From Sphingopyxis sp. USTB-05 (GTDB taxonomy: Bacteria > Pseudomonadota > Alphaproteobacteria > Sphingomonadales > Sphingomonadaceae), in NCBI RefSeq assembly GCF_023822045.1, contig NZ_CP084712.1:1612001-1676000 (forward strand): DNA of 64,000 bases, given 5' to 3'. Shown here piece after piece: positions 1 through 64,000 of the stretch. How positions within the stretch are numbered: the first letter of the stretch is position 1; the number at the start of each line of letters is the position of its first letter. The notes under the pieces are model-generated. The model was not told where the DNA came from and searched no databases. It worked only from the letters and a program-made list of their open reading frames with translations. A program made the translations under genes and the position numbers.

Positions 1-1767
<1,767 letters not shown>

Positions 1768-1851
1768 TCGGAATCTTTCCTATCGTCGCGCACGCATGCG
1801 AAGCTGATCCAGGACAAGATAGGATAATCCGGTTAAATGACAATGAGGCAA

Positions 1852-2856
1852 TCAGCCCTTTTTCGCCGCTTTCCGGCGTGGCGCCGCGGAAATGCGCCAA
1901 ATCGTCCCTTCGAGGCCGCGAACGGCGTCGATCAGTAGCGCGCCGACCATCGCGCGGCGACCTTCGTGCATGGCTGCGATCACGCCGTCGAGAGAAGCGC
2001 CGCGGAGTACGAGTTGCGGCGCGTTGGCGCGCAGGCGAAGCGCGACGATGCGGCGAAACATCTCCGGCGGATAGTCGTCGTTGCGGATGACGGCGATATC
2101 CGAGGCGTCAGGCCAGGACGCGATCAGCCGCTCGACCGCCCAATCCAGGGCTTCGTCCGCCTCGGCGAGCCAGGCGGCCGATTTCGCCGCGGCGGAGGGG
2201 TCGAGTGCTGTCTGCGACTGAAGCGCATGGCGCAGCCGCGCCCGGTCAAAGCGATTGTCGCTGTTCGAGGGATCGTCGACGAAGGGTAGGTCGTTTTCGA
2301 GCGCCAGTTCGACGAGTTCGCTGCGCCGCCAGTGGAGCAACGGACGCAGGATGACGCCATTCTTCGCGCGGATCGCGGCAAGCCCGCCGACACCGCTGCT
2401 GCGGTTGAGCCGCATGACGATCGTCTCCAGCTGATCGTCAGCATGATGCGCGGTGATGATATGGTTGAGCGCGTTTGCCTCGCGCCATTGTTCGAGCAGG
2501 CGATAGCGTTCGGTGCGCGCGGCCGCCTGCTGAGAGCCTTTGATCGGCGACGGCGGGCGCAGGGTCGAATGCGGAATATGCTCGCGCTCGCAGAACCCCG
2601 CAACCATCCGCGCCTCTTCGTCAGAGCCCTTGCGTAGGCCATGGTCCACAGTCGCCCCCCACACCTGCCCAGGGAGAAGCGAGGCCATCATCCAGAGCAG
2701 CGCCATGCTGTCGGGTCCGCCCGACACAGCGACGCCATAATGGAGCCGGTGCCAGCCTGGGCCCAAGAGCGCGAGAAGATCGCCGGCCAGTCGGCCGGCG
2801 ACGTCGCGATCAGCAGCCTGCTTTTGCTTTTGCGGCGGCAGCATCGGTCCGGACAT
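1852..2856 (-). CDS. tilS: tRNA(Ile)-lysidine synthase TilS
   Basis: TilS ligates lysine to C34 of the AUA-decoding tRNA(Ile) using ATP, an essential cytosolic tRNA modification. The N-type ATP-pyrophosphatase loop SGGPDS lies at residues 45-50 counted from the start chosen here. A later HHADDQLETIVMRL segment is typical of the family. The length is about 334 residues. An open frame extends further upstream to 2946, but that part lies inside ybgF and reads like low-complexity shadow, so I chose the ATG at 2856; the ATG at 2844 is also possible. The gene overlaps the 3' end of ybgF by about 47 bp, suggesting translational coupling. Function is clear; the exact start is not. Confidence 0.93.
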   Translation of the reverse strand: MSGPMLPPQKQKQAADRDVAGRLAGDLLALLGPGWHRLHYGVAVSGGPDSMALLWMMASLLPGQVWGATVDHGLRKGSDEEARMVAGFCEREHIPHSTLRPPSPIKGSQQAAARTERYRLLEQWREANALNHIITAHHADDQLETIVMRLNRSSGVGGLAAIRAKNGVILRPLLHWRRSELVELALENDLPFVDDPSNSDNRFDRARLRHALQSQTALDPSAAAKSAAWLAEADEALDWAVERLIASWPDASDIAVIRNDDYPPEMFRRIVALRLRANAPQLVLRGASLDGVIAAMHEGRRAMVGALLIDAVRGLEGTIWRISAAPRRKAAKKG

Positions 2857-3760
2857 CCTGTGGCGCCTTGTCGCCATAGACTTCGTCGAGTTCGCGGAAC
2901 GCCTTGCAGGCGTCGGCCTTGCGCCCAAGCTTGTCGAGCGCAACACCCATATACATCAGGCTATGCGGTGCGCGCGCGCCGCTTGGGCGATCCTTGTAAT
3001 TGTTATAAAAGGCGACTGCGGCCAAGCTGGGCTTGCCTTCGTCGAGATAGGCGCGGCCAAGCAGATTCTGCGCAAAGCTCGCCTGGCTGCTTTTCGGCCA
3101 TTTGGCGACCACAGTCTTCAACTGCGCCTGAGCCTCGGGGTAGAGCTTCGCTTCCCACAAGCGATAGCCATAGTCATAAGCATCCTTGGTCTCGTTGCCG
3201 CTTGCCGGAACCTCGACCTTCTTGACGAGTGCGAGCCGCGCCGCGTCGGTGGTCGCGGGTTTCGCAGCAGGTTTGTCGGCCGGCTTCTTCGTCGGCGCGG
3301 CTGCAACGGTCGTCGCGGCGGCGGGGGGCTTCACCGTCGGGGCGAGGCTTGCGGGTGTCGCGGCCGGTTCGGTAACCGCTGCTGCCGGATCGGCGAAGCG
3401 CTTGTCCATCTCAGCCTTGTATGCGGTGAACTGCTTTTCGAGTTCGCGCAGATGGAAGGCATTCTGTTCGGTCTGGCCGGTCAGCGCCTGCAACTGGGAT
3501 TCGAGCGCGTCGACGCGCGCTGTCAGGTCGATAACCGGGGCGTTGGTGCGAGCCCGTTCGCCGGGCGTGTTGTCGGGGGCGATCTCGCCTTCAAAAAATG
3601 TCGGGCTGCCGCCGGGGAAGACCGACCGCTGAACCGCGCGCATTTCCTTTTCGAGCCGCTCGACCCGCTTGACGACGGTATTGTCCTGCGCCGCTGCGGG
3701 CATTGCCGTCGCAAGCGCGACCGTTGCCGCTCCAAGGAAAGTGATCTGACGCATTATCAT
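2810..3760 (-). CDS. cpoB: Tol-Pal accessory protein YbgF/CpoB
   Basis: This is a periplasmic protein of the Tol-Pal system that coordinates outer-membrane constriction with septal peptidoglycan synthesis. A signal peptide ends in AMPAAAQ at about residue 25. A heptad-rich coiled-coil segment follows, roughly residues 30-60. Next comes a long Ala/Pro/Lys/Thr-rich linker, about residues 125-185. The C-terminal part (about 195-316) holds TPR-like repeats containing AYDYGYRLWEAKLYPEAQAQ and LLGRAYLDEGKPSLAA. The length of 316 residues is usual for alphaproteobacterial YbgF with an extended linker. Either of the first two ATGs (3760 or 3754) could be used. The neighbours tilS and ftsH are on the same strand; tolB/pal are not in the window. 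Confidence 0.9.
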   Translation of the reverse strand: MIMRQITFLGAATVALATAMPAAAQDNTVVKRVERLEKEMRAVQRSVFPGGSPTFFEGEIAPDNTPGERARTNAPVIDLTARVDALESQLQALTGQTEQNAFHLRELEKQFTAYKAEMDKRFADPAAAVTEPAATPASLAPTVKPPAAATTVAAAPTKKPADKPAAKPATTDAARLALVKKVEVPASGNETKDAYDYGYRLWEAKLYPEAQAQLKTVVAKWPKSSQASFAQNLLGRAYLDEGKPSLAAVAFYNNYKDRPSGARAPHSLMYMGVALDKLGRKADACKAFRELDEVYGDKAPQDVRTDAAAAKAKAGC

Positions 3761-3876
3761 CTGCCGTTAGGTCCTCGACTATTAACCAATTAGGCCGTCC
3801 ATAACGCGGCAAAGCGCCGCAGCGCAAACCCATTTCGGCGCGCTGCGGCTTCAACCGGCCCGAAAGACTGGACGGT

Positions 3877-4740
3877 TCAGCCCTTGGGGCGTGGGGCCGT
3901 GGCCGGGGTAGCCGTGCCTGTCGGGCCATTGCCACCGGCGCGCGCGATCAGGTCGGCAGGCTTCAATGAGACATTTTTGACTAGCGTATCGGCGGCGCCG
4001 ATCGGTCCCACATCGCGGCCGCCGACAGTGACCTTGAGCGCCTGCGGGATACTGGTACGCAGCGTGAATTGCTCGATATATTCGGGGGGGACCTGATAGG
4101 TTTCGCCGGCATCCAGCGTTCGCCAATTCTCGGTCTTGCCCTTTGCGTCGTCGAAACCGATCCAAACTTCCGAAAGGCCGGTGAGGACCACGGGCGCGTT
4201 TGCCGCAACGGCGGCCTGGTTGCCGTTCTTGGTAGACGGCGCTGTCGCAGCGTCGTTCTGCGGCGCTTCAGACTCATCGGCGGCGCGATTTTGCGCAGCG
4301 ATCAACGCTTCGTCCGGCTCGACCGAAAGGAAACGCCAAACGCCATAGGCCGAGGCCAGCAACAGAGTGATGATGACGAGCGTCCAAGTCAGTCGCGCAG
4401 TCGGCAGGCGTGCTGGATCGGTCGGCTCATAAGCCTCGTAAAGCGGGCGCGAACCGTAGGCATCCTCTTCAAGTTCCCGACGAATCGCGGCACCGATTTC
4501 AGCCTCGGGAAGTTCGACAGCTCGGGCATAGGCCCGAGCGAAACCGGTGACATAAGTGCGGCCCGGAAGTCCCGAATAATCAGACTTTTCTATGGCGGCG
4601 AGATGGCGCTGGGTGATCCGCGTACGTGTCGCGACATCGGCAAGCGACAGCCCTGCAGCTTCCCGCGCGAGCCGAAGCCGATCGCCGGTACGCGTGATCG
4701 CCAGCTCGCCCTGTTCCGGGGCGACGTCCTCATCTGCCAT
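3877..4740 (-). CDS. rodZ: RodZ-like helix-turn-helix membrane protein (DUF4115)
   Basis: RodZ is a bitopic inner-membrane protein that links MreB filaments to the cell-wall elongation machinery. Residues 17-80 form a Cro-type helix-turn-helix (RLRLAREAAGLSLADVATRT). A single transmembrane helix lies at about 117-138 (LTWTLVIITLLLASAYGVW). The periplasmic part ends in a DUF4115-like beta domain containing SEVWIGFDDAKGKTENWRTL, where alphaproteobacterial RodZ relatives carry it. The order cytoplasmic HTH, one TM, periplasmic domain is the RodZ pattern. Length is 287 residues. It stands 117 bp upstream of ybgF on the same strand. It could alternatively be annotated only as a helix-turn-helix domain protein; direct evidence for MreB binding is not visible. 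Confidence 0.8.
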   Translation of the reverse strand: MADEDVAPEQGELAITRTGDRLRLAREAAGLSLADVATRTRITQRHLAAIEKSDYSGLPGRTYVTGFARAYARAVELPEAEIGAAIRRELEEDAYGSRPLYEAYEPTDPARLPTARLTWTLVIITLLLASAYGVWRFLSVEPDEALIAAQNRAADESEAPQNDAATAPSTKNGNQAAVAANAPVVLTGLSEVWIGFDDAKGKTENWRTLDAGETYQVPPEYIEQFTLRTSIPQALKVTVGGRDVGPIGAADTLVKNVSLKPADLIARAGGNGPTGTATPATAPRPKG

Positions 4741-4863
4741 TACTGTCTCCGTGCCGGTCGTTTGACCCAGATCGACCGTGTCACCTGTTCATCGCACCGA
4801 CGGCGCGCGCGAGTCAAATGAAGTTCGGTAAACAGACGGCCGAATGGGTGTGACGCCTCCCGA

Positions 4864-5292
4864 TCAGCTATCCCGAACTAGGCCAAGAGAGGCATGGGAT
4901 TTCTTACGTGCACCGTCCATGCATGGATGGCACAGTCTGTTTTGATGAAAATAAGGCGGTGGCGTCATGTGCGGTGCGAGAAATGCCTTCCAACCCTCCA
5001 TCAGGGCCGACTCGTCGAGAGGCTGTCTGCACAAGGCGCAGACAGGCTTTTTCGCGCGATAAGCTTTGTCCTTCGCTTCCGCTTCCTGCTTTAGCCTTTC
5101 CGGACGCTTCCCAAAAAGGGCGCGCGCTCGGATCGATTGAAAATCATAGCTTCCGCTATAGTTGTAGATCCGCTTTATTGCTCCGTTCCTAGCTTCGGTC
5201 GGACCATTTGTGAGCCGCCCGTGGTCGAAGAAGTTCAATATCTCAGTGCGCCAGTTGTCGATTGTGGTCGCAACGGCTGCGAAAACGTTCAT
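4864..5292 (-). pseudogene. ISL3-family transposase, C-terminal fragment
   Basis: Only the C-terminal part of a DDE transposase of the ISL3 family is left. The segment reads VATTIDNWRTEILNFFDHGR, then LTNGPTEARNGAIKRIYNYS and FQSIRARALFGKRPERL, which is the conserved end of the DDE domain. It is followed by a Cys-containing tail with paired Cys (CALC, CHPCMDG) that looks like the zinc-finger-like element some members carry. The N-terminal two-thirds, including most of the catalytic domain, is missing. Upstream of the recognisable part the reading frame runs antisense through the adjacent antitoxin gene, so the break point is close to 5292. No clear inverted repeats were found. Confidence 0.8.
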
Positions 5293-5764
5293 GTTATCGT
5301 CAGCTAACCGGCGCCGACTAAGCGGGCCTGGCCTGCGCGCCTTTGTTGCCATCGCCGATCTCTGGGGACTAACCGAGGAGCAGCGCCGGCTGATCCTCGG
5401 CTATCCGGCTCGATCGACCTATCAAGGCTGGGTCAAGAAAGCTCGCGAGCACCGCGACATCACGCTGCGCGTCGATGTTCTGATGCGGATTTCGGCGGTC
5501 CTCGGCGTTTACAAAGGGCTTAGAATTCTCTTCGCCGACGACGATAAAGGTGTCGAATGGCTTCAGAGGCCTCATAAAGCGCGCGTTTTCGGTGGCGCAC
5601 CGCCGATCGAACTCGTCACCAGCGGTAAGCAGGACGCTGTCCTTACCGTACGTCGCTTCTTGGATGCTGCCTGTGGCGGACTCTACATGGCCCCGGCGTG
5701 GGACGAGCGCGTTAGGCCGCCCTATGACGATAGCGAGATCATATTCGGTGGCACGGACGATTGA
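5291..5764 (+). CDS. MbcA/ParS/Xre-type antitoxin, 5' end replaced, toxin lost
   Basis: The protein matches the antitoxin of Xre-RES toxin-antitoxin pairs by family recognition: RRLSGPGLRAFVAIADLWGL, then RLILGYPARSTYQGWVKKAR, then a DUF2384-like toxin-binding domain with VLMRISAVLGVYKGLRILFA and TVRRFLDAACGGLYMAPAW. The ATG at 5291 gives 157 residues and lies exactly at the junction with the ISL3 fragment. A GTG at 5210 would extend it, but those residues are antisense to the transposase. The RES toxin that normally follows is absent. Only about 15 codons starting TTG at 5761 (RAHPPYLARPLIGS) resemble a RES N-terminus before a stop. The gene is probably an orphan remnant; whether it is still expressed is unknown. 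Confidence 0.7.
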   Translation: MLSSANRRRLSGPGLRAFVAIADLWGLTEEQRRLILGYPARSTYQGWVKKAREHRDITLRVDVLMRISAVLGVYKGLRILFADDDKGVEWLQRPHKARVFGGAPPIELVTSGKQDAVLTVRRFLDAACGGLYMAPAWDERVRPPYDDSEIIFGGTDD

Positions 5765-5802
5765 GGGCGCATCCGCCATACTTGGCTCGTCCCCTGATCG
5801 GA

Positions 5803-5961
5803 TCATGCTGAATCGCGACGGAGCTTCCGCGCCATTCGCTCGTGCCTGATTGCAGCCTCGCGAAGCCGGATCGCCAGAAACGGATCGTCGGTCGCGCTCG
5901 CTTTCAGTCGGGCGACGCGGGCAAGTTGTTCGTAATAAATAGCGTCGCGCACGGGCTCCAT
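5803..5961 (-). CDS. Small hypothetical protein, 52 residues
   Basis: A short frame begins MEPVRDAIYYEQLARVARLK and ends KLRRDSA. It is Ala/Arg-rich and should form one or two amphipathic helices, with no membrane segment. The composition and codon use match real GC-rich genes of the region better than random frames do. It reminds me of short helical proteins that are common in alphaproteobacteria, but I cannot name a family. It runs opposite to the antitoxin remnant and starts 39 bp downstream of that gene's end. No convincing ribosome site is seen. Function unknown. Confidence 0.4.
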   Translation of the reverse strand: MEPVRDAIYYEQLARVARLKASATDDPFLAIRLREAAIRHERMARKLRRDSA

Positions 5962-6043
5962 GTCCAGCCCGATATCATGTTCAAATCAATAAATAGCTAA
6001 GTGGCGAGGGAATCGTCCTTAACTAAGAAATGTGAAGATTCAA

Positions 6044-6196
6044 ATGGGAAAGATCCCGCCGAACCGTCGCAAGACTGCATATAAATCTCTTCGCAAGATC
6101 GCCGAGAAGTTGGGCGTTCCCTTTGTCGTTCGTCCACCGGCAATGCCGCCGCCGACGGACGGAGAGCAAGGTGAACCTGCCGACCCGAAACGCTGA
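6044..6196 (+). CDS. Small basic hypothetical protein, 50 residues
   Basis: The frame starts MGKIPPNRRKTAYKSLRKIA, continues EKLGVPFVVRPPAMPPPTDG and ends EGEPADPKR-like (GEQGEPADPKR). The N-terminal half is strongly basic and probably helical; the C-terminal half is Pro-rich and acidic. GAAG lies about 8 bases upstream of the ATG; an in-frame GTG at 6032 is an alternative start. It sits alone between the antitoxin scar and hslU. No family recognised; the call rests on composition only. Confidence 0.35.
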   Translation: MGKIPPNRRKTAYKSLRKIAEKLGVPFVVRPPAMPPPTDGEQGEPADPKR

Positions 6197-6508
6197 TCGA
6201 ATGGGACCGTTGTAAGCGTGTGCCGGTGATACATTCAAAGACGCATCGGGAGGACATCGGAACGATCTGGCTTTCACCGGATGCTCATTGTTTTGCTGTA
6301 ATTGCCGATCGACCCCGCTGCGCTAGCGACCCAGCACAGCGGGGCAAACTCAAACGAGTGTGGCCCTCTGGCTGAGTCGATTTTTCTTTGAACCAGGGAT
6401 CATCCATTCAATCCACAACCAACTGGTCAGCCGGAGTTGGCCGCACGAGCGCGACGGTGTCTTCTGCCAGGACCACTCAGCGACAAACGTTCCAGCGACG
6501 CCCAATGA
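6197..6508. other. Intergenic stretch downstream of hslU
   Basis: About 310 bp without a supported gene between a tiny plus-strand ORF and the hslU stop codon. It contains one strong inverted repeat (see 6313-6344). Short frames here have no recognisable content. Confidence 0.6.
6313..6344. terminator. Strong hairpin, possible transcription end of the hslVU operon
   Basis: CCCCGCTGCGCT and AGCACAGCGGGG can pair over 12 positions with one mismatch around an 8-base loop. It lies about 165 bp beyond the hslU stop in the direction of hslU transcription. There is no T-run on either side, so it is not a textbook intrinsic terminator; it could also be a 3'-end protecting hairpin. Confidence 0.4.
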
Positions 6509-7810
6509 TCAAAGCACATATTTGCTGAGATCGGTGTCGCCCACGATTTCCGAAAGCTGACGTTCGACGTAGGCGGCGTCGATGTCGAGCTTGGTGCCGG
6601 GGACGTCCTCCGCTGTGAAGCTAATCTCCTCGACCAGTCGCTCCATGATCGTCTGCAGCCGGCGCGCACCAATATTCTCGACCTTCTCATTAACTTCGGC
6701 CGCGAGCTTTGCGACGCGCGCGATGGCATCGTCCGTGAAGTTCAGGGTCACGCCTTCGGTCCCCAGAAGCGCCACATATTGTTCGGGCAGGCCAGCCTTC
6801 GTCTCGCTGAGAATGCGGACAAAATCCTCCTCGGTGAGCGCGCCGAGTTCGACACGGATCGGCAGGCGGCCCTGCAGTTCGGGAAGGAGGTCGCTGGGCT
6901 TTGCGACGTGGAAGGCGCCCGAGGCGATGAAGAGGATATGGTCGGTTTTCATCGGACCATATTTGGTCGCGACGGTGGTGCCCTCGATCAGTGGCAGCAG
7001 GTCGCGCTGGACGCCTTCGCGGCTCACCGAACCGCCGCGGACGTCGCTGACCGCGATCTTGTCGATCTCGTCGAGAAAGACGATGCCATTCGCCTCCGCA
7101 TCGGCGAGCGCAATCCGCGCGACATCGTCCTGGTCAAGGCGCTTGTCCTGCTCTTCTTCGATCAGCCGCGTAGCAGCCTCGATCACCTTGAGCTTGCGAC
7201 GCTTCTTGGGCAGGCCGCCCATCGCTTTGCCGAGCATGTCGGACAGGTTGATCATGCTCATCTGTCCCGGCTGGCCGGGCAATTCGAACGGCATGCTCGG
7301 GGCGTCGGCAACCTCGATTTCGACTTCGCTATCGTCGAGATGGCCTTCGCGGATGCGTTGGCGGAAGCTCTGGCGCGTCGCCTCGCTCGCGCCCTTGCCG
7401 GTGAGTGCATCGAGCAAACGCTCCATGGCGGCCTCTTCGGCGGCGGCGCGCACGGCTTCGCGCCGGCGGTCCTTCTCAAGCCGCACGGCTTCTTCGACCA
7501 GATCGCGCGCGATCTGCTCGACGTCACGGCCGACATAGCCGACCTCGGTGAACTTCGTCGCCTCGACCTTGATGAAGGGGGCATCGGCGAGCTTTGCCAG
7601 ACGGCGCGAAATCTCCGTCTTACCGCAGCCAGTGGGGCCGATCATCAGGATATTCTTGGGGCTCACCTCGTCGCGGAGGTCGGCCGAAAGCTGCTGGCGA
7701 CGCCAACGGTTACGCAGCGCAACAGCGACCGCGCGCTTGGCGGCGTCCTGGCCGATGATATGCGTGTCGAGGGCAGCGACGATCGCCTTGGGAGTCAGAT
7801 CCTTGTTCAT
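6509..7810 (-). CDS. hslU: HslU, ATPase subunit of the HslVU (ClpYQ) protease
   Basis: HslU is the AAA+ unfoldase ring that feeds substrates into the HslV peptidase. The protein of 433 residues starts [20 protein letters not shown]. It carries the Walker A motif GPTGCGKT, a Walker B/sensor region around [12 protein letters not shown], and an inserted I domain between them. It ends LSKYVL, the C-terminal tail that docks into HslV pockets. The open frame extends upstream into hslV, but the ATG at 7810, 4 bp after the hslV stop, is the natural start. Gene order hslV-hslU is the usual operon. Confidence 0.97.
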
Positions 7811-7814
7811 GTGA

Positions 7815-8381
7815 TTATGCCTGAATTTCGATGATTTCTTGGGTGAACTGGTCGTTGGTATAGACGCAGATGTCGGCCGCGACTTCCATCGCCTTGCGGA
7901 CGAGTACCGCGGGATCCTTTTCATAGTCGACGAGCGCACGTGCGGCGGAGAGCGCAAAATTGCCGCCCGATCCGATCGCGGCGATCCCGCCCTTCGGTTC
8001 GAGCACGTCGCCGTTGCCGGTGATGACGAGCGTTACTTCCTTGTCGGCGACGATCATCATCGCCTCCAAATTGCGGAGATATTTGTCGGTGCGCCAGTCC
8101 TTAGCGAGTTCGACCGCGGCGCGGAGCAGCTGGCCATTATGGCGTTCGAGCTTGGCTTCGAGGCGTTCGAACAAGGTGAAGGCATCGGCGGTCGCGCCAG
8201 CAAACCCTCCGATCACGCTTCCGTCGTGGAGGCGGCGAACCTTGCGGGCATTGGGCTTCATCACCGTCTGGCCCATCGAGACCTGGCCGTCACCGATAAT
8301 GACGACCTTGTCGGGGCTGCGGGCGGAAAGGATGGTGGTTCCGTGCCAGGGCGCGGCACTCTGCGCATGGGGATTGGTCAT
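7815..8381 (-). CDS. hslV: HslV, proteolytic subunit of the HslVU protease
   Basis: HslV is the proteasome-like threonine peptidase that forms double hexamers capped by HslU. The 188-residue protein starts [20 protein letters not shown]. The catalytic nucleophile is expected to be the first Thr of GTTILS (Thr15), exposed after removal of a short propeptide as in other alphaproteobacteria. Family segments such as [20 protein letters not shown] and [18 protein letters not shown] are intact. The ATG at 8381 is preferred to upstream in-frame codons because it places the propeptide at the usual length. It is followed at once by hslU and preceded by a mannose-6-phosphate isomerase-type gene 52 bp upstream. 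Confidence 0.97.
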
Positions 8382-8433
8382 GGCGCGGGATATGGGAGAT
8401 GGCGGGCGGGGCCGCAAGGGGAGGGCGCCGCAG

Positions 8434-9240
8434 TCAGGCGGGCCAGGTCAGGAGCGCGCGGCTTCCCTCGTCAATCTCGATTGTCGACGGATCGATTAGG
8501 ATCACTGCTTCGCCAAGGGCGACGTCTTCGCCAGAGACACGGCATCCCCCCGAAAGCGGAACGAAGGTCAGCTCGCCGGTCGCGTGATCGAAAATCGCGG
8601 GGTCGAGCGGCGCAGCAAGCTGCGCGAGATGGAAATGGGGCCCGGTGACGAGCATGCGGTTGGCGTGCGGATCGACGACCGTGTCGCGCGGATCGTGGAT
8701 CGGGCCGGGATTTGCGACATCGAGACCCTCATCAAGATGCAGTTCGCGTGGGCGGCCGTAGTCATAGAGGCGGTAAGTGCAGTCGACGTTCTGCTGCACC
8801 TCGACCACGGTCAGTCCCCCACCGATAGCATGGATAGTGCCCGCTCGATTATAGACAAAATCGTCGGTCTTCGACGGCCGCCAGTCGATCAGGTCGACGA
8901 TCGATCCGTCGAGCGCCGCTCCGTGCAGCGCTTCTCGCGTGGTCTCAAGCGTCAGGCCGACACCCAATTCGGCGCCCGGCTGCGCATCGAGAATCAGCCA
9001 ACACTCTTCCTTGCCGCGTGGAAAGCCCGCAGCCCGGGCTGCCTCATCATCGGGATGTACCTGGATCGACAGTCGTTCCGACGTGAAGAGGAATTTGACC
9101 ATGATTTGCGCATCGTCGCCGGCGGGATTGGAAAACCATATCTCGCCGATCCTGCGGCCTTCGAAATCGCCGTACGCGGCCGGAATATCGGTCCGGCCCC
9201 AAGGCTTTTCGACGATGATGGTTTTAAGGCGCGTCAGCAT
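8434..9240 (-). CDS. manA: Type I mannose-6-phosphate isomerase (cupin)
   Basis: This metal-dependent cupin interconverts mannose-6-phosphate and fructose-6-phosphate and supplies sugar precursors for polysaccharide. Zinc-ligand motifs are visible: QVHPDD at about residue 60, EECW just after, and GTIHAIGGG near residue 133. The protein has 268 residues, which fits the short alphaproteobacterial class. Start [15 protein letters not shown] at 9240 fits the family N-terminus (the EKPWG motif). It lies 45 bp after wecC and 52 bp before hslV on the same strand, so a shared transcript is likely. Substrate specificity is inferred from the family. Confidence 0.9.
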
Positions 9241-9285
9241 GACGTCTGAATGCGGAGATGCGCGCGGAGCGTCAAGCGCGCTGCG

Positions 9286-10587
9286 TCAGGCCGCTCTGTG
9301 CAGCCGATTGCCACCGCTGCCGTTCGGCTGATCGAGCCACAACCCGCGCGTGTCATAGACGATCTTGTCACCGCGTTCCTCGATCGGGATCGATTTGAAC
9401 AGGTCATGATCGACCAGGACAATGAGCAGGTCGCAGCCGGCGAGCGCGCTGTCCAGATCGATCAGTTCCGCTCCGGTGCCGGCGAATTCCATCGGCAGGC
9501 CGCGCGCATAGGGTTCGACGACCTCGATCTGCGTCCCAAAGCGGCGCGCGAGCGCGGCTGCAACCTCGACCGCAGGGCTTTCGCGGAAATCGTCGATGTT
9601 GGGCTTGAAGGCGAGGCCGAGGCACGCGACGCGCGCGCTCGGATGCTGCGATACGAGCATTTCGGCGGCGCCGATGACATGTGCTGTCTTCGCCAGATTG
9701 ACTTCGCGCGCAGTACGGATCAGGCGGCTGTGGTCGGGGGCGCCATGGACGAGGAACCACGGATCGACCGCGATGCAATGGCCGCCAACGCCGGGACCGG
9801 GCTGGAGGATGTTCACGCGCGGGTGTCGGTTGGCGAGGCGAATTACCTCCCATATGTCGACCCCCATATGCTCGGCCATCATCGACAACTCGTTGGCGAA
9901 GGCGATGTTGACGTCGCGATAGCTGTTCTCGACGAGCTTCACCATTTCGGCGGCGCGCGCCGAGGTAGTGACGCAGGCGCCGCGGACGAACTGGCGGTAA
10001 AAGGTCATCGCGCGGCGGGCGCAGCGCGGCGTGATGCCGCCGATGCATCGGTCGTTATCGACCAGTTCGATGAGGATGCGCCCCGGAAGCACGCGTTCGG
10101 GGCAATAGGCGACGAAGATGTCGGCGGCACCAGTGCAGGCGCCGGGGACTTTGAGGTCGGGGCGTAGCTCGGCGAGGAGTGCGGCGATCTTTTCGGTCGT
10201 GCCGACGGGAGAGGTCGATTCGAGGATGACGAGATTGCCGGCCTCGAGCCTTGGCGCGATCGCGCGTGCTGCGGAGAGGACGTGCGTGATGTCGGGGCGA
10301 TGGTCCTCGTCATGCGGGGTCGGGACCGCGATGACGAAAGTGTCGGCGGACGCAACCTCAGTCGAGGCGACAAGCGCGCCGCGTGACACAACGCCCTGGA
10401 CGAGGCCGTCGAGGTCGACCTCCTCGATATGCACCTTGCCGTTGTTGACCGTGTCAACGACATGTTGGCTGACGTCGACGCCGGTGACCTTGCAGCCCGA
10501 GCGCGCGATCAGCGCCGCGGTGGGTAGGCCGATGTAGCCGAGTCCGAGGACAGTGACCTTTTGTTCCGTATTAATGGGCACGCGCAA
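9286..10587 (-). CDS. wecC: UDP-N-acetyl-D-mannosamine dehydrogenase
   Basis: The enzyme oxidises UDP-ManNAc twice with NAD+ to UDP-ManNAcA for surface polysaccharide. The N-terminal Rossmann motif is VTVLGLGYIGLPTAALIA. The middle domain holds AEMVKLVENSYRDVNIAFAN. The catalytic cysteine lies in GPGVGGHCIAVDPWFLVHG. The C-terminal UDP-binding domain begins at RVACLGLAFKPNIDDFRESP. Length 433 residues is normal. The start at 10587 overlaps the end of wecB by 17 bp, indicating coupled translation, and the pairing with wecB specifies the ManNAcA route rather than another UDP-sugar dehydrogenase. Confidence 0.93.
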   Translation of the reverse strand: MRVPINTEQKVTVLGLGYIGLPTAALIARSGCKVTGVDVSQHVVDTVNNGKVHIEEVDLDGLVQGVVSRGALVASTEVASADTFVIAVPTPHDEDHRPDITHVLSAARAIAPRLEAGNLVILESTSPVGTTEKIAALLAELRPDLKVPGACTGAADIFVAYCPERVLPGRILIELVDNDRCIGGITPRCARRAMTFYRQFVRGACVTTSARAAEMVKLVENSYRDVNIAFANELSMMAEHMGVDIWEVIRLANRHPRVNILQPGPGVGGHCIAVDPWFLVHGAPDHSRLIRTAREVNLAKTAHVIGAAEMLVSQHPSARVACLGLAFKPNIDDFRESPAVEVAAALARRFGTQIEVVEPYARGLPMEFAGTGAELIDLDSALAGCDLLIVLVDHDLFKSIPIEERGDKIVYDTRGLWLDQPNGSGGNRLHRAA

Positions 10588-11725
10588 CTATCTCCGCAAT
10601 CTGTTTTGCCGCCGTGCCGTCACCGAACGGGTTATGGGCGCGGGCCATGGCGGTATAGGCGTCTTTGTCGTCCAAAAGCTTGAAAATTTCGGAAACAATA
10701 CGCGCCTGGTCGGTTCCGACAAGTCGTGCGGTGCCGGCCTCGATACCTTCGGGGCGTTCGGTCGTTTCGCGCATCACCAGCACCGGCTTGCCCAGCGAGG
10801 GTGCTTCTTCCTGCACGCCGCCGCTGTCGGTTAGCACGAGATCTGATGTTGCGAGCAGGCGGACAAAGTGCGGATAGTCGAGCGGATCGATCAGTGCGAC
10901 ATTGGCAAGGCCACCGAGAGTCGGCGCCATCGCAGCGCGGACCTGCGGGTTGGGATGGACGGGGAAGACGACCGCGACGTCGCTGCGCGCGGCGATCGCG
11001 GCGATGGCATCGGCGATCGCCTTCATCCCGTCGCCAAAATTCTCGCGCCGGTGCGAGGTGACGGCGATGATCCGTTTGCCCTCGAAGCGCTGCACCAGCG
11101 GGTCGAGGCCAGCGGCAAGCGCAGGTTCCTCGTCGATCCTCGCCTTGGTCGCGAGCAGCGCGTCGATCACGGTGTTGCCTGTGATGTGAATACGATCGGC
11201 GGGGACATTTTCGGCGCGGAGCGCGGCGGCGGCGGTTTCGGTCGGTGCGAAATGCAGGTCGGCGACCGCGCCAGTGACCTTGCGGTTCACCTCCTCGGGC
11301 CAGGGGTGATAGATATTGCCGCTGCGCAGCCCCGCCTCGACATGGCCGACGGGGATCTTGCGGAAATAGGCGGCGAGCGTCGCCGCCATCGTCGTCAGCG
11401 TGTCGCCGTGGACGAGGATGCGGTCGGGCTTTTCGGCGTCGAACGTCTCGCCAAGCCCTGTGACGAGCCGCGCGAGCAGCGCATCGAGCGTCTGGTTCGC
11501 TTGCATGACGTCGAGATCGATGTCAGGCGTGATACGAGCGATTTCGAGAACCTGGTCGAGCATCTCGCGGTGCTGGGCGGTGACGCAGACGCGGACGTCG
11601 ACATTGTCGTGACGTTGCAGGGCATGGACGACAGGATACATTTTGATAGCTTCGGGGCGCGTTCCGAAAACGACGACCACCTTCCGGCTGGACAGGTCGC
11701 TAGGCGCACGCTCTTCAAAATTCAT
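10571..11725 (-). CDS. wecB: UDP-N-acetylglucosamine 2-epimerase (non-hydrolysing)
   Basis: WecB converts UDP-GlcNAc to UDP-ManNAc in the cytosol; the downstream wecC oxidises the product. The protein of 384 residues shows the family start VVVVFGTRPEAIKMYPVVHA, the active-site segment GHVEAGLRSGNIYHPWPEEV, and the C-terminal SGGVQEEAPSLGKPVLVMRE. It begins MNFEERAPSDLSSRKVV and is the first gene of the minus-strand run wecB-wecC-manA-hslV-hslU. It diverges from a phosphatase gene across about 210 bp. Confidence 0.95.
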   Translation of the reverse strand: MNFEERAPSDLSSRKVVVVFGTRPEAIKMYPVVHALQRHDNVDVRVCVTAQHREMLDQVLEIARITPDIDLDVMQANQTLDALLARLVTGLGETFDAEKPDRILVHGDTLTTMAATLAAYFRKIPVGHVEAGLRSGNIYHPWPEEVNRKVTGAVADLHFAPTETAAAALRAENVPADRIHITGNTVIDALLATKARIDEEPALAAGLDPLVQRFEGKRIIAVTSHRRENFGDGMKAIADAIAAIAARSDVAVVFPVHPNPQVRAAMAPTLGGLANVALIDPLDYPHFVRLLATSDLVLTDSGGVQEEAPSLGKPVLVMRETTERPEGIEAGTARLVGTDQARIVSEIFKLLDDKDAYTAMARAHNPFGDGTAAKQIAEIVARAH

Positions 11726-11746
11726 AAAGTATGGCTTTCTTGTCGA

Positions 11747-11800
11747 TTAACCAATGGGCTCTAACGCAAAGCTCTTGCCGGTCGCTTAACTTGCCACTAA
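11747..11800. promoter_or_regulatory. Possible CtrA-type half sites in the wecB/phosphatase divergent region
   Basis: The 210-bp divergent region contains TTAACCAAT (11747-11755) and TTAA-N7-CTAA (11786-11800). These resemble the alphaproteobacterial CtrA recognition sequences TTAACCAT and TTAA-N7-TTAA, each with one deviation. A TTAACCAAT is also present upstream of ybgF at about 3782. Binding is inference only. Confidence 0.25.
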
Positions 11801-11935
11801 TCGATGCGCGGTTCGCAAGGATTCTGGGCCGATCGGAGAAATTGGCGGGATTATGGCGAAAGGCTGCATGGCGCCAAGGAGCGGGCGGATCGTGCTGAAA
11901 CAGTTAAGACGCTGATATATTCGTAGATTGTCTAG

Positions 11936-12715
11936 ATGTCATTTCTTGGATTCCTGAAACGTCGGCAGCGCAATGACCGACCGGGTGAACTGCTTTCGCG
12001 CGTTCCCGAGGGGCAGCGTGTTTATGCGATCGGCGATATTCACGGTCGCGACGACCTGTTCGGGCAGTTGCTGGAAAAGATTGAAGCCGACAATGCCGCG
12101 CGCGGCAAGGCCTTTACAACGTTGATCCTGCTAGGAGATCTCGTCGACCGCGGTCCCGATTCCGCGTTGGTGATCGACCGCGCGCTGCGGCTCGGCGCGC
12201 CGTTCGACAAGGTCGAAATGTTAGTCGGCAATCATGAGGAATGTTTCCTCGCGGCACTGACTGGCGATCTCAAGCGCGTGCGGTATTTTATCCGGATCGG
12301 CGGGGACGCGACGGTCCGCAGCTATTGGGGCGACGATACGGCCTATGCAGCCGCCAGTTTCGAGGATGTGGCGGAACAACTGCCGCAAAAGGTGCCGCAG
12401 TCTCACATTGATTTCCTGAATCGCGGTGAGGATATGGTCCGGATCGGCGACTATGTTTTCGTGCATGCGGGCGTGCGGCCGGGCGTTCCCCTTGATCGGC
12501 AAAAGTTGTCCGATCTGCGCTGGATCCGCGAGGATTTTATCGAGGGTGAGCACGACTATGGCGCAACGATCGTCTATGGGCATACAATCTCGGATGGCGT
12601 CGACGAGACCCACGATCGTATCGGCATCGATACGGGGGCCTATCTGACGGGGCGGCTGACCGCCGTCGGGCTCGAGAATAATCAACGCTGGTTCCTGGAT
12701 ACAGCAGACGTATAG
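11936..12715 (+). CDS. Serine/threonine-type metallophosphoesterase
   Basis: A cytosolic PPP-family phosphatase of 259 residues. The dinuclear metal motifs are all present: GDIHGRDD (Asp34, His36), LLGDLVDRGPDS, and GNHEE, with later His residues in VHAG and YGHT. Similar genes often sit beside exopolysaccharide loci in sphingomonads, where they may act on phosphoproteins or on a diadenosine-type nucleotide; the substrate cannot be read from sequence. It starts ATG at 11936 without a strong ribosome site and precedes the O-antigen ligase-type gene by about 100 bp, which holds its own promoter. Confidence 0.88.
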   Translation: MSFLGFLKRRQRNDRPGELLSRVPEGQRVYAIGDIHGRDDLFGQLLEKIEADNAARGKAFTTLILLGDLVDRGPDSALVIDRALRLGAPFDKVEMLVGNHEECFLAALTGDLKRVRYFIRIGGDATVRSYWGDDTAYAAASFEDVAEQLPQKVPQSHIDFLNRGEDMVRIGDYVFVHAGVRPGVPLDRQKLSDLRWIREDFIEGEHDYGATIVYGHTISDGVDETHDRIGIDTGAYLTGRLTAVGLENNQRWFLDTADV

Positions 12716-12766
12716 TTTTCGCCCGTCGCTTCCAACTCTCGTCAAATCAAAGCTTGGCTTCTCCCT

Positions 12767-12795
12767 TTGTCGGGCATAGGGGCGCTAATTATAAT
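12767..12795 (+). promoter_or_regulatory. Sigma-70 type promoter for the polysaccharide locus
   Basis: TTGTCG (12767-12772) and a perfect TATAAT (12790-12795) are separated by 17 bp. Transcription would start near 12802, about 12 bases before the ATG at 12814, leaving room for the GGATGGA ribosome site only partly. It also argues against the TTG start further upstream. Confidence 0.55.
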
Positions 12796-12813
12796 GTGGA
12801 TGGATACGCCTCG

Positions 12814-14289
12814 ATGAAGCCCAGAACCAGTCACGCGCTATCTGATGAGGCTGTTTCGCTTCGCAGAGCCTTCGTCCTGGTGGCCATTTTTACGGCTGTC
12901 GTCGTGTTGATGGGCGGTGGGTCGCGATATGATGTTGCCTCGGCGCCGTGGCTGCGGGCCTTCGCGATACTAGCGATGTTCTGCGCGTTTACGATGACAC
13001 CGGCCTCGGCGTGGCGTTCGATCCGCACGCCGATGATCCTCATGGGCCTTCTGATTTCCTGGGTGGCGATCCAGCTTGTTCCGTTGCCGCCAGGGATATG
13101 GTCAACTCTGCCGCTTCGTGAAAAGATCTTAGCGATCGATCAGTTGCTCGGGGCGCCGGAACGGTGGCGCCCGATCACTATGTCGCCGGCCCTGACGATC
13201 AATACGCTTTTGTCGCTCAGCGTGCCCCTGGCCGCCTTGATTATTGCTGCCGCCTTGCCTGTCGGCGAACGTGTGCGGTTGTGGTGGGCAATCTGGCTGT
13301 TCGGACTGGCATCGGTTGTTTTCGGATTGATGCAGTTTATGGCCGGACCCCGTAGCGTCTTCTATCTTTACCGGATCACGAACGAAACCTCGCTCGTCGG
13401 ACTCTTCGCCAATCGCAACCACCACGGGTTGATGCTGTCGCTTGCGATTCTCGCGGCGGGTTGGCTGATCGCTAACGAAATCGCACGCCGCAACCGGCGT
13501 CCGCTGCTTATTCCGGCCCTGATCGGCAGTATCGCGATCTTCCTGTTGTTCACGCTCATCATCGGATCCCGGATGGGGCTGATCGGCGGCGTGGCGAGCA
13601 GCATGCTCGTTTACGCAATTGTCCGCTGGTCCTACCGTTTCGCACCGAAGCCGATCAACCAGGCACGTTCCCGCGAAAGGACGCATCACGCCGCGCCGGT
13701 CCGTATCGAACGGATCCGGGATGTCTTGCTCAACATCTTGCCGTTTGTAGTGGTGCCCGTGCTCGGAGCGCTCTTCTATTTCTCGGGCCGCGACAATACG
13801 GTGGGGCGCTTTCTGGACGGCGACGGCGTCGAAGAAATCCGTGTCGCCACCTTCTCGTCCATCGCTGCCTTGCTGAAAGGGCAATGGCTGCTGGGTTCTG
13901 GTTTCGGGGCTTTCGCGCGGGTTTATCAGGTAATGGAGCCCGACACGCTGCTTCAGGAGGCCTATCTGAACCACGCGCACAACGACTGGCTTCAGCTTCC
14001 GATAGAGGGCGGGTTGCCGGCGGTTCTGATTTTTGTCGCCGGCACGATATGGATCGCTTTCCAGTTGATCGCAGCATGGCGGTCGCGCCCAACGCCGTTG
14101 CGGGTCGAAGTTGCCGAAAATTTGATCCTCGCAGCGGCGTTCGCCGTGCTTATCGCCGGGTCGGCAGTGGACTATCCGCTTCGTACCCCTTCGATTGCAA
14201 TGACGGCCGCTTTTCTCATCGTAATTCTGGCCCATCACCGAACCGAGATTTCGCGTTCCGGTCGCCCCACTAAAGCTTCCGTATCCTGA
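12814..14289 (+). CDS. O-antigen ligase/polymerase family membrane protein (Wzy_C)
   Basis: A 491-residue inner-membrane protein with about ten to twelve hydrophobic helices. The large periplasmic loop and the conserved NHAHNDWLQLPIEGGLPAVL segment are those of the Wzy/WaaL superfamily, which either polymerises lipid-linked repeat units or ligates the finished chain. NRNHHGLMLSLAILAAGWL in the middle is also typical. I chose the ATG at 12814 (MKPRTSHALSDEAVSLRRAF) because a TATAAT box lies 24 bp upstream, inside the longer frame. It leads a co-directional block with the Wza- and Wzc-like genes. An EpsG-like gene at 25383 is a second polymerase candidate, so this one could be ligase or polymerase. 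Confidence 0.85.
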   Translation: MKPRTSHALSDEAVSLRRAFVLVAIFTAVVVLMGGGSRYDVASAPWLRAFAILAMFCAFTMTPASAWRSIRTPMILMGLLISWVAIQLVPLPPGIWSTLPLREKILAIDQLLGAPERWRPITMSPALTINTLLSLSVPLAALIIAAALPVGERVRLWWAIWLFGLASVVFGLMQFMAGPRSVFYLYRITNETSLVGLFANRNHHGLMLSLAILAAGWLIANEIARRNRRPLLIPALIGSIAIFLLFTLIIGSRMGLIGGVASSMLVYAIVRWSYRFAPKPINQARSRERTHHAAPVRIERIRDVLLNILPFVVVPVLGALFYFSGRDNTVGRFLDGDGVEEIRVATFSSIAALLKGQWLLGSGFGAFARVYQVMEPDTLLQEAYLNHAHNDWLQLPIEGGLPAVLIFVAGTIWIAFQLIAAWRSRPTPLRVEVAENLILAAAFAVLIAGSAVDYPLRTPSIAMTAAFLIVILAHHRTEISRSGRPTKASVS

Positions 14290-14350
14290 CGTTTCGCCTT
14301 ATGGGCGAACGACTTTCTCCGCGATTCTCGGTTATTTTGGATTGTTATAT

Positions 14351-15094
14351 ATGCTCCGTCTGCCTCACTTCTTCGCATTTGCTTTGCTGAGTCTGGCAGC
14401 TTGCGCCGGGAAAGAGCCCGTAGCAACTGTTCCCGCCAGCGGCGTAACGTTGCTCGAAAGCCTTCCGCAGCCGACGGGTGGCGATACGCAGCAGGCCACG
14501 CGGCAGACCTATGTCGGTGCGTTCACTGAACTGTCCGTGCAGGTATATGGTGTGCCCGATCTGCAGCGTGACATTCTGACCGACGGTGAGGGCAAATTCT
14601 CATATCCGTTCGTGGGGACGGTGGATGGCGCCGGAAAATCGACCACCCAGTTGGCTAATGAAATCAGGGATCGGCTGCAGGGACGCTATGTTCGAGACCC
14701 GCAGGTGTCGGTCAATCTGAAGGCGTCGTCAAACCCGACGCACTTGCTTTCGCAGGCCGTGACAATCGACGGCCAGGTCCAGCGTCCCGGACAATATCCG
14801 CTGGTAGGACGAGCGACGCTCATGCGCGCCATTTCGCTTGCCGGCGGGGCCACCGAGCTTTCGAGCCTCGACGATGTCCTTGTGTTCCGCAAGGTCGACA
14901 ATCGCCAATATGTGGGCATCTATAACCTGAAGGCAATCCGGCGCGGGAATTACGCCGATCCGGAAATTTTCCCGAACGACGTCGTTGTCGTGGGCGATTC
15001 TGCCCAGCGCCGCGTCTTTGAGGACATCATCAAGGCTGCCACATTGCTTAGTACACCGCTCATCGTATTGACAAATTTGTCGAACAATAACTGA
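14351..15094 (+). CDS. Polysaccharide export lipoprotein, Wza/OPX family
   Basis: This is the outer-membrane polysaccharide export lipoprotein. The signal peptide ends in a lipobox, SLAACAGKEP, with lipidated Cys at about residue 18. The poly-export domain begins at YVGAFTELSVQVYGVPDLQR and the SLBB-like part contains VTIDGQVQRPGQYPLVGRAT and LMRAISLAGGATELSSLDDV. With 247 residues it is shorter than E. coli Wza and lacks the long C-terminal amphipathic helix, like other short OPX proteins. I chose the ATG at 14351; an in-frame TTG lies 9 bases upstream. It is followed 25 bp later by the Wzc-like partner. Confidence 0.92.
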   Translation: MLRLPHFFAFALLSLAACAGKEPVATVPASGVTLLESLPQPTGGDTQQATRQTYVGAFTELSVQVYGVPDLQRDILTDGEGKFSYPFVGTVDGAGKSTTQLANEIRDRLQGRYVRDPQVSVNLKASSNPTHLLSQAVTIDGQVQRPGQYPLVGRATLMRAISLAGGATELSSLDDVLVFRKVDNRQYVGIYNLKAIRRGNYADPEIFPNDVVVVGDSAQRRVFEDIIKAATLLSTPLIVLTNLSNNN

Positions 15095-15119
15095 TCGAGC
15101 GACTACAACTTCTGAACGG

Positions 15120-17345
15120 ATGACACTCAAGATGGATACCGCAACTACCGGCCGTTCGGTCGTGAACGCCGGATCGACGGCCGAAACGGGGGGCAACTCC
15201 GAGCAAGGTTATCGGGGCGGGTTTTTCGACATGCACATCGTCGAAAAGGCTTTTGTCGCGCTGCTGAACCACCGCGGGTGGGTGATCGGAAGCATTCTGA
15301 CGTGCCTCGCCATCGGGCTTGCCATAACCTTTCTGATGACGCCGCTGTATACCAGCACGGCGCGGATCGAGATTTCGCCGCAGTCGCCGGTGGAAACCGA
15401 TGTCGAGGGGGCACGCGAAAAGACGATTTCGAACGAGATCGCCTTTTTCAACACCCAGTACAGCCTTCTGGAATCGCGGTCTCTTGCCGCGCGCGCGGTG
15501 CGCGCGGGCAATCTGCTGAATGACAAGGAATTCCTCGCGCAATACGACCTGACGGAAGGCGAGGAGGGAACGCCCAACAGCGCCCAGCGTGCGCGCATGG
15601 CCGAACGCGCCGAAAAAATCCTGCTGGACGCGGTGAACATCGAGCCGGTGCGTCAGTCTAGCCTCGTCGACGTGTCCTTCTCGACCCCCTCTGCGGCCCT
15701 TTCGGCCAAGCTGACCAATCTCTGGGTGCAACAGTTTGTCGCTGCCAGCCTCGACCGCCGGTTTTCCGCGACGACTGACGCGCGTCGTTTCCTCGAGCAG
15801 CGTATCTCGGCGCTCCGCCGGAATCTCGAAGATTCGGAGCGCGAGTTGATTACCTATGCCGCGAACAACGACATCATCACGCTCGAAGGCCGTGTTGATC
15901 CCGGTAGCGGTCGGACCGTCGGCGAGCGAACCCTTGCAGCCGCCGATGTCGAAAAGATCAGCAGCGCGCTCTCGTCCGCGCGCGATGCGCGGATCGCTGC
16001 AGAAAGCTTGTTGAGCAGTTCGGTGTCCTCCGCGGATCTTTCGAGCAATAATGCGGTGAGCACGCTTCGACAGCGCCGCGCCGAGCTTGTGGCTGACCTC
16101 GCGCGTTTGCGAACCACATTTGGCGAAGAATATCCCGAAGTTGTCGCCAAGAAGCAGCAGCTCGAAGCCTTGAGCCAGTCGGTGGCGACCGAAACCCAGC
16201 GCGCGCGCAGCCTGAACCGCGAAACCTATGCAAGCGCCGTGAGCCGCGAAAACGAACTGGAAAGCGAACTCGATCGCATTACCGGGAAATATCGCGACCA
16301 GCAGCGCCGTTCGATCGAATATGCCATCCTCCAGCGCGAGGTGGATACCAATCGCCAGCTCTATGACGGCCTGCTGCAGCGCTATAAGGAAATCGGCGTC
16401 GCGGGTGTCGGAACGAACAATATCTCGGTGGTCGATACGGCCATACCCTCGCCCGTTCCGTCGAGCCCCAAGCTGATCCTGAATATCCTGCTGTCGTTGA
16501 TCGCCGGCGTCGGCATTGCCGCTGCCCTGGTCTTCCTGCTCGAACAGCTCGATCAGTCGATCCGCGACCCGAGCGAAGTGAGCGATCGCTTCGGCCTGCC
16601 GCTCCTCGGATCGATCCCGAAGGTTGAATCCGAGGAGTTCGAACAGCTGCTGCTGGACAAGAAGTCGATGGTTTATGAAGCCTATTTCACGGCCCAGACC
16701 AACCTGACCTTCCTGACCCATCATGGCGCGCCCCGGAGCTTCATGCTCACCTCGACCAGGCCGGCAGAAGGCAAGAGCAGCTCGGCCCTGAGCCTCGCAA
16801 GCGTCTTCAGTCAGACGGGCAAGAAGATCATCCTGATCGACGCCGACATCCGTAGCCCCTCGCTCAACGAGTTGCTCGATATCGACAACAAGGTGGGTCT
16901 CAGCAACTACCTGACGGGCTTCGACAACATCCCCGAGCTCGTTTCGAAGTCGCCGGAGTTCGGTTTCGATTACATGCTTGCCGGTCCGATGCCGCCGAAC
17001 GCCGCCGAGCTGTTCAGCTCGTCACGCCTCGGCACGCTGATCGAACTGCTGCTTCGCGAATATGACCATGTCATACTCGATGCTCCGCCGGTGCTGGGGC
17101 TTGCCGACGCGCCCTTGCTGGCGCGCCCGGTCGAGGGTGTGATCTTCACCATCGACGCGTCGAGCAACAGTTCGCGTGCGATCAAGTCGGCTCTCAATCG
17201 TCTCCGTCAGACCGACGCCCAGATCTTTGGCGCGCTGGTCACCAAGGTCGGTCGCCGAAATGAAATCTACGGCTACGGCTACGGCTACGGCTATGGTTAC
17301 GGCTATGGCTATGGAGCGGACAAGAACCGCAATGGCGAAGATTAA
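15120..17345 (+). CDS. Wzc-like polysaccharide co-polymerase with tyrosine autokinase domain
   Basis: A bitopic inner-membrane protein that sets chain length and, through cycles of tyrosine phosphorylation, drives export with the OPX partner. The N-terminal Wzz domain starts after the first helix (GWVIGSILTCLAIGLAITFL). A long coiled coil follows, and a second helix near residues 455-478 leads to the cytosolic BY-kinase. Walker A is STRPAEGKSSSA with Lys552; Walker A' is IILIDADIRSP; Walker B is HVILDAPPVLGLADAPLL. The tyrosine cluster at the C-terminus is eight consecutive Tyr-Gly pairs, residues 717-732. Length is 741 residues. Start could also be the Met at codon 5. Confidence 0.95.
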   Translation: MTLKMDTATTGRSVVNAGSTAETGGNSEQGYRGGFFDMHIVEKAFVALLNHRGWVIGSILTCLAIGLAITFLMTPLYTSTARIEISPQSPVETDVEGAREKTISNEIAFFNTQYSLLESRSLAARAVRAGNLLNDKEFLAQYDLTEGEEGTPNSAQRARMAERAEKILLDAVNIEPVRQSSLVDVSFSTPSAALSAKLTNLWVQQFVAASLDRRFSATTDARRFLEQRISALRRNLEDSERELITYAANNDIITLEGRVDPGSGRTVGERTLAAADVEKISSALSSARDARIAAESLLSSSVSSADLSSNNAVSTLRQRRAELVADLARLRTTFGEEYPEVVAKKQQLEALSQSVATETQRARSLNRETYASAVSRENELESELDRITGKYRDQQRRSIEYAILQREVDTNRQLYDGLLQRYKEIGVAGVGTNNISVVDTAIPSPVPSSPKLILNILLSLIAGVGIAAALVFLLEQLDQSIRDPSEVSDRFGLPLLGSIPKVESEEFEQLLLDKKSMVYEAYFTAQTNLTFLTHHGAPRSFMLTSTRPAEGKSSSALSLASVFSQTGKKIILIDADIRSPSLNELLDIDNKVGLSNYLTGFDNIPELVSKSPEFGFDYMLAGPMPPNAAELFSSSRLGTLIELLLREYDHVILDAPPVLGLADAPLLARPVEGVIFTIDASSNSSRAIKSALNRLRQTDAQIFGALVTKVGRRNEIYGYGYGYGYGYGYGYGADKNRNGED
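17268..17315 (+). repeat. Tandem 6-bp repeat encoding (Tyr-Gly)8
   Basis: Eight in-frame copies of TAYGGN, mostly TACGGC, at the 3' end of the Wzc-like gene. The copies are nearly identical at the start and drift to TATGGC and TATGGA later. It is the tyrosine tail of the kinase. Confidence 0.95.
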
Positions 17346-17377
17346 GTGAGGCCAACGGCACAGTTCGGCGATCGCAT

Positions 17378-18631
17378 ATGAAAAAGTCTGGCAAATTCTA
17401 TCTGTTGCTTGGAACTGGCCTGCTGGTTGCGGGCGCGGCGTGGGCGCAGTCGACGGTCATCGTGAACCAGCGTCGCGCCCCGGCCGTCTCGGCCATGCTC
17501 GGGGTTCCGCCCCAGGGGTGGGCGAAAGCGGGCCTGAGTCGTGCGATGCTTGGCGCGCGGTTGAGCAAGGATCCGAAGTCCGCGCCGAAAAAGCTGGAGC
17601 GCCGGCTGGCGGAAGAGGCCTTTGCGACGGAGCCGCTGGCGACGTCGGCGTTGCCGGTGCTGATCCAGTCGCTCGCAGCGAATGGAAAAAGGGAGCAGTC
17701 GGAAAAGCTGCTCGATCTGGCTGGCGGACTTACCCGGCGCGATAATCTGATCAACGCGATGCTCATCGACGATGAGCTCAAGCGCGGGCGCCCGGAGCGC
17801 GCGGTTCAGTTGCTGGGCCGCGCGATGTCGGTCGATTACGACGCGCGATATTTTTATGTGGAGCGGATGGCTGCGGCCACGGCAAGCCCCGGCGCCATGA
17901 ATGTTCTTGCGCCGATGCTTGGACGAAATCCGAGATGGAGCGCCGATTACTGGGTGGCGGTGCTTCGTATCCCGACCGTCATTCCGCAGGCCGGGAGGCT
18001 GCGCTTGCGCGTCGCCGGAAGCCCCTGGAATTTGAAGCAGGCAACGAAGACCGATCTTGATCTGATTGCCGAACTCGCCAGCCGGAAACAGCCCGCGCTG
18101 GCCTATGATATCGCGCGCGCGCTCGGAATGCGTGCGCAGCCTGGTGGGGAAGTGCTGACGGGTTCGGGGTTTGACCGCGAACCGCGCTTCACTCCCTTCG
18201 AATGGGAATTGCTCCAGTCGGGCGATATCGGCGCGACGATCGAGCCGAAGGAACGTACGTTGGCGATTTCCGGCCTGGCCGCCGCTTCGGGTATCGCGGC
18301 GCGTCAGCTGGCATTTGTTCCATCCGCCGGCACCTATCGCCTGCGTTGGAAGCTGACCGGATTGAAGGCCGTGCCCGATGCCGCGCTCAAGCTTCGCCTT
18401 ACGTGCGTCGACCCCGACGCAATCCGGGTTCCCGTTGCACCGGTGACGTTGACCGAAGGGGCCGGCAGCGCCGCGATCAGGATCGCAGGCTCCGCTTGCC
18501 GCTGGTATTTTGCGACACTTGAACTCGATGCTGCGGGAAGCAGTAGCGGAGTCGACATTGCTGTTCAGCAACTCAGTCTGCGCCGCGAGGGGGTTGCCGC
18601 CGCGAGCCCGTCGCCGAACACCAAAATCTGA
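17378..18631 (+). CDS. Exported protein of unknown function in the polysaccharide operon
   Basis: I do not recognise the family. The 417-residue protein has a signal peptide ending GAAWAQ at about residue 23, so it should be periplasmic. Residues about 60-300 are Ala/Leu-rich and helical, with repeated pairs that look like degenerate TPR or HEAT units (LPVLIQSLAANGKREQSEKL). The last 110 residues are beta-like with two Cys (LRLTCVDPDA and AGSACRWYFATLEL), possibly a small carbohydrate-binding or jelly-roll domain. It lies 32 bp after the Wzc-like gene and 22 bp before the epimerase, so it belongs to the export operon. A role in guiding polymer through the periplasm is inference. Confidence 0.75.
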   Translation: MKKSGKFYLLLGTGLLVAGAAWAQSTVIVNQRRAPAVSAMLGVPPQGWAKAGLSRAMLGARLSKDPKSAPKKLERRLAEEAFATEPLATSALPVLIQSLAANGKREQSEKLLDLAGGLTRRDNLINAMLIDDELKRGRPERAVQLLGRAMSVDYDARYFYVERMAAATASPGAMNVLAPMLGRNPRWSADYWVAVLRIPTVIPQAGRLRLRVAGSPWNLKQATKTDLDLIAELASRKQPALAYDIARALGMRAQPGGEVLTGSGFDREPRFTPFEWELLQSGDIGATIEPKERTLAISGLAAASGIAARQLAFVPSAGTYRLRWKLTGLKAVPDAALKLRLTCVDPDAIRVPVAPVTLTEGAGSAAIRIAGSACRWYFATLELDAAGSSSGVDIAVQQLSLRREGVAAASPSPNTKI

Positions 18632-18653
18632 TATCCCGTCACTGGAGACGAGC

Positions 18654-19670
18654 ATGCGTCGTAAAATTTTCGTGACCGGCACCGCCGGGTTCATCGGATT
18701 TCACCTTGCGAAACTATTGTTGGCCGAGGGCTTCGAAGTCGCAGGCTTCGACGGCATGACCGATTACTATGATGTCGAACTCAAACGTCGCCGTCATCAG
18801 ATTCTGCTGCAAAACCAGCATTTCAGTGCCGTGGAGGCGATGCTGGAGGATCGCGAACGGGTCGACACCGTTATCGACGATGTCCAGCCGGACGCGATCG
18901 TTCATCTCGCCGCACAGGCGGGCGTGCGCTATTCGTTGGAAAATCCGCACGCTTATCTGTCAGCGAATGTGATCGGAACCTTCAACGTCATGGAGGCTGC
19001 CCGGCGCAACAATGTTGGCCATTTGCTCATGGCATCGACCTCGTCGGTCTATGGCGCGAATGAAGACATGCCGTTTCAGGAAACCGAAAAGGCGGATACC
19101 CCGCTGACCATCTATGCGGCGACTAAGAAGGCCACAGAGTCGATGGGGCATGCGCACGCGCATCTGTGGAACGTTCCGACCACCATGTTCCGCTTCTTTA
19201 CCGTCTATGGCCCGTGGGGGCGTCCCGACATGGCGCTGTACAAGTTTGTCGATGCGATGCTCGATGGGCGGCCGATCGACCTTTACAACGGCGGCGACAT
19301 GTACCGCGATTTTACTTATGTCGAGGATCTGGTTCGCGGTATCCGCCTGCTGATCGACGCTGTCCCGCAGCGCCCGGCATCGGCGGACGCGATCGAGGAA
19401 GGCGACAGCCTCTCGCCTGTTGCGCCGTTCCGCATCGTGAACATCGGCAACAACGACAAGGTGAAATTGCTCGATTTCGTCGCGGCGATCGAGAGCTCGC
19501 TCGGGGTGACGGCAAAGCGGAACCTGATGCCGATGCAGATGGGCGATGTTCCCGCGACCTGGGCCGACGCCAGCCTGCTCGAACGTTTGACCGGCTATCG
19601 CCCGCAAACGGACTTCCGCGATGGGGTCGAGCAATTCGTCGCTTGGTACAGGGACTATTTTCGCAAATGA
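18654..19670 (+). CDS. UDP-glucuronate 4-epimerase type NAD-dependent epimerase
   Basis: An extended SDR that most likely converts UDP-GlcA to UDP-GalA. The NAD motif GTAGFIGFH is at residues 9-17, and the catalytic pair YxxxK is Tyr154/Lys158 in [12 protein letters not shown], with Ser in the STSSVYG segment. [18 protein letters not shown] is characteristic of the UDP-GlcA epimerase (CapI/LspL) branch. Length is 338 residues. The ATG at 18654 has GGAG 7 bases upstream; the open frame further upstream is shadow of the preceding gene. Its stop overlaps the next start as ATGA. A nearby ugd at 41230 can supply UDP-GlcA. Confidence 0.9.
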
Positions 19671-20965
19671 ACGCTCATCGGATCGCGCCGCTTCCCGATT
19701 TCGACTCGGCCACCATCGCCGTGATCGGCCTGGGTTACGTCGGCTTGCCTCTGGCCGTAGAATTTGGCCGCGTCTGGCCCGTGGTCGGGTTCGACATCAA
19801 CAAGGCCCGCATTGCGGCGCTTCGCGAAGGCCGCGACGACACGCTCGAGACGACTGCGGAAGAGCTGGCGGCTGCGACCCGGCTCGGCTTTTCGGATGAC
19901 ATGGCCGATCTGGCGCAGGCGCGCGTCTATGTCGTGACGGTTCCGACGCCGATCGATGCGCATAAGCGCCCCGATCTGACGCCGCTGGTGAAGGCCTCGG
20001 AGACCGTCGGACGTGTGCTTAAACGCGGTGACATCGTGATCTATGAAAGCACCGTCTATCCCGGCTGTACCGAAGAGGATTGTGTTCCCATTCTCGAGCG
20101 CGAGAGCGGGCTGAAATTCAACGAGGATTTCTTTGCGGGCTATAGCCCCGAACGGATCAATCCCGGTGACAAGGAGCACCGCCTGCCGACGATCCGCAAG
20201 GTGACGAGCGGTTCGACACCCGACGTCGCCGAGTGGGTCGATCGCTTTTATGCGCAGATCATCACCGCAGGCACCTTCAAGGCCGAGAGCATCAAGGTCG
20301 CCGAAGCGGCGAAAGTAATCGAGAATACGCAGCGCGACCTGAATATCGCGCTGATGAACGAGCTTTCGATTATTTTCGGCCGGCTCGGCATCGATACGCA
20401 CAGCGTACTCGAAGCCGCCGGCACGAAGTGGAACTTCCTGAAGTTCACGCCGGGGCTCGTGGGCGGCCACTGCATCGGCGTCGATCCCTATTATCTGACG
20501 CACAAGGCGCAGGCGGTCGGTTACCACCCAGAAGTCATCCTGGCGGGGCGGCGCGTCAACGACGGCATGGGCGGCTATATCGCGAGCCAGGTTATTCGGC
20601 TGATGATCAAGCGCGGACTCCCGGTTCAAGGCGCGCGCATTCTGGTTCTGGGGCTCGCCTTCAAGGAGAACTGCCCGGACATCCGCAACACCCGCGTCGT
20701 CGATCTGATCGGCGAGTTCCAGGAATATGGCGTGAATGTCGATGTTCACGATCCGTGGGTCGACGCAGCCGAGGCGCGGCACGAATATGGAATCGATATC
20801 GTCGAGACGCCGCATGGCGATTATGACGCAGTGATCCTCGCCGTGGCGCACCGCGAGTTCGTCGATGCGGGCGCGGCAGCGCTGCGCAAGCTCGGCAAAC
20901 CGACATTGGTGCTGGTCGATGTGAAGGGCATACTGAATATCGACGAGAGCGATTTGCGAATCTGA
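19667..20965 (+). CDS. UDP-N-acetylhexosamine 6-dehydrogenase, TviB/WbpO type
   Basis: A nucleotide-sugar dehydrogenase that oxidises C6 of UDP-GlcNAc or UDP-GalNAc to the uronate. Rossmann motif: [20 protein letters not shown]. The segment [20 protein letters not shown] is diagnostic for the TviB/WbpO branch as opposed to UDP-glucose dehydrogenase. The catalytic cysteine is in [20 protein letters not shown]. The UDP-binding domain follows from [20 protein letters not shown]. Length 432 residues. The start ATGAACGCTC overlaps the preceding stop by 4 bp, showing translational coupling with the 4-epimerase. Together they could provide UDP-GalNAcA or UDP-GlcNAcA. Confidence 0.9.
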
Positions 20966-20991
20966 TTCGTTCAGCCGGGCCGGAGGAGCCG

Positions 20992-22305
20992 ATGCAACTT
21001 CGCAATCTTATCCAGCTGACGGCAAGCGTGGGAGCGATCGGTCTGCTTGACCGGGTCGTGGCGGTCGGCCTCGGCATCATATTCGCCCGTTGGCTCGGCC
21101 CCACCGAGTTCGGCACCTATGCCTTTGTCGTCACCGCGATCGCGCTGCTGTGTATCCCCGCAAAGCTCGGCATTCCCGAGCTTCTGACGCGCGATATCGC
21201 GGCGTCGAGAGGCAGCGGCGAACCCCTCGCGCTCGCGCGCTCGATCGTGAAAGGCTTCGCCATCGTTGGCGTCGCTGCGCTGGTGATCGTCGCTGTCGGA
21301 CAGCTTGTTTTGCAATTTACCGCCGACACGCCGATCAGCCGGCTTATGAAAATCGGCCTGTGGATGGTCATCCCCTCGGCCTTTTTTGAGGTGGCGGCCG
21401 GCATTGTGCGCGGGTTTGGCCGCACCATTGCCTTCCAGCTCTATGGATCGGTGTTGTTGTCGGGGGCGACTTTGGCAATGGGTGCATCCGCGATGCTCCT
21501 GCTCGACCTCTACACCGCGCAAATTGCGATCGAGACGCGCTTCGCAGCGTTTACCCTGTTGTTGATGATTTCCAGCGTTCACCTTGTGTTGATCCTGCGC
21601 CGTCTGATGCCAGTCGTCGAAGGCCGCGTCCTCGGGACCGGCGAAATTCTGTCGACCGGGTCGCGCTTCATGTTCAATTCGGTGATTAGCATGGCGCTCG
21701 TGCGCATCGATCTTCTGCTTCTGGGAATCCTCGCGACCGAGGAAGCGGTCGGCCTGTACCGGGTCGCGGCCGAAGGGGGACTGCTAGTGGCTTTTGGATA
21801 TACAGCGGTCACGACGGTTCTGGCCCCCGAATATGCGCGTATGCACAAGTCGGGAGACCGCGATCAGCTTCAGAAAACGGTTCGTCATGCCACCTGGCTC
21901 ATCATGCTGATCGGCAGCCTGATCGCCGTTCCCCTGATCTTCGGGTCGCAGCTGATCATCGAGCTCGTGTTCGGCAGCTCTTATGCGCCCGCGAGCCTCG
22001 CGCTTTCGATCATAGCGGCGGGATATCTGGTTTCCTTCCTGTTCGGGGATCCCATTTTCATCCTGAATATGACCGGATATCACGACCGCGTGACGGTGAT
22101 CGTCGCAATCAGCCTCGTCCTTTCGATGATACTCTGCCTTCTCCTGATTCCTCCGCTGGGTGGTACCGGCGCTGCCATTGCGGCGTCGATCGCATTGGTC
22201 TTTTATCGCTATCTGGCTTCGCGCGAGGTCTATAAGGCGCTCGGCGTCAACTGCGCTATCTTTGGCGGAATTGTTTCGCGCCTGACGCGCGACCGGACGA
22301 TTTGA
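20992..22305 (+). CDS. Oligosaccharide flippase (Wzx-type, MOP superfamily)
   Basis: An inner-membrane flippase for undecaprenyl-linked repeat units. Twelve to fourteen hydrophobic segments are spaced along 437 residues. The N-terminus carries the family signature FARWLGPTEFGTYAFVVTAI and GIPELLTRDIAASRGSGEP. It is preceded by a purine-rich GGAGG-containing site (GCCGGAGGAGCCGATG). It follows the TviB-type gene by 26 bp and is followed by a 73-bp gap containing a short GGGGC/GCCCC hairpin. The substrate is the polymer unit assembled by the neighbouring glycosyltransferases. Confidence 0.9.
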   Translation: MQLRNLIQLTASVGAIGLLDRVVAVGLGIIFARWLGPTEFGTYAFVVTAIALLCIPAKLGIPELLTRDIAASRGSGEPLALARSIVKGFAIVGVAALVIVAVGQLVLQFTADTPISRLMKIGLWMVIPSAFFEVAAGIVRGFGRTIAFQLYGSVLLSGATLAMGASAMLLLDLYTAQIAIETRFAAFTLLLMISSVHLVLILRRLMPVVEGRVLGTGEILSTGSRFMFNSVISMALVRIDLLLLGILATEEAVGLYRVAAEGGLLVAFGYTAVTTVLAPEYARMHKSGDRDQLQKTVRHATWLIMLIGSLIAVPLIFGSQLIIELVFGSSYAPASLALSIIAAGYLVSFLFGDPIFILNMTGYHDRVTVIVAISLVLSMILCLLLIPPLGGTGAAIAASIALVFYRYLASREVYKALGVNCAIFGGIVSRLTRDRTI

Positions 22306-22378
22306 TGAGAGGGGCGACAGCCCCGGCATATATAACTGAAACCGGCAGGCTCCCGATTGGACTGCCGACAAGATTGGA

Positions 22379-23281
22379 TTGAATGTGAGTAAAGTCCTCC
22401 ACAGCTTTCGTTCGCCCAGCCAGGGGTTTGCCAAAGTTTCCCGCTTCGTCGCCAATCGGCAATTGCACACGCTTGCGCGTGCGCATCACACGGCCGGCTA
22501 TCCGCAAATGGCGATATTTTCGCACGATCACATCGGGCATGTGATCAACGTCGAGGGCCGGTACGAGGATGATTATCTTCGTGCCGCCTTTGGCTGGATG
22601 AGCGGCTTCCTCAAGAATATGAACGAACTCGTTGCGCTCGATATCGGCGCGAACATCGGCAATCATTCGGTCTTCTTCTCGCGATATTTTCTCGAGGTTC
22701 ATTCGTTCGAACCCAACCCGCGAACCTTTGAGCTCCTGAAGTTCAACGCGTCGCAGACGGACAATGTCACGCCCCACCGGCAGGGGCTTTCGGACGCCGA
22801 CGTCCTGGGCAGGCTGCGGGAAAACCCCACAAACATGGGCGGCACTTTCATCGAGATTGGTGCCGCCGGTGCGCCCGGCAAGGACGGCGTTTCGCTCATG
22901 ACGCTCGATACATTCGCGGCCGACCGGGCGTTTGGGCCGATCGGGCTGATCAAGATTGACACCGAAGGCTTCGAAGCCCGTATCCTGCGTGGGGCGCGGG
23001 GGGTGATCGCCAGCAATCGCCCGGTGATCATGTTCGAATTGTCGCCGAGTGATTTCGGTCCGAACGGGTCAGACGTCGTCAACCTTCTGTCCGAACTCGG
23101 CTATGACTTCGTCTCGGTAGAACGGAACTTCCAGTTCGGTGAATCCCGGCTCGGCCGCTATTCGGGTTTCCTGCTGCGAACGCTGCTGGGCGAAAAACTG
23201 GAGGTCCGCCCGATCGAGCGCATTGCGCCCGCCTTTTACCAGATGATCGTTGCGGTGCACCGCGGCGCGCACCCGCTTTGA
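22379..23281 (+). CDS. FkbM-family SAM-dependent methyltransferase
   Basis: A cytosolic O-methyltransferase that probably methylates a sugar hydroxyl of the repeat unit. The SAM-binding motif is VALDIGANIGNHSVFFSRYF, followed by VHSFEPNPRTFELLKFNAS, and the family closing motif GLIKIDTEGFEARILRGARG. Length about 300 residues. There is no ATG: the start is a TTG at 22379 or the GTG at 22385, both after a weak GGATTG purine stretch. The stop overlaps the next gene start as TTGA. Confidence 0.88.
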   Translation: MNVSKVLHSFRSPSQGFAKVSRFVANRQLHTLARAHHTAGYPQMAIFSHDHIGHVINVEGRYEDDYLRAAFGWMSGFLKNMNELVALDIGANIGNHSVFFSRYFLEVHSFEPNPRTFELLKFNASQTDNVTPHRQGLSDADVLGRLRENPTNMGGTFIEIGAAGAPGKDGVSLMTLDTFAADRAFGPIGLIKIDTEGFEARILRGARGVIASNRPVIMFELSPSDFGPNGSDVVNLLSELGYDFVSVERNFQFGESRLGRYSGFLLRTLLGEKLEVRPIERIAPAFYQMIVAVHRGAHPL

Positions 23282-24231
23282 CACCCGCGATACCCGATAA
23301 GAGCGGCGAACCGCTGTTCACGATATTCACGCCAACGCACAACCGCGCGCACACCTTGCCGCGCCTGTATGAAAGCATCGCCGCGCAGGACTTGCGCGAT
23401 TTTGAGTGGGTGATTGTCGACGACGGATCAACCGACGGCACGCGGGAACTGGTCGCGCAATGGGTAGACAAAGCCGATTTCCCGATCCGCTATTTCTATC
23501 AGTCGCACGGGCACAAGAAGACCGCCTATAATTGCGGTGTTCGCGAAGCACGCGGCGCGTTGCTGGTGTGCTGGGACAGCGATGATGCTGCGCTGCCGCA
23601 GGCCCTGCGGATTATGCACGACGAATGGCTTGCGATCCCCGAAGCGGACCGGTCCGGCTACGTCGGCATAACCGGGCTTTGTGCCCATGAGGACGGGACA
23701 ATTTTCGGCGATCGATATCCCGTCAGCCCTTATGACAGCACGCCGATCGAAACCACGCTCTGCGACGGTATCCGTGGCGACAAGTCGGGATTCCAGCGGG
23801 TCGAAATCCTCCGCCAATTTCCGTTTCCCGAATTCATCGAAGGCCTTGTACCCGAAGGTGTCGTCTGGAATGCGATCGCGCGAAAATACAAGACGCGGTA
23901 CATAAACACGGCGGTGCTGACATATCATGTCGAGCAGGATTCGATCATCAACAGCCGCAACACATTGACGAAGATGCGCAGCACGTCGGTCGGACGCGGC
24001 TATTTCGCTTCCCAGTTTCTGACGCATGACTGGCGCTGGCTGTTTCGGGCGCCGGTCGAGGTGCTGAAAATCGCCGTGAATCATACCCGATACGCTTGGC
24101 ATGCCTGGCGGGGAGGGCTACGCAAGGGGTTCCCGCCAAAGAGCCTCGCGGGATGGCTCCTCAAAGCGGTGACATGGCCGTTCGGGTTTTCGATATTTCT
24201 TTACGAGGAGCTTCGTTTTCCTCGCCGGTGA
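23278..24231 (+). CDS. Family 2 glycosyltransferase
   Basis: An inverting GT-A transferase of 317 residues that adds a sugar to the lipid-linked unit on the cytosolic face. The N-terminus FTIFTPTHNRAHTLPRLYES and VIVDDGSTDGTRELV are the GT2 nucleotide-binding motifs, and the DxD-type motif is in CWDSDDAALPQALRI. The C-terminal part is basic with one weakly hydrophobic segment (LLKAVTWPFGFSIFLYEEL). The start is TTG within a TTGA overlap of the preceding stop; no ATG is available before the domain. Its 3' end overlaps the convergent GT4 gene by 31 bp. Confidence 0.9.
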   Translation: MTPAIPDKSGEPLFTIFTPTHNRAHTLPRLYESIAAQDLRDFEWVIVDDGSTDGTRELVAQWVDKADFPIRYFYQSHGHKKTAYNCGVREARGALLVCWDSDDAALPQALRIMHDEWLAIPEADRSGYVGITGLCAHEDGTIFGDRYPVSPYDSTPIETTLCDGIRGDKSGFQRVEILRQFPFPEFIEGLVPEGVVWNAIARKYKTRYINTAVLTYHVEQDSIINSRNTLTKMRSTSVGRGYFASQFLTHDWRWLFRAPVEVLKIAVNHTRYAWHAWRGGLRKGFPPKSLAGWLLKAVTWPFGFSIFLYEELRFPRR

Positions 24232-25340
24232 CTCCGGTCGATTACTGTCGCGAACAGCGCGTCCCACTGACTCAATATGGCCTCAAGCGAAAATGTCTCG
24301 GCGGTTTGCGACGCTCTTTCTGCCAGCGCGCGTCGGCGCTCCGTGTCCGAAGTCAGGCAACGAAGCGCTTCGGACAGGCGGGATAGCTGACGGTCGTCTG
24401 GCAGCAACATGATTCGCTGCCCCCCATCGCTCAACTCGGCCGGCCCGGTCGAGACGTCGAACGCGATGGGCGCCACGCCGTGCGCCATCGCTTCGAGCAA
24501 GGCGTTCGGAAAACCCTCAAACGAAGATGTCATCACAAACAGGTCGGCCCGACGATACCAGTCGCCGAGATTTCCCGCGAACCCCGGTAAGATGAGACTG
24601 CCTGAAAGGCCTGCTGCCTCGACCATATTTTCGAGCTTTTCGCGAAGAGTGCCATCCCCGAGCATGACCAGCTGCCAGCCATGGGGAAGCCCGCCCATGA
24701 GCTTCACCGCCTCTATCAACAATTCGGGACGTTTCTGGTCATCTAGGCGCCCGACCCACAACAGAAGACGGGAGTCCGGCGGGACGAGCAAGTCGGGTGA
24801 CAGATACGGCTCGGTCTTCGGCAAGGGCAAGAGGACGGGGTTGGGAATGGTCGCAATGATCGCTTTCCCCCCGCGCTCGCGCAGCCATTCGCTCGCAGGC
24901 TCGGTCTGGCCAACCAGGGCAGCCGCAACAGGATAGAGCAACTTGCGCAGCGCGCGATAGGCGCGCGGCAAAAGATGTTCATAGACGGGAGGATATATCC
25001 GCTCGCACGCGATGACCGGAATGGACGATCCCCAAGCTGCAAGGATGGCAGCGACATTCACGTGGGGCAGAAATGAAACGATGACATCGGGATTAAAGCT
25101 TCTTATGAACCGACGCAGCATCGTGAGCCGGGCGAGCCGTCCCGCGCCGGGCTCGCAATGATCGGAAAGAAAATCAAGATGAACCGCTGCGTTCAATGAA
25201 TAGACGCACTCTCCGCGGGCCGAAAAGGTCGGCATCAACGTGACATTGTGGCCGTGCTCAGCCCACGCATTGGCAAGCAGTGCCGCAACCCGCTCGGCTC
25301 CACCCCCCTGCATTGAAGATACCAGAAACAAGATTTTCAT
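24201..25340 (-). CDS. Family 4 glycosyltransferase
   Basis: A retaining GT-B glycosyltransferase of 379 residues. It begins MKILFLVSSMQGGGAERVAA, the typical GGAER acceptor-site motif. The C-terminal donor domain shows LLLWVGRLDDQKRPELLIEA, and the EX7E signature is in FVMTSSFEGFPNALLEAMAH. It is on the minus strand, convergent and overlapping with the GT2 gene and divergent from the EpsG-like gene across 42 bp. Linkage and sugar cannot be read from the sequence. Confidence 0.92.
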   Translation of the reverse strand: MKILFLVSSMQGGGAERVAALLANAWAEHGHNVTLMPTFSARGECVYSLNAAVHLDFLSDHCEPGAGRLARLTMLRRFIRSFNPDVIVSFLPHVNVAAILAAWGSSIPVIACERIYPPVYEHLLPRAYRALRKLLYPVAAALVGQTEPASEWLRERGGKAIIATIPNPVLLPLPKTEPYLSPDLLVPPDSRLLLWVGRLDDQKRPELLIEAVKLMGGLPHGWQLVMLGDGTLREKLENMVEAAGLSGSLILPGFAGNLGDWYRRADLFVMTSSFEGFPNALLEAMAHGVAPIAFDVSTGPAELSDGGQRIMLLPDDRQLSRLSEALRCLTSDTERRRALAERASQTAETFSLEAILSQWDALFATVIDRSHRRGKRSSS

Positions 25341-25382
25341 TTCAATGCCTTCGGTCGTAAATAGTTAATCGGCAGTCCTCAT

Positions 25383-26399
25383 ATGAATAATCGGCTAAAT
25401 TATCAAGGCTCTCTCCCGAGCGACTATCGATATTATATTCTGCCAATGATATTGGCTGTTATTATTTCACTAATCCCGTGGCCTGAAATAGTTTTGTCAG
25501 GAACGCGGGGAATTTTGATCGACCGAGAAGTTTATACTCAAAAGATTATCCATAAGGATAACCTTTTGGACTATTTCTACTTTGGTAGTTATTTGGATTA
25601 CTTCACCTCGGAATATTCGTGGTGGTTCCTCATGAAGCTTCTGGAAGATGGTCGGCTTCCGGTGGACTATGAGATGGTCTTCCAGATGATTTCGACCGTT
25701 TTTCTCGTAACCGCGTCACTGATTGTCTATCGTCGCGGTGGGCTGTTGCCGCTGATTTTCCTGGCCAATCCGCTCGTTTTTGAACTTGCCTATTCCCAGC
25801 TGCGATCAGCGCTCGCGATCAGCATTCTCCATCTGGTTTATCTTTTCCTGCGACGATCGACCTATGTCGCCGTCGCGTTGTGCCTGTTCGCCGCAACGAT
25901 TCATACCACGATGATCATTTTCCTGGCGGTCTATGTTCTTTGCCTGATGACCGCCGATGAGGGGGGGCGCCTTTCCCGCTGGCCTGTAGGCCTGCGTCTC
26001 ACCGTCATATTGGGCGCGGGAATCGTCGTGGGGCTGGTGATCGGGCCGCTCCGGGAAGTGCTGCTGACGCTGATCGGCGATCGGCGCGCCGACTATCTCG
26101 ACCTGTCGAGCAGCCCGCTCTACCTTGCCTTCTGGGTCGGCCTGCTGGGGCTTTTCCTGATCGACTATCGCGACACTTTTCGTTCGGTCGAAGGACGATT
26201 TTCGCTGTTTATCCTGTCACTGGTGACGGTAAACGTCTTTACCGGAGGATATTCGCTGCGCTTTCTGGCGCTCGCCTATCCGTTTGTGATTTCGACGGTG
26301 CTGATGGCCAAGCCGTCGGTGAAGATGTTCGCAATTCCGGCCATGTCGGTCTACATGATCGCGCAGTGGTTCTATTATTTTTCCACGATTACCGGATAG
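25383..26399 (+). CDS. EpsG-like O-antigen/polysaccharide polymerase (Wzy candidate)
   Basis: A 338-residue membrane protein with about nine to ten helices (PMILAVIISLIPWPEIVLSG at the start, MSVYMIAQWFYYFSTITG at the end). The tract GYSLRFLALAYPFVISTVLM and the overall spacing resemble EpsG-type Wzy polymerases. These join repeat units on the periplasmic face. The first about 250 bases are visibly more AT-rich and use rarer codons than the rest. ATG at 25383 follows a short divergent spacer. Confidence in membrane polymerase is good, in the exact family less so. Confidence 0.75.
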   Translation: MNNRLNYQGSLPSDYRYYILPMILAVIISLIPWPEIVLSGTRGILIDREVYTQKIIHKDNLLDYFYFGSYLDYFTSEYSWWFLMKLLEDGRLPVDYEMVFQMISTVFLVTASLIVYRRGGLLPLIFLANPLVFELAYSQLRSALAISILHLVYLFLRRSTYVAVALCLFAATIHTTMIIFLAVYVLCLMTADEGGRLSRWPVGLRLTVILGAGIVVGLVIGPLREVLLTLIGDRRADYLDLSSSPLYLAFWVGLLGLFLIDYRDTFRSVEGRFSLFILSLVTVNVFTGGYSLRFLALAYPFVISTVLMAKPSVKMFAIPAMSVYMIAQWFYYFSTITG

Positions 26400-26405
26400 G
26401 CTCCC

Positions 26406-27545
26406 GTGCCGGTACATGTGCTTCACATCATCACCGGGCTCGCGACCGGCGGGGCCGAACGATCGCTCTTCAATCTGGCCGTCGCGGACCCTGCCAAAGG
26501 GTTCTCGCACAGCGTCGTGTCGTTGACGGGAGCGGGAAATTATGGCCCGCTGTTGAGGGAGAATGGCGTAGCGGTCCATGCGCTGGGGATAGCGGGGGGC
26601 GCCTCGCTTCTGGCTGCGCCGATCAAACTCGGGAAGCTGGTGCGCCAGATCGGCCCGGAGATCGTGCAGGGCTGGATGCCGCACGGCAATGTCGCCGCGA
26701 CGGTTGCCGCGTCGATGTCGCGCCGACCGGTCCGGCTCGCGTGGAATATCCGTCAGTCGCTTTATGACCTGAGCGCGGAAAAACGCGCGACGCAATGGAT
26801 GATACGCGGGCTTAAGACGCAGTCACGGCGTCCAGATGCGATCATCTACAACAGCCATCAGGCGAGAGAACATCACGAGGACCTTGGTTTTTCGCCGCGC
26901 CGCGGAATCGTCATCCCGAACGGTTTCGATACGGATCGCTGGAAGCCGGATGCCAGGAACCGCTCCGCGTTGCGCACCGCTATCGGCGTCGCGGAGGGGG
27001 TGCCGGTCGGGGGATTTATTGGCCGCTTTCATGCGTTGAAGGATGTGCCCAGCTTTATGGCAGCCTCCGCGGTCGCACTGGCCGAAGTGCCGGACCTCCA
27101 TATCGTCATGGTCGGCGACGGGCTGACCCGCGAGAATGGCGCGCTGGAGGGGCTGTTCGCGAAACTGCCGCTGCAGCGGTTCCATACGCCGGGACGCCGC
27201 GACGACATCGAGGCGATATTGCCCGGGTTCGATTTCTTCTGCCTGTCATCGGCGAGTGAGGCCTTCCCCAACGTGCTCGGCGAGGCGATGGCGAGCGGGC
27301 TCCCCTCCATCGCTACCGATGTCGGCGATTGCGCAAGGCTGCTGGATGGCCACGGACGGATCGTGCCTCCCGGCGATCCCGGAAAAATGGCCGAAGCGAT
27401 GGTCGAGATGGCGCGGATGGATATTGCGTCGCGGGCCGAAATCGGCGAAGCGGCGCGGGCAAGGATTACGACCTCATACGGGCTCGCCGCTACGGTTGAC
27501 GCCTATACCCAACTCTATGATTCGATGATGAAAAGAGAAGTTTGA
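26406..27545 (+). CDS. Family 4 glycosyltransferase
   Basis: A GT-B transferase of 379 residues starting GTG CCG GTA (MPVHVLHIITGLATGGAERS), with the GGAER motif close to the N-terminus. The donor half contains GGFIGRFHALKDVPSFMAAS and the EX7E motif in FFCLSSASEAFPNVLGEAMA. It lies 6 bp after the EpsG-like gene and its TGA overlaps the ATG of the next gene (TGATG), so the three genes are coupled. Donor sugar unknown. Confidence 0.92.
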   Translation: MPVHVLHIITGLATGGAERSLFNLAVADPAKGFSHSVVSLTGAGNYGPLLRENGVAVHALGIAGGASLLAAPIKLGKLVRQIGPEIVQGWMPHGNVAATVAASMSRRPVRLAWNIRQSLYDLSAEKRATQWMIRGLKTQSRRPDAIIYNSHQAREHHEDLGFSPRRGIVIPNGFDTDRWKPDARNRSALRTAIGVAEGVPVGGFIGRFHALKDVPSFMAASAVALAEVPDLHIVMVGDGLTRENGALEGLFAKLPLQRFHTPGRRDDIEAILPGFDFFCLSSASEAFPNVLGEAMASGLPSIATDVGDCARLLDGHGRIVPPGDPGKMAEAMVEMARMDIASRAEIGEAARARITTSYGLAATVDAYTQLYDSMMKREV

Positions 27546-29479
27546 TGTGTGGTTTTGCAGGGTTCCTCGACCGGGCGGGTTTTGCGGACGGCGAAGTGCT
27601 GCTTCGCCGGATGGCGGACACGATCATGCATCGCGGGCCCGATAGCGACGGTTATTGGGTGGACGGCGAGGCCGGGATCGCTCTGGCGCATCGGCGCCTC
27701 GCGATCATCGATCTCTCTCCTGCAGGCCATCAGCCGATGGCGAGCCATGATGGCCGGTTCGTCCTCAGCTACAATGGCGAGATCTACAATCACCTCGACC
27801 TTCGCCTGGAACTCGAAGAGAAGGGGCCCATCGAATGGCGGGGCCATTCGGATACCGAAACGTTGTTGCAGGGCTTTTCCGCATGGGGCGTGCTCGGCAC
27901 CCTCGAACGCGCCAATGGCATGTTCGCCCTCGCTCTTTGGGATCGGGCGGACCGAAAGCTCGTCCTCGCTCGCGACCGCATGGGCGAGAAGCCGCTTTAT
28001 TACGGCTTGCAGGGCAAGACGCTGCTGTTCGGATCGGAACTCAAGGCACTTCGCCAGCACCCGGCGTGGCAGGGCGGCATAAACCGCGATGCGCTGGCGC
28101 TCTTCCTTCGCCACAATTATGTGCCGGGTCCCTATTCGATCTATGACAATGTCCACAAGTTGCCGCCAGCGCATTATCTGGAAATCGGTGTCGACGACGC
28201 GGCGCTGCCCGAACCCGTCGCGTACTGGGATATCGCTGAAAAGGCCGCAGCAGGGCGCGATCGTCCGTTTTCGGGCTCGGCCGAGGAATCGGTCGACGCA
28301 CTCGAGACATTGCTCCTCGACGCGGTCGGCATGCGGATGGCTGCCGACGTGCCGCTCGGCGCGTTCCTGTCGGGCGGATATGATTCCAGCACGATCGTTG
28401 CCTTGATGCAGCGCCAGTCGGCGCGCCCGGTAAGGACCTTTTCGATCGGTTTTTCCGAGGGCGAATATGACGAAGCCCGTCATGCGAAGCGGGTCGCCGC
28501 CCATCTCGGCACCGATCACACCGAACTTTATGTCACGCCGCAGGATGCGCTCGACCAGCTTCCGATCCTGCCGCACCATTGGGACGAACCGTTCGCCGAT
28601 TCCTCGCAGATCCCGACCTTGCTTGTCAGTCGCCTCGCGCGGTCGGAAGTTACCGTCAGTCTTTCGGGCGATGGCGGTGACGAGCTGTTTTGCGGATATA
28701 CGCGATATGCACAGGGTTATGACATCTGGCGCCGACTGGGCAAGCTGCCCGGTGGCGTGCGCAAGCTGATATCGGGAACATTGCGCAGGACGCCGGCGGA
28801 CTTCATCGACGGAATGATGAAATTCGCGCCGTCGCGCCTGCGCAAGATGGCGGTGGGGGACCGGCTGCTCAAATTTGCCGACGTCCTTGCGGTCGAGCGG
28901 TCCGACGATTTCTATCGGTCGCTGGTATCACATTCGAAAAATCCGTCGATTCTGGTTCCCGGCTCGCATGAGCCGCCGACGTTTCTGACCGCCCCAGACC
29001 CGGACTGGCCGGCCGACGGAGATTTCCGCGACCGCATGATGTATCTCGATATGCGCAGCTATCTGCCTGACGACATATTGGTGAAGGTCGACCGGGCGAG
29101 CATGGCGTTCAGCCTTGAAAGCCGGGTGCCGCTGCTCGATCACCGCGTTGTCGAATTCGCTCTCGCATTGCCGCTCGAATACAAACTCCGGAACAATGAA
29201 CCGAAATGGCCCTTGCGCCAGCTTCTCTATCGCCATGTTCCGCGCGAAATGATGGAGCGCCCGAAGATGGGTTTTGGCGTGCCGATCGAACATTGGCTTC
29301 GCGGGCCGCTACGTTCGTGGGCGGACGATTTGCTAGAGCCGGACCGTTTAAGGCGCGACGGCTATTTCAACGCCGATATCGTGAGCCAGCTCTGGTCGGA
29401 TACGCGCAGCGGGCGGCGGCGGTTGCACTATTATGTCTGGGACGTGCTCATGTTCCAGGCGTGGCTCGACGCCCGATAG
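27545..29479 (+). CDS. Asparagine synthetase-like glutamine amidotransferase
   Basis: A two-domain AsnB-type protein of 644 residues. The N-terminal class II glutaminase exposes Cys2 (MCGFAGFLD) as nucleophile. The synthetase half carries the ATP-pyrophosphatase loop FLSGGYDSSTIVALM and continues to SLSGDGGDELFCGYTRYAQG. The ATG at 27545 is chosen because Cys must follow Met; a TTG one codon earlier would block the active site. In surface polysaccharide loci such proteins have been linked to amidation of uronic acids; free asparagine synthesis is the alternative. The location among uronic acid genes supports the former but does not prove it. Confidence 0.9.
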   Translation: MCGFAGFLDRAGFADGEVLLRRMADTIMHRGPDSDGYWVDGEAGIALAHRRLAIIDLSPAGHQPMASHDGRFVLSYNGEIYNHLDLRLELEEKGPIEWRGHSDTETLLQGFSAWGVLGTLERANGMFALALWDRADRKLVLARDRMGEKPLYYGLQGKTLLFGSELKALRQHPAWQGGINRDALALFLRHNYVPGPYSIYDNVHKLPPAHYLEIGVDDAALPEPVAYWDIAEKAAAGRDRPFSGSAEESVDALETLLLDAVGMRMAADVPLGAFLSGGYDSSTIVALMQRQSARPVRTFSIGFSEGEYDEARHAKRVAAHLGTDHTELYVTPQDALDQLPILPHHWDEPFADSSQIPTLLVSRLARSEVTVSLSGDGGDELFCGYTRYAQGYDIWRRLGKLPGGVRKLISGTLRRTPADFIDGMMKFAPSRLRKMAVGDRLLKFADVLAVERSDDFYRSLVSHSKNPSILVPGSHEPPTFLTAPDPDWPADGDFRDRMMYLDMRSYLPDDILVKVDRASMAFSLESRVPLLDHRVVEFALALPLEYKLRNNEPKWPLRQLLYRHVPREMMERPKMGFGVPIEHWLRGPLRSWADDLLEPDRLRRDGYFNADIVSQLWSDTRSGRRRLHYYVWDVLMFQAWLDAR

Positions 29480-29513
29480 GACATCGGCCGCGGTTTCCAT
29501 ATCGTCGATCGGT

Positions 29514-30653
29514 TCAGGGTTTTCCGAGGAACCGGTAGATTTCAAGATGCCGGGCCGTGACTTCGCGGACGTCGAAAAAAGCTTCCGCATGTTTGCGGGC
29601 GGCTTCGCCCATCGCGATGCAGCGATTGCGATCGAGGACAAGGCTGTCGAGCGCGTCGGCGAGCGCGACGCTGTCCCGGGCAGGGCAGAGTAGTCCCGTC
29701 AGGCCGTCGACGATGGCGTCGCGGCACCCTGGAACATCGCTCGTTACCGACGCGCGGCCTGCGGCCGATGCGTCGATGATCGTCTTAGGAAAGCCTTCGC
29801 GATAGGAGGGCAGGGCGACGATGTGCAGACCAGCGAGGACCGTCGCAATATCCTGCGTATGTGGCACCCATTCGATGGCATCTTCGGCGACCCACTGATC
29901 GATTTCCGGCGGCGATACCGACGATGGATTGTTGGGGTCGGGATCGCCGATCAGAAGGAAACGCGCGTCACGCTTGCGCCGTTGCCGCAGGTCGTGCGCT
30001 GCGTCGACAAATTCATAAACGCCCTTGTCGCGAAGGAGACGCGCCGGCAGACCGATAACCGTCGTCGCGCTGGCCGGGTGCGGTCGCATTGTGATCGCGT
30101 CCAGGTCGACACCCGACCCCCCGATCATGTGGACGGTCGCCTTGTCCAGCTTTGCGAATTCGACCATGCGGGCGTCGTCGCGGTTCTGGAAAATGAAGCT
30201 GACGTCACGGCGGTTGAGGCCAAGGTTCATTAGGCGGTTTACCAGGCGGCGGAGCACGGCCTTCGAACCACTGGCGTTCCCGGTGTAGATATAGCCGAGC
30301 CCGGACACCGCGCCGACAATGGGGATACCCAGCAGCTTCGATGCGAAGCCGGCATAGAGGATACATTTCAGCGCGATCGCGTGGATAACCGTCGGGGCCG
30401 TTGATCGGGCAATCTGGAATGCGCTGGCGAGGGTCCGCAGCTCGCCAAGGATCGACATGCCGCCGCGGTCGATTTTCCATTCGACCCAGCGGGCGCCCGC
30501 GGCGCGGATTGCGTCGACGGCGGGCGAAGCGGGGCAGGCGACCACCGCATTATAGCCATCGGCCTGCGCGCCCCGGACAAGGTTTAGCCGGTGTGACACA
30601 AAGAACGGTGCATCGCCGACGAAAAACAGGATGGTCTTGCGTACGTCCGTCAT
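29514..30653 (-). CDS. Family 4 glycosyltransferase
   Basis: A GT-B glycosyltransferase of 379 residues. The N-terminal half contains KTILFFVGDAPFFVSHRLNL and VIHAIALKCILYAGFASKLL, as in PglA/WbnH-like enzymes that add the second sugar. The donor half shows VIGLPARLLRDKGVYEFVDA and the EX7E region IVALPSYREGFPKTIIDASA. It is the last gene of a minus-strand pair; the SDR-PGT fusion ends only 3 bp upstream, so this enzyme probably acts straight after the priming transferase. Confidence 0.92.
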   Translation of the reverse strand: MTDVRKTILFFVGDAPFFVSHRLNLVRGAQADGYNAVVACPASPAVDAIRAAGARWVEWKIDRGGMSILGELRTLASAFQIARSTAPTVIHAIALKCILYAGFASKLLGIPIVGAVSGLGYIYTGNASGSKAVLRRLVNRLMNLGLNRRDVSFIFQNRDDARMVEFAKLDKATVHMIGGSGVDLDAITMRPHPASATTVIGLPARLLRDKGVYEFVDAAHDLRQRRKRDARFLLIGDPDPNNPSSVSPPEIDQWVAEDAIEWVPHTQDIATVLAGLHIVALPSYREGFPKTIIDASAAGRASVTSDVPGCRDAIVDGLTGLLCPARDSVALADALDSLVLDRNRCIAMGEAARKHAEAFFDVREVTARHLEIYRFLGKP

Positions 30654-30656
30654 CGG

Positions 30657-31898
30657 TCAGGCCTTGTCGGATGCGGCCACACGGTCGCCGCCGCCGCGAC
30701 CAAGGGCGGTCGCAAGAATGATACGGAGGTTCAGCAGCAGCGACTGAAGCTTGCCATAGGTGTAATCGCTGAGGGCAAGCGCGTGCGGACGGCTCATGTC
30801 GATTTCACGGATCTGGGCATAGCCTGTAATTCCCGGCTTCAACGCATAGACGCCCAGCGTCTGGCGCGCCTCGACCAACTCGGTCTGTGAAAAAAGGCAC
30901 GGGCGCGGCCCGACGAGCGTCATATTCCCGCGGAGCAGGTTAATCGCTTGCGGTAGTTCGTCGAGCTTGGTGCGGCGAAGAAAGGCGCCGATCTTTGTCA
31001 CGGCGCTGGCGCTGACCTCATGCGTCCCGACAGCGATGGTATCCCGCTTCATCGTCCGGAATTTATAGAGCGTGAAGGGGGCCTGCGATGCCCCGACGCG
31101 CTGTTGCGCGAAGATGGCCGGGCCCGGACTGTCGAGCCGTATCGCAACCCAGAGCGCGACAAAAACGGGAAGCAGGAAAAGCAGGATTCCGATTGCGACG
31201 CCCAGATCCATTGTGCGCGTCACGGCGCGATAGAGGAATGAACGCGACAAGTCGTCGGTCAGGATCGCGGGTGCTGGCAGGCTGCGTGCCGGACCCAAGG
31301 CATAGTCAGCGAGGCTCTGCGCCGATGTCGAGGGCTTGAGCGTCTTGAACGGAGCGAAGAGCGCGCCGCCGATCACCGGACCCAGCCACCGGAGAAAGGC
31401 AAGCTTTTCGCCAAAGTAGCCCCGGCTATGGAAATAGCCGATGTAGATATTGTCGAGGCGATCACCGATTTCGGCATGGATCCGTTCGTTTCCAAGCGCC
31501 TTGCTGATGGCATAAGGCGATCCCTCGCCATCTTCGAGGGAAAGGATCGAGGAGATGTTGAGGAAGCGATTGCCGTTCATCCGCGCGAACTCGCGCGCGA
31601 CGCCGGCTGAAAAATCGACATTGACCGCGACGAAGTCGGCGAGCGTTCCCGGCTGGTCATTGTTGCGCACGGCCAGATGGATCATCGTGTCGCAGGCAGA
31701 AACGCGGGCGAGGCCATCATAGTCCGTCACCGCGATATTGTCGTCCTGGCCAGAGAACAGAGCGTGCAGCGCCTCGACGTCGCGGCCAACTGCGAGCAGC
31801 TTCCTGCCATCGAGTGCCAGCAGGGGAATCAGGTGCCGGCCGACATTGCCTGACGCGCCAGTGACGATGAAATCATAGGAATATGTGTCGATGGTCAT
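30657..31898 (-). CDS. Fused SDR-type NDP-sugar epimerase and monotopic phosphoglycosyl transferase
   Basis: Two enzymes in one chain of 413 residues. Residues 1-215 are an atypical SDR: NAD motif [14 protein letters not shown] at 10-23 and the catalytic pair Tyr129/Lys133 in [10 protein letters not shown]. Residues about 220-413 are a small phosphoglycosyl transferase (PglC/WcaJ catalytic core) with a re-entrant hydrophobic segment ([19 protein letters not shown]), LYKFRTMK, the catalytic Asp313-Glu314 in [14 protein letters not shown], and LVGPRP. It would transfer a sugar phosphate to undecaprenyl phosphate at the membrane to start the repeat unit, with the SDR half making or modifying that sugar. 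Such hybrids are known in rhizobia and sphingomonads; no signal for a separate epimerase promoter was seen. Confidence 0.92.
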
Positions 31899-32030
31899 GA
31901 AGATTCTTCAGAGGAAGGCCTAGGCGTGAAATCTGGCGAGACGGGCCGTCGAAACAGGACGTTGCGGGCCGTCGCAGGCCGGGTCCAACCAGCCGTGCGT
32001 CGGCGTGTCAACAGCTGTCGTCTCGGGATG

Positions 32031-33986
32031 TCACTCGCCGCCGGCGCTGGTACCGCCCGGGCGTCCGGCCCAGGCCGCGTCGGCTTCATATTCGGGCACC
32101 AGCATGCTCACGATCCGCATGGCCGCCACGCTGTCCCCCGTTCCGCGAATCGTCGTATCGAGCTGCTTCAACATGGCGCCGAGTTCGGTCCAGGGCAGCA
32201 GGCCTTCGCGCGCGCGCATGATGCGCGGGTGGTTGGTCTGTTCCGGATTGTTCCCGATCAACAACTCTTCATAGAGCTTTTCTCCCGGCCGCAACCCCGT
32301 CTCGACAATTTCGATATCGCCGTCGGGGTGATCCGCCTCGCGCACGCTGAGACCCGAAAGTCGGACCATGGTGCGCGCAAGATCGATGATCCGCACAGGC
32401 TCGCCCATGTCGAGCACAAAGACTTCGCCGCCTTTCGCCATTGCACTTGCCTGAATAACAAGCTGCGAAGCCTCGGGAATGGTCATGAAGTAACGCGTGA
32501 TTTCGCGGTGGGTGAGGGTTACCGGACCACCGGCGGCGATTTGAGTCTTGAAAAGCGGAACGACCGAGCCGCTCGATCCCAGAACATTGCCGAACCGCAC
32601 CATGCTGAAGACCGTTTTGACCCCGGTGCTCGCCGCGCGGGCTTGCAGGATCAGTTCGCAAACGCGTTTCGACGCGCCCATGATGTTCGTCGGGCGGACC
32701 GCCTTGTCCGTGCTGATGAGCGTGAAGTTGGTAACGCCGACTTCCTCTGCCGCCTCGACGCTGTGGAGCGTTCCCATGATGTTGTTACGCAACCCCGAGA
32801 TCGGATTCGCTTCGACCAGCGGCACGTGCTTGTACGCCGCAGCGTGGAACACGGTCTCGGGCCGATAGTGATGATAGACCCGCCGCATAGATGATCGCTC
32901 GGACACATTCGCGAGTTCGAGGTCGAGCGGTACCGATATGCCAAGGCGGCGCATCAGTTCGCGGATTTCCTGTTCGATCGAATAAAGTGCAAACTCGCTC
33001 TGTTCGAGCAGGATGAGCCGGGCGGGGCGACAGCGGATGATCTGGCGACATAGTTCGCTGCCAATCGAGCCGCCTGCGCCCGAGACCATAACGGTCTTGC
33101 CGAGGATTGTACGGCCCATCAGCAATTCATTGGCGACAACGGCCTCGCGCCCGAGCAATTCCTCGATCTGGATTTCGCGAAGATCGTTGACGGTGATGCT
33201 GCCGTCGATGACGTTCGTTAGACTGGGAAGCGACCGGACGTAAACTTCTTCATTCTGCAGCGTTTCGATGATTTCGCGCCGGCGCGCACGCGAGGCGCTG
33301 GGAATGGCCAGCAGAACCTCGTCTACATCGGTATCGGCAAGTAGCTGATGCAGCCGGAATGCGCCGAATACGGGAACGCCGTCGAGCCGTTGGCCGTCGA
33401 GCCTGACGTCATCGTCGATAAAGCCGACGAGATGAACTTGCGATTCGTGACGGAGCGAAAGTGCCAGCTGCTGGCCCGCGCGTCCCGCGCCATAGACCAG
33501 CATTCTCCTTGCATTGGCATCGACGACCTTGAGCAGGTCGAGCAGCGCGAAACGGATTGCGATCCGGCTTCCTGCCAGGAGCAACAGAAAGATGATCGGG
33601 TGCAAGACGCTCAATGTACGCGGTACATCGGGCGGGCGAAACGCGACGCAGATGACAATCAGGGGAACCATGAGCAGCCCGCACGCAACCGCCAGGTCGG
33701 CAACCGTGCGGGCTCCCGAATAGCGAATAAGCGATCGGTAAACGCCGGCCTGCCATGCAATGGGATACCAAAGCACCAAAGCACAGGCGGCAAAAGTCGC
33801 AATCGGCCGCGAGATGAATTCCCATGCACCCACGCGTAACGAAAAGGCGATCCAGACCGCGGCAAGACACAGAGAGCCATCGATGACCAGAGCCGCGAAC
33901 TGGCGTTGGCTTCGCGGACGGTCACCGATGAAGGCAAGAATTTTTGCCCTCAGGCTACGCCATTGCTTGTCGTTGATAAGCTTCAT
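32031..33986 (-). CDS. WbpM/CapD/PglF-type membrane NDP-sugar 4,6-dehydratase
   Basis: A 651-residue protein with four N-terminal membrane helices (LVIDGSLCLAAVWIAF onward). A first Rossmann-like CoA-binding domain follows (MLVYGAGRAGQQLALSL), then the extended SDR catalytic domain with VMVSGAGGSIGSELCRQ. The active site reads STDKAVRPTNIMGASKR. The position of the usual catalytic Tyr is Met, as in the WbpM/PglF branch. The expected reaction is UDP-GlcNAc to the 4-keto-6-deoxy sugar, a precursor of QuiNAc, FucNAc or bacillosamine. The ATG at 33986 is preferred to a TTG four codons upstream. It lies 132 bp upstream of the SDR-PGT fusion on the same strand. Confidence 0.92.
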   Translation of the reverse strand: MKLINDKQWRSLRAKILAFIGDRPRSQRQFAALVIDGSLCLAAVWIAFSLRVGAWEFISRPIATFAACALVLWYPIAWQAGVYRSLIRYSGARTVADLAVACGLLMVPLIVICVAFRPPDVPRTLSVLHPIIFLLLLAGSRIAIRFALLDLLKVVDANARRMLVYGAGRAGQQLALSLRHESQVHLVGFIDDDVRLDGQRLDGVPVFGAFRLHQLLADTDVDEVLLAIPSASRARRREIIETLQNEEVYVRSLPSLTNVIDGSITVNDLREIQIEELLGREAVVANELLMGRTILGKTVMVSGAGGSIGSELCRQIIRCRPARLILLEQSEFALYSIEQEIRELMRRLGISVPLDLELANVSERSSMRRVYHHYRPETVFHAAAYKHVPLVEANPISGLRNNIMGTLHSVEAAEEVGVTNFTLISTDKAVRPTNIMGASKRVCELILQARAASTGVKTVFSMVRFGNVLGSSGSVVPLFKTQIAAGGPVTLTHREITRYFMTIPEASQLVIQASAMAKGGEVFVLDMGEPVRIIDLARTMVRLSGLSVREADHPDGDIEIVETGLRPGEKLYEELLIGNNPEQTNHPRIMRAREGLLPWTELGAMLKQLDTTIRGTGDSVAAMRIVSMLVPEYEADAAWAGRPGGTSAGGE

Positions 33987-34191
33987 AACTGCCGGCAATT
34001 CTTCACAGGGTTCGTCCTAAGCTTCCTCACCCGAGGAGGGGTTTCTGCAATAGCCCGGCGTTCAGGCGAATAAATCGCACGGTAAACACGTGCAATTCCT
34101 ACGAGAAGTTTGCCCATCATTCAACCTGCGCGATCTTCGGGTGTCGATGCGTCGAGGCCGAGCGGCCGGCTCCTGTTCGGGCAAGAATATA

Positions 34192-35685
34192 TTATCTCCG
34201 GGACGGTTTGTCGGCGCGTGAGAGACGGGTATTGCCCGATGACCGGCGCGGAGAATTGGCAAATTCAAAGACTTGGTCGCTCAGGCTGTTGATGACCTTG
34301 TTATCGATTGCCGTGGCATCTTGTCCGATCGAAAAAGCCTTCGAGGAAACCGGCCTGTCGAACTCGACGAGATTGCCGCGCAGTTCCGGTGCCGCTGAAT
34401 CCCAAGCGCTGATGACCGGAGTGGTTGAACGGGCGACCCGCACATAGAGCCGGTTGTTCAGGATGCGGGGGCTCTTTCCACCGAAATAGGCCGCTCGTTC
34501 AAAAATGCCGAGCAGCATCATATCCTCGAAAACAGCATGGTCGCCCAGAAACACGAAAGCATTGGAACGCGTGGAGGAGCGCAGGTCGACGACGCTGTGG
34601 CTGACCTGGATTTTCGGCGCATGGGCGCCGCATATGAACGATGCGCTGCCGTCGGTTTTGATGCCGCTGATGACAATGCCGGGGGCAGCTCCGCCATGTA
34701 CATAAATGCAGGGGTTAATATCCGACGCCCCGTTGCTGGTGGAGGTGAATTCGGGATCGAGAATCTTCGTGGAGCCCGCGAGATATCCGATGTCGATAGC
34801 GGCGCGCTTCGGCGGGGCGTTGGCGCGACGCGTATAGGCTTCGTGCGTCCATTTGCGGATTTTCGGCCTGATGATGCTGACATTGTCTGCAAACGATTCA
34901 ATTGCCGCCTTTTTGTTTCCGTCAAAGATGCAGTCGGTCACCTCGATATCCCGCACTCCGTTGATACGGGTGATCAGCAATCCCGGGCCCTGATTTCCGT
35001 CGAACAAGATATTCCGCATCCGGATATTGCGGATCCGGTCCGGTGGACGCGCCGGTTGATCGTCGGGTTCGAGGTCGATCCCCGCGCACGGGCCGTTGCC
35101 GACATCCCAAAGCCCGTTCGTCAATCCGTATCGGCCGCCGTCGATCAGCCCGTCGATACCCTCGACAAGCGAAAGTCCTTGGCGGAAATTATTGAGCGCA
35201 ATGCAATTTTCGAGCACCCAGCCGGAAGGGCAATCCGCGAGCGTTACGGCGCCTTTGGCGCCGGTGCCGTTCCCGTCCGACCCCGCATAGATCAGGAAGC
35301 CGTCGCAGGTGCCGTTGACGGCGCGAACCTCACGGAATTTCCAGCGATGGCATTTGTCGACGACGATCACGTGGGCCGGATTTTCGGCCGCAACGCGTTT
35401 CTCGCGATTTCCGTCGCAAACGAGGTCGATTACCTGAAAGTCGTTGCACTGGACGATATAGAGCGCCGAACCGCCCCAGCCAGTCGGGGCTCCGTCGGCG
35501 AGTTGGATACGATGCCCGTTCCCGCGCAGGATGAAATTGGATTTCGAGCCGAGGACCAGTTGCGAGGGTATGATATAGTCGGCGTCGAGCTCGCCGTTAA
35601 CGCCATTGCCGATGGCGTCGAGAAATCGCTGTAACCGGATTAATATTGTATCGCCCGGCTGGCGGAAATCCTCTGGCGCTACCAT
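34192..35685 (-). CDS. Right-handed parallel beta-helix protein
   Basis: A 497-residue protein with repeated short beta-strand turns rich in Asn, Gly and Ile, such as NDFQVIDLVCDGNREK, RIRNIRMRNILFDGNQGPGL, INGVRDIEVTDCIFDGNKKA and GIVISGIKTDGSASFICGAH. This is the pattern of pectate-lyase-like or phage-tailspike-like beta helices. The N-terminus MVAPEDFRQPGDTILIRLQR has no signal peptide. It may be a polysaccharide lyase, a hydrolase or an epimerase acting on the polymer of this locus; no catalytic residues could be assigned. It stands alone 205 bp upstream of the CapD-like gene. Confidence 0.7.
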   Translation of the reverse strand: MVAPEDFRQPGDTILIRLQRFLDAIGNGVNGELDADYIIPSQLVLGSKSNFILRGNGHRIQLADGAPTGWGGSALYIVQCNDFQVIDLVCDGNREKRVAAENPAHVIVVDKCHRWKFREVRAVNGTCDGFLIYAGSDGNGTGAKGAVTLADCPSGWVLENCIALNNFRQGLSLVEGIDGLIDGGRYGLTNGLWDVGNGPCAGIDLEPDDQPARPPDRIRNIRMRNILFDGNQGPGLLITRINGVRDIEVTDCIFDGNKKAAIESFADNVSIIRPKIRKWTHEAYTRRANAPPKRAAIDIGYLAGSTKILDPEFTSTSNGASDINPCIYVHGGAAPGIVISGIKTDGSASFICGAHAPKIQVSHSVVDLRSSTRSNAFVFLGDHAVFEDMMLLGIFERAAYFGGKSPRILNNRLYVRVARSTTPVISAWDSAAPELRGNLVEFDRPVSSKAFSIGQDATAIDNKVINSLSDQVFEFANSPRRSSGNTRLSRADKPSRR

Positions 35686-35851
35686 GGGGGGCTTTCACTT
35701 GAACGAGGATGGCCGGGCAATCGCGCATGACGCGTCGAACGGCTCGTTGATCCGGTCATATCGCCGTTGATCGCGATTGGCGAGACGGGATGCGCCGAAC
35801 ACAGGCGACTTCAATCTTGCTGTTGAAGGGGCTTGCCGTTACCGGCGCGCC

Positions 35852-37750
35852 ATGCAGCATGCGAAACGCTTTGATATCCAGCTACTACGCGGCGTCGCCG
35901 TCACCACGGTAGTTCTTTACCACGCGTTCAAGGATGTTTTTCCCAAGGGCTTTCTGGGTGTCGACGTCTTCTTCGTCATCTCCGGCTTTTTGATCTGCGG
36001 GATGATCCTGCGCCAGTTGCGGGATGGACGATTTTCATTCGTCGAATTTTATGTGCGGCGCGCGCGGCGTCTGCTGCCGGCGAGCTTTGCAACATTGCTC
36101 GGTACCGCACTGCTCGCTGCTCTATTGCTGACGCCCGACGAATTTTCCGCTTTTTCGATGCAATTGCTCGGCTCGCTGACATTTTCGGCGAATTTCGTCT
36201 TCGCGACAGGGACTGGGTATTTTGACGGCGGGGCCGATACCAAGCCGCTCCTGCATATATGGTCGCTCTCGCTCGAGGAGCAATTTTACTTCGTCGCTCC
36301 GCTGCTACTCTGGCTTACCCCGCTTCGCGCCCGCCTGCCACTCATGATCGTCGCCACGATCGCCAGTCTCGGACTGTGCCTGTTCCTTGCGACCGGCGTG
36401 CCGATCGGATCGATCGCCGGACAGACCATCGAAAATCTTGCATTCTATATGCTGCCGTCGCGCGCCTGGGAGCTCCTGATTGGCGGAATGGCCGCGTGGA
36501 TCATGATCGTGCGGCCCGATTTGCAGATTCCGCGCGGCGTGAAGCCGGTACTGCTCGCGTCGATTATTCTCGTCGCGTGGATCGGGGTAGCCGACGTTCA
36601 TCCCGGCTGGGATGCCATTATCGTTACGCTGGCAACGGCGATCTTGCTCCTCGGCAAGGACGACTGGCTCTTGCAATCGGCGGTGGCAGCGCTGGTCGGG
36701 CGGATCGGTGACTGGTCCTATTCTCTATACCTCGTTCACTGGCCGCTGTTCTCTTTCGCCTATATTTCCTATCTCGGCACTCCGCCTCTGGCCGTCATGA
36801 TCGCCCTCGTCGCTTTGGCGGTGCTGCTGGCGTGGTTGCAATACCGGTTTGTCGAGCAGCCGTTCCTCGCCCAGCCAAGGCCCCGGTTCGTCTGGCCGGT
36901 AATCATCACGGTTGCCCTGTTGTTGCTGGCGACAAGCTTTGGATTTCGCGCCGCCGCGGTCAGCGATCCCGATGCCGCCGGGGTTGTCGGTCTGTCGGAA
37001 AATTGCGATCGCCTGTCGCCGGGCGCTGCCGAATGCCGCACGTCGCGGGCACCGACTATCCTGCTATGGGGTGACAGCTATGCCCAGCATCTCGTGCCCG
37101 GTCTTCGTAGCATTGTCCGTCGGGGCGAAGGGTTCGAACAAGCCACTTTCCCTGCCTGCGCGCCATTGCTCGGACTTGTACAGACGGGCCACGGTTTTTC
37201 CCGGCCATGGGCAGACAGTTGCGTCGGTTTCAACGAGGATGTGGCTTCACGGCTGAACAAGCTGCCTAGCGTCCGCTACGTGATCCTTGCCTCCTCATAT
37301 GTCCAGACGTTCAGCGACAACCAACTCGAACTGTTGGTAGACGGTAAGATCGTGCCGTGGAAAGATGGCCTTGCAGGGCAGCATCTGGTGCGAACGATCC
37401 GTGCTGTCCAGGCTGCGGGGAAAATTCCCGTGATCGTCGGCCCCACCCCGATAGCGAACTTCAATGTCGGGGCGTGTTCTCGCCGGGAAAAGGGCGGTCA
37501 TATTGTACTTCGCCGGAACGCATGTGCGGTGACTTCACGCGATATCGTCACGAAGGAGATTGATCGCGAACTTATGGAAATTGCAGAAAGAACCGGTGCG
37601 AGAATATTGTTGCCGTCGGACCTTTTTTGTCGCCAAGGGCATTGCGTAACGCAGGTTTATGGCGATGCCCTCTACCGCGACCAGGGGCACATGACCAGAG
37701 CTGGCTCACGATATCTTGCCATGCAGAAGCTCCGTGCGGCTATTCAATAG
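35852..37750 (+). CDS. OafA/YrhL-type O-acyltransferase with SGNH domain
   Basis: A 632-residue membrane enzyme. Residues 1-350 are an acyltransferase-3 domain with about ten helices, starting RFDIQLLRGVAVTTVVLYHA, with the catalytic H in VLYHAF and the GVDVFFVISGFLI motif. The C-terminal periplasmic part is an SGNH domain: ILLWGDSYAQHLVPGL (nucleophile Ser) and the closing DxxH in YRDQGHMTRAGSRYL. Together they move an acyl, usually acetyl, group across the membrane onto a polysaccharide. The ATG at 35852 is chosen; the longer TTG-started frame adds 25 non-family residues. It diverges from the beta-helix gene across 166 bp. Confidence 0.9.
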   Translation: MQHAKRFDIQLLRGVAVTTVVLYHAFKDVFPKGFLGVDVFFVISGFLICGMILRQLRDGRFSFVEFYVRRARRLLPASFATLLGTALLAALLLTPDEFSAFSMQLLGSLTFSANFVFATGTGYFDGGADTKPLLHIWSLSLEEQFYFVAPLLLWLTPLRARLPLMIVATIASLGLCLFLATGVPIGSIAGQTIENLAFYMLPSRAWELLIGGMAAWIMIVRPDLQIPRGVKPVLLASIILVAWIGVADVHPGWDAIIVTLATAILLLGKDDWLLQSAVAALVGRIGDWSYSLYLVHWPLFSFAYISYLGTPPLAVMIALVALAVLLAWLQYRFVEQPFLAQPRPRFVWPVIITVALLLLATSFGFRAAAVSDPDAAGVVGLSENCDRLSPGAAECRTSRAPTILLWGDSYAQHLVPGLRSIVRRGEGFEQATFPACAPLLGLVQTGHGFSRPWADSCVGFNEDVASRLNKLPSVRYVILASSYVQTFSDNQLELLVDGKIVPWKDGLAGQHLVRTIRAVQAAGKIPVIVGPTPIANFNVGACSRREKGGHIVLRRNACAVTSRDIVTKEIDRELMEIAERTGARILLPSDLFCRQGHCVTQVYGDALYRDQGHMTRAGSRYLAMQKLRAAIQ

Positions 37751-38499
37751 CGGCGCGGCGCGCGGAACTTTCACGGGCAGGGGGCCGGATACAGCGCTCT
37801 TAGTGGTGATGCAGTCCAAATTTTCGATGAGAATGACGCGCTTCAGTTGCGGTCAGACTCGCAATTGAACCAGTGTCGGCAATAAGGCGTTGGGCCCGCG
37901 CGGCTCCAACGCGTTGCCGCCAGCAGGCTGTTCCCGAGAAGCTGAGATCGCAGCGACTGGGCACCCTCTGCGGATAAATCGTCGCTATGGCGTTCGTCCG
38001 GCGATCCTTTCACGTTAATTTGGGCATATACGTTAGTTTCCTGTCAACAGCAGAAAAGCGTAAATAATATTTGATCGCCAAAAGGATGCCTGACGATCAG
38101 GTCCGGTTGGAAAAAGCCAAAGATAGGATGTTTGGCGCCAAATTGAATCGAGCAGTGGTCATTTTTGACATGCTGGACAAATGAGAACCCTCGTGGAACA
38201 GCGGCAAGTGATTCGGCCGTCACATGGAGGATGATATCGGGTAAGCGCGTGCTCGGGGAGCGAATCGCTTTGCGGATTGTCTCGATCGTCACGGGCGGCG
38301 TTCCTGAGATTATGTCTCCGAAATGGTAGTCCGATGATCTTGGCCCACTGCACGGCGCAATCATGTGGTGCGCAAGCGCAAGCCAAAATTCAGTGGCACG
38401 CCGTCGAGAGGCAACATATTAGCAAGCACATACACCAATCTGGCGCCACGTACGGCGAAGCGTTGGCATTGTGGATCTCTGTTTGGAAGTGCAGCGTTG
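37751..38499. other. AT-richer intergenic stretch with one doubtful ORF
   Basis: About 750 bp separates the acyltransferase from the methyltransferase gene. It is visibly less GC-rich than the flanks, mainly between 38000 and 38180. Apart from the minus-strand frame at 38044-38364, nothing could be supported. Confidence 0.5.
38044..38364 (-). CDS. Doubtful ORF, possible gene fragment, 106 residues
   Basis: The frame begins MIAPCSGPRSSDYHFGDIIS and ends PFGDQILFTLFCC. The open frame extends at least 15 sensible-looking codons upstream of the ATG (TEFWLALAHH) before a stop, so it may be the tail of a larger gene whose front is lost. Residues LPDIILHVTAESLAAVPRGF look protein-like, but I do not recognise a family. 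The AT-rich setting near a polysaccharide locus suggests acquired and partly deleted DNA. Could be spurious. Confidence 0.25.
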   Translation of the reverse strand: MIAPCSGPRSSDYHFGDIISGTPPVTIETIRKAIRSPSTRLPDIILHVTAESLAAVPRGFSFVQHVKNDHCSIQFGAKHPIFGFFQPDLIVRHPFGDQILFTLFCC

Positions 38500-39357
38500 A
38501 TGTCTGAAAATACGAAGGTCGCTAACATCGACCACAAGACTGTAGAAGGTTTCGGCGACGAGTGGGCGGCCTTTGATCAAACTGCGCTCAAAGAAGAGGA
38601 TTGGCGTCAACTTTTCGACGGATACTTTTCCGTTTTTCCTTGGGCGACGCTCTCTGATGATGCCTCCGGTTTTGATTTGGGCTGCGGGTCGGGGCGATGG
38701 GCGCGTGGCGTTGCGCCGCGTGTGGGCAAGTTGCATTGTATCGACCCTTCCGAAAAAGCGCTGGATGTTGCGCGGCGCGTGCTGGGCGATCGGGGAAATG
38801 TCGAGTTTCATCACGCAGGCGTTGATGAAATCCCGTTACCGGACTCCAGTCAGGATTTTGGCTACTCGCTGGGCGTGCTTCACCATATCCCTGACACAGA
38901 GGCTGCGATGCGGGCATGCGTAGCAAAGCTCAAACCTGGCGCGCCGTTCCTTGTCTATCTCTATTACGGTTTTGATGACCGGCCCGCTTGGTTTCGAGCG
39001 CTTTGGAAGCTGAGTGATTTTGCCCGGAGAGTGATCAGCCCGCTGCCATTTCCTCTTCGTAAGTCGCTTACGGCAGTGATCGCGGCAACGGTGTATTGGC
39101 CCTTGGCGCGGACGGCGGCGCTCGGCGCACGCATGGGATTGAACGTGGATGTCCTGCCGTTGAGTTTTTATCGCGACCAGAGCTTTTATACGATGCGGAC
39201 CGATGCTCTCGATCGTTTCGGGACGCTGCTGGAGCAGCGATTTACTCGGCCGCAAATTGAAACGATGATGCAGGCCTGTGCTCTTAAGGCAATCAGATTT
39301 CGGGAGGGAGCGCCATATTGGGTCGCATGCGGAATCAAAATCGACGATGGGGATTGA
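38500..39357 (+). CDS. Class I SAM-dependent methyltransferase
   Basis: A 285-residue cytosolic enzyme beginning MSENTKVANIDHKTVEGFGD. The SAM-binding motif I is GFDLGCGSGRWARGVAP, followed by LHCIDPSEKALDVARRVLGD and the motif IV region FGYSLGVLHHIPDTEAAMRA. The C-terminal third has two weak hydrophobic helices, which suggests membrane association. The substrate is unknown; in this setting a sugar or lipid-linked intermediate is a fair guess. The longer open frame upstream was rejected because it has no family content. The base composition is lower in GC than that of selO and ugd next door. Confidence 0.85.
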   Translation: MSENTKVANIDHKTVEGFGDEWAAFDQTALKEEDWRQLFDGYFSVFPWATLSDDASGFDLGCGSGRWARGVAPRVGKLHCIDPSEKALDVARRVLGDRGNVEFHHAGVDEIPLPDSSQDFGYSLGVLHHIPDTEAAMRACVAKLKPGAPFLVYLYYGFDDRPAWFRALWKLSDFARRVISPLPFPLRKSLTAVIAATVYWPLARTAALGARMGLNVDVLPLSFYRDQSFYTMRTDALDRFGTLLEQRFTRPQIETMMQACALKAIRFREGAPYWVACGIKIDDGD

Positions 39358-39693
39358 ACATCCGTGCTGAACGCTTGAACAAAGCGCAGGTCCGTCGCGG
39401 AGATTTGTGCCTGCGATGCAGGGGCAGGTGAGCGGATAGCTCGCCTCGCGCCGCGCCCTCCCGTTCGTTCGAGACTGTTTCCGTATCACTGGGCTCTTGG
39501 CAAAAACATAGCCGTTTCATCCCATTTTGTGTCTTTCAGCCTCTAAAAGCTTCTATCCAAATCCAGACTTTCGGCGTCGATGTTCGTTTAACATGCCTGG
39601 GTGTTTTCGAGGGATCACGGACTAAAGTTGGTAGCGGATAGGGCAACTTGCATAGGCAAGGCGCAGGGCCGAAAGAGAGGGTGGGAGTGAGAC
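39358..39693. other. Intergenic stretch upstream of selO
   Basis: About 335 bp with no supported gene. The last 25 bases before selO contain a good ribosome site (GGGTGGGAGTGAGACATG). No convincing promoter or terminator was found. Confidence 0.5.
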
Positions 39694-41157
39694 ATGAATT
39701 TCGGATTCGACAATAGCTTTTACCGTAGCATGGAAGGTTTTTATTCCCCTGCGGAAGCTGCAATACCCTCCGCGCCCAAGCTTCTGATTTTCAACCATAT
39801 ACTGGCAACGCAGCTTGGACTGGAAGCGGCGTCCGCGGACGACGAGACACTGGCACGGTTGTTCTCCGGGGAGGTGCTTCCCGAGGGTGCCGACCCGCTG
39901 GCGCTTGCTTACGCTGGTCACCAGTTTGGTCATTTCTCGCCGCAGCTTGGCGATGGCCGTGCGCTGTTACTGGGTGAAATCGTCGCGCCCGATGGCGCGC
40001 GCTTCGACATTCAGCTCAAAGGGTCGGGACCTACCGCCTTTTCGCGTAACGGAGACGGACGCGCAGCAATCGGTCCGGTATTGCGCGAGTTTCTCGTATC
40101 CGAAGCGATGGCCGCGATGGGGGTGCCGACGACGCGCGCGCTGGCAGCGGTGGCGACGGGTGACCGTGTGCAGCGCGAGCGGGCGCATCCCGGTGCGGTG
40201 CTGACGCGCGTTGCGAGCAGCCATATCCGTGTCGGTACCTTTCAGTTCTTTGCCGCACATTATGGTGCCGATCACGTTACACAGCTCGCGACCTACAGCA
40301 TTCGTCGCCATTTCCCCGATCTGGTCGATACCGAAAACCCACCGCTCGCGTTGCTCGACAGGGTTATCGCTCTTCAATGCGAATTGATCGCCCATTGGCT
40401 TGGCGTCGGGTTCGTTCATGGTGTGATGAACACCGACAATGTCGCAATCAGCGGCGAAACGATCGATTACGGTCCTTGCGCCTTCATGGATCGTTTTGCG
40501 GGCCATACGGTGTTCAGTTCTATCGATGCGAACGGCCGTTACTCCTATGGTCGGCAGCCGCACATCATGCATTGGAATATGGCGCGTTTCGCCGAAGCGC
40601 TGCTGCCTGCGGTTCATGCGGTCAACCCGGCCAGCGTCGATACGGCGAAGGCGATGGTCGAGGCGATACCGAAACGTTTCAGCGGGGAGTGGCTGAAAAG
40701 GATGCGGCAAAAATTGGGCTTCGCCGAAGCCGCCGAGGGCGACGAGGTGCTCATCGACGGGCTGTTTGACGAACTCGAAAAACATCAGATCGATTTCACG
40801 CTCTTTTTCCGGGGGCTGGCGATGATATTGCGCGGCGACGGAATGATGCTTGAAAACCTGTCGCCGGATCCCGAGGCGATGGCGCCTTGGATTTTCGACT
40901 GGTGGGAACGGGTCGCCCGTGAAACCGACGCGCCGCTCGATCGCGCTGACGCGATGGATGCAATCAACCCGCTCTATATTCCGCGCAATCATAAGGTGGA
41001 GGCAGCGCTCGCCAGCGCAGAGGCGGGCGATCTCGCTCCGTGGACCGAACTGCTCGATGTGGTCCGCAATCCCTATGTCGAGCGCGCGGAATGGCAGGAC
41101 TATGCCGTTCCCGCGCCGGCCGATGCCGGGCCCTACACGACCTTCTGCGGAACCTGA
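39694..41157 (+). CDS. selO: SelO (YdiU) protein adenylyltransferase
   Basis: SelO is a pseudokinase-fold enzyme that transfers AMP from ATP to Ser/Thr/Tyr of client proteins, tied to redox stress. The 487-residue protein contains LAYAGHQFGHFSPQLGDGRA, the Lys motif QLKGSGPTAFSRNGDGRAAI, the catalytic loop HGVMNTDNVAIS with Asp248, and the metal-binding DYGPCAF with Asp258. It ends YTTFCGT, the short bacterial form with Cys near the end. It is followed after about 70 bp by ugd on the same strand. Assignment is secure. Confidence 0.96.
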   Translation: MNFGFDNSFYRSMEGFYSPAEAAIPSAPKLLIFNHILATQLGLEAASADDETLARLFSGEVLPEGADPLALAYAGHQFGHFSPQLGDGRALLLGEIVAPDGARFDIQLKGSGPTAFSRNGDGRAAIGPVLREFLVSEAMAAMGVPTTRALAAVATGDRVQRERAHPGAVLTRVASSHIRVGTFQFFAAHYGADHVTQLATYSIRRHFPDLVDTENPPLALLDRVIALQCELIAHWLGVGFVHGVMNTDNVAISGETIDYGPCAFMDRFAGHTVFSSIDANGRYSYGRQPHIMHWNMARFAEALLPAVHAVNPASVDTAKAMVEAIPKRFSGEWLKRMRQKLGFAEAAEGDEVLIDGLFDELEKHQIDFTLFFRGLAMILRGDGMMLENLSPDPEAMAPWIFDWWERVARETDAPLDRADAMDAINPLYIPRNHKVEAALASAEAGDLAPWTELLDVVRNPYVERAEWQDYAVPAPADAGPYTTFCGT

Positions 41158-41229
41158 GCGCCGCGGCGGTTGAGCGCACCTCTGGCGCTTGCTAGGGGAA
41201 GGGCCGACGCCTCCTTCAGGAAGAGAAAC

Positions 41230-42444
41230 TTGCCCGATATCCAAGCACAGCAGGCGGCCGGAAGCGCGACTCCGGTCAAGATCACCGTCGTCGGTACCGG
41301 CTATGTCGGCATTTCGAACGCAATATTGCTGGCGCAGCGCAGCCGGGTGGTCGCGCTCGACATCGATTCGCGCAAAGTCGAACAGATCAACGCCAAGCAG
41401 TCGCCGATCGCCGATCCTGAGATCGAGGAATATCTTGCGAACCGGTCGCTGGATCTCATCGCGACGACCGATCGCGACGCCGCCTATGACGGCGCTGATT
41501 TCGTCATCGTCGCGACCCCGACCGACTATGATCCCGATACCAATTATTTCAACACGCGCACGGTCGAAAGCGTGATCGCCGATGCGCTGGTAAAGGCGCC
41601 GGGCGCACTGATTATCGTCAAATCGACGGTGCCGGTTGGTTTTACCGAACGGATGCGTGCCGAGCACAGCAGCGATGCAATCGTCTTTTCGCCCGAATTC
41701 CTGCGCGAAGGGCGAGCGCTTTACGACAATCTTTACCCCTCGCGCATCATCGTCGGTGACACGCACCCCCGCGCCGCAGAATTCGCGCGCCTGCTGCTCG
41801 ATGGATCGCTGAAGCCCGATGCGGAGATTTTGCAGACGGGCAATACCGAGGCCGAGGCCATCAAGCTGTTCGCCAACACCTATCTTGCGATGCGCGTAGC
41901 CTTCTTCAACGAGCTTGATACCTATGCCGCCTCGCACGGCGTGGATTCGCGCCAGGTGATCGAGGGCGTGTGCCTCGACCCGCGGATCGGGCAATTCTAC
42001 AATAATCCGTCCTTCGGCTATGGCGGCTATTGCCTGCCCAAGGACACCAAGCAGATGCTGGCCAACTATAAGGATGTCCCCCAGAACCTGATCCAGGCCA
42101 TCGTGTCCTCCAACACGACGCGCAAGGATTTCATCGCATCGGAAGTCATTAAGCGGGCGCCGCGCGTCGTCGGCATCCATCGGCTCGCGATGAAGGCGGG
42201 GTCGGACAATTTTCGCGCCAGCAGCATCCTGGGCGTGATGAAGCGGGTGAAGGCCAAGGGGATCGAGGTGATCGTTTATGAACCGCTGGTCGCGGACGAT
42301 CGCCTGTTCAATTCGCGCGTTATCCGTGATCTCGAGGCATTCAAGGCCGAAGCCGATGTCATCATCGCGAACCGCGTGACCGACGATCTCGCCGACGTTG
42401 CGGACAAGGTTTACAGCCGTGACCTGTTCGGCGCCGACTCCTGA
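41230..42444 (+). CDS. ugd: UDP-glucose 6-dehydrogenase
   Basis: Oxidises UDP-glucose to UDP-glucuronate, feeding the 4-epimerase at 18654. It has the Rossmann motif [20 protein letters not shown], the [13 protein letters not shown] segment, [20 protein letters not shown], and the catalytic Cys in [20 protein letters not shown]. About 404 residues. The TTG at 41230 has a strong ribosome site, AGGAAGAG, 6 bases upstream, whereas the TTG at 41170 has none, so I chose 41230. The sequence resembles the short E. coli Ugd branch more than the WecC or TviB branches also found here. Confidence 0.93.
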
Positions 42445-42576
42445 CTTTCGCCATCGACGCAACTCGCCGCATCGCCGGGAACTGTCCCATTGTCGGAGAG
42501 TTAGCTAGTCAAATGGGGAGAAACGGGTTGCACAGCCATATCTCGCAAGCCACAAGTGTGCATCGGTGGCCAGCAG

Positions 42577-44946
42577 ATGAAAAAATCTGACATTTCGCGT
42601 GTATCGTCAGGCCGCCGACCCGTGCGGATGCGGCCGCTCTTGATCGGTGCCTGCTCCTTTCTTTGTCTCGCTTGGGCGGGCGCCGCGCAGGCGCAGCAGG
42701 TCGAACCGCCGCAGGTCGTCCGGACACTCGACGCGAACAAGGCAGACCCGATCGCTGCTCCGTCGCCGCCTCCGCCCGATGTGGTCCTGCCTGAGGTCGC
42801 CCCGATCATCGAGGATGACGAGTTCGAAAAGGCGATTCCGCCGATCAGCGCCGAGGACGATGCGGAACTCGACCGTCCGCTCGAATCGATCGCCGATTTT
42901 GAAAAACGTCAGGCTGCCGAGGCGGCGAAACGCCGCAAACCGGCTGGCGAGGACAGCGCCGATGCGACCGTCGAAACGCAGCCGCCCAAGGTTGACGGCG
43001 TACCGGTTCCCGCGCTCGCCGACGGCGATGCGGTGGAGGCGATCGGCGACGCGCCGATCACCGACAGCGAGCTAGCGGCACCGCTGCCTCCGCTCGAAAA
43101 TTTCGACGTAGAGCCGGTGCAGTTTGCGGAAGCCGAGGATGACAAGGGCAATGTCGAGATCGCCTATTCGGTAAAAGTGAATGGGCTCGACGCAGCCGAC
43201 GATAGTACCGACGTCGATCTCGCCGACCTGTTCGGCGATTTGTCGGCGCTTTATGACGGCGACGGAAAGGCCGACAATGCGGCGATGATCCGCGCGCGCC
43301 TGACCGCAGATGGCGAACTGATGCAGCGCATCCTTGCGTCCGAAGGCTATTATGACGCCGTCGTCGACACGCGCATCGACCGCGGCGAACGCGAGGAAGG
43401 GCAGGAGGGTCAGGAAGGCCAGCAAACGCAGCAAGGCCGGCGTCGGTCGATCACCGCCGTGATCGATGTAAAACCGGGCAAGCGCTATACGCTGGCCGAT
43501 ATCATCATTAATGCCGGGCCGACGGTTCCGCCGACCCTGATCGCCGACAATTTTCCGCTCGCCGTCGGCGAACCGATCGTCGCACAGCGCATTCAGGGCG
43601 CCGAAGCTGCGATCGCGCTCAAGCTGCCACAGGAAGGCTATCCCTTCGCCAAGGTCGGACAGCGCGACATATTGCTCGATGGTGCTACGGGCGACGGCGT
43701 CTACACCTTGCCCGTCGATATTGGGAAACGGTCGCGCTTCGGCGGGATCGAGACGACGGGCGACCTTGCTTTCGATGCCGAGCATGTCGCGGTCCTCGCA
43801 CGTTTCAAGCGCGGTGACCTCTACGATAGCCGTATGGTCGACGATCTTCGACAGGCGTTGGTTGCCACCGGCTTGTTCGCCACCGTCGCCGCTGAGCCAC
43901 AGCCGACCGGTGAGAGCGCGGGCGACGACACCGAATATGTGACGATGCTGGTGACCCAGCAGGCGGGGCCGCCGCGCACTCTCGCCGCCAGCGCCGGCTA
44001 CGGGACGGGCGAGGGGATCAGGCTTGAAGGTAGCTGGACTCATCGCAACCTGTTCCCGCCCGAAGGTGCGCTGACCTTCCGCGGGGTATTGGGCACGCAG
44101 GAGCAGGGGATCGGGGCAACGCTTCGCCGTTCGAACGCGGGCCGCCGAGATCGTACCATGGAGCTCGTCACCGAGGTCACGCGCAGCAACTATGATGCGT
44201 TCAACGCAATCACGGGCCGCGTCGGCGTGCGCGTCAGCTATGATTCGACGCCGATCTGGCAGAAGAAATTTACCTATGCCTATGGTGCCGAACTGATCGC
44301 AACACGCGAGGATGATTATGATTTCAACCAGGGTGCGCGGTCGTATGATTTCTACACGATCCTCGGCCTGACCGGGCAAGTCGGGATGGACCGGACCGAC
44401 AGCCTGCTAAACCCGACCAAGGGCTTTCGTATTACATCGCTGATCCAGCCCGAAGGCTCGCTTGCGGGTCGCTTCTCGCCTTATGCGCGGCTGCGGACCG
44501 ACGTCAGCGGCTATTATCCCGTGACCGACAGCATCGTCGTGGCCGGGCGCGTGCGCGTTGGCTCGATCCTCGGGGCTGCGCGCGAGCGGTTGGCGCCGTC
44601 GCGGCGCTTCTATGCCGGCGGCGGCGGGTCGGTGCGCGGATTCGGCTATCAGGAACTTGGGCCGAAGGATCCGAACAACGATCCGATCGGCGGCCGCAGC
44701 GTCGCCGAGGCGGCGTTCGAGACGCGCTATCGCTTTGGCAATTTCGGCGTTGTCGGCTTCGTCGACGCCGGGCAAGTTTATCGCTCGTCGGCGCCGACTT
44801 TCCAAAATCTGCGCTTCGGTGCCGGGATCGGTGCGCGCTATTACACGAACTTCGGTCCGATGCGCTTCGACGTCGCGACCCCGATCGGGCGCAAGCCCGG
44901 TGAAGCGCGGGTCAGCGTCTATGTTTCGATAGGGCAGGCCTTTTGA
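42577..44946 (+). CDS. tamA: TamA-like Omp85 outer-membrane assembly protein
   Basis: An outer-membrane beta barrel of about 789 residues that works with TamB to insert outer-membrane proteins or move phospholipids. A signal peptide ends near GAAQAQQ. The N-terminal part is acidic and Pro-rich, followed by POTRA-like domains (from VNGLDAADDSTDVDLADLFG). Between POTRAs there is a Gln/Glu-rich insert of about 20 residues (EEGQEGQEGQQTQQGRRR). The Omp85 barrel carries RRFYAGGGGSVRGFGYQELG, and the chain ends SIGQAF with terminal Phe. The ATG at 42577 is one of three possible starts. The stop overlaps the tamB start as TGATG. Confidence 0.93.
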   Translation: MKKSDISRVSSGRRPVRMRPLLIGACSFLCLAWAGAAQAQQVEPPQVVRTLDANKADPIAAPSPPPPDVVLPEVAPIIEDDEFEKAIPPISAEDDAELDRPLESIADFEKRQAAEAAKRRKPAGEDSADATVETQPPKVDGVPVPALADGDAVEAIGDAPITDSELAAPLPPLENFDVEPVQFAEAEDDKGNVEIAYSVKVNGLDAADDSTDVDLADLFGDLSALYDGDGKADNAAMIRARLTADGELMQRILASEGYYDAVVDTRIDRGEREEGQEGQEGQQTQQGRRRSITAVIDVKPGKRYTLADIIINAGPTVPPTLIADNFPLAVGEPIVAQRIQGAEAAIALKLPQEGYPFAKVGQRDILLDGATGDGVYTLPVDIGKRSRFGGIETTGDLAFDAEHVAVLARFKRGDLYDSRMVDDLRQALVATGLFATVAAEPQPTGESAGDDTEYVTMLVTQQAGPPRTLAASAGYGTGEGIRLEGSWTHRNLFPPEGALTFRGVLGTQEQGIGATLRRSNAGRRDRTMELVTEVTRSNYDAFNAITGRVGVRVSYDSTPIWQKKFTYAYGAELIATREDDYDFNQGARSYDFYTILGLTGQVGMDRTDSLLNPTKGFRITSLIQPEGSLAGRFSPYARLRTDVSGYYPVTDSIVVAGRVRVGSILGAARERLAPSRRFYAGGGGSVRGFGYQELGPKDPNNDPIGGRSVAEAAFETRYRFGNFGVVGFVDAGQVYRSSAPTFQNLRFGAGIGARYYTNFGPMRFDVATPIGRKPGEARVSVYVSIGQAF

Positions 44947-47900
44947 TGGCTGACGACGCCGCCTTCGCCGAAGACGAAACCGTGCCCGCAAAGGCATCGC
45001 GTTCGTGGCCGCTCACTATATTGCGTTGGATCGGCCTGAGCCTGCTCGGGCTGGTGCTGCTGTCCGCGTTATTCCTTGTCGGGCTCAATAGCGATGCGGG
45101 GCGGCGTTTCGTTGTCACCCAGATCGAGAAATATGAATTCGAAAACGGGATGAAGATCGGCATCGGCCGGCTCGACGGGTCGCTTTATGGCCAGATGGTC
45201 ATCCGCAATCTTACGCTGTCCGATCCGAAGGGCGTTTTCCTTGCGTCGCCCGAGGTCAAGGTCGACTGGCGGCCGATCCGCTATCTCGCGAACCATGTCG
45301 ACATTCGCTCGGCAACCGCGGCGACGATGACGATGCGCAAGCTGCCCGAGTTCAAAGTCGTTCCCGACACCGGCGAACCGTTGCTGCCCGACCTCGACAT
45401 CGACGTCGGGCTGTTGCGCGTCGACCGCTTCATCTTTGAGCCCCTCGTTGCGGGTGAGCGGCAGGTTGCCAAATTGAACGGCAAGATCGCGATCGCCGAC
45501 CGCCGCGCGCAGGTCACGGCCAATGCCGAGACGATTGCCGGTGGGGGCGGGGAGGGCGATGCGTTGAAACTTGTACTCGACGCGGTGCCCGAGGCGAACC
45601 GGCTTGCGGTGACGCTCGACATGACGGCGCCCAAGGGCGGCGTGCTCGCGGCAATGGGTGGGTTCAAGGAAACGCTCACCGCGAAGCTCGACGGCCGCGG
45701 TGATTGGAAAGCCTGGAACGGCAATCTGACCGCGAACCTCGGCGCTGCGCCGCTCGCGCGCGTCGCGCTGACGGGGCGCGATGGCACTTTTACGGCAAAG
45801 GGGAAGGCGCAAGCATCGCGCCTGATGGCCGCAGGGCCGGTCGTTGAGTTGCTGGGGAGCGAAACGGCGATCGATCTTACGGCACGCCTCAACGACCGTA
45901 AGGCCGCGATAGACGGGCGGCTGTCGTCCGACGCGGCACAACTCGGCATCAGCGGCGGAATCGACCTTGGCACCAGTCGCTACGAGGGTCTGAAACTCGC
46001 CGCCAATATTCTCCGCCCGAGCGCGATTGCGCCAGCGGTGCGAGCCAATGGACTACGGGCTACAGCGACGCTCGATGGCGCCTTCGCGCATCCGACGGTC
46101 GATTATCAGGCGAATGCCAACAGTCTCGCGGTGAATGACATCATCGTCGAGGGGATCGTGCTTGCTGGCAAGGCGCGCGTCGATGCCGACCAGATCGTCA
46201 TTCCGGTAGCGGGACGCGCCGCGCGCATCCGCGGCCTCGATACGGTTGCGGGCGGGACGTTGGTCCAGGTGCGGCTCGACGGCGACCTCGCGTACAGCAA
46301 TGGCCGCATCCTCAGCGACAATCTGCGTCTGCGCTCGCCGCGCATCGACGCCAAGGCAATCATCATCGCCGATCTCAACAAAGGCTTTTACACCGGCGCG
46401 ATCGACGGGCGGATTAACGATTATCGGATCGAAAGCGTCGGCATCTTCGACATCGATACCGACGCTGATCTTAAGACCGCGCCGCGCGGCGGGTTCGAGA
46501 TCGTCGGAAACGTTCGCGCCCGCTCGACCCGGCTGTTCAATTCGGGCGTGCGCGATTTCCTCGGCGGCAGTGCGACGGCTTCTAGCGCGGTGCGTTATGG
46601 CACCGACGGCATTATCCGCTTCTCGGGCCTCCGCCTGTCGGCGCCGCGGCTGCGGGTAACGGGCGGGCAGGGGAGTTATGCGCCGAACGGCCAGATACGC
46701 CTGACCGCACAGGCCCATTCAACCGACTATGGTCCTGTCGGGGTTCAGCTTGCGGGGACGATCACCGACCCGCGCGCGGTTGTAACGGCTGCACGTCCCG
46801 GCCTTGGGATCGGGCTCGCCAATCTGGTGGCCAAGATCAACGGCGCACCGAACGGCTACCGGCTCGCGGCGACCGGTGAAACCGATTATGGCCCACTGTC
46901 CGCTGACGTCGTGCTGCTGACAGCCAAGGGGCCGCTGACGATCGATGTCGAGCGCGGCGACCTGTCGGGGATCGGCTTCAACGGCAGACTGGTAAAAAGC
47001 GATGCGGGGCCCTTCGTCGGTCAGCTCAACGCTTCGGGGCAGGGGCTTGGCGGCCTCGTCCGGCTGACCGCCGCCGGAAAATATCAGGCGGCTGCGATCA
47101 ACGTCCGCGCGAACGACGTCGTGCTCCCCGGCGCAGCGAAGCTCGCGGTCGGGTCGGCGATCGTCGATGCCGACGTTACCCTTTACGACACGCCGCATGT
47201 GGTCGCCGACATCCAGATCGCCGACACGCAGATTCGCGAATATGACATTGCCGTCGGGCGCGTGAAGATCGACTATCGCGACGGCGCGGGGCGCGCGCAG
47301 GCGCTGGTCGAAGGAACGAGCGGTGTCCCGTTCCGCATCGCAGCGAACGCCGACCTTCAACCCAAACTCTGGCGCGCGTCCGTGCAGGGCCGGGCGACAG
47401 GGATCAATTTCCGGACCACGTCGCCCGCACGCATTATTCCGGGCCCCGACGGTTATGAATTGCTACCAACGAACGTCAGTCTGGGGCGCGGCAGCAGCGC
47501 GCGTGTCGCCGGCCGCTTCGGCGATGGGATCATGATTCAGAGCCGCCTCGAACGCGTCAATATGGCCATCCTCAATGCCGTCTATCCCGACATGGGGCTG
47601 GGCGGCCGCGCAACGGGCAGCCTCGATTTCGAACAGGCGAATTCCGACAGCTTCCCGCGTGCCGACGCGCGACTGACGATCACCGATTTCACGCGTACGA
47701 CCGCGGCGTCGGTCAGCCAGCCGGTCGATGTCAATTTCGCAGGCAAGCTCCTCGTCGACGGTGGCGAAGCGCGCGCGGTGATGCGCAAGCGCGGCAGCGT
47801 GATCGGGCGTCTGCAGGCGTCGCTGCGTCCACTGGGTGCCGGTGCGGGGACCTGGACCGAACGTTTGATGGCAGCGCCGCTCGGCGGGGGCATCCGCTAC

Positions 47901-49184
47901 AACGGACCCGCCGACACGCTCTATTCCTTCTTTGGCCCGGCGACGCAGCATGTGTCGGGACCGATTGCGGTCGCCGCTGATTTTAGCTGTAGCGTTTCCG
48001 ATCCATGCCTGGAGGGCGTCGTTCGCGGCAAGGATATGGTCTATGAAAACCAGACCTATGGCACACGGTTGACCAATATGGTCGTGAACGGCCGCTTCAC
48101 GGGCAACCGGCTCGAGATCGAGCAGCTTACCGCGACGGCTGGCGACGGCACGGTGCAGGCGAAAGGCTTTATCAGCCTCGCGTCGGCCGACGGCTATCCG
48201 ATGAATATTTCGGCGACGCTCGATAATGCGCGGTTGGCCAAGAGCGAGAATATCGCCGCACGTGCGACGGGTAATCTGACGCTTGAGAAGGTCGCGGGAC
48301 AGACAGCGCTGCTGTCGGGCAGCCTGCGCCTTCCTGAAACACGCTATCGCATCATTCGTGAGGGCGCGGCGCAGGTTCCAGTGCTCACCGGGGTTCGGCG
48401 CAAGCCGCCTGCGGGCCGCCAGCGGATCAGCGGCGATGGGCTCGCGGCGGTCGGCGGCAGCCTGTTCGACCTCATCCGCCTCGATATTGCATTGAAAGCC
48501 CCTGACGAAATTTATGTCAGCGGCATGGGGCTCGAATCCGAGTGGAAGGCCGATGTGGTGCTGCGCGGTACGACGCAGGATCCACGCGTTACGGGTGAGA
48601 TCGAACTGGTGCGCGGTACGCTGGGTTTCGCGGGCCGCTCGTTCGAATTGCAGGAAGGTCGGGTGACCTTCCCGACGGGCGAAGCCTTCGATCCCGCGAT
48701 CCGCCTGCTCGCCAGCGACACGATTGAAACCGTGACGATCAGCATCAGCGTCACTGGGCGCGCGAGCAATCCGCAGATCGCCTTCTCGAGCGTCCCGGGC
48801 TTGCCGCAGGACGAGATCGTCTCGCGCATCCTGTTTGGCGATTCGATCACCACCCTGTCGCCGCTGCAGGCGGTGCAACTCGCATCGTCGCTCAACACGC
48901 TCAGCGGCACGGGTGGCGGATTGAGCCCGCTTGGATCGCTTCAATCGGCCACGGGGATCGATCGACTGCGCGTGCTCGGCCCCGACGATACCGTCGGGCG
49001 CGGTGCGGCGTTGGCCGCCGGCCAATATATCACCAAAGATATCTATCTGGAGGTGATCACCGACGCGCGCGGCTATACCGCGACGCAGCTCGAGGTTAGC
49101 CTGACTCCGGCGCTGTCGCTGCTCAGCCAAGCGGGCGGATCGGGCCAGTCGAACCTCAGCATCCGTTATCGCAAGGATTATTGA
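44946..49184 (+). CDS. tamB: TamB-like translocation and assembly protein (AsmA/DUF490 family)
   Basis: A 1412-residue protein anchored in the inner membrane by one N-terminal helix (ILRWIGLSLLGLVLLSALFL) and spanning the periplasm as a long beta groove. Residues after the anchor form repeated beta segments, and the C-terminal DUF490 region includes RGTLGFAGRSFELQEGRVTF and LPQDEIVSRILFGDSITTLS, ending LSIRYRKDY. It partners with TamA in anterograde phospholipid or outer-membrane protein transport. Its start lies in TGATG of the tamA stop and its stop in TGATG of the next gene's start, so three genes are coupled in order. Confidence 0.95.
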   Translation: MADDAAFAEDETVPAKASRSWPLTILRWIGLSLLGLVLLSALFLVGLNSDAGRRFVVTQIEKYEFENGMKIGIGRLDGSLYGQMVIRNLTLSDPKGVFLASPEVKVDWRPIRYLANHVDIRSATAATMTMRKLPEFKVVPDTGEPLLPDLDIDVGLLRVDRFIFEPLVAGERQVAKLNGKIAIADRRAQVTANAETIAGGGGEGDALKLVLDAVPEANRLAVTLDMTAPKGGVLAAMGGFKETLTAKLDGRGDWKAWNGNLTANLGAAPLARVALTGRDGTFTAKGKAQASRLMAAGPVVELLGSETAIDLTARLNDRKAAIDGRLSSDAAQLGISGGIDLGTSRYEGLKLAANILRPSAIAPAVRANGLRATATLDGAFAHPTVDYQANANSLAVNDIIVEGIVLAGKARVDADQIVIPVAGRAARIRGLDTVAGGTLVQVRLDGDLAYSNGRILSDNLRLRSPRIDAKAIIIADLNKGFYTGAIDGRINDYRIESVGIFDIDTDADLKTAPRGGFEIVGNVRARSTRLFNSGVRDFLGGSATASSAVRYGTDGIIRFSGLRLSAPRLRVTGGQGSYAPNGQIRLTAQAHSTDYGPVGVQLAGTITDPRAVVTAARPGLGIGLANLVAKINGAPNGYRLAATGETDYGPLSADVVLLTAKGPLTIDVERGDLSGIGFNGRLVKSDAGPFVGQLNASGQGLGGLVRLTAAGKYQAAAINVRANDVVLPGAAKLAVGSAIVDADVTLYDTPHVVADIQIADTQIREYDIAVGRVKIDYRDGAGRAQALVEGTSGVPFRIAANADLQPKLWRASVQGRATGINFRTTSPARIIPGPDGYELLPTNVSLGRGSSARVAGRFGDGIMIQSRLERVNMAILNAVYPDMGLGGRATGSLDFEQANSDSFPRADARLTITDFTRTTAASVSQPVDVNFAGKLLVDGGEARAVMRKRGSVIGRLQASLRPLGAGAGTWTERLMAAPLGGGIRYNGPADTLYSFFGPATQHVSGPIAVAADFSCSVSDPCLEGVVRGKDMVYENQTYGTRLTNMVVNGRFTGNRLEIEQLTATAGDGTVQAKGFISLASADGYPMNISATLDNARLAKSENIAARATGNLTLEKVAGQTALLSGSLRLPETRYRIIREGAAQVPVLTGVRRKPPAGRQRISGDGLAAVGGSLFDLIRLDIALKAPDEIYVSGMGLESEWKADVVLRGTTQDPRVTGEIELVRGTLGFAGRSFELQEGRVTFPTGEAFDPAIRLLASDTIETVTISISVTGRASNPQIAFSSVPGLPQDEIVSRILFGDSITTLSPLQAVQLASSLNTLSGTGGGLSPLGSLQSATGIDRLRVLGPDDTVGRGAALAAGQYITKDIYLEVITDARGYTATQLEVSLTPALSLLSQAGGSGQSNLSIRYRKDY

Positions 49185-49405
49185 TGCGCGCCGCCGCCCT
49201 GCTTGTTCCGCTGTTGCTGCTCGCGGCATGCAAGGACGAGCCGCGTTTCGAGGAACGATACGACAAGGCGGCGAAAGAGATTGAGGCGCGCGCAAAGGCG
49301 ATGGATGCCGACATCGCCAAGTCCGACACTGCCGCACGGGCCGCATCGGAAAACTTGCAACCAGCGGCCAAGCCGTCTAACGCGCCCACGTCATCTGGGG
49401 AGTAG
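49184..49405 (+). CDS. Small lipoprotein coupled to tamAB
   Basis: A 73-residue protein starting MRAAALLVPLLLLAACKDEP, with lipobox LLAAC (Cys at 17). The mature part is highly charged and helical (RYDKAAKEIEARAKAMDADI) with a flexible Ala/Pro/Ser tail. No family recognised. Its start overlaps the tamB stop (TGATG), and its last codons (TCA TCT GGG GAG TAG) form the 5' conserved core of the manganese riboswitch. The gene and the riboswitch therefore constrain each other. It is small enough to be missed in automated annotation, but its signal and coupling are convincing. Confidence 0.75.
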   Translation: MRAAALLVPLLLLAACKDEPRFEERYDKAAKEIEARAKAMDADIAKSDTAARAASENLQPAAKPSNAPTSSGE

Positions 49406-49500
49406 CCAGCCGTCCTTCGGGGCGGGCCACCGTGTCAACATACTCGGCCGAGAGGTCGTGGTGCGGTGGAAGCGGGAGACCGCTTGGGCGAGACCAATGG
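49391..49500 (+). ncRNA. yybP-ykoY manganese riboswitch
   Basis: The conserved elements are present in order: GGGGAGTAGCC (49397-49407), GTCAACATACTCGG near 49434-49447, and GGCGAGACC near 49487-49495. The closing stem pairs TCATCTGG with CCAATGG through one bulged C. This is the Mn2+-sensing aptamer that turns on exporter genes; the gene downstream is a GDT1-type exporter, as expected. The 5' core overlaps the stop codon of the upstream lipoprotein gene. Confidence 0.9.
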
Positions 49501-49513
49501 CATCGACCTTCGT

Positions 49514-49569
49514 CCGGGCCGGGCGGCGGGTTTGATGTCTATTGGAATCGCGAAGCCGCTCGGCCCCGG
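49514..49569 (+). promoter_or_regulatory. Hairpin sequestering the ribosome site of the GDT1-type exporter
   Basis: CCGGGCCGGGCGGC (49514-49527) can pair with GCCGCTCGGCCCCGG (49555-49569) over 14 positions with one bulged C and one G-U. The 3' arm covers the first two G of the GGAG ribosome site (49568-49571), 8 bases before the ATG. It is a plausible expression platform acting on translation, as there is no U-run. Mechanism inferred. Confidence 0.6.
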
Positions 49570-49578
49570 AGTTTGTTC

Positions 49579-50151
49579 ATGGAAGCCCTGTTAACCTCGA
49601 CCGCTGTCGTCGCGCTCGCCGAAATCGGCGACAAGACGCAGTTGCTTGCGATCCTGCTCGCGACGCGGTTCAACCGCCCGGTGCCGATCATCTTCGGCAT
49701 ATTGGTCGCGACGCTCGCCAATCATGCGCTCGCGGCGCTGCTGGGCGCATCGGCCGCGGCCTTCCTCGACAGTCCGGTCTTCCGCTACGCCATCGGGCTT
49801 TCCTTTGTCGCGATGGCGGCGTGGACGCTGATCCCCGACAAGTTCGAGGACGATGAGGCACCGAAGCCGCGCTTCGGGGCGTTCCTGACGACGCTCGTCG
49901 CCTTCTTCCTCGTCGAGATGGGCGACAAGACGCAGGTCGCGACGATCGCGCTCGGCGCGCAATATCACAACGTTCTTCTGGTTACCGCGGGCACCACGCT
50001 CGGCATGATGATCGCCAACGTCCCCGCAATCTTCCTCGGCCACGAACTGCTCAAGCGCGTCGATTTGGCCAAGGTTCGCATGGTCGCCGCGACGCTGTTC
50101 CTCGTTATCGGCCTTTGGGTGCTGGTGCAGACTGCGGGTTTGCTCGGTTAG
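49579..50151 (+). CDS. GDT1/TMEM165 (UPF0016) family cation exporter
   Basis: A 190-residue inner-membrane protein with six helices in two repeats. Each repeat has the EXGDKT motif: EIGDKTQLLAI (Glu15-Thr20) and EMGDKTQVATI (Glu113-Thr118). The family exports Mn2+ (and Ca2+) from the cytosol. The ATG at 49579 follows a GGAG site and a regulatory leader with an Mn2+ riboswitch, which supports manganese as the substrate. A longer frame upstream reads through the riboswitch and was rejected. Its stop overlaps the galE stop by 4 bp on the other strand. Confidence 0.93.
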   Translation: MEALLTSTAVVALAEIGDKTQLLAILLATRFNRPVPIIFGILVATLANHALAALLGASAAAFLDSPVFRYAIGLSFVAMAAWTLIPDKFEDDEAPKPRFGAFLTTLVAFFLVEMGDKTQVATIALGAQYHNVLLVTAGTTLGMMIANVPAIFLGHELLKRVDLAKVRMVAATLFLVIGLWVLVQTAGLLG

Positions 50152-51164
50152 CCGGCATTTCGCGTCGCGAGCATTCGCTCGAAACGCCAGCTCGATGAAC
50201 ACATTGCGTCGAGGTCGCGGTTCGCGCTCCAGCCCAGTTCGCGCGCGGCGCGATCGGGGCTGGCAAAGCAGCTCGCGACATCGCCGTCGCGGCGCGGCGC
50301 GATGCGATAGGGGATGCTGACCCCGTTCACGCGCTCGAACGCTTCGACCATGTCGAGCACCGAATAGCCCTGTCCGGTGCCGAGGTTCCAGATCGACAGC
50401 GGCTGGTCGACCTTGCCGATCGCATCGAGCGCGGCGACGTGTCCGTCGGCGAGGTCCACGACATGGATATAGTCGCGTACGCCGGTGCCGTCGGGCGTGT
50501 CGTAATCATTGCCGAACACCGACAGTTCGGCGAGCCGCCCGGCCGCGACGCGGCTGACGAATGGCATCAGATTGTTGGGGGTGCCGTTCGGATTCTCGCC
50601 GATCAGCCCGCTGTCGTGCGCGCCGACCGGATTGAAATAGCGCAGGATCGCGATCCGCCACTCGGGATCGGCGGCGGCGACATCGGCCAGCATTTCCTCG
50701 ATCATCAGCTTGGTGCGGCCATAAGGATTGGTCGCAGAGGTCGGATGATTTTCGTCGAGCGGCAGATATTGCGGCTGGCCGTAGACAGTGGCGCTCGATG
50801 AGAAGACGAGCGTCTTCGTGCCGCCGTCGGCCATCGCTTCCAGCAGCGACAATGTGCCGCGAACATTGTTGTCGTAATATTTCATCGGCTCGGTGACCGA
50901 TTCGCCGACCGCTTTGAGCCCGGCGAAATGGATCACCGCCTCGATCGCGTGATCGCGGATGACCTTGCGCAGCGCGTCGCCGTCGCGAATGTCGCCGGTA
51001 ACGAGCGGGACCGTCTGGCCGGTGATCGCTTCGAGCCGCTCCATGACCGAGGGATCGCTGTTCGACAGATTGTCAAAGCATACCACATGATGGCCGGCCG
51101 CCACGAGCGGCGCCGCAACATGGCTGCCGATATATCCCGCGCCACCGGTCAGTAGAATATTCAT
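50148..51164 (-). CDS. galE: UDP-glucose 4-epimerase
   Basis: Interconverts UDP-glucose and UDP-galactose in the cytosol, supplying polysaccharide precursors. MNILLTGGAGYIGSHVAAPL is the NAD motif; SSSATVYGQPQYLPLDENHP and the catalytic TNPYGRTKLMIEEML are canonical, and HVVDLADGHVAALDA is also typical. 338 residues, start ATG at 51164. The longer in-frame upstream region is not family-like. It faces the sigF-type gene across about 220 bp that hold a probable ECF promoter. Confidence 0.94.
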   Translation of the reverse strand: MNILLTGGAGYIGSHVAAPLVAAGHHVVCFDNLSNSDPSVMERLEAITGQTVPLVTGDIRDGDALRKVIRDHAIEAVIHFAGLKAVGESVTEPMKYYDNNVRGTLSLLEAMADGGTKTLVFSSSATVYGQPQYLPLDENHPTSATNPYGRTKLMIEEMLADVAAADPEWRIAILRYFNPVGAHDSGLIGENPNGTPNNLMPFVSRVAAGRLAELSVFGNDYDTPDGTGVRDYIHVVDLADGHVAALDAIGKVDQPLSIWNLGTGQGYSVLDMVEAFERVNGVSIPYRIAPRRDGDVASCFASPDRAARELGWSANRDLDAMCSSSWRFERMLATRNAG

Positions 51165-51265
51165 CGCTCGATCATCTCCATTCGCGGTTGGGGCCGTCGC
51201 CGCCGGATATTCTATCCGGGGCATCCTGCCAAATCATTGCCTGTCGGTCCTGTGCCGCTTTTCGT

Positions 51266-51291
51266 GTAACCTTCGCGGCGATATCGGCGAA
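51266..51291 (+). promoter_or_regulatory. Probable ECF (SigF-type) autoregulatory promoter
   Basis: GTAACC (51266-51271) and CGAA (51288-51291) are separated by exactly 16 bp, about 90 bases upstream of the sigma factor ATG. This is the promoter form I recall for the Caulobacter SigF regulon; the match to that motif is from memory. Confidence 0.5.
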
Positions 51292-51382
51292 CAGGTCTTC
51301 AAACGCCGTCATCCGCGTCCGGATAGGGTCGTTGTTGCAATAGCTTCACGCCCGTTCCGCCGTTTTGGTCAGGACAAATGCA

Positions 51383-51904
51383 ATGAGCATCGACGAACCT
51401 TCGCTGGCGCGCCTTATGGCGGCATCGCAGCGGGGGGATCGTGCGGCCTATCGGGCGTTGCTCGGCGATAGCCGCAAATGGCTCACCCGCTATTTCGCGC
51501 GACGGATCGCGCCGCATCACATCGACGACCTGGTCCAGGAGACGCTGGTTTCGATGCACCACAAGCTTGCGACATGGGACAGCGGACGAGCCTTCCTGCC
51601 GTGGCTTGCGGCAATCGCGCGTTATCGCTGGATCGACATGCTGCGCCGCCAACGCGACGAGGCCGAACTGGGTGACAACGATGCGGCGGTCAGCGCCGAG
51701 GACGAGGCGGTACATGCCAAGCTGAGTATCGACCACCTGTTGACCTTGCTGCCGCCGGGACAGGCGCAGGCAATCACCCTGGTAAAGATCGAAGGCGCCT
51801 CGATCGCCGAGGCGTCGCAAATTTCCGGCCAGAGCGAGTCGCTGGTCAAGGTGAACATCCATCGCGGGCTAAAGAAGCTCGCCGAATTGATTGAAAGCGA
51901 ATGA
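51383..51904 (+). CDS. sigF: ECF sigma factor of the SigF/NrsF type
   Basis: A 173-residue ECF sigma factor that directs RNA polymerase to stress promoters. Region 2 contains YFARRIAPHHIDDLVQETLV and ARYRWIDMLRRQRDEAELGD; region 4 contains SLVKVNIHRGLKKLAELIES after ITLVKIEGASIAEASQISGQ. It is paired by an ATGA overlap with a DUF1109 membrane protein, which identifies the SigF/NrsF class. ATG at 51383 is chosen over a TTG six codons upstream. A GTAACC-N16-CGAA promoter lies upstream, consistent with autoregulation. Confidence 0.9.
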   Translation: MSIDEPSLARLMAASQRGDRAAYRALLGDSRKWLTRYFARRIAPHHIDDLVQETLVSMHHKLATWDSGRAFLPWLAAIARYRWIDMLRRQRDEAELGDNDAAVSAEDEAVHAKLSIDHLLTLLPPGQAQAITLVKIEGASIAEASQISGQSESLVKVNIHRGLKKLAELIESE

Positions 51905-52554
51905 CGATGAAGGACGCATCGATCGACGATCTGATCGACGGGCTGGCTGACGATCTGACTCCCGTGCGGCCGCGGCGCGTGATGGGCGGATCGCTATGGG
52001 TCGCGGCGGGCTGGCTTGGTGCGGGAGCTGTGCTCGTCTGGCTGTTCGGGATGCGGCCCGACCTCGCAGGGGGCGTGATGCCGCCGTTGTCGATGCTTGC
52101 GTTCTGGCTCGTCGCAGCGACCGGGGTGGCTGCGGCGTGGAGTGCGCTGCGCATGGGGCTGCCGGGCGTCGGGCGCGACTATGGCGGCTGGCGCTGGGCC
52201 GTCGGCGCGTTGTTGGCACTACCGCTCGCCGCGCTCTTCGTATTCTTTGGTGATGCCCATGCGCATACGGAAGCGGCACGGCGCGGCTTCGATGTGCACT
52301 GCCTATTGCAGGGTATCGTATCGGGGCTGGGCGTCGGTGCCGCACTATTCCTTTGGCTTCGGGCCGGCGCGCCGACCTCGCCGACGCGTGCTGGGTGGGT
52401 CATCGGAGTTGCGGCGGGCGCTGCAGGTGCGTCGATCATCGCCTTGCTATGTTCGAGCGACGATCTCGTTCATATCACGCTGTGGCACGCGTCGGCGGTT
52501 CCGGTTTCGGCGATCGCCGGCCGGTTGATCCTGCCTCGCTTCCTACGCTGGTGA
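51901..52554 (+). CDS. nrsF: NrsF-type membrane anti-sigma factor (DUF1109)
   Basis: A 217-residue inner-membrane protein with about six helices that holds the ECF sigma factor inactive. The N-terminal cytosolic helix IDDLIDGLADDLTPVRPRR is the family sigma-binding part. Two cysteines are present, Cys134 (DVHCLLQGI) and Cys184 (IIALLCSSDDLVH), 50 residues apart, matching my memory of the redox/metal-sensing pair in Caulobacter NrsF. Its ATG overlaps the sigma factor stop by 4 bp. It converges with rfbA 13 bp downstream. Confidence 0.9.
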   Translation: MTMKDASIDDLIDGLADDLTPVRPRRVMGGSLWVAAGWLGAGAVLVWLFGMRPDLAGGVMPPLSMLAFWLVAATGVAAAWSALRMGLPGVGRDYGGWRWAVGALLALPLAALFVFFGDAHAHTEAARRGFDVHCLLQGIVSGLGVGAALFLWLRAGAPTSPTRAGWVIGVAAGAAGASIIALLCSSDDLVHITLWHASAVPVSAIAGRLILPRFLRW

Positions 52555-52567
52555 GCGGCACCGATTT

Positions 52568-53449
52568 TCAAACATCAGTCTCGCTGAGCGTCTTCAGATA
52601 AATTCCATAGTCGTTCTTGGCAAAATCTTGGGCACGCATCGCCAGCTTTTCCTGATCGATCCAACCCATATTATACGCGACTTCATCCGGTGAGCCGACC
52701 TGTTGACCCTGGCGCTCCGTCAGCGTGCGGACGAAATTTCCCGCGTCGAGCAGCGATGCATGGGTGCCGGTGTCGAGCCATGCATAGCCACGACCCATCC
52801 GCTTGATCGCGAGCGTTTCGTCGCGAAGATAGCTTTCGAGAAGTGTCGTGATTTCAAGCTCCCCCCGGGCAGACGGCGTAACCGAGCGCGCGCGTTCTGG
52901 CGCAGTTCCGTCGACGAAATACAGTCCGGCGATGGCATAGTTGGAAGGCGGCACAGCTGGTTTTTCTACAATTGCGCGAACGTTGCCCTGCTCGTCGAAA
53001 TCGACCACGCCATAGCGTTGTGGGTCGGCCACATGATAACCGAAGATCGTTGCGCCAACCGGACTTGCGTCAGCTTCCTGCAGAAGGTCGGGTAAGCCGT
53101 GGCCGAAGAAGATGTTGTCGCCCAAGACCATCGCGGAAGGGGCGCCGTTCAGAAACTCTTCGGCTAGGATGAACGCCTGTGCAAGGCCGTCGGGGCTGGG
53201 CTGGGTCTTATAGCTGATTGCGATGCCCCATTGGCTTCCGTCGCCCAGGGTACGCTGAAACTGCTCCTGATCCTGCGGTGTGGTGATGATCAGGATATCC
53301 CGAATGCCCGCCAGCATCAGCGCGGTCAGTGGATAATAGATCATCGGCTTGTCGTAGATCGGGAGCAGCTGCTTGGAGACGCTGACCGTAATGGGATACA
53401 GCCGGGTCCCCGAACCGCCCGCGAGGATGATGCCTTTGCGCGCGGTCAT
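52568..53449 (-). CDS. rfbA: Glucose-1-phosphate thymidylyltransferase
   Basis: Makes dTDP-glucose from dTTP and glucose-1-phosphate, first step to dTDP-L-rhamnose. KGIILAGGSGTRLYPITVSV is the nucleotide-binding signature, followed by KPMIYYPLTALMLAGIRDIL; FFGHGLPDLLQEAD and RGYAWLDTGTHASLLDAGNF are also conserved. 293 residues from the ATG at 53449, which overlaps the rfbD stop by 4 bp. It is last in the rfbCBDA operon. Confidence 0.96.
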   Translation of the reverse strand: MTARKGIILAGGSGTRLYPITVSVSKQLLPIYDKPMIYYPLTALMLAGIRDILIITTPQDQEQFQRTLGDGSQWGIAISYKTQPSPDGLAQAFILAEEFLNGAPSAMVLGDNIFFGHGLPDLLQEADASPVGATIFGYHVADPQRYGVVDFDEQGNVRAIVEKPAVPPSNYAIAGLYFVDGTAPERARSVTPSARGELEITTLLESYLRDETLAIKRMGRGYAWLDTGTHASLLDAGNFVRTLTERQGQQVGSPDEVAYNMGWIDQEKLAMRAQDFAKNDYGIYLKTLSETDV

Positions 53450-54297
53450 GTTCTTTCTTCCAATTCTTCCAGTACCGATTCCAGCGCAACTCGCCAGTCG
53501 GGACGAGCCAGGCCGAAAGTGGCTTTGGTCGTACTGCAATCGAGGCGAGAGTTCGGCGGTCGTTCGGCGGTCGCCGAATAGGCGCTTGCGGGAATGGGCC
53601 TGAGTTCCGACGCGCTGCCCGCCATCGAAAGAATCTCTGACGCGAAATCATACCAGCTCACGTCCGGCGTGCCGCTGTAATGATAGGTTCCGGATTTCGC
53701 GGCGTCGGTCGCCAGTTGTCCTGCGATCGAGAGGCAAGCCGCCGCGATCCCCGACGCGGCGGTTGGTCCGCCTGTCTGATCCTCGACTACGCTTATTACG
53801 TCGCGGGTTTTGGATAATCGCAACATGGTTTTCAGGAAGTTCGAGCCATGCGCGGAAAAGACCCAGGAAGTACGAAGGATCGCGTAACGGCCTCCCGCCG
53901 TTCTTATCGCTTCCTCACCCCAAAGCTTCGTTCTCCCATAAGCGTTTATGGGGCGGGTCGCGTCTTCGGGGGCGGAGGCTTCCGTGCTGGCGCCGTCGAA
54001 GACATAGTCCGTCGAAATATGGACGAAGGGAATGTCCATCTCGGCGCATATGCGAGCCATTGCGGCGGGGGCATCCGCATTTATTACCCGGGCCAGCGCC
54101 TCTTCTTCTTCGGCTTGGTCAACCGACGTGTAAGCTGCGGCATTGATTACGGCTGCGGGTGCATGGCTGCGAATGGCGGCCGCGCAGGCCGCGGGGTCCG
54201 CAAGGTCCGCCTCGGCTCTCCCCAAAGCCGTGATGCCGGCATATTTTCGAAGCTCGGTGCCAACTTGGCCGGTTCGTCCGAAAACGAGGATATTCAC
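53446..54297 (-). CDS. rfbD: dTDP-4-dehydrorhamnose reductase
   Basis: Final NADPH-dependent reductase of dTDP-rhamnose synthesis. [40 protein letters not shown] and [20 protein letters not shown] are the SDR motifs; the catalytic Tyr/Lys pair is in [14 protein letters not shown]. 283 residues. It overlaps rfbB and rfbA by 4 bp on either side, so the operon is translationally coupled. Confidence 0.95.
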
Positions 54298-55355
54298 GCC
54301 GCCCTCCGCCCGGTTCCGAGACGTTTACCCAGGCCTTGACGTTCGAGCATCGGACGCCACCAGCTCTCATTGTCGAGATACCAGCCTATCGTTGTCCTCA
54401 GCCCTTCTTCGACGGTGACTGACGGGCGCCAGCCAAGCTCGTCGCGCGCCCGCGATGCGTCGATCGCATAGCGGGCGTCGTGACCGGGGCGGTCGGCGAC
54501 ATAGGTAATGAGATCGGCATAGGGCTTCCCGTTCGCGCGCGGGCGAATATCGTCCAGGATCGCGCATATGGCTTGGACGATATCCAGATTCGAACGTTCA
54601 TTGTCGCCGCCGATGTTATAGCTGCGCCCGACACGGCCCGCTTCGACCACCCGGAGCAAAGCCTCGGCGTGATCGAGAACAAACAGCCAGTCGCGGACGT
54701 TCGATCCATTGCCGTAGATCGGGATCGGACACTCCGAAACGGCGTTAAGGATCACGACCGGGATCAGCTTTTCGGGAAACTGATTGGGGCCATAGTTGTT
54801 CGAGCAATTTGTGAGAACGACCGGCAAGCCATAGGTTTCGTGCCACGCCCTTACCAAATGGTCGGAACTGGCTTTCGACGCGGAATAGGGGCTGCGCGGA
54901 CTATAGGGGGTTTCTTCATGGAAACGGTCGGCGGGATCCGCTGACAGTGAGCCAAAGACTTCATCCGTGCTGATGTGATGAAAGCGGAATTTGTCGGGTT
55001 TGCCCGCATCCGACCAATATTTCCGGGCCGCCTCGAGAATATTGAAGGTCCCCACGATATTCGTCTGGATGAAATCGTCCGGACCATCGATGGAACGATC
55101 GACATGCGATTCCGCTGCCAGATGCATGACCGCATCCGGACGATGTCGGGTGAAAATTTCGGTGAGCGCCGCGCGATCACGGATGTCCGCATGCTCGAAA
55201 CTATATAGCGGGCTGTCAGCGACCGTCGCAAGATTTTCGAGGCATGCCGCATAGGTTAGCGCATCGAGGTTCACCACCTCGTAGCCGCGCGATATCGCCA
55301 GCCGAACCACTGCTGAACCGATGAACCCCGCTCCGCCTGTGACGAGTATCTTCAT
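54294..55355 (-). CDS. rfbB: dTDP-glucose 4,6-dehydratase
   Basis: Converts dTDP-glucose to the 4-keto-6-deoxy form. [20 protein letters not shown] is the NAD motif; [20 protein letters not shown] holds the dehydration Asp-Glu pair, and [15 protein letters not shown] is the catalytic YxxxK. 353 residues from the ATG at 55355. The frame extends five codons upstream into rfbC, which I did not use. Confidence 0.96.
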
Positions 55356-55915
55356 GCGCGGCCCTGCCACAAAAAGGGGCTGTCCAGACTGGCGAGCGGA
55401 CCGGCTTCTGCGTCACGGCCGCTAAGTATGGGAGTGCCGGACAGCGGCCACTCGATCCCAATCTCCGGGTCGTCCCAACGTATCGTTCCTTCGGCCTCTG
55501 GAGCGTAATAGTCCGAGCATTTGTATGAAATTTCCGTATCGGCCTCGCGGGTCATAAACCCATGAAGAAAGCCTGCCGGGACAAGGAGTTGTCTGGCGTT
55601 CTCGAAGCTGAGTTCGATCCCGAACCATTTGCCGAAAGTCGGGGAGCCTTTGCGGATATCCACCGCGACATCGAATAGTCGTCCGCGACCGCAGCGAACC
55701 AGTTTGGCCTGCGCGTGAGGGGGCGATTGATAATGGAGACCGCGCACCGTCCCGGCCTGCGCCGAGAATGAGATATTGTCCTGAACAAAGGCAATATCGA
55801 CCCCGAGCTCGCTAAAGCCCCTTTGATTCCAGACCTCGCTAAAGAAACCCCGGTGATCGCCATGGCGATCCGGAGTGATGACCTTAAGTCCGGGGATGGG
55901 TTCGTGGATTTCCAT
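55352..55915 (-). CDS. rfbC: dTDP-4-dehydrorhamnose 3,5-epimerase
   Basis: A cupin of 187 residues that inverts C3 and C5. It has [20 protein letters not shown], the catalytic His in [20 protein letters not shown], and [20 protein letters not shown] with the second active-site residues. It begins at the ATG at 55915 and is first in the operon. The longer frame upstream lacks family content. The promoter should lie in the AT-richer 100 bp above it, but no clear -35/-10 pair was found. Confidence 0.95.
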
Positions 55916-56333
55916 TGTGGTCCATTTGATAATTGGGATTATTGGGTTCCGCGGCCGGAATGAGTTGTTCTTCGCAATTTTCTCACGTTGGCAAACAGGA
56001 GCGCGCGCACGCAGAGGAATGCTCGCCACGACGGCTATCGGTCGCGCTGCTGGATCGGGCGGACGGCGCAATTATAGTATGGCGATTACAAATCATGAAA
56101 TGGCTCCGGTGCCAAATTCTACGCGAGCCATTGACACATTCCTACCGTCAAAAACTAGGCCGGTATCTGCCTCGATGATTTGCGGTCGTGATTCTTCACC
56201 AAGGGAGAAAGGGGGGATAAAAATCGACACGCAATCCGAGCGTCGCACTCCTCTGTAGTGGTCCAAATAGATGAAAGACACACGCTGGTTGACTGCACCG
56301 ACAAGTGAAATGGACGGCGGCTTTCGCCATCCT
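55916..56333. other. Intergenic stretch between rfbC and an IS remnant
   Basis: About 420 bp. The part next to rfbC (to about 56000) should hold the operon promoter. Between 56090 and 56330 both strands have short frames with protein-like stretches (for example minus-strand EADTGLVFDGRNVSMARVEF), possibly a worn-out gene fragment, but nothing nameable. Confidence 0.45.
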
Positions 56334-57033
56334 GACATGACACCCTGATTTTCCTCCAACTGTGATTAGAGTCCGGCCTTGAAGGAAGGACTGGCAGATG
56401 AATCGTACGAGGTTTTCGGAAGAGCAGCTCATCGACGTGTTGAAGAATGCGGAGGCGGGCACGAAGCCGGGCGAGCTGGCGTGGCGTCACGGGGGTCGGA
56501 AACGATGATTTACAACTGGAAGACGAAGTCTGGTGGTGTTGAGGTGTCGGAGGCGAAGCGGCTGCGCTCGCTCGAGGACGAGGAGCTGAAGTGGTTGCTT
56601 GCGGACGCGATACTGGACAATGCGGCGCTGACGAATTTTCTTACAGAAAATGGTGTCGCCCGCCGTTGAGAGGGAAGCTCGCCCGGATCTAGGCTTGCCA
56701 TGGGATGAGCGAGCCGCGAGCGTGCGCTACCAGTCGCAGCGTGGCGACAATAGCGATGTTCGGGAAAAGCTGTGCGGGCTGGAGCAGCAGCGTTGCCAGT
56801 TAGGTTATCGGCGCCTGCATATCCTGCAGCGTCGGGAGGGCGTGACAATCAATAGGAAGTATGCTCAGCGCCTGTATCGGGAGGAACAACTGACGGTCTG
56901 GCTAACACTTGACGGGCGTCGGGCGATCGGTGCGCGGGCGCCCGCGCTTGCGCTGCGAACCAGCGCTGGAGTCTCCACTTCGTGCATGATCAGATCGCTT
57001 CAGGCGGGCGGTTCCTAATGCTCAACATGACGG
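56334..57033 (+). mobile_element. Decayed IS3-family (IS407-group-like) element remnant
   Basis: OrfA begins at 56398 (MNRTRFSEEQLIDVLKNAEA), is broken by a one-base loss near 56500, and resumes TMIYNWKTKSGGVEVSEAKR to LLADAILDNAALTNFLTEN. OrfB follows in the shifted frame from about 56650 with RCQLGYRRLHILQRREGVTI and RLYREEQLTV, then shifts again into NQRWSLHFVHDQIASGGRF before it ends near 57030. The catalytic DDE core is missing. The upstream TGACATGACACCC (56334) may be the left end. Confidence 0.75.
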
Positions 57034-57537
57034 AAAACGAGAAGGCCGCGTTCCACTGGCGCAGCCTTTTTGCCGTCTACGGAAAGCGCTCATTGTGGGA
57101 TTTGCGGCGATGCCGGCGGTGGCGCTCATCGCTCAGTTTCTGCGAATTGTAACGTAGATGTACGATGAGCGCGACGGCGCCGAAAGTGAGCAGCGCGATA
57201 ATAACGTAGGCTGCAACTGTTCTGGGTTCGATGATGATTACTCCGGCTCGAATAAATCGAGACCCCGGCTTGATACGCGCACCTGCAGTATAGGTTCCGC
57301 TACAGTTGTCGTGCGAAATGCAGTGTCATCCGATCAACATGGGCTGCGAACCAAAATGTTGAAAGCGCGCTCGTCGGCGGATTGATGTTTTGCTGCGTCC
57401 GCTTGCCACTCCATATCCCACGTAGGTCCGCGAGCAGCGTGAACGTCCGCAAGGCGGAGGGACGGACTTACGCCGGTTTGAAGCTTAAACTGGGAATCGA
57501 AATCGACGAAATAGAGGCTTTTTTTCAAGATTAGGTG
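57034..57537. other. Gene-poor stretch between two IS remnants
   Basis: About 500 bp. A minus-strand stretch of 82 codons without stops (57077-57325) contains a hydrophobic helix followed by a basic tail (VIIALLTFGAVALIVHLRYN), but no usable start codon. It may be the tail of a broken membrane protein. A 64-residue frame at 57334-57528 has no recognisable content. Confidence 0.4.
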
Positions 57538-58555
57538 CTAGGTGTTCAGTCCCGGCATCTGGTGGATCGGATTGATGATGAATCGATCTGGTTCTGTAGT
57601 CCAGATTTTGCATATGTATTCGTAAGGGGTGAGGCCGCTGAGGGTCTTGAGTCTACGAGCGAAGTTATAGGCGTCCATGAAGTCGTTGAGGTGCGTGCGC
57701 AGCTGCTCGTGGCTGTCGTAATGGAAGCGTTTGACGGTGGCGTCTTTAATCGTACCGTTCATCCGTTCGACTGCCCGTTCGTCCAGGGATGGTTGGGCTT
57801 GGTGAGCCGATGCTCGATGGTGTTGGCCTCGCAGATCATGTCGAAGCGCATCTGGCGCGACCAGGCGGTGTTCCGGTTGCGAGGCTGATCGGCGAACTGG
57901 ATGCCATTGTCGGTCAGGATCGTGTGGATACGATAAGGCACGGCTTTCAGCAGGTGTTCGAGGAACTCCCACGCTGTGCGCCTGTCCGCCTTTTCCACGA
58001 GCTGGGTGACGGCGAACTTGCTGGTGCGGTCGATAGCCACGAACAAATACAGCTTGCCTTCAGCGGTCTGCACTTCGGCGATATCGATGTGGAAGAAGCC
58101 GATCGGATAGCGCTTGAAGCTCTGTCGCTTCGGCTTGTCACCCTCGATGTCCGGCAGACGAGAGATGCCATGCCGCTGAAGGCATCGGTGTAGCGCTGAA
58201 CGGCTCGGGTGTGGGATCGACGGCTGCAGCGCATAGAGGCAGTCATCAGTGGCAGCAACGTGTGGCGCCGGAACGCAACGATCGCTGCCTCTTCGGCTTC
58301 GGTGAGTTCGTAGAATGAGGGGCCTTCGGCCCGGTCTTCAGATCCTCGACCGTTGCTCTCTTGCGCCACTTCGCCACCGTCTTCGGGTTGATCCCCAGCT
58401 CCCGGCTCAGCGCCGTGAGCGAAGCTTGCGATCGCTGTATTGCTGCTCGGACGGCGTGCGTGGTCGTGGCGCTCCCGTGACGCATCTGGCGCATAATGCT
58501 TCCTTCCAATCCAACGAAAGGATCGCACCATCAAACCGTGGGATCAAACACCTAG
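57538..58555 (-). mobile_element. IS481-family insertion sequence with both ends
   Basis: Ends are CTAGGTGTTCAGTCCC on the left and, read inward from the right, CTAGGTGTTTGATCCC, matching at 13 of 16 positions. CTAG lies at each outer boundary, as expected for IS481 elements, which favour CTAG-containing targets. The length is about 1.02 kb. The enclosed transposase is inactivated by frameshifts. Confidence 0.85.
57541..58509 (-). pseudogene. IS481 transposase, three frameshifts
   Basis: Read on the minus strand it starts near 58494-58509 (MRQMRHGSATTTHAVRAAIQ), with an HTH region SRELGINPKTVAKWRKRATV. The frame then shifts by one lost base near 58308 to EAEEAAIVAFRRHTLLPL. It shifts again near 58247 into the frame of EVQTAEGKLYLFVAIDRTSK, which carries the first catalytic Asp, and TDNGIQFADQPRN, with the second. 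A third shift near 57770 leads to VERMNGTIKDATVKRFHYDS and the C-terminus NPIHQMPGLNT. The three faults are all single-base losses. Otherwise the chain is complete. Confidence 0.88.
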
Positions 58556-59997
58556 GTTGGAGTGACCACTTCGAATATATCGCCGTCACCATCAAGAATG
58601 AGCAGCCGTCCATCCAACGTGACGAGAAAGCTGGTGATCGCATTGATGGTTCCGGCGTCGGGTGCGAAATCCAGGTTGCGCCCGGCAAGCGCCGTCGCAT
58701 CCAACGTCACTATGGTGTCGAATATCCGGTTGGCGTCGATTGTCCATATGTCGCCCGTCTCGCCGTCGCCCATGATCAGCTGGCCGTTGAGCGAAGCGAT
58801 CGGGCCGCTGTACACAGGCCCCAGGATCAGTTGGAGAGAATTTCTTGGCAATGCGGGATTGCGTGGTCCGTGAGGCATGAACAGCGCGGGCTCGACAAGG
58901 CCAGCCGGCGTGGTTCCGAAGATGTCCCTCGTACCTTCCCGATATGGAAAGCCGAAATTGCTTGTGGGTGTGTTGATATCAAGACGGTTGATTTCACCCG
59001 CGACCCTGCCTCCCTGATCGCCCACCAATAATCTATTTCCGACGAATGTCGCTGTGGCCGGTCTCGCTAAGCCCTTCGCGACGATCTCGAAGGAATAGTC
59101 GGGCGCTGTTCCGGCCGGCTTACGGCGAACCCGGAAGATCTTGCCAATGAAGGTAGCATCGGTACCCGCTTGCTCGTCCCTGCTCTCCGCTCCACTGCCC
59201 ATGTAAAGGTCGCCGTCGGGGCCAAAACTCATCCATATGGTGTCACGGGCTCGGCCATCGAAAGCCGCAACGCGCGTCGTGTTGAAGGGCAACCCGGCCT
59301 CGACCTTGGTTCGTTCCACTACACTCAGTCTGAATGAGCTGGATGGATTGTCACCGATGGTCGTTACGTACAGCAACCCGTCGCTTGCATAGTTGGGCGA
59401 CGCGGCGATGCCCATTGTACGCGTCACTATATCGGAGTTTGCCTCGCGTATTCTGGTGTAGAGCGTCCGCGCTCCGGTCGCTGGATCGAAATAATAGATA
59501 AAGCCGTCCTCGTGGGCGATAAAGATTCGCGTATCCCCCGGGATTACCGTCATTGCGATCGGTCGCGTCAATCCCGAAATGATCCGGCGCACCGCGATCC
59601 CTTCGCGGCTGTTGGTCACCGTGACGGTGAGCGGTAGCGACGCGGTCGTCCGGCCATCGCTCACTGACAGCGTAACCCGATAGACATTATCGCTGTCGGC
59701 ATCAGTGGGCGCATCGAAATCTGCCGGGGCAACAAAGTTGAGAAGGCCTTTGGAGCTGATCGAAAAACGTGCCGTGTCTTCCCCGCCGCTGATAGAAAAA
59801 GTAAGCGGATTGCCTTCCGGATCGGTCGCTGTCGCCTGATACAGCAACGCGGCGTTTTCGACCACAGCCACCGAAGCCGACGACGTGAATTGCGGTGCAT
59901 CATTCGGGGGGAGGGTGATTGGATCGCCTCCGCCGCATCCCGAAAGAAATAAAGCCGAGGGTGCAAGAAACGCCGAAAGGGCGGTTTTTCTATTCAT
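58552..59997 (-). CDS. Lipoprotein with cadherin-like domain and sugar-dehydrogenase-type propeller
   Basis: A 481-residue lipoprotein: signal peptide with lipobox LFLSGCGGG (Cys at 21), then a cadherin-like domain (about 33-130, with ATDPEGNPLTFSISGGEDTA), then a six-bladed beta propeller of the GSDH/PQQ sugar dehydrogenase family (ISGLTRPIAMTVIPGDTRIF; SFGPDGDLYMGSGAESRDEQ). The usual active-site His (FHPDF-type motif) is replaced: here it reads GIAASPNYASDGLLY. It may therefore bind sugar without oxidising it. The stop codon TAG is part of the CTAG at the IS481 boundary, so the natural end may be slightly altered. Confidence 0.8.
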   Translation of the reverse strand: MNRKTALSAFLAPSALFLSGCGGGDPITLPPNDAPQFTSSASVAVVENAALLYQATATDPEGNPLTFSISGGEDTARFSISSKGLLNFVAPADFDAPTDADSDNVYRVTLSVSDGRTTASLPLTVTVTNSREGIAVRRIISGLTRPIAMTVIPGDTRIFIAHEDGFIYYFDPATGARTLYTRIREANSDIVTRTMGIAASPNYASDGLLYVTTIGDNPSSSFRLSVVERTKVEAGLPFNTTRVAAFDGRARDTIWMSFGPDGDLYMGSGAESRDEQAGTDATFIGKIFRVRRKPAGTAPDYSFEIVAKGLARPATATFVGNRLLVGDQGGRVAGEINRLDINTPTSNFGFPYREGTRDIFGTTPAGLVEPALFMPHGPRNPALPRNSLQLILGPVYSGPIASLNGQLIMGDGETGDIWTIDANRIFDTIVTLDATALAGRNLDFAPDAGTINAITSFLVTLDGRLLILDGDGDIFEVVTPT

Positions 59998-60067
59998 TAC
60001 GGAGGCTTATCTCGTGCCACGCCTTGGGTCAACTTATCGTATGATTAGCCTTATACTCGCTTGACAG

Positions 60068-61474
60068 GTGCCGAGACTTCGGCAGTGCGATCACGTCTCC
60101 CACGGGCGCGCTCACTTGTTGGATGCGCGCAGCAAGCATCCGCTTTCCATCTGTGCCGCCACCGTTGTTCCTGCGGGTCAATCGTTCAACGGCACGCCCA
60201 TGGCCGTCTGGGATGGCGACGGTCCGATCTGGTGCGCAGAGGGCCCCCATGTTCGCCTGTCGGGCATCGCAGCTCGCGAGATGGATGGAACGTGCCGTCC
60301 AGGGCATCCGTGCCCGCCTGCCGATCCGAAGTCATCTCGTGACCATCTCGCCGGATTGGTAGGCACGCCGACCGGCAAGCTGCCCACGCCCGACAAGGCC
60401 CGCGAGAGGGCGGCCGAGCTGCGGCGCCTCGTCGACACCGGCGTCGATCCCTTCGAGGCCGACGAGGCGGCTCACAAGGGCAGGGAGCGCGAGCGGGTCG
60501 CTACCCTCGAACGGGCGTTCGATATCGTCGCCGACAAGTGGCTGAAGTCGTATAAGCTGGATCGTCATGGAAAGCCGCGGCGCCAGTCGAGCGTCAACAT
60601 TGCGACGACGGTCGCGCGCCACCTGAAAGCGCAATTCGGGTCGCGACGGATCGACGAACTTGGCCGTGCGGATATCATTGCCGCACTCGACGCCATCGCG
60701 CCGGGCAAGGTCGCCATGCGGTCGAGTGTCTTTTCCTATGGCCGGATCCTGTGGAAGTGGGCTTTTGCCCGCGAACTGGTCGACGCCATTCCCTTCGCGG
60801 CCTTGAGCGCGCCAGCGAAGCCCGCGAGCCGCGACGTCATCCTGTCCGATGCCGAACTGGCGATCGTCTGGCGCGCGAGCCGCAAGGTCGAATATCCGTT
60901 CGGCCCCGCGTTCCGGCTGCTGCTGCTCACCGGGCAGCGCCGCAGTAAGGTTTTCGGGATGAAGTGGGAGGAACTGGACAAGAAGGCCGCGACGTGGACG
61001 GTCCCGGCCGATCGTGCGAAGAATAATCAGGCTCACGTCGTGCCGCTCACCGACATGGCGATCGTCGAGCTAACCGCCATGCTAGCGCAGCCGGGCCAGA
61101 AGGCGCCGACGGAGTGGCCAAAGCGCGGGCTCGTTTTCACGACGAACAACAAGACTGCGGCCAGCGGGATATCGAAGGCCAAGCTGCGCCTCGACGCTGC
61201 GGCGCAAGAAATTGCGGGCAAGGGCGGGGCGAGCGTTCCGGCTTGGCGCCTTCACGATCTCCGCCGCACGTTTGCGACCGGCCTGCAAAAGCTCGGCGTC
61301 CGCATGGAAGTGACCGAGGCAGTGCTGAACCATATCAGCGGGAGCAAGGCCGGCATCGTCGGCATTTACCAGCGGCACGATTGGGCGGACGAAAAGCGAG
61401 CGGCGCTGAATCTCTGGGCAGTGCATGTTGCCGAGTTGATCGCGCCAAAGGCTGTAGAAGCGCATACCGGCTGA
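60068..61474 (+). CDS. Tyrosine recombinase fused in frame to a nuclease-like N-terminus
   Basis: One open frame of 468 residues, starting at GTG 60068. Residues about 107-468 are a P4-type integrase: end of the arm-binding domain (ARERAAELRRLVDTGVDPFE), core-binding part, and catalytic domain with Arg291, Lys318, His396, Arg399, His422 and Tyr434. The first 65-70 residues of the arm domain are missing. Instead residues about 26-106 (SFNGTPMAVWDGDGPIWCAE, HVRLSGIAAREMDGTCRPGH) resemble a sphingomonad thermonuclease-like protein. In GQRRSKVFGM the normally conserved Glu is Lys. The chimera probably arose at an integration or deletion junction near 60386; whether it is active is uncertain. Confidence 0.8.
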   Translation: MPRLRQCDHVSHGRAHLLDARSKHPLSICAATVVPAGQSFNGTPMAVWDGDGPIWCAEGPHVRLSGIAAREMDGTCRPGHPCPPADPKSSRDHLAGLVGTPTGKLPTPDKARERAAELRRLVDTGVDPFEADEAAHKGRERERVATLERAFDIVADKWLKSYKLDRHGKPRRQSSVNIATTVARHLKAQFGSRRIDELGRADIIAALDAIAPGKVAMRSSVFSYGRILWKWAFARELVDAIPFAALSAPAKPASRDVILSDAELAIVWRASRKVEYPFGPAFRLLLLTGQRRSKVFGMKWEELDKKAATWTVPADRAKNNQAHVVPLTDMAIVELTAMLAQPGQKAPTEWPKRGLVFTTNNKTAASGISKAKLRLDAAAQEIAGKGGASVPAWRLHDLRRTFATGLQKLGVRMEVTEAVLNHISGSKAGIVGIYQRHDWADEKRAALNLWAVHVAELIAPKAVEAHTG

Positions 61475-61567
61475 CGCTGGCCTTTCGCAACCCGCAAGCA
61501 CGTCACGCGTTACGCCGATCGCGTCCTGACCCTCCTGTTCTCGATGGGCGCACGGCAACCACACTTA

Positions 61568-61596
61568 CCCCGCCAGCTTCGGTTGGCGGGGTTTTT
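61568..61596 (+). terminator. Intrinsic terminator after the integrase gene
   Basis: CCCCGCCAGC and GTTGGCGGGG pair over ten positions (one G-U) around a TTCG tetraloop, followed by TTTTT. It lies about 95 bp after the integrase stop. A textbook intrinsic terminator. Confidence 0.9.
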
Positions 61597-61710
61597 ATAT
61601 CCTCGACTCCCGCGCGGATAAGCCTCGGCTCTTTCGGCAAAGGCTCTCAACGGCGACCCTCGTGAGAGCCGATGGTCCTTCTCTTGCGTAGCCATACCAA
61701 GAGGACGGGA

Positions 61711-61739
61711 GGGCCGCGCTCCACCAGTGCGGCCCTTTT
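61711..61739 (+). terminator. Second terminator-like hairpin
   Basis: GGGCCGCGCT and AGTGCGGCCC pair over ten positions with one wobble around a 5-base loop, followed by TTTT. Confidence 0.75.
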
Positions 61740-61802
61740 GACCTAATCCTTTCTTCACCCCGATCGATTATCCCAACCCCGCTTCTGACCCAGGAGCCGG
61801 AA

Positions 61803-61835
61803 CCCCGTCACGCGGCCCTCGTGTGGCGGGGTTTT
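61803..61835 (+). terminator. Third terminator-like hairpin
   Basis: CCCCGTCACGC and GTGTGGCGGGG pair with mismatches in the middle, followed by TTTT. Weaker than the first two. Confidence 0.6.
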
Positions 61836-61989
61836 CGCGTGTGCGACTCGATAACGGGCGGGCGGGTAGTTCTCGAGCTCTCGCCCTATGGTCGTGGCGT
61901 CTCAATTCGCCCGGCCGACCAGCCGCAAGAGTTCTTGCGCGGTTTGATTGCGGGCGCAATTTGAGATTACCCCGATTTGGCTACGATTG

Positions 61990-62838
61990 TCAGTTGTCAA
62001 TGAAGAGACGCACGAACGGCACCATTGCAGTGAGAAAGAGCAATGCGACCGGCGCTACATCGAATCCCCAAAACCAGCGGATTTCGCTTCGATATAGACC
62101 CTGATGAAACCGCATGAGTCGAGCAACCGAGCGGGTCATTTCGTTTTCTTCGTCGTGAGCCTGCACAACGCGCTTATCGGTGATTGCGACAATCCGGGCT
62201 GCCATGTCGTCTCTGGTGGCGTCAATCAGACTTTCGAGTTCTCCCAACTTTGCGTTGGCTTCAATCGACTTCTGTTCCCGAGCACCAATCAGACCGATCA
62301 CATCATTGGCTACGCGACGAGCCACTTCCGTAGGCATGGTCCCCGCATTTGACACGTCAAAGCGATCAAGGATGGCTTTGATTTCCGTTCCTTTGCTTTC
62401 GACTTCAAGCAAAGTCCTAACACGGTCGATCGCCTCCCTAATCTTTTCAGGTTCCAGCGCCTCTGTCGCGACTGCGGGCAGGTTGTTGTTGATGTTCGTG
62501 ACATGTTGCACGGTTGCTTTGGCGCTGAGACGAAGTTGCTGGAAAACGCGTTCGACGTCGGTTTCCCCCGCGAAGAGCTGATTGGCGTGCAGCTTGATGC
62601 GCTGAAATGCCTGATAGAATCCAATGGCCATGAAGATCGCGACAAGGCCGGCGACCCACACAATCACGCTCTTGCTGTACGTCAGAGAAAAGCCCAGATG
62701 CCCGAACGTGCTTTCACCCCCGACAACCGGCGGCGATCCCATCGCCGCAACCAGAGTGATGCCTGACCAGAGAAGGCTGTTGCGCTTCGCTTTTCGAAAA
62801 TCATCTGTGTATGGGAAGGCCAGATTTTCATCGCTCAT
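61990..62838 (-). CDS. Membrane protein of unknown function, phage or island type
   Basis: A 282-residue protein starting MSDENLAFPYTDDFRKAKRN. Hydrophobic segments lie at about 22-36, 56-77 and 258-278; the middle 170 residues are a cytosolic helical region rich in Glu, Arg and Ala (TLLEVESKGTEIKAILDRFD), probably a coiled coil. No family recognised. The arrangement two helices, long coil, C-terminal helix suggests a scaffold or sensor. It is the last gene of the minus-strand cluster behind the integrase. The ATG at 62838 is chosen over one six codons upstream. Confidence 0.7.
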   Translation of the reverse strand: MSDENLAFPYTDDFRKAKRNSLLWSGITLVAAMGSPPVVGGESTFGHLGFSLTYSKSVIVWVAGLVAIFMAIGFYQAFQRIKLHANQLFAGETDVERVFQQLRLSAKATVQHVTNINNNLPAVATEALEPEKIREAIDRVRTLLEVESKGTEIKAILDRFDVSNAGTMPTEVARRVANDVIGLIGAREQKSIEANAKLGELESLIDATRDDMAARIVAITDKRVVQAHDEENEMTRSVARLMRFHQGLYRSEIRWFWGFDVAPVALLFLTAMVPFVRLFIDN

Positions 62839-62936
62839 TTCGCACCCCGCCGACAACGCACCGCATTGTCATATAGCAAAGGGGCGTCGGATCGAAACCC
62901 GACGCCCCCAATCCGGATCTATTTGATAGCAGGCAG

Positions 62937-63188
62937 CTAAGGCCCGCCGTCGGCGACGGGACAGCCGGGGCCGTGTCCGCGAAGTCGATCCCGCGCAGGA
63001 TCGCAATCATCCTCGCCGCCGCTATGATCCTGCTCATCGCCATTGGGCTCAAGATCGGTGTCACCGTCCAGCTCGTCGAGCCTGTCGATCATCCTTGCCA
63101 CCATGCGCGCCAGAAGCGGGCGGGGCAGCGAGGGGATGATGTCCAGCGCAAGATCGAGGGGGAGGCTCGACGCGGCGCCCTTGGCCAT
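62937..63188 (-). CDS. Small hypothetical protein of phage type, 83 residues
   Basis: Starts MAKGAASSLPLDLALDIIPS; a basic helix (RPLLARMVARMIDRLDELDG) leads into an acidic tail ending GHGPGCPVADGGP. This layout, with a Cys-Pro near the end, recurs in sphingomonad prophage genes as I remember them. The frame extends further upstream, but the ATG at 63188 follows the preceding gene's stop by 17 bp. Function unknown. Confidence 0.6.
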   Translation of the reverse strand: MAKGAASSLPLDLALDIIPSLPRPLLARMVARMIDRLDELDGDTDLEPNGDEQDHSGGEDDCDPARDRLRGHGPGCPVADGGP

Positions 63189-63205
63189 GATCGGCCGCAG
63201 CACAC

Positions 63206-63322
63206 TCACCGCAGCACTTGTTTCGCCAAGTCGGCCAGCGCGAAGCCGAAAGCAACGAAAGCGATGCAGGTGAAGGCGATTGCCACCTCCCACGCCCGCG
63301 CGGGGTTGCGGGGCGGGGTCAC
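63206..63322 (-). CDS. Small single-span membrane protein, 38 residues
   Basis: GTG start at 63322 overlaps the stop of the gene upstream as GTGA. The product, MTPPRNPARAWEVAIAFTCI onward to ADLAKQVLR, has one hydrophobic segment (residues about 13-31). Coupling and the signal-anchor pattern make it a likely real gene despite its size. It could be a small phage membrane protein. Confidence 0.55.
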   Translation of the reverse strand: MTPPRNPARAWEVAIAFTCIAFVAFGFALADLAKQVLR

Positions 63323-63510
63323 GTTGCCGCTTCCCGAGTAGGGTCGATAAGGCGCTCTGCATCGATTGCGAGCAAGGCAATGGCCTCTTTGGCGCACCAC
63401 CAACCGTCCTCGATCTCGGCTTCGCGCATGACGTCGATCTTCAGCCGAATATCGGCCAGCGTCTCCGCGGGCGTGAACAAGATCGCATCAACCGATGCCG
63501 AGTAAGCCAC
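63319..63510 (-). CDS. Small acidic hypothetical protein, phage type
   Basis: 63 residues from a GTG at 63510 (MAYSASVDAILFTPAETLAD to AERLIDPTREAAT). The frame stays open about 40 codons upstream without ATG, GTG or TTG, including an ENATVAYS stretch that looks coding. The true start may lie further up after a frameshift: a short frame beginning MTKKPTLLERMQSAGIDQWF at about 63690 ends early nearby. No family recognised. Coupled to the 38-residue gene downstream. Confidence 0.5.
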   Translation of the reverse strand: MAYSASVDAILFTPAETLADIRLKIDVMREAEIEDGWWCAKEAIALLAIDAERLIDPTREAAT

Positions 63511-63666
63511 CGTGGCATTTTCGGCCGATTGTTCGCTGGGGTAGATCCTCGTCGCATTGCGTCGACAGATAGGCCTTGCTCGGATTAAGGATGTCGTCGA
63601 GCGATGTCGAAGTGCGGCCTGCCCGATGATCTAAACCACTGATCGATGCCGGCCGATTGCATCCGC

Positions 63667-63945
63667 TCAAGGAGCGTCGGCTTTTTCGTCATTCTGCTTC
63701 CCCCCTTCGATCACCCCGAGCCGCGGCTTGCCGTCGGGATCGTCCAGATTGAGCGCAGCGAGCCGCAGAGCATGCGCCCATTCGTCCCATGCCTCATTGT
63801 CGGGATCGTCTTTCGCGCCCTCACGCTCGACCGCGCGGGCCGCATCGACCAGATCATCAGGCTGGATCGCACCCGACCGCATCAGGGCGCGCGCAAGGTG
63901 ATATAGTGCGCTCTGGGCAGGGGCGGCGTCGTCGGACATGGACAT
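63667..63945 (-). CDS. Small acidic hypothetical protein, phage type
   Basis: About 92 residues from the ATG at 63945 (MSMSDDAAPAQSALYHLARA), or 90 from 63939. It is acidic, helical and contains DEWAHALRLAALNLDDPDGK. No family recognised; it resembles short early-region phage proteins. It heads the minus-strand cluster visible here, with 55 bp left before the window edge. Confidence 0.55.
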   Translation of the reverse strand: MSMSDDAAPAQSALYHLARALMRSGAIQPDDLVDAARAVEREGAKDDPDNEAWDEWAHALRLAALNLDDPDGKPRLGVIEGGKQNDEKADAP

Positions 63946-64000
63946 CGGTGTAGGCAACCGTTCCCGAATTGGAAATAGTTCGCGACCGCGCTCACGGTCC

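Follow-up and report, generated by a model that had tools for sequence, protein, structure and literature searches.

A manganese riboswitch core that carries the stop codon of the preceding lipoprotein gene: a recurrent gene-RNA overprint in Sphingopyxis and a second bacterial genus

Results

A lipoprotein gene ends in the core of a manganese riboswitch

In a 64,000-nucleotide stretch of the Sphingopyxis sp. USTB-05 genome (referred to below as the window), a small gene for a predicted lipoprotein ends inside a Mn2+ riboswitch, and its stop codon is the UAG of the riboswitch core. The riboswitch machinery is ordinary, but it is set in an unusual and recurrent overprint of a gene and an RNA. 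The overlap is common to 56 of the 65 Sphingopyxis loci in which the lipoprotein gene lies directly 5' of the riboswitch (hereafter overlap loci), and is thus not the chance property of one genome. Pfam matches and the ORF list give the gene order as tamA, tamB, the 73-codon lipoprotein gene and a GDT1-family gene (Table 1), the ATG of the lipoprotein gene overlapping the tamB stop by one base (TGATG).

Table 1. Positions of genes, promoter-like elements and RNA elements in the window
Feature	Position	Strand	Evidence or remark
tamA-like gene (start codon uncertain)	42556..44946	+	Omp85 domain, Pfam PF01103 (E 7.5e-43); ORF list
tamB	44943..49184	+	Pfam PF04357 (E 1.3e-56)
73-codon lipoprotein gene	49184..49405	+	stop is the aptamer core UAG; dN/dS 0.17
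-35-like TTGCAA (TTG is lipoprotein codon -16)	49355..49360	+	TTG in 56/56 overlap loci
-10-like TAACGC, spacer 17, predicted start ~49390	49378..49383	+	TA fixed in 56/56; matrix from other genera
Predicted Mn2+ riboswitch aptamer, four-way junction, helices P1.1 to P4	49390..49501	+	RF00080, fold, pair counts (54 loci)
P1.1 5' strand, in lipoprotein codons TCA TCT GGG	49390..49398	+	invariant in 54/54 aligned loci
L1 core GGGGAGUAG with lipoprotein stop UAG 49403-49405	49397..49405	+	
L3 core ACAUACU	49438..49444	+	sequence, RF00080
P1.1 3' strand (CCAAUGGC)	49494..49501	+	fold, pair counts
Proposed anti-P1.1 hairpin, metal-free state (49494-49516 with 49520-49545)	49494..49545	+	pair counts
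Proposed 12-bp platform hairpin leaving the ribosome site free (49516-49527 with 49555-49566)	49516..49566	+	pair counts
Shine-Dalgarno-like GGAG of GDT1	49568..49571	+	7 bases 5' of ATG
GDT1/UPF0016 family gene	49579..50151	+	Pfam PF01169 (E 1.5e-41), two matched stretches

The Rfam model of the Mn riboswitch (RF00080, the yybP-ykoY class) matches positions 49384-49561 of the + strand with 48.8 bits, above the gathering score of 45 (E 1.3e-11), in agreement with the first-pass annotation of this DNA, which had placed such a riboswitch at 49391..49500, a range correct to one base at each end. The 117-base RNA from 49390 folds into the canonical four-way junction (z -2.1), its closing helix, P1.1 in the nomenclature of PMC6754395, pairing 49390-49398 with 49494-49501. 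The aptamer alignment covered 54 of the 65 loci, 11 having been removed by hand against redundancy. Standard pairs made up 98.8-100% in every aptamer helix; both-sided pair changes were found in P2, P3, P3.1 and P4, and P1.1 was nearly unvarying. From its sequence, the aptamer is predicted to bind Mn2+ and to activate the gene. This gene belongs to a family of Mn homeostasis (GDT1, PF01169), and its translation carries EIGDKTQ and EMGDKTQ, i.e., two E.GDKTQ motifs, in addition to the GDT1 domain. Based on the family and the riboswitch, the product is predicted to be an MneA-like Mn2+ exporter. The open frame of GDT1 reaches back to 49432 or further, within the aptamer (window positions 49432-50151), and a frame-shifted lipoprotein might thus fuse to GDT1.

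In DNA form the L1 core reads GGGGAGTAG (49397-49405), with the TAG at 49403-49405, exactly as first noticed. The same DNA therefore serves as coding sequence and as RNA sensor. Given the size of its footprint, a ribosome at the termination site (49403-49405) would sit over L1 and the 5' strand of P1.1, again as had been proposed. Core variants were also observed: three loci, L054 (genome G097) and two others, carry GGGGAGTAA in place of GGGGAGTAG, and the L3 core is ACATGCT instead of ACATACT in L052, L068, L072, L073, L004 and L016.

The small open reading frame is a conserved gene

The lipoprotein ORF (49184-49405) reads MRAAALLVPLLLLAACKDEP...PTSSGE*. The stretch LLLLAAC was recognized by eye, and its LAAC motif we take to be lipobox-like; a pattern search for the conserved Cys matched 64 of the 69 riboswitch loci, and in L047 the Cys was found by eye. 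Searches of Pfam and NCBIfam matched no family, as would be expected if the small ORF were no gene and hence there were no overlap. This explanation is highly improbable, because 336 homologues were found at E <= 0.001, both the lipobox-like Cys and the tamB-coupled start are conserved across Sphingopyxis, and the median dN/dS of 0.17 (30-codon block; 1577 pairs with dS 0.3-1.5) indicates purifying selection. The SSGE terminus is present in 119 of the 120 homologues nearest to the query (best 120 of 336), while the linker 5' of the promoter is much more variable than the tail. In genome G056, a Sphingopyxis with no RF00080 match under stricter filters, the lipoprotein tail is ...PDPALSGR, not SSGE. 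At L028, in the draft genome G008, a different open frame, not tamB, precedes the lipoprotein gene; TamB of this genome lies at a contig end (L360), and rearrangement or misassembly is possible.

A promoter-like signal within the lipoprotein gene

The last 17 lipoprotein codons contain a promoter-like sequence, TTGCAA-N17-TAACGC, which the first-pass annotation had missed. Its normal spacing predicts a transcript start at about 49390, which is the first base of the aptamer and of P1.1. The TTG lies 42 bases and the TA 19 bases 5' of the core in all 56 overlap loci, and a layout equal to within about 1 base precedes the aptamer in Sphingobium, Sphingomonas, Novosphingobium, Hyphomonas and other genera, in which the neighbour gene ends earlier or sits on the opposite strand. 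Since the layout recurs at near-equal distance where there is no overlap, the riboswitch RNA most likely starts within the lipoprotein gene and is untranslated.

For scoring of this signal, a promoter matrix was derived from 59 loci belonging to nine other genera, 30 of the loci being from Sphingobium. In 51 of the 56 overlap loci and in 8 of the 9 non-overlap loci, none of the 288 upstream placements scored as high as the fixed place. The mean score at the expected place was 9.7 in the overlap loci, the lowest non-overlap locus scored -1.3, and L016, with -27, was an exception. The promoter-like match is kept in L056, where an unrelated gene stands in front. A strict scan of 49100-50300 for sigma-70 promoters of the E. 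coli type found none; promoters of this bacterial class are probably looser than those of the E. coli type.

If transcription begins at the first base of the aptamer, no translated lipoprotein should be present on the main riboswitch transcript, and the clash between ribosome and sensor would concern read-through transcripts only. The suggestion, made from the sequence at first reading, that translation disturbs or times the folding of the sensor thus holds as a possibility on read-through transcripts, but not as the normal mode, given the conserved inner signal. In full, this idea is one of functional coupling, in which P1.1 and L1 are kept open on read-through mRNA by ribosomes that complete the lipoprotein, and tamAB translation, as a second input, times or overrides Mn2+ sensing. 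We consider such coupling unlikely, in part because the conserved promoter-like signal would start the riboswitch RNA 3' of the lipoprotein start codon; other observations bearing on it are given below.

The protein tail is probably fixed by the promoter-like signal and the RNA

All 56 overlap loci end in the same five codons, TCA TCT GGG GAG TAG, even though TCA and TCT together account for only 5 of the 177 Ser codons in five genes of the window. Upstream, codon -16 is TTG in every overlap locus and codon -9 is always NCT, encoding Ser in 35, Ala in 12, Thr in 7 and Pro in 2. The promoter letters are fixed while the encoded amino acids vary, indicating, at the level of codons, that promoter and RNA dictate the lipoprotein tail, and not vice versa.

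Gain and loss of the overlap in Sphingopyxis

Among 72 Sphingopyxis genomes searched, including the one studied here, 68 had a riboswitch match, giving 69 loci. The overlap was counted over the 65 loci with the lipoprotein gene directly in front; loci of other genera (L002, L032, L054 and L059) and those lacking the lipoprotein gene (L004, L014, L016 and L056) were left out. The gene stops at the core UAG in 56 of the 65 and before the promoter in 9, and runs through the aptamer in none. In these nine non-overlap loci the gene stops at least 49 bases 5' of the core, upstream of the -35. The comparison between genomes thus supports the overlap as a conserved state, while at nine loci the lipoprotein gene does end well before the riboswitch. 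On balance the original observation is confirmed, and is stronger than it was stated. Such a wide conservation of a stop inside L1 counts in favour of functional coupling. The mean RF00080 score was 41.1 bits in the nine non-overlap loci and 48.2 bits in the 56 overlap loci (Mann-Whitney p 1.5e-4, uncorrected for relatedness).

A quick tree of TamB plus GDT1 was made for 63 loci, omitting L028 and L049, in which no TamB frame was recovered. Novosphingobium, the outgroup, has the same gene order without the overlap. The state of overlap changes at least five times on this tree, four of the changes being forced by well-supported branches, and the history is best read as one gain followed by about four losses. 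Where the overlap was lost in Sphingopyxis, the promoter and the aptamer were retained. These losses argue against functional coupling, without which the switch must be able to work. A single gain followed by several losses is rather the pattern of neutral overprinting, in which a gene that has lost its stop runs on to the first in-frame stop and the core UAG simply happens to be present. We regard neutral overprinting as somewhat likely to be the whole account of the overlap; it is compatible with the explanation preferred below.

A separate origin with an unrelated gene

In g94, an alphaproteobacterial genus of another family, 71 of the 72 fetched loci could be located, and in 18 of them a PAP2 phosphatase gene (assigned by Pfam PF01569 for the gene of L115) stands in front of the riboswitch. 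The core UAG is the stop of twelve of these 18 genes, whose tails read, for example, PAVIGE, and all twelve have TTG as codon -16; five stop in the -10-like box and one stops earlier. The sequences indicate that the overlap of gene and riboswitch arose separately in g94, with an unrelated gene. The distribution of stops, as if each gene had taken the first one available, is in agreement with neutral overprinting, while the appearance of the same layout in a second gene family could also be taken as a sign of functional coupling. In L117, L251, L252, L394 and L397, the TAA or TAG within the -10-like box is the stop of the PAP2 gene, a promoter element thus doubling as a stop codon.

A wider survey was made of class-, phylum- and g94-level loci, with 11 weaker matches left out; the core was located in 160 of 162 (all but L080 and L265). 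By a GC3 test, which recognizes 37 of the 56 true lipoproteins, coding into the core was clear for the PAP2 loci only. Six other loci were flagged by this test (L118, L250, L255, L280, L283 and L293), their peptides being judged un-gene-like; L293, which passed a stricter coding filter as well, may still be a case. No convincing gene crossing the aptamer in another frame was detected among 350 loci, by a filter that is blind to most short genes and passes only L028 of the 56 overlap lipoproteins; two coding-like open frames extending past the aptamer, in L133 and L333, are both doubtful. The lack of other-frame genes would count against neutral overprinting, but with only two independent families, both in frame 0, this bias towards one frame does not reach significance (chance about 1 in 9).

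Related genera use the aptamer without the overlap, which speaks against functional coupling: at 77 other-genus loci with the exact aptamer pattern, 0 of 32 called same-strand neighbours end on the core, by a gene caller that overlooks short genes, among them the lipoprotein gene of L182, L184 and L185. The Sphingopyxis-like loci L129, L182, L184, L185 and L229 are not included in the 77.

Two proposed competing helices downstream of the aptamer

The 3' strand of P1.1 may also pair downstream. The anti-P1.1 hairpin so proposed showed 96.3% standard pairs over the 54 loci, with both-sided change at 5 of 23 pairs, and compared with letter shuffles the pairing was significant (p <= 0.05) in 25 of 54 other-genus and 22 of 65 Sphingopyxis loci. 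The 12-bp platform hairpin, which ends just 5' of the GDT1 GGAG, showed 99.2% standard pairs over the same 54 loci, with both-sided change at 2 of 12 pairs. Pairing of UCUGGGG, from P1.1 and L1, with the ribosome site reached p <= 0.05 in 15 of 56 other-genus and 18 of 65 Sphingopyxis loci; this pairing involves letters that are conserved for other reasons. A ribosome covering UCUGGGG would cover a part of both the sensor and this possible block of the ribosome site, a coincidence that would suit functional coupling.

The free fold of the whole leader was no better than shuffles (z -0.96); free energies thus give no verdict on a platform competing with P1.1, which pair counts and complementarity favour. 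Between 49100 and 50300 two weak terminator-like sites were found, against 1.3 in shuffles, and one of them lies within the platform (49515-49534). Functional coupling draws some support from the absence of a clear terminator in this interval. As the platform holds only this weak site, the switch looks translational; the same site would nevertheless allow a degree of transcriptional control. The competition between the two downstream helices fits a translational ON switch that operates by strand competition.

Discussion

The explanation that we consider probable is a standard Mn2+ riboswitch with its own inner promoter, overprinted by the end of the lipoprotein gene. The riboswitch would control a GDT1-type Mn exporter from that promoter. 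In Sphingopyxis the lipoprotein gene would have grown, or lost its stop, so that it crosses the promoter and the transcript start, continues along the 5' strand of P1.1 and ends on the UAG carried by the aptamer core. Transcripts from the inner promoter would begin at the first base of P1.1, allowing the sensor to fold with no ribosome on top. In the presence of Mn2+, P1.1 would form and the downstream hairpin would leave the GDT1 ribosome site free (ON); in its absence, the 3' strand of P1.1 would pair downstream and the ribosome site could be covered (OFF, translational), perhaps by the UCUGGGG that P1.1 and L1 release. The switch would be uncoupled only on mRNA reading through from tamAB, where a ribosome at the lipoprotein stop would cover P1.1 and L1. 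The transcript start, the direction of switching and the effect of the ribosome in this scheme are what we infer, while the overlap, its conservation and losses, the promoter-like signal, the aptamer and the recurrence are read from the sequences themselves. For this genus, differential RNA-seq has been published for S. granuli TFA (PMC7083833).

The locus shares with other yybP-ykoY Mn2+ riboswitches (RF00080) the aptamer fold, the L1 and L3 cores and a downstream Mn exporter, here a predicted one. It differs in that the preceding gene has its last codons and its stop in the 5' strand of P1.1 and in the L1 core, in the promoter-like signal within that gene, and in a platform with only a weak terminator-like site. 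In the Xanthomonas member of the class, as described in part of PMC6754395, a downstream strand competes for the switch helix P1.1, as proposed for the present locus, and the platform there is a terminator. The E. coli mntP riboswitch is, according to the portion of PMC11647493 available, a translational ON switch that senses Mn and precedes a Mn exporter, acting together with Rho termination; the locus described here would be of the same kind, and that portion makes no mention of an overlap with the upstream gene. Vibrio MneA, a Mn exporter of the UPF0016 family encoded behind a yybP-ykoY riboswitch, shares both exporter family and riboswitch class with this locus, and an upstream-gene overlap is likewise unmentioned in the available portion of PMC13274385. 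In Mycobacterium tuberculosis, the leader of B12 riboswitches itself contains a translated uORF, which is required for translation of ppe2 (PMC11260477, in part). Common to both systems is that a translated ORF in the leader of a riboswitch may affect the regulated gene; at the present locus, in contrast, it is a structural gene from upstream whose end reaches into the aptamer, and most of that gene falls outside the predicted riboswitch transcript. No description of a riboswitch core in which an upstream gene ends was found in titles and abstract openings among the matches listed, a search that subscription journals lay mostly outside, nor in the available portions of PMC7815308 and PMC11260477.

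Internal promoters occur at the 3' ends of upstream genes. Unlike those cases, the promoter, the start site and the structured core of an RNA are here all read as codons. Few RNAs are as constrained as a riboswitch core, and yet in 56 Sphingopyxis loci, as well as with an unrelated gene in a second genus, this core doubles as protein-coding sequence and stop codon. For annotators, this means that C-terminal tails such as SSGE and VIGE reflect the RNA rather than the protein. The loci in which the overlap is present, was lost or was never gained, with the same promoter and aptamer, constitute a natural experiment on the effect of a terminating ribosome on a nearby RNA sensor. In a bolder reading, slightly less likely in our estimate than functional coupling itself, the core UAG is a portable stop repeatedly taken over by unrelated genes, with the terminating ribosome as a second input on read-through mRNA. 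If this were the case, the exporter would be made regardless of Mn2+ whenever the TAM operon is highly translated.
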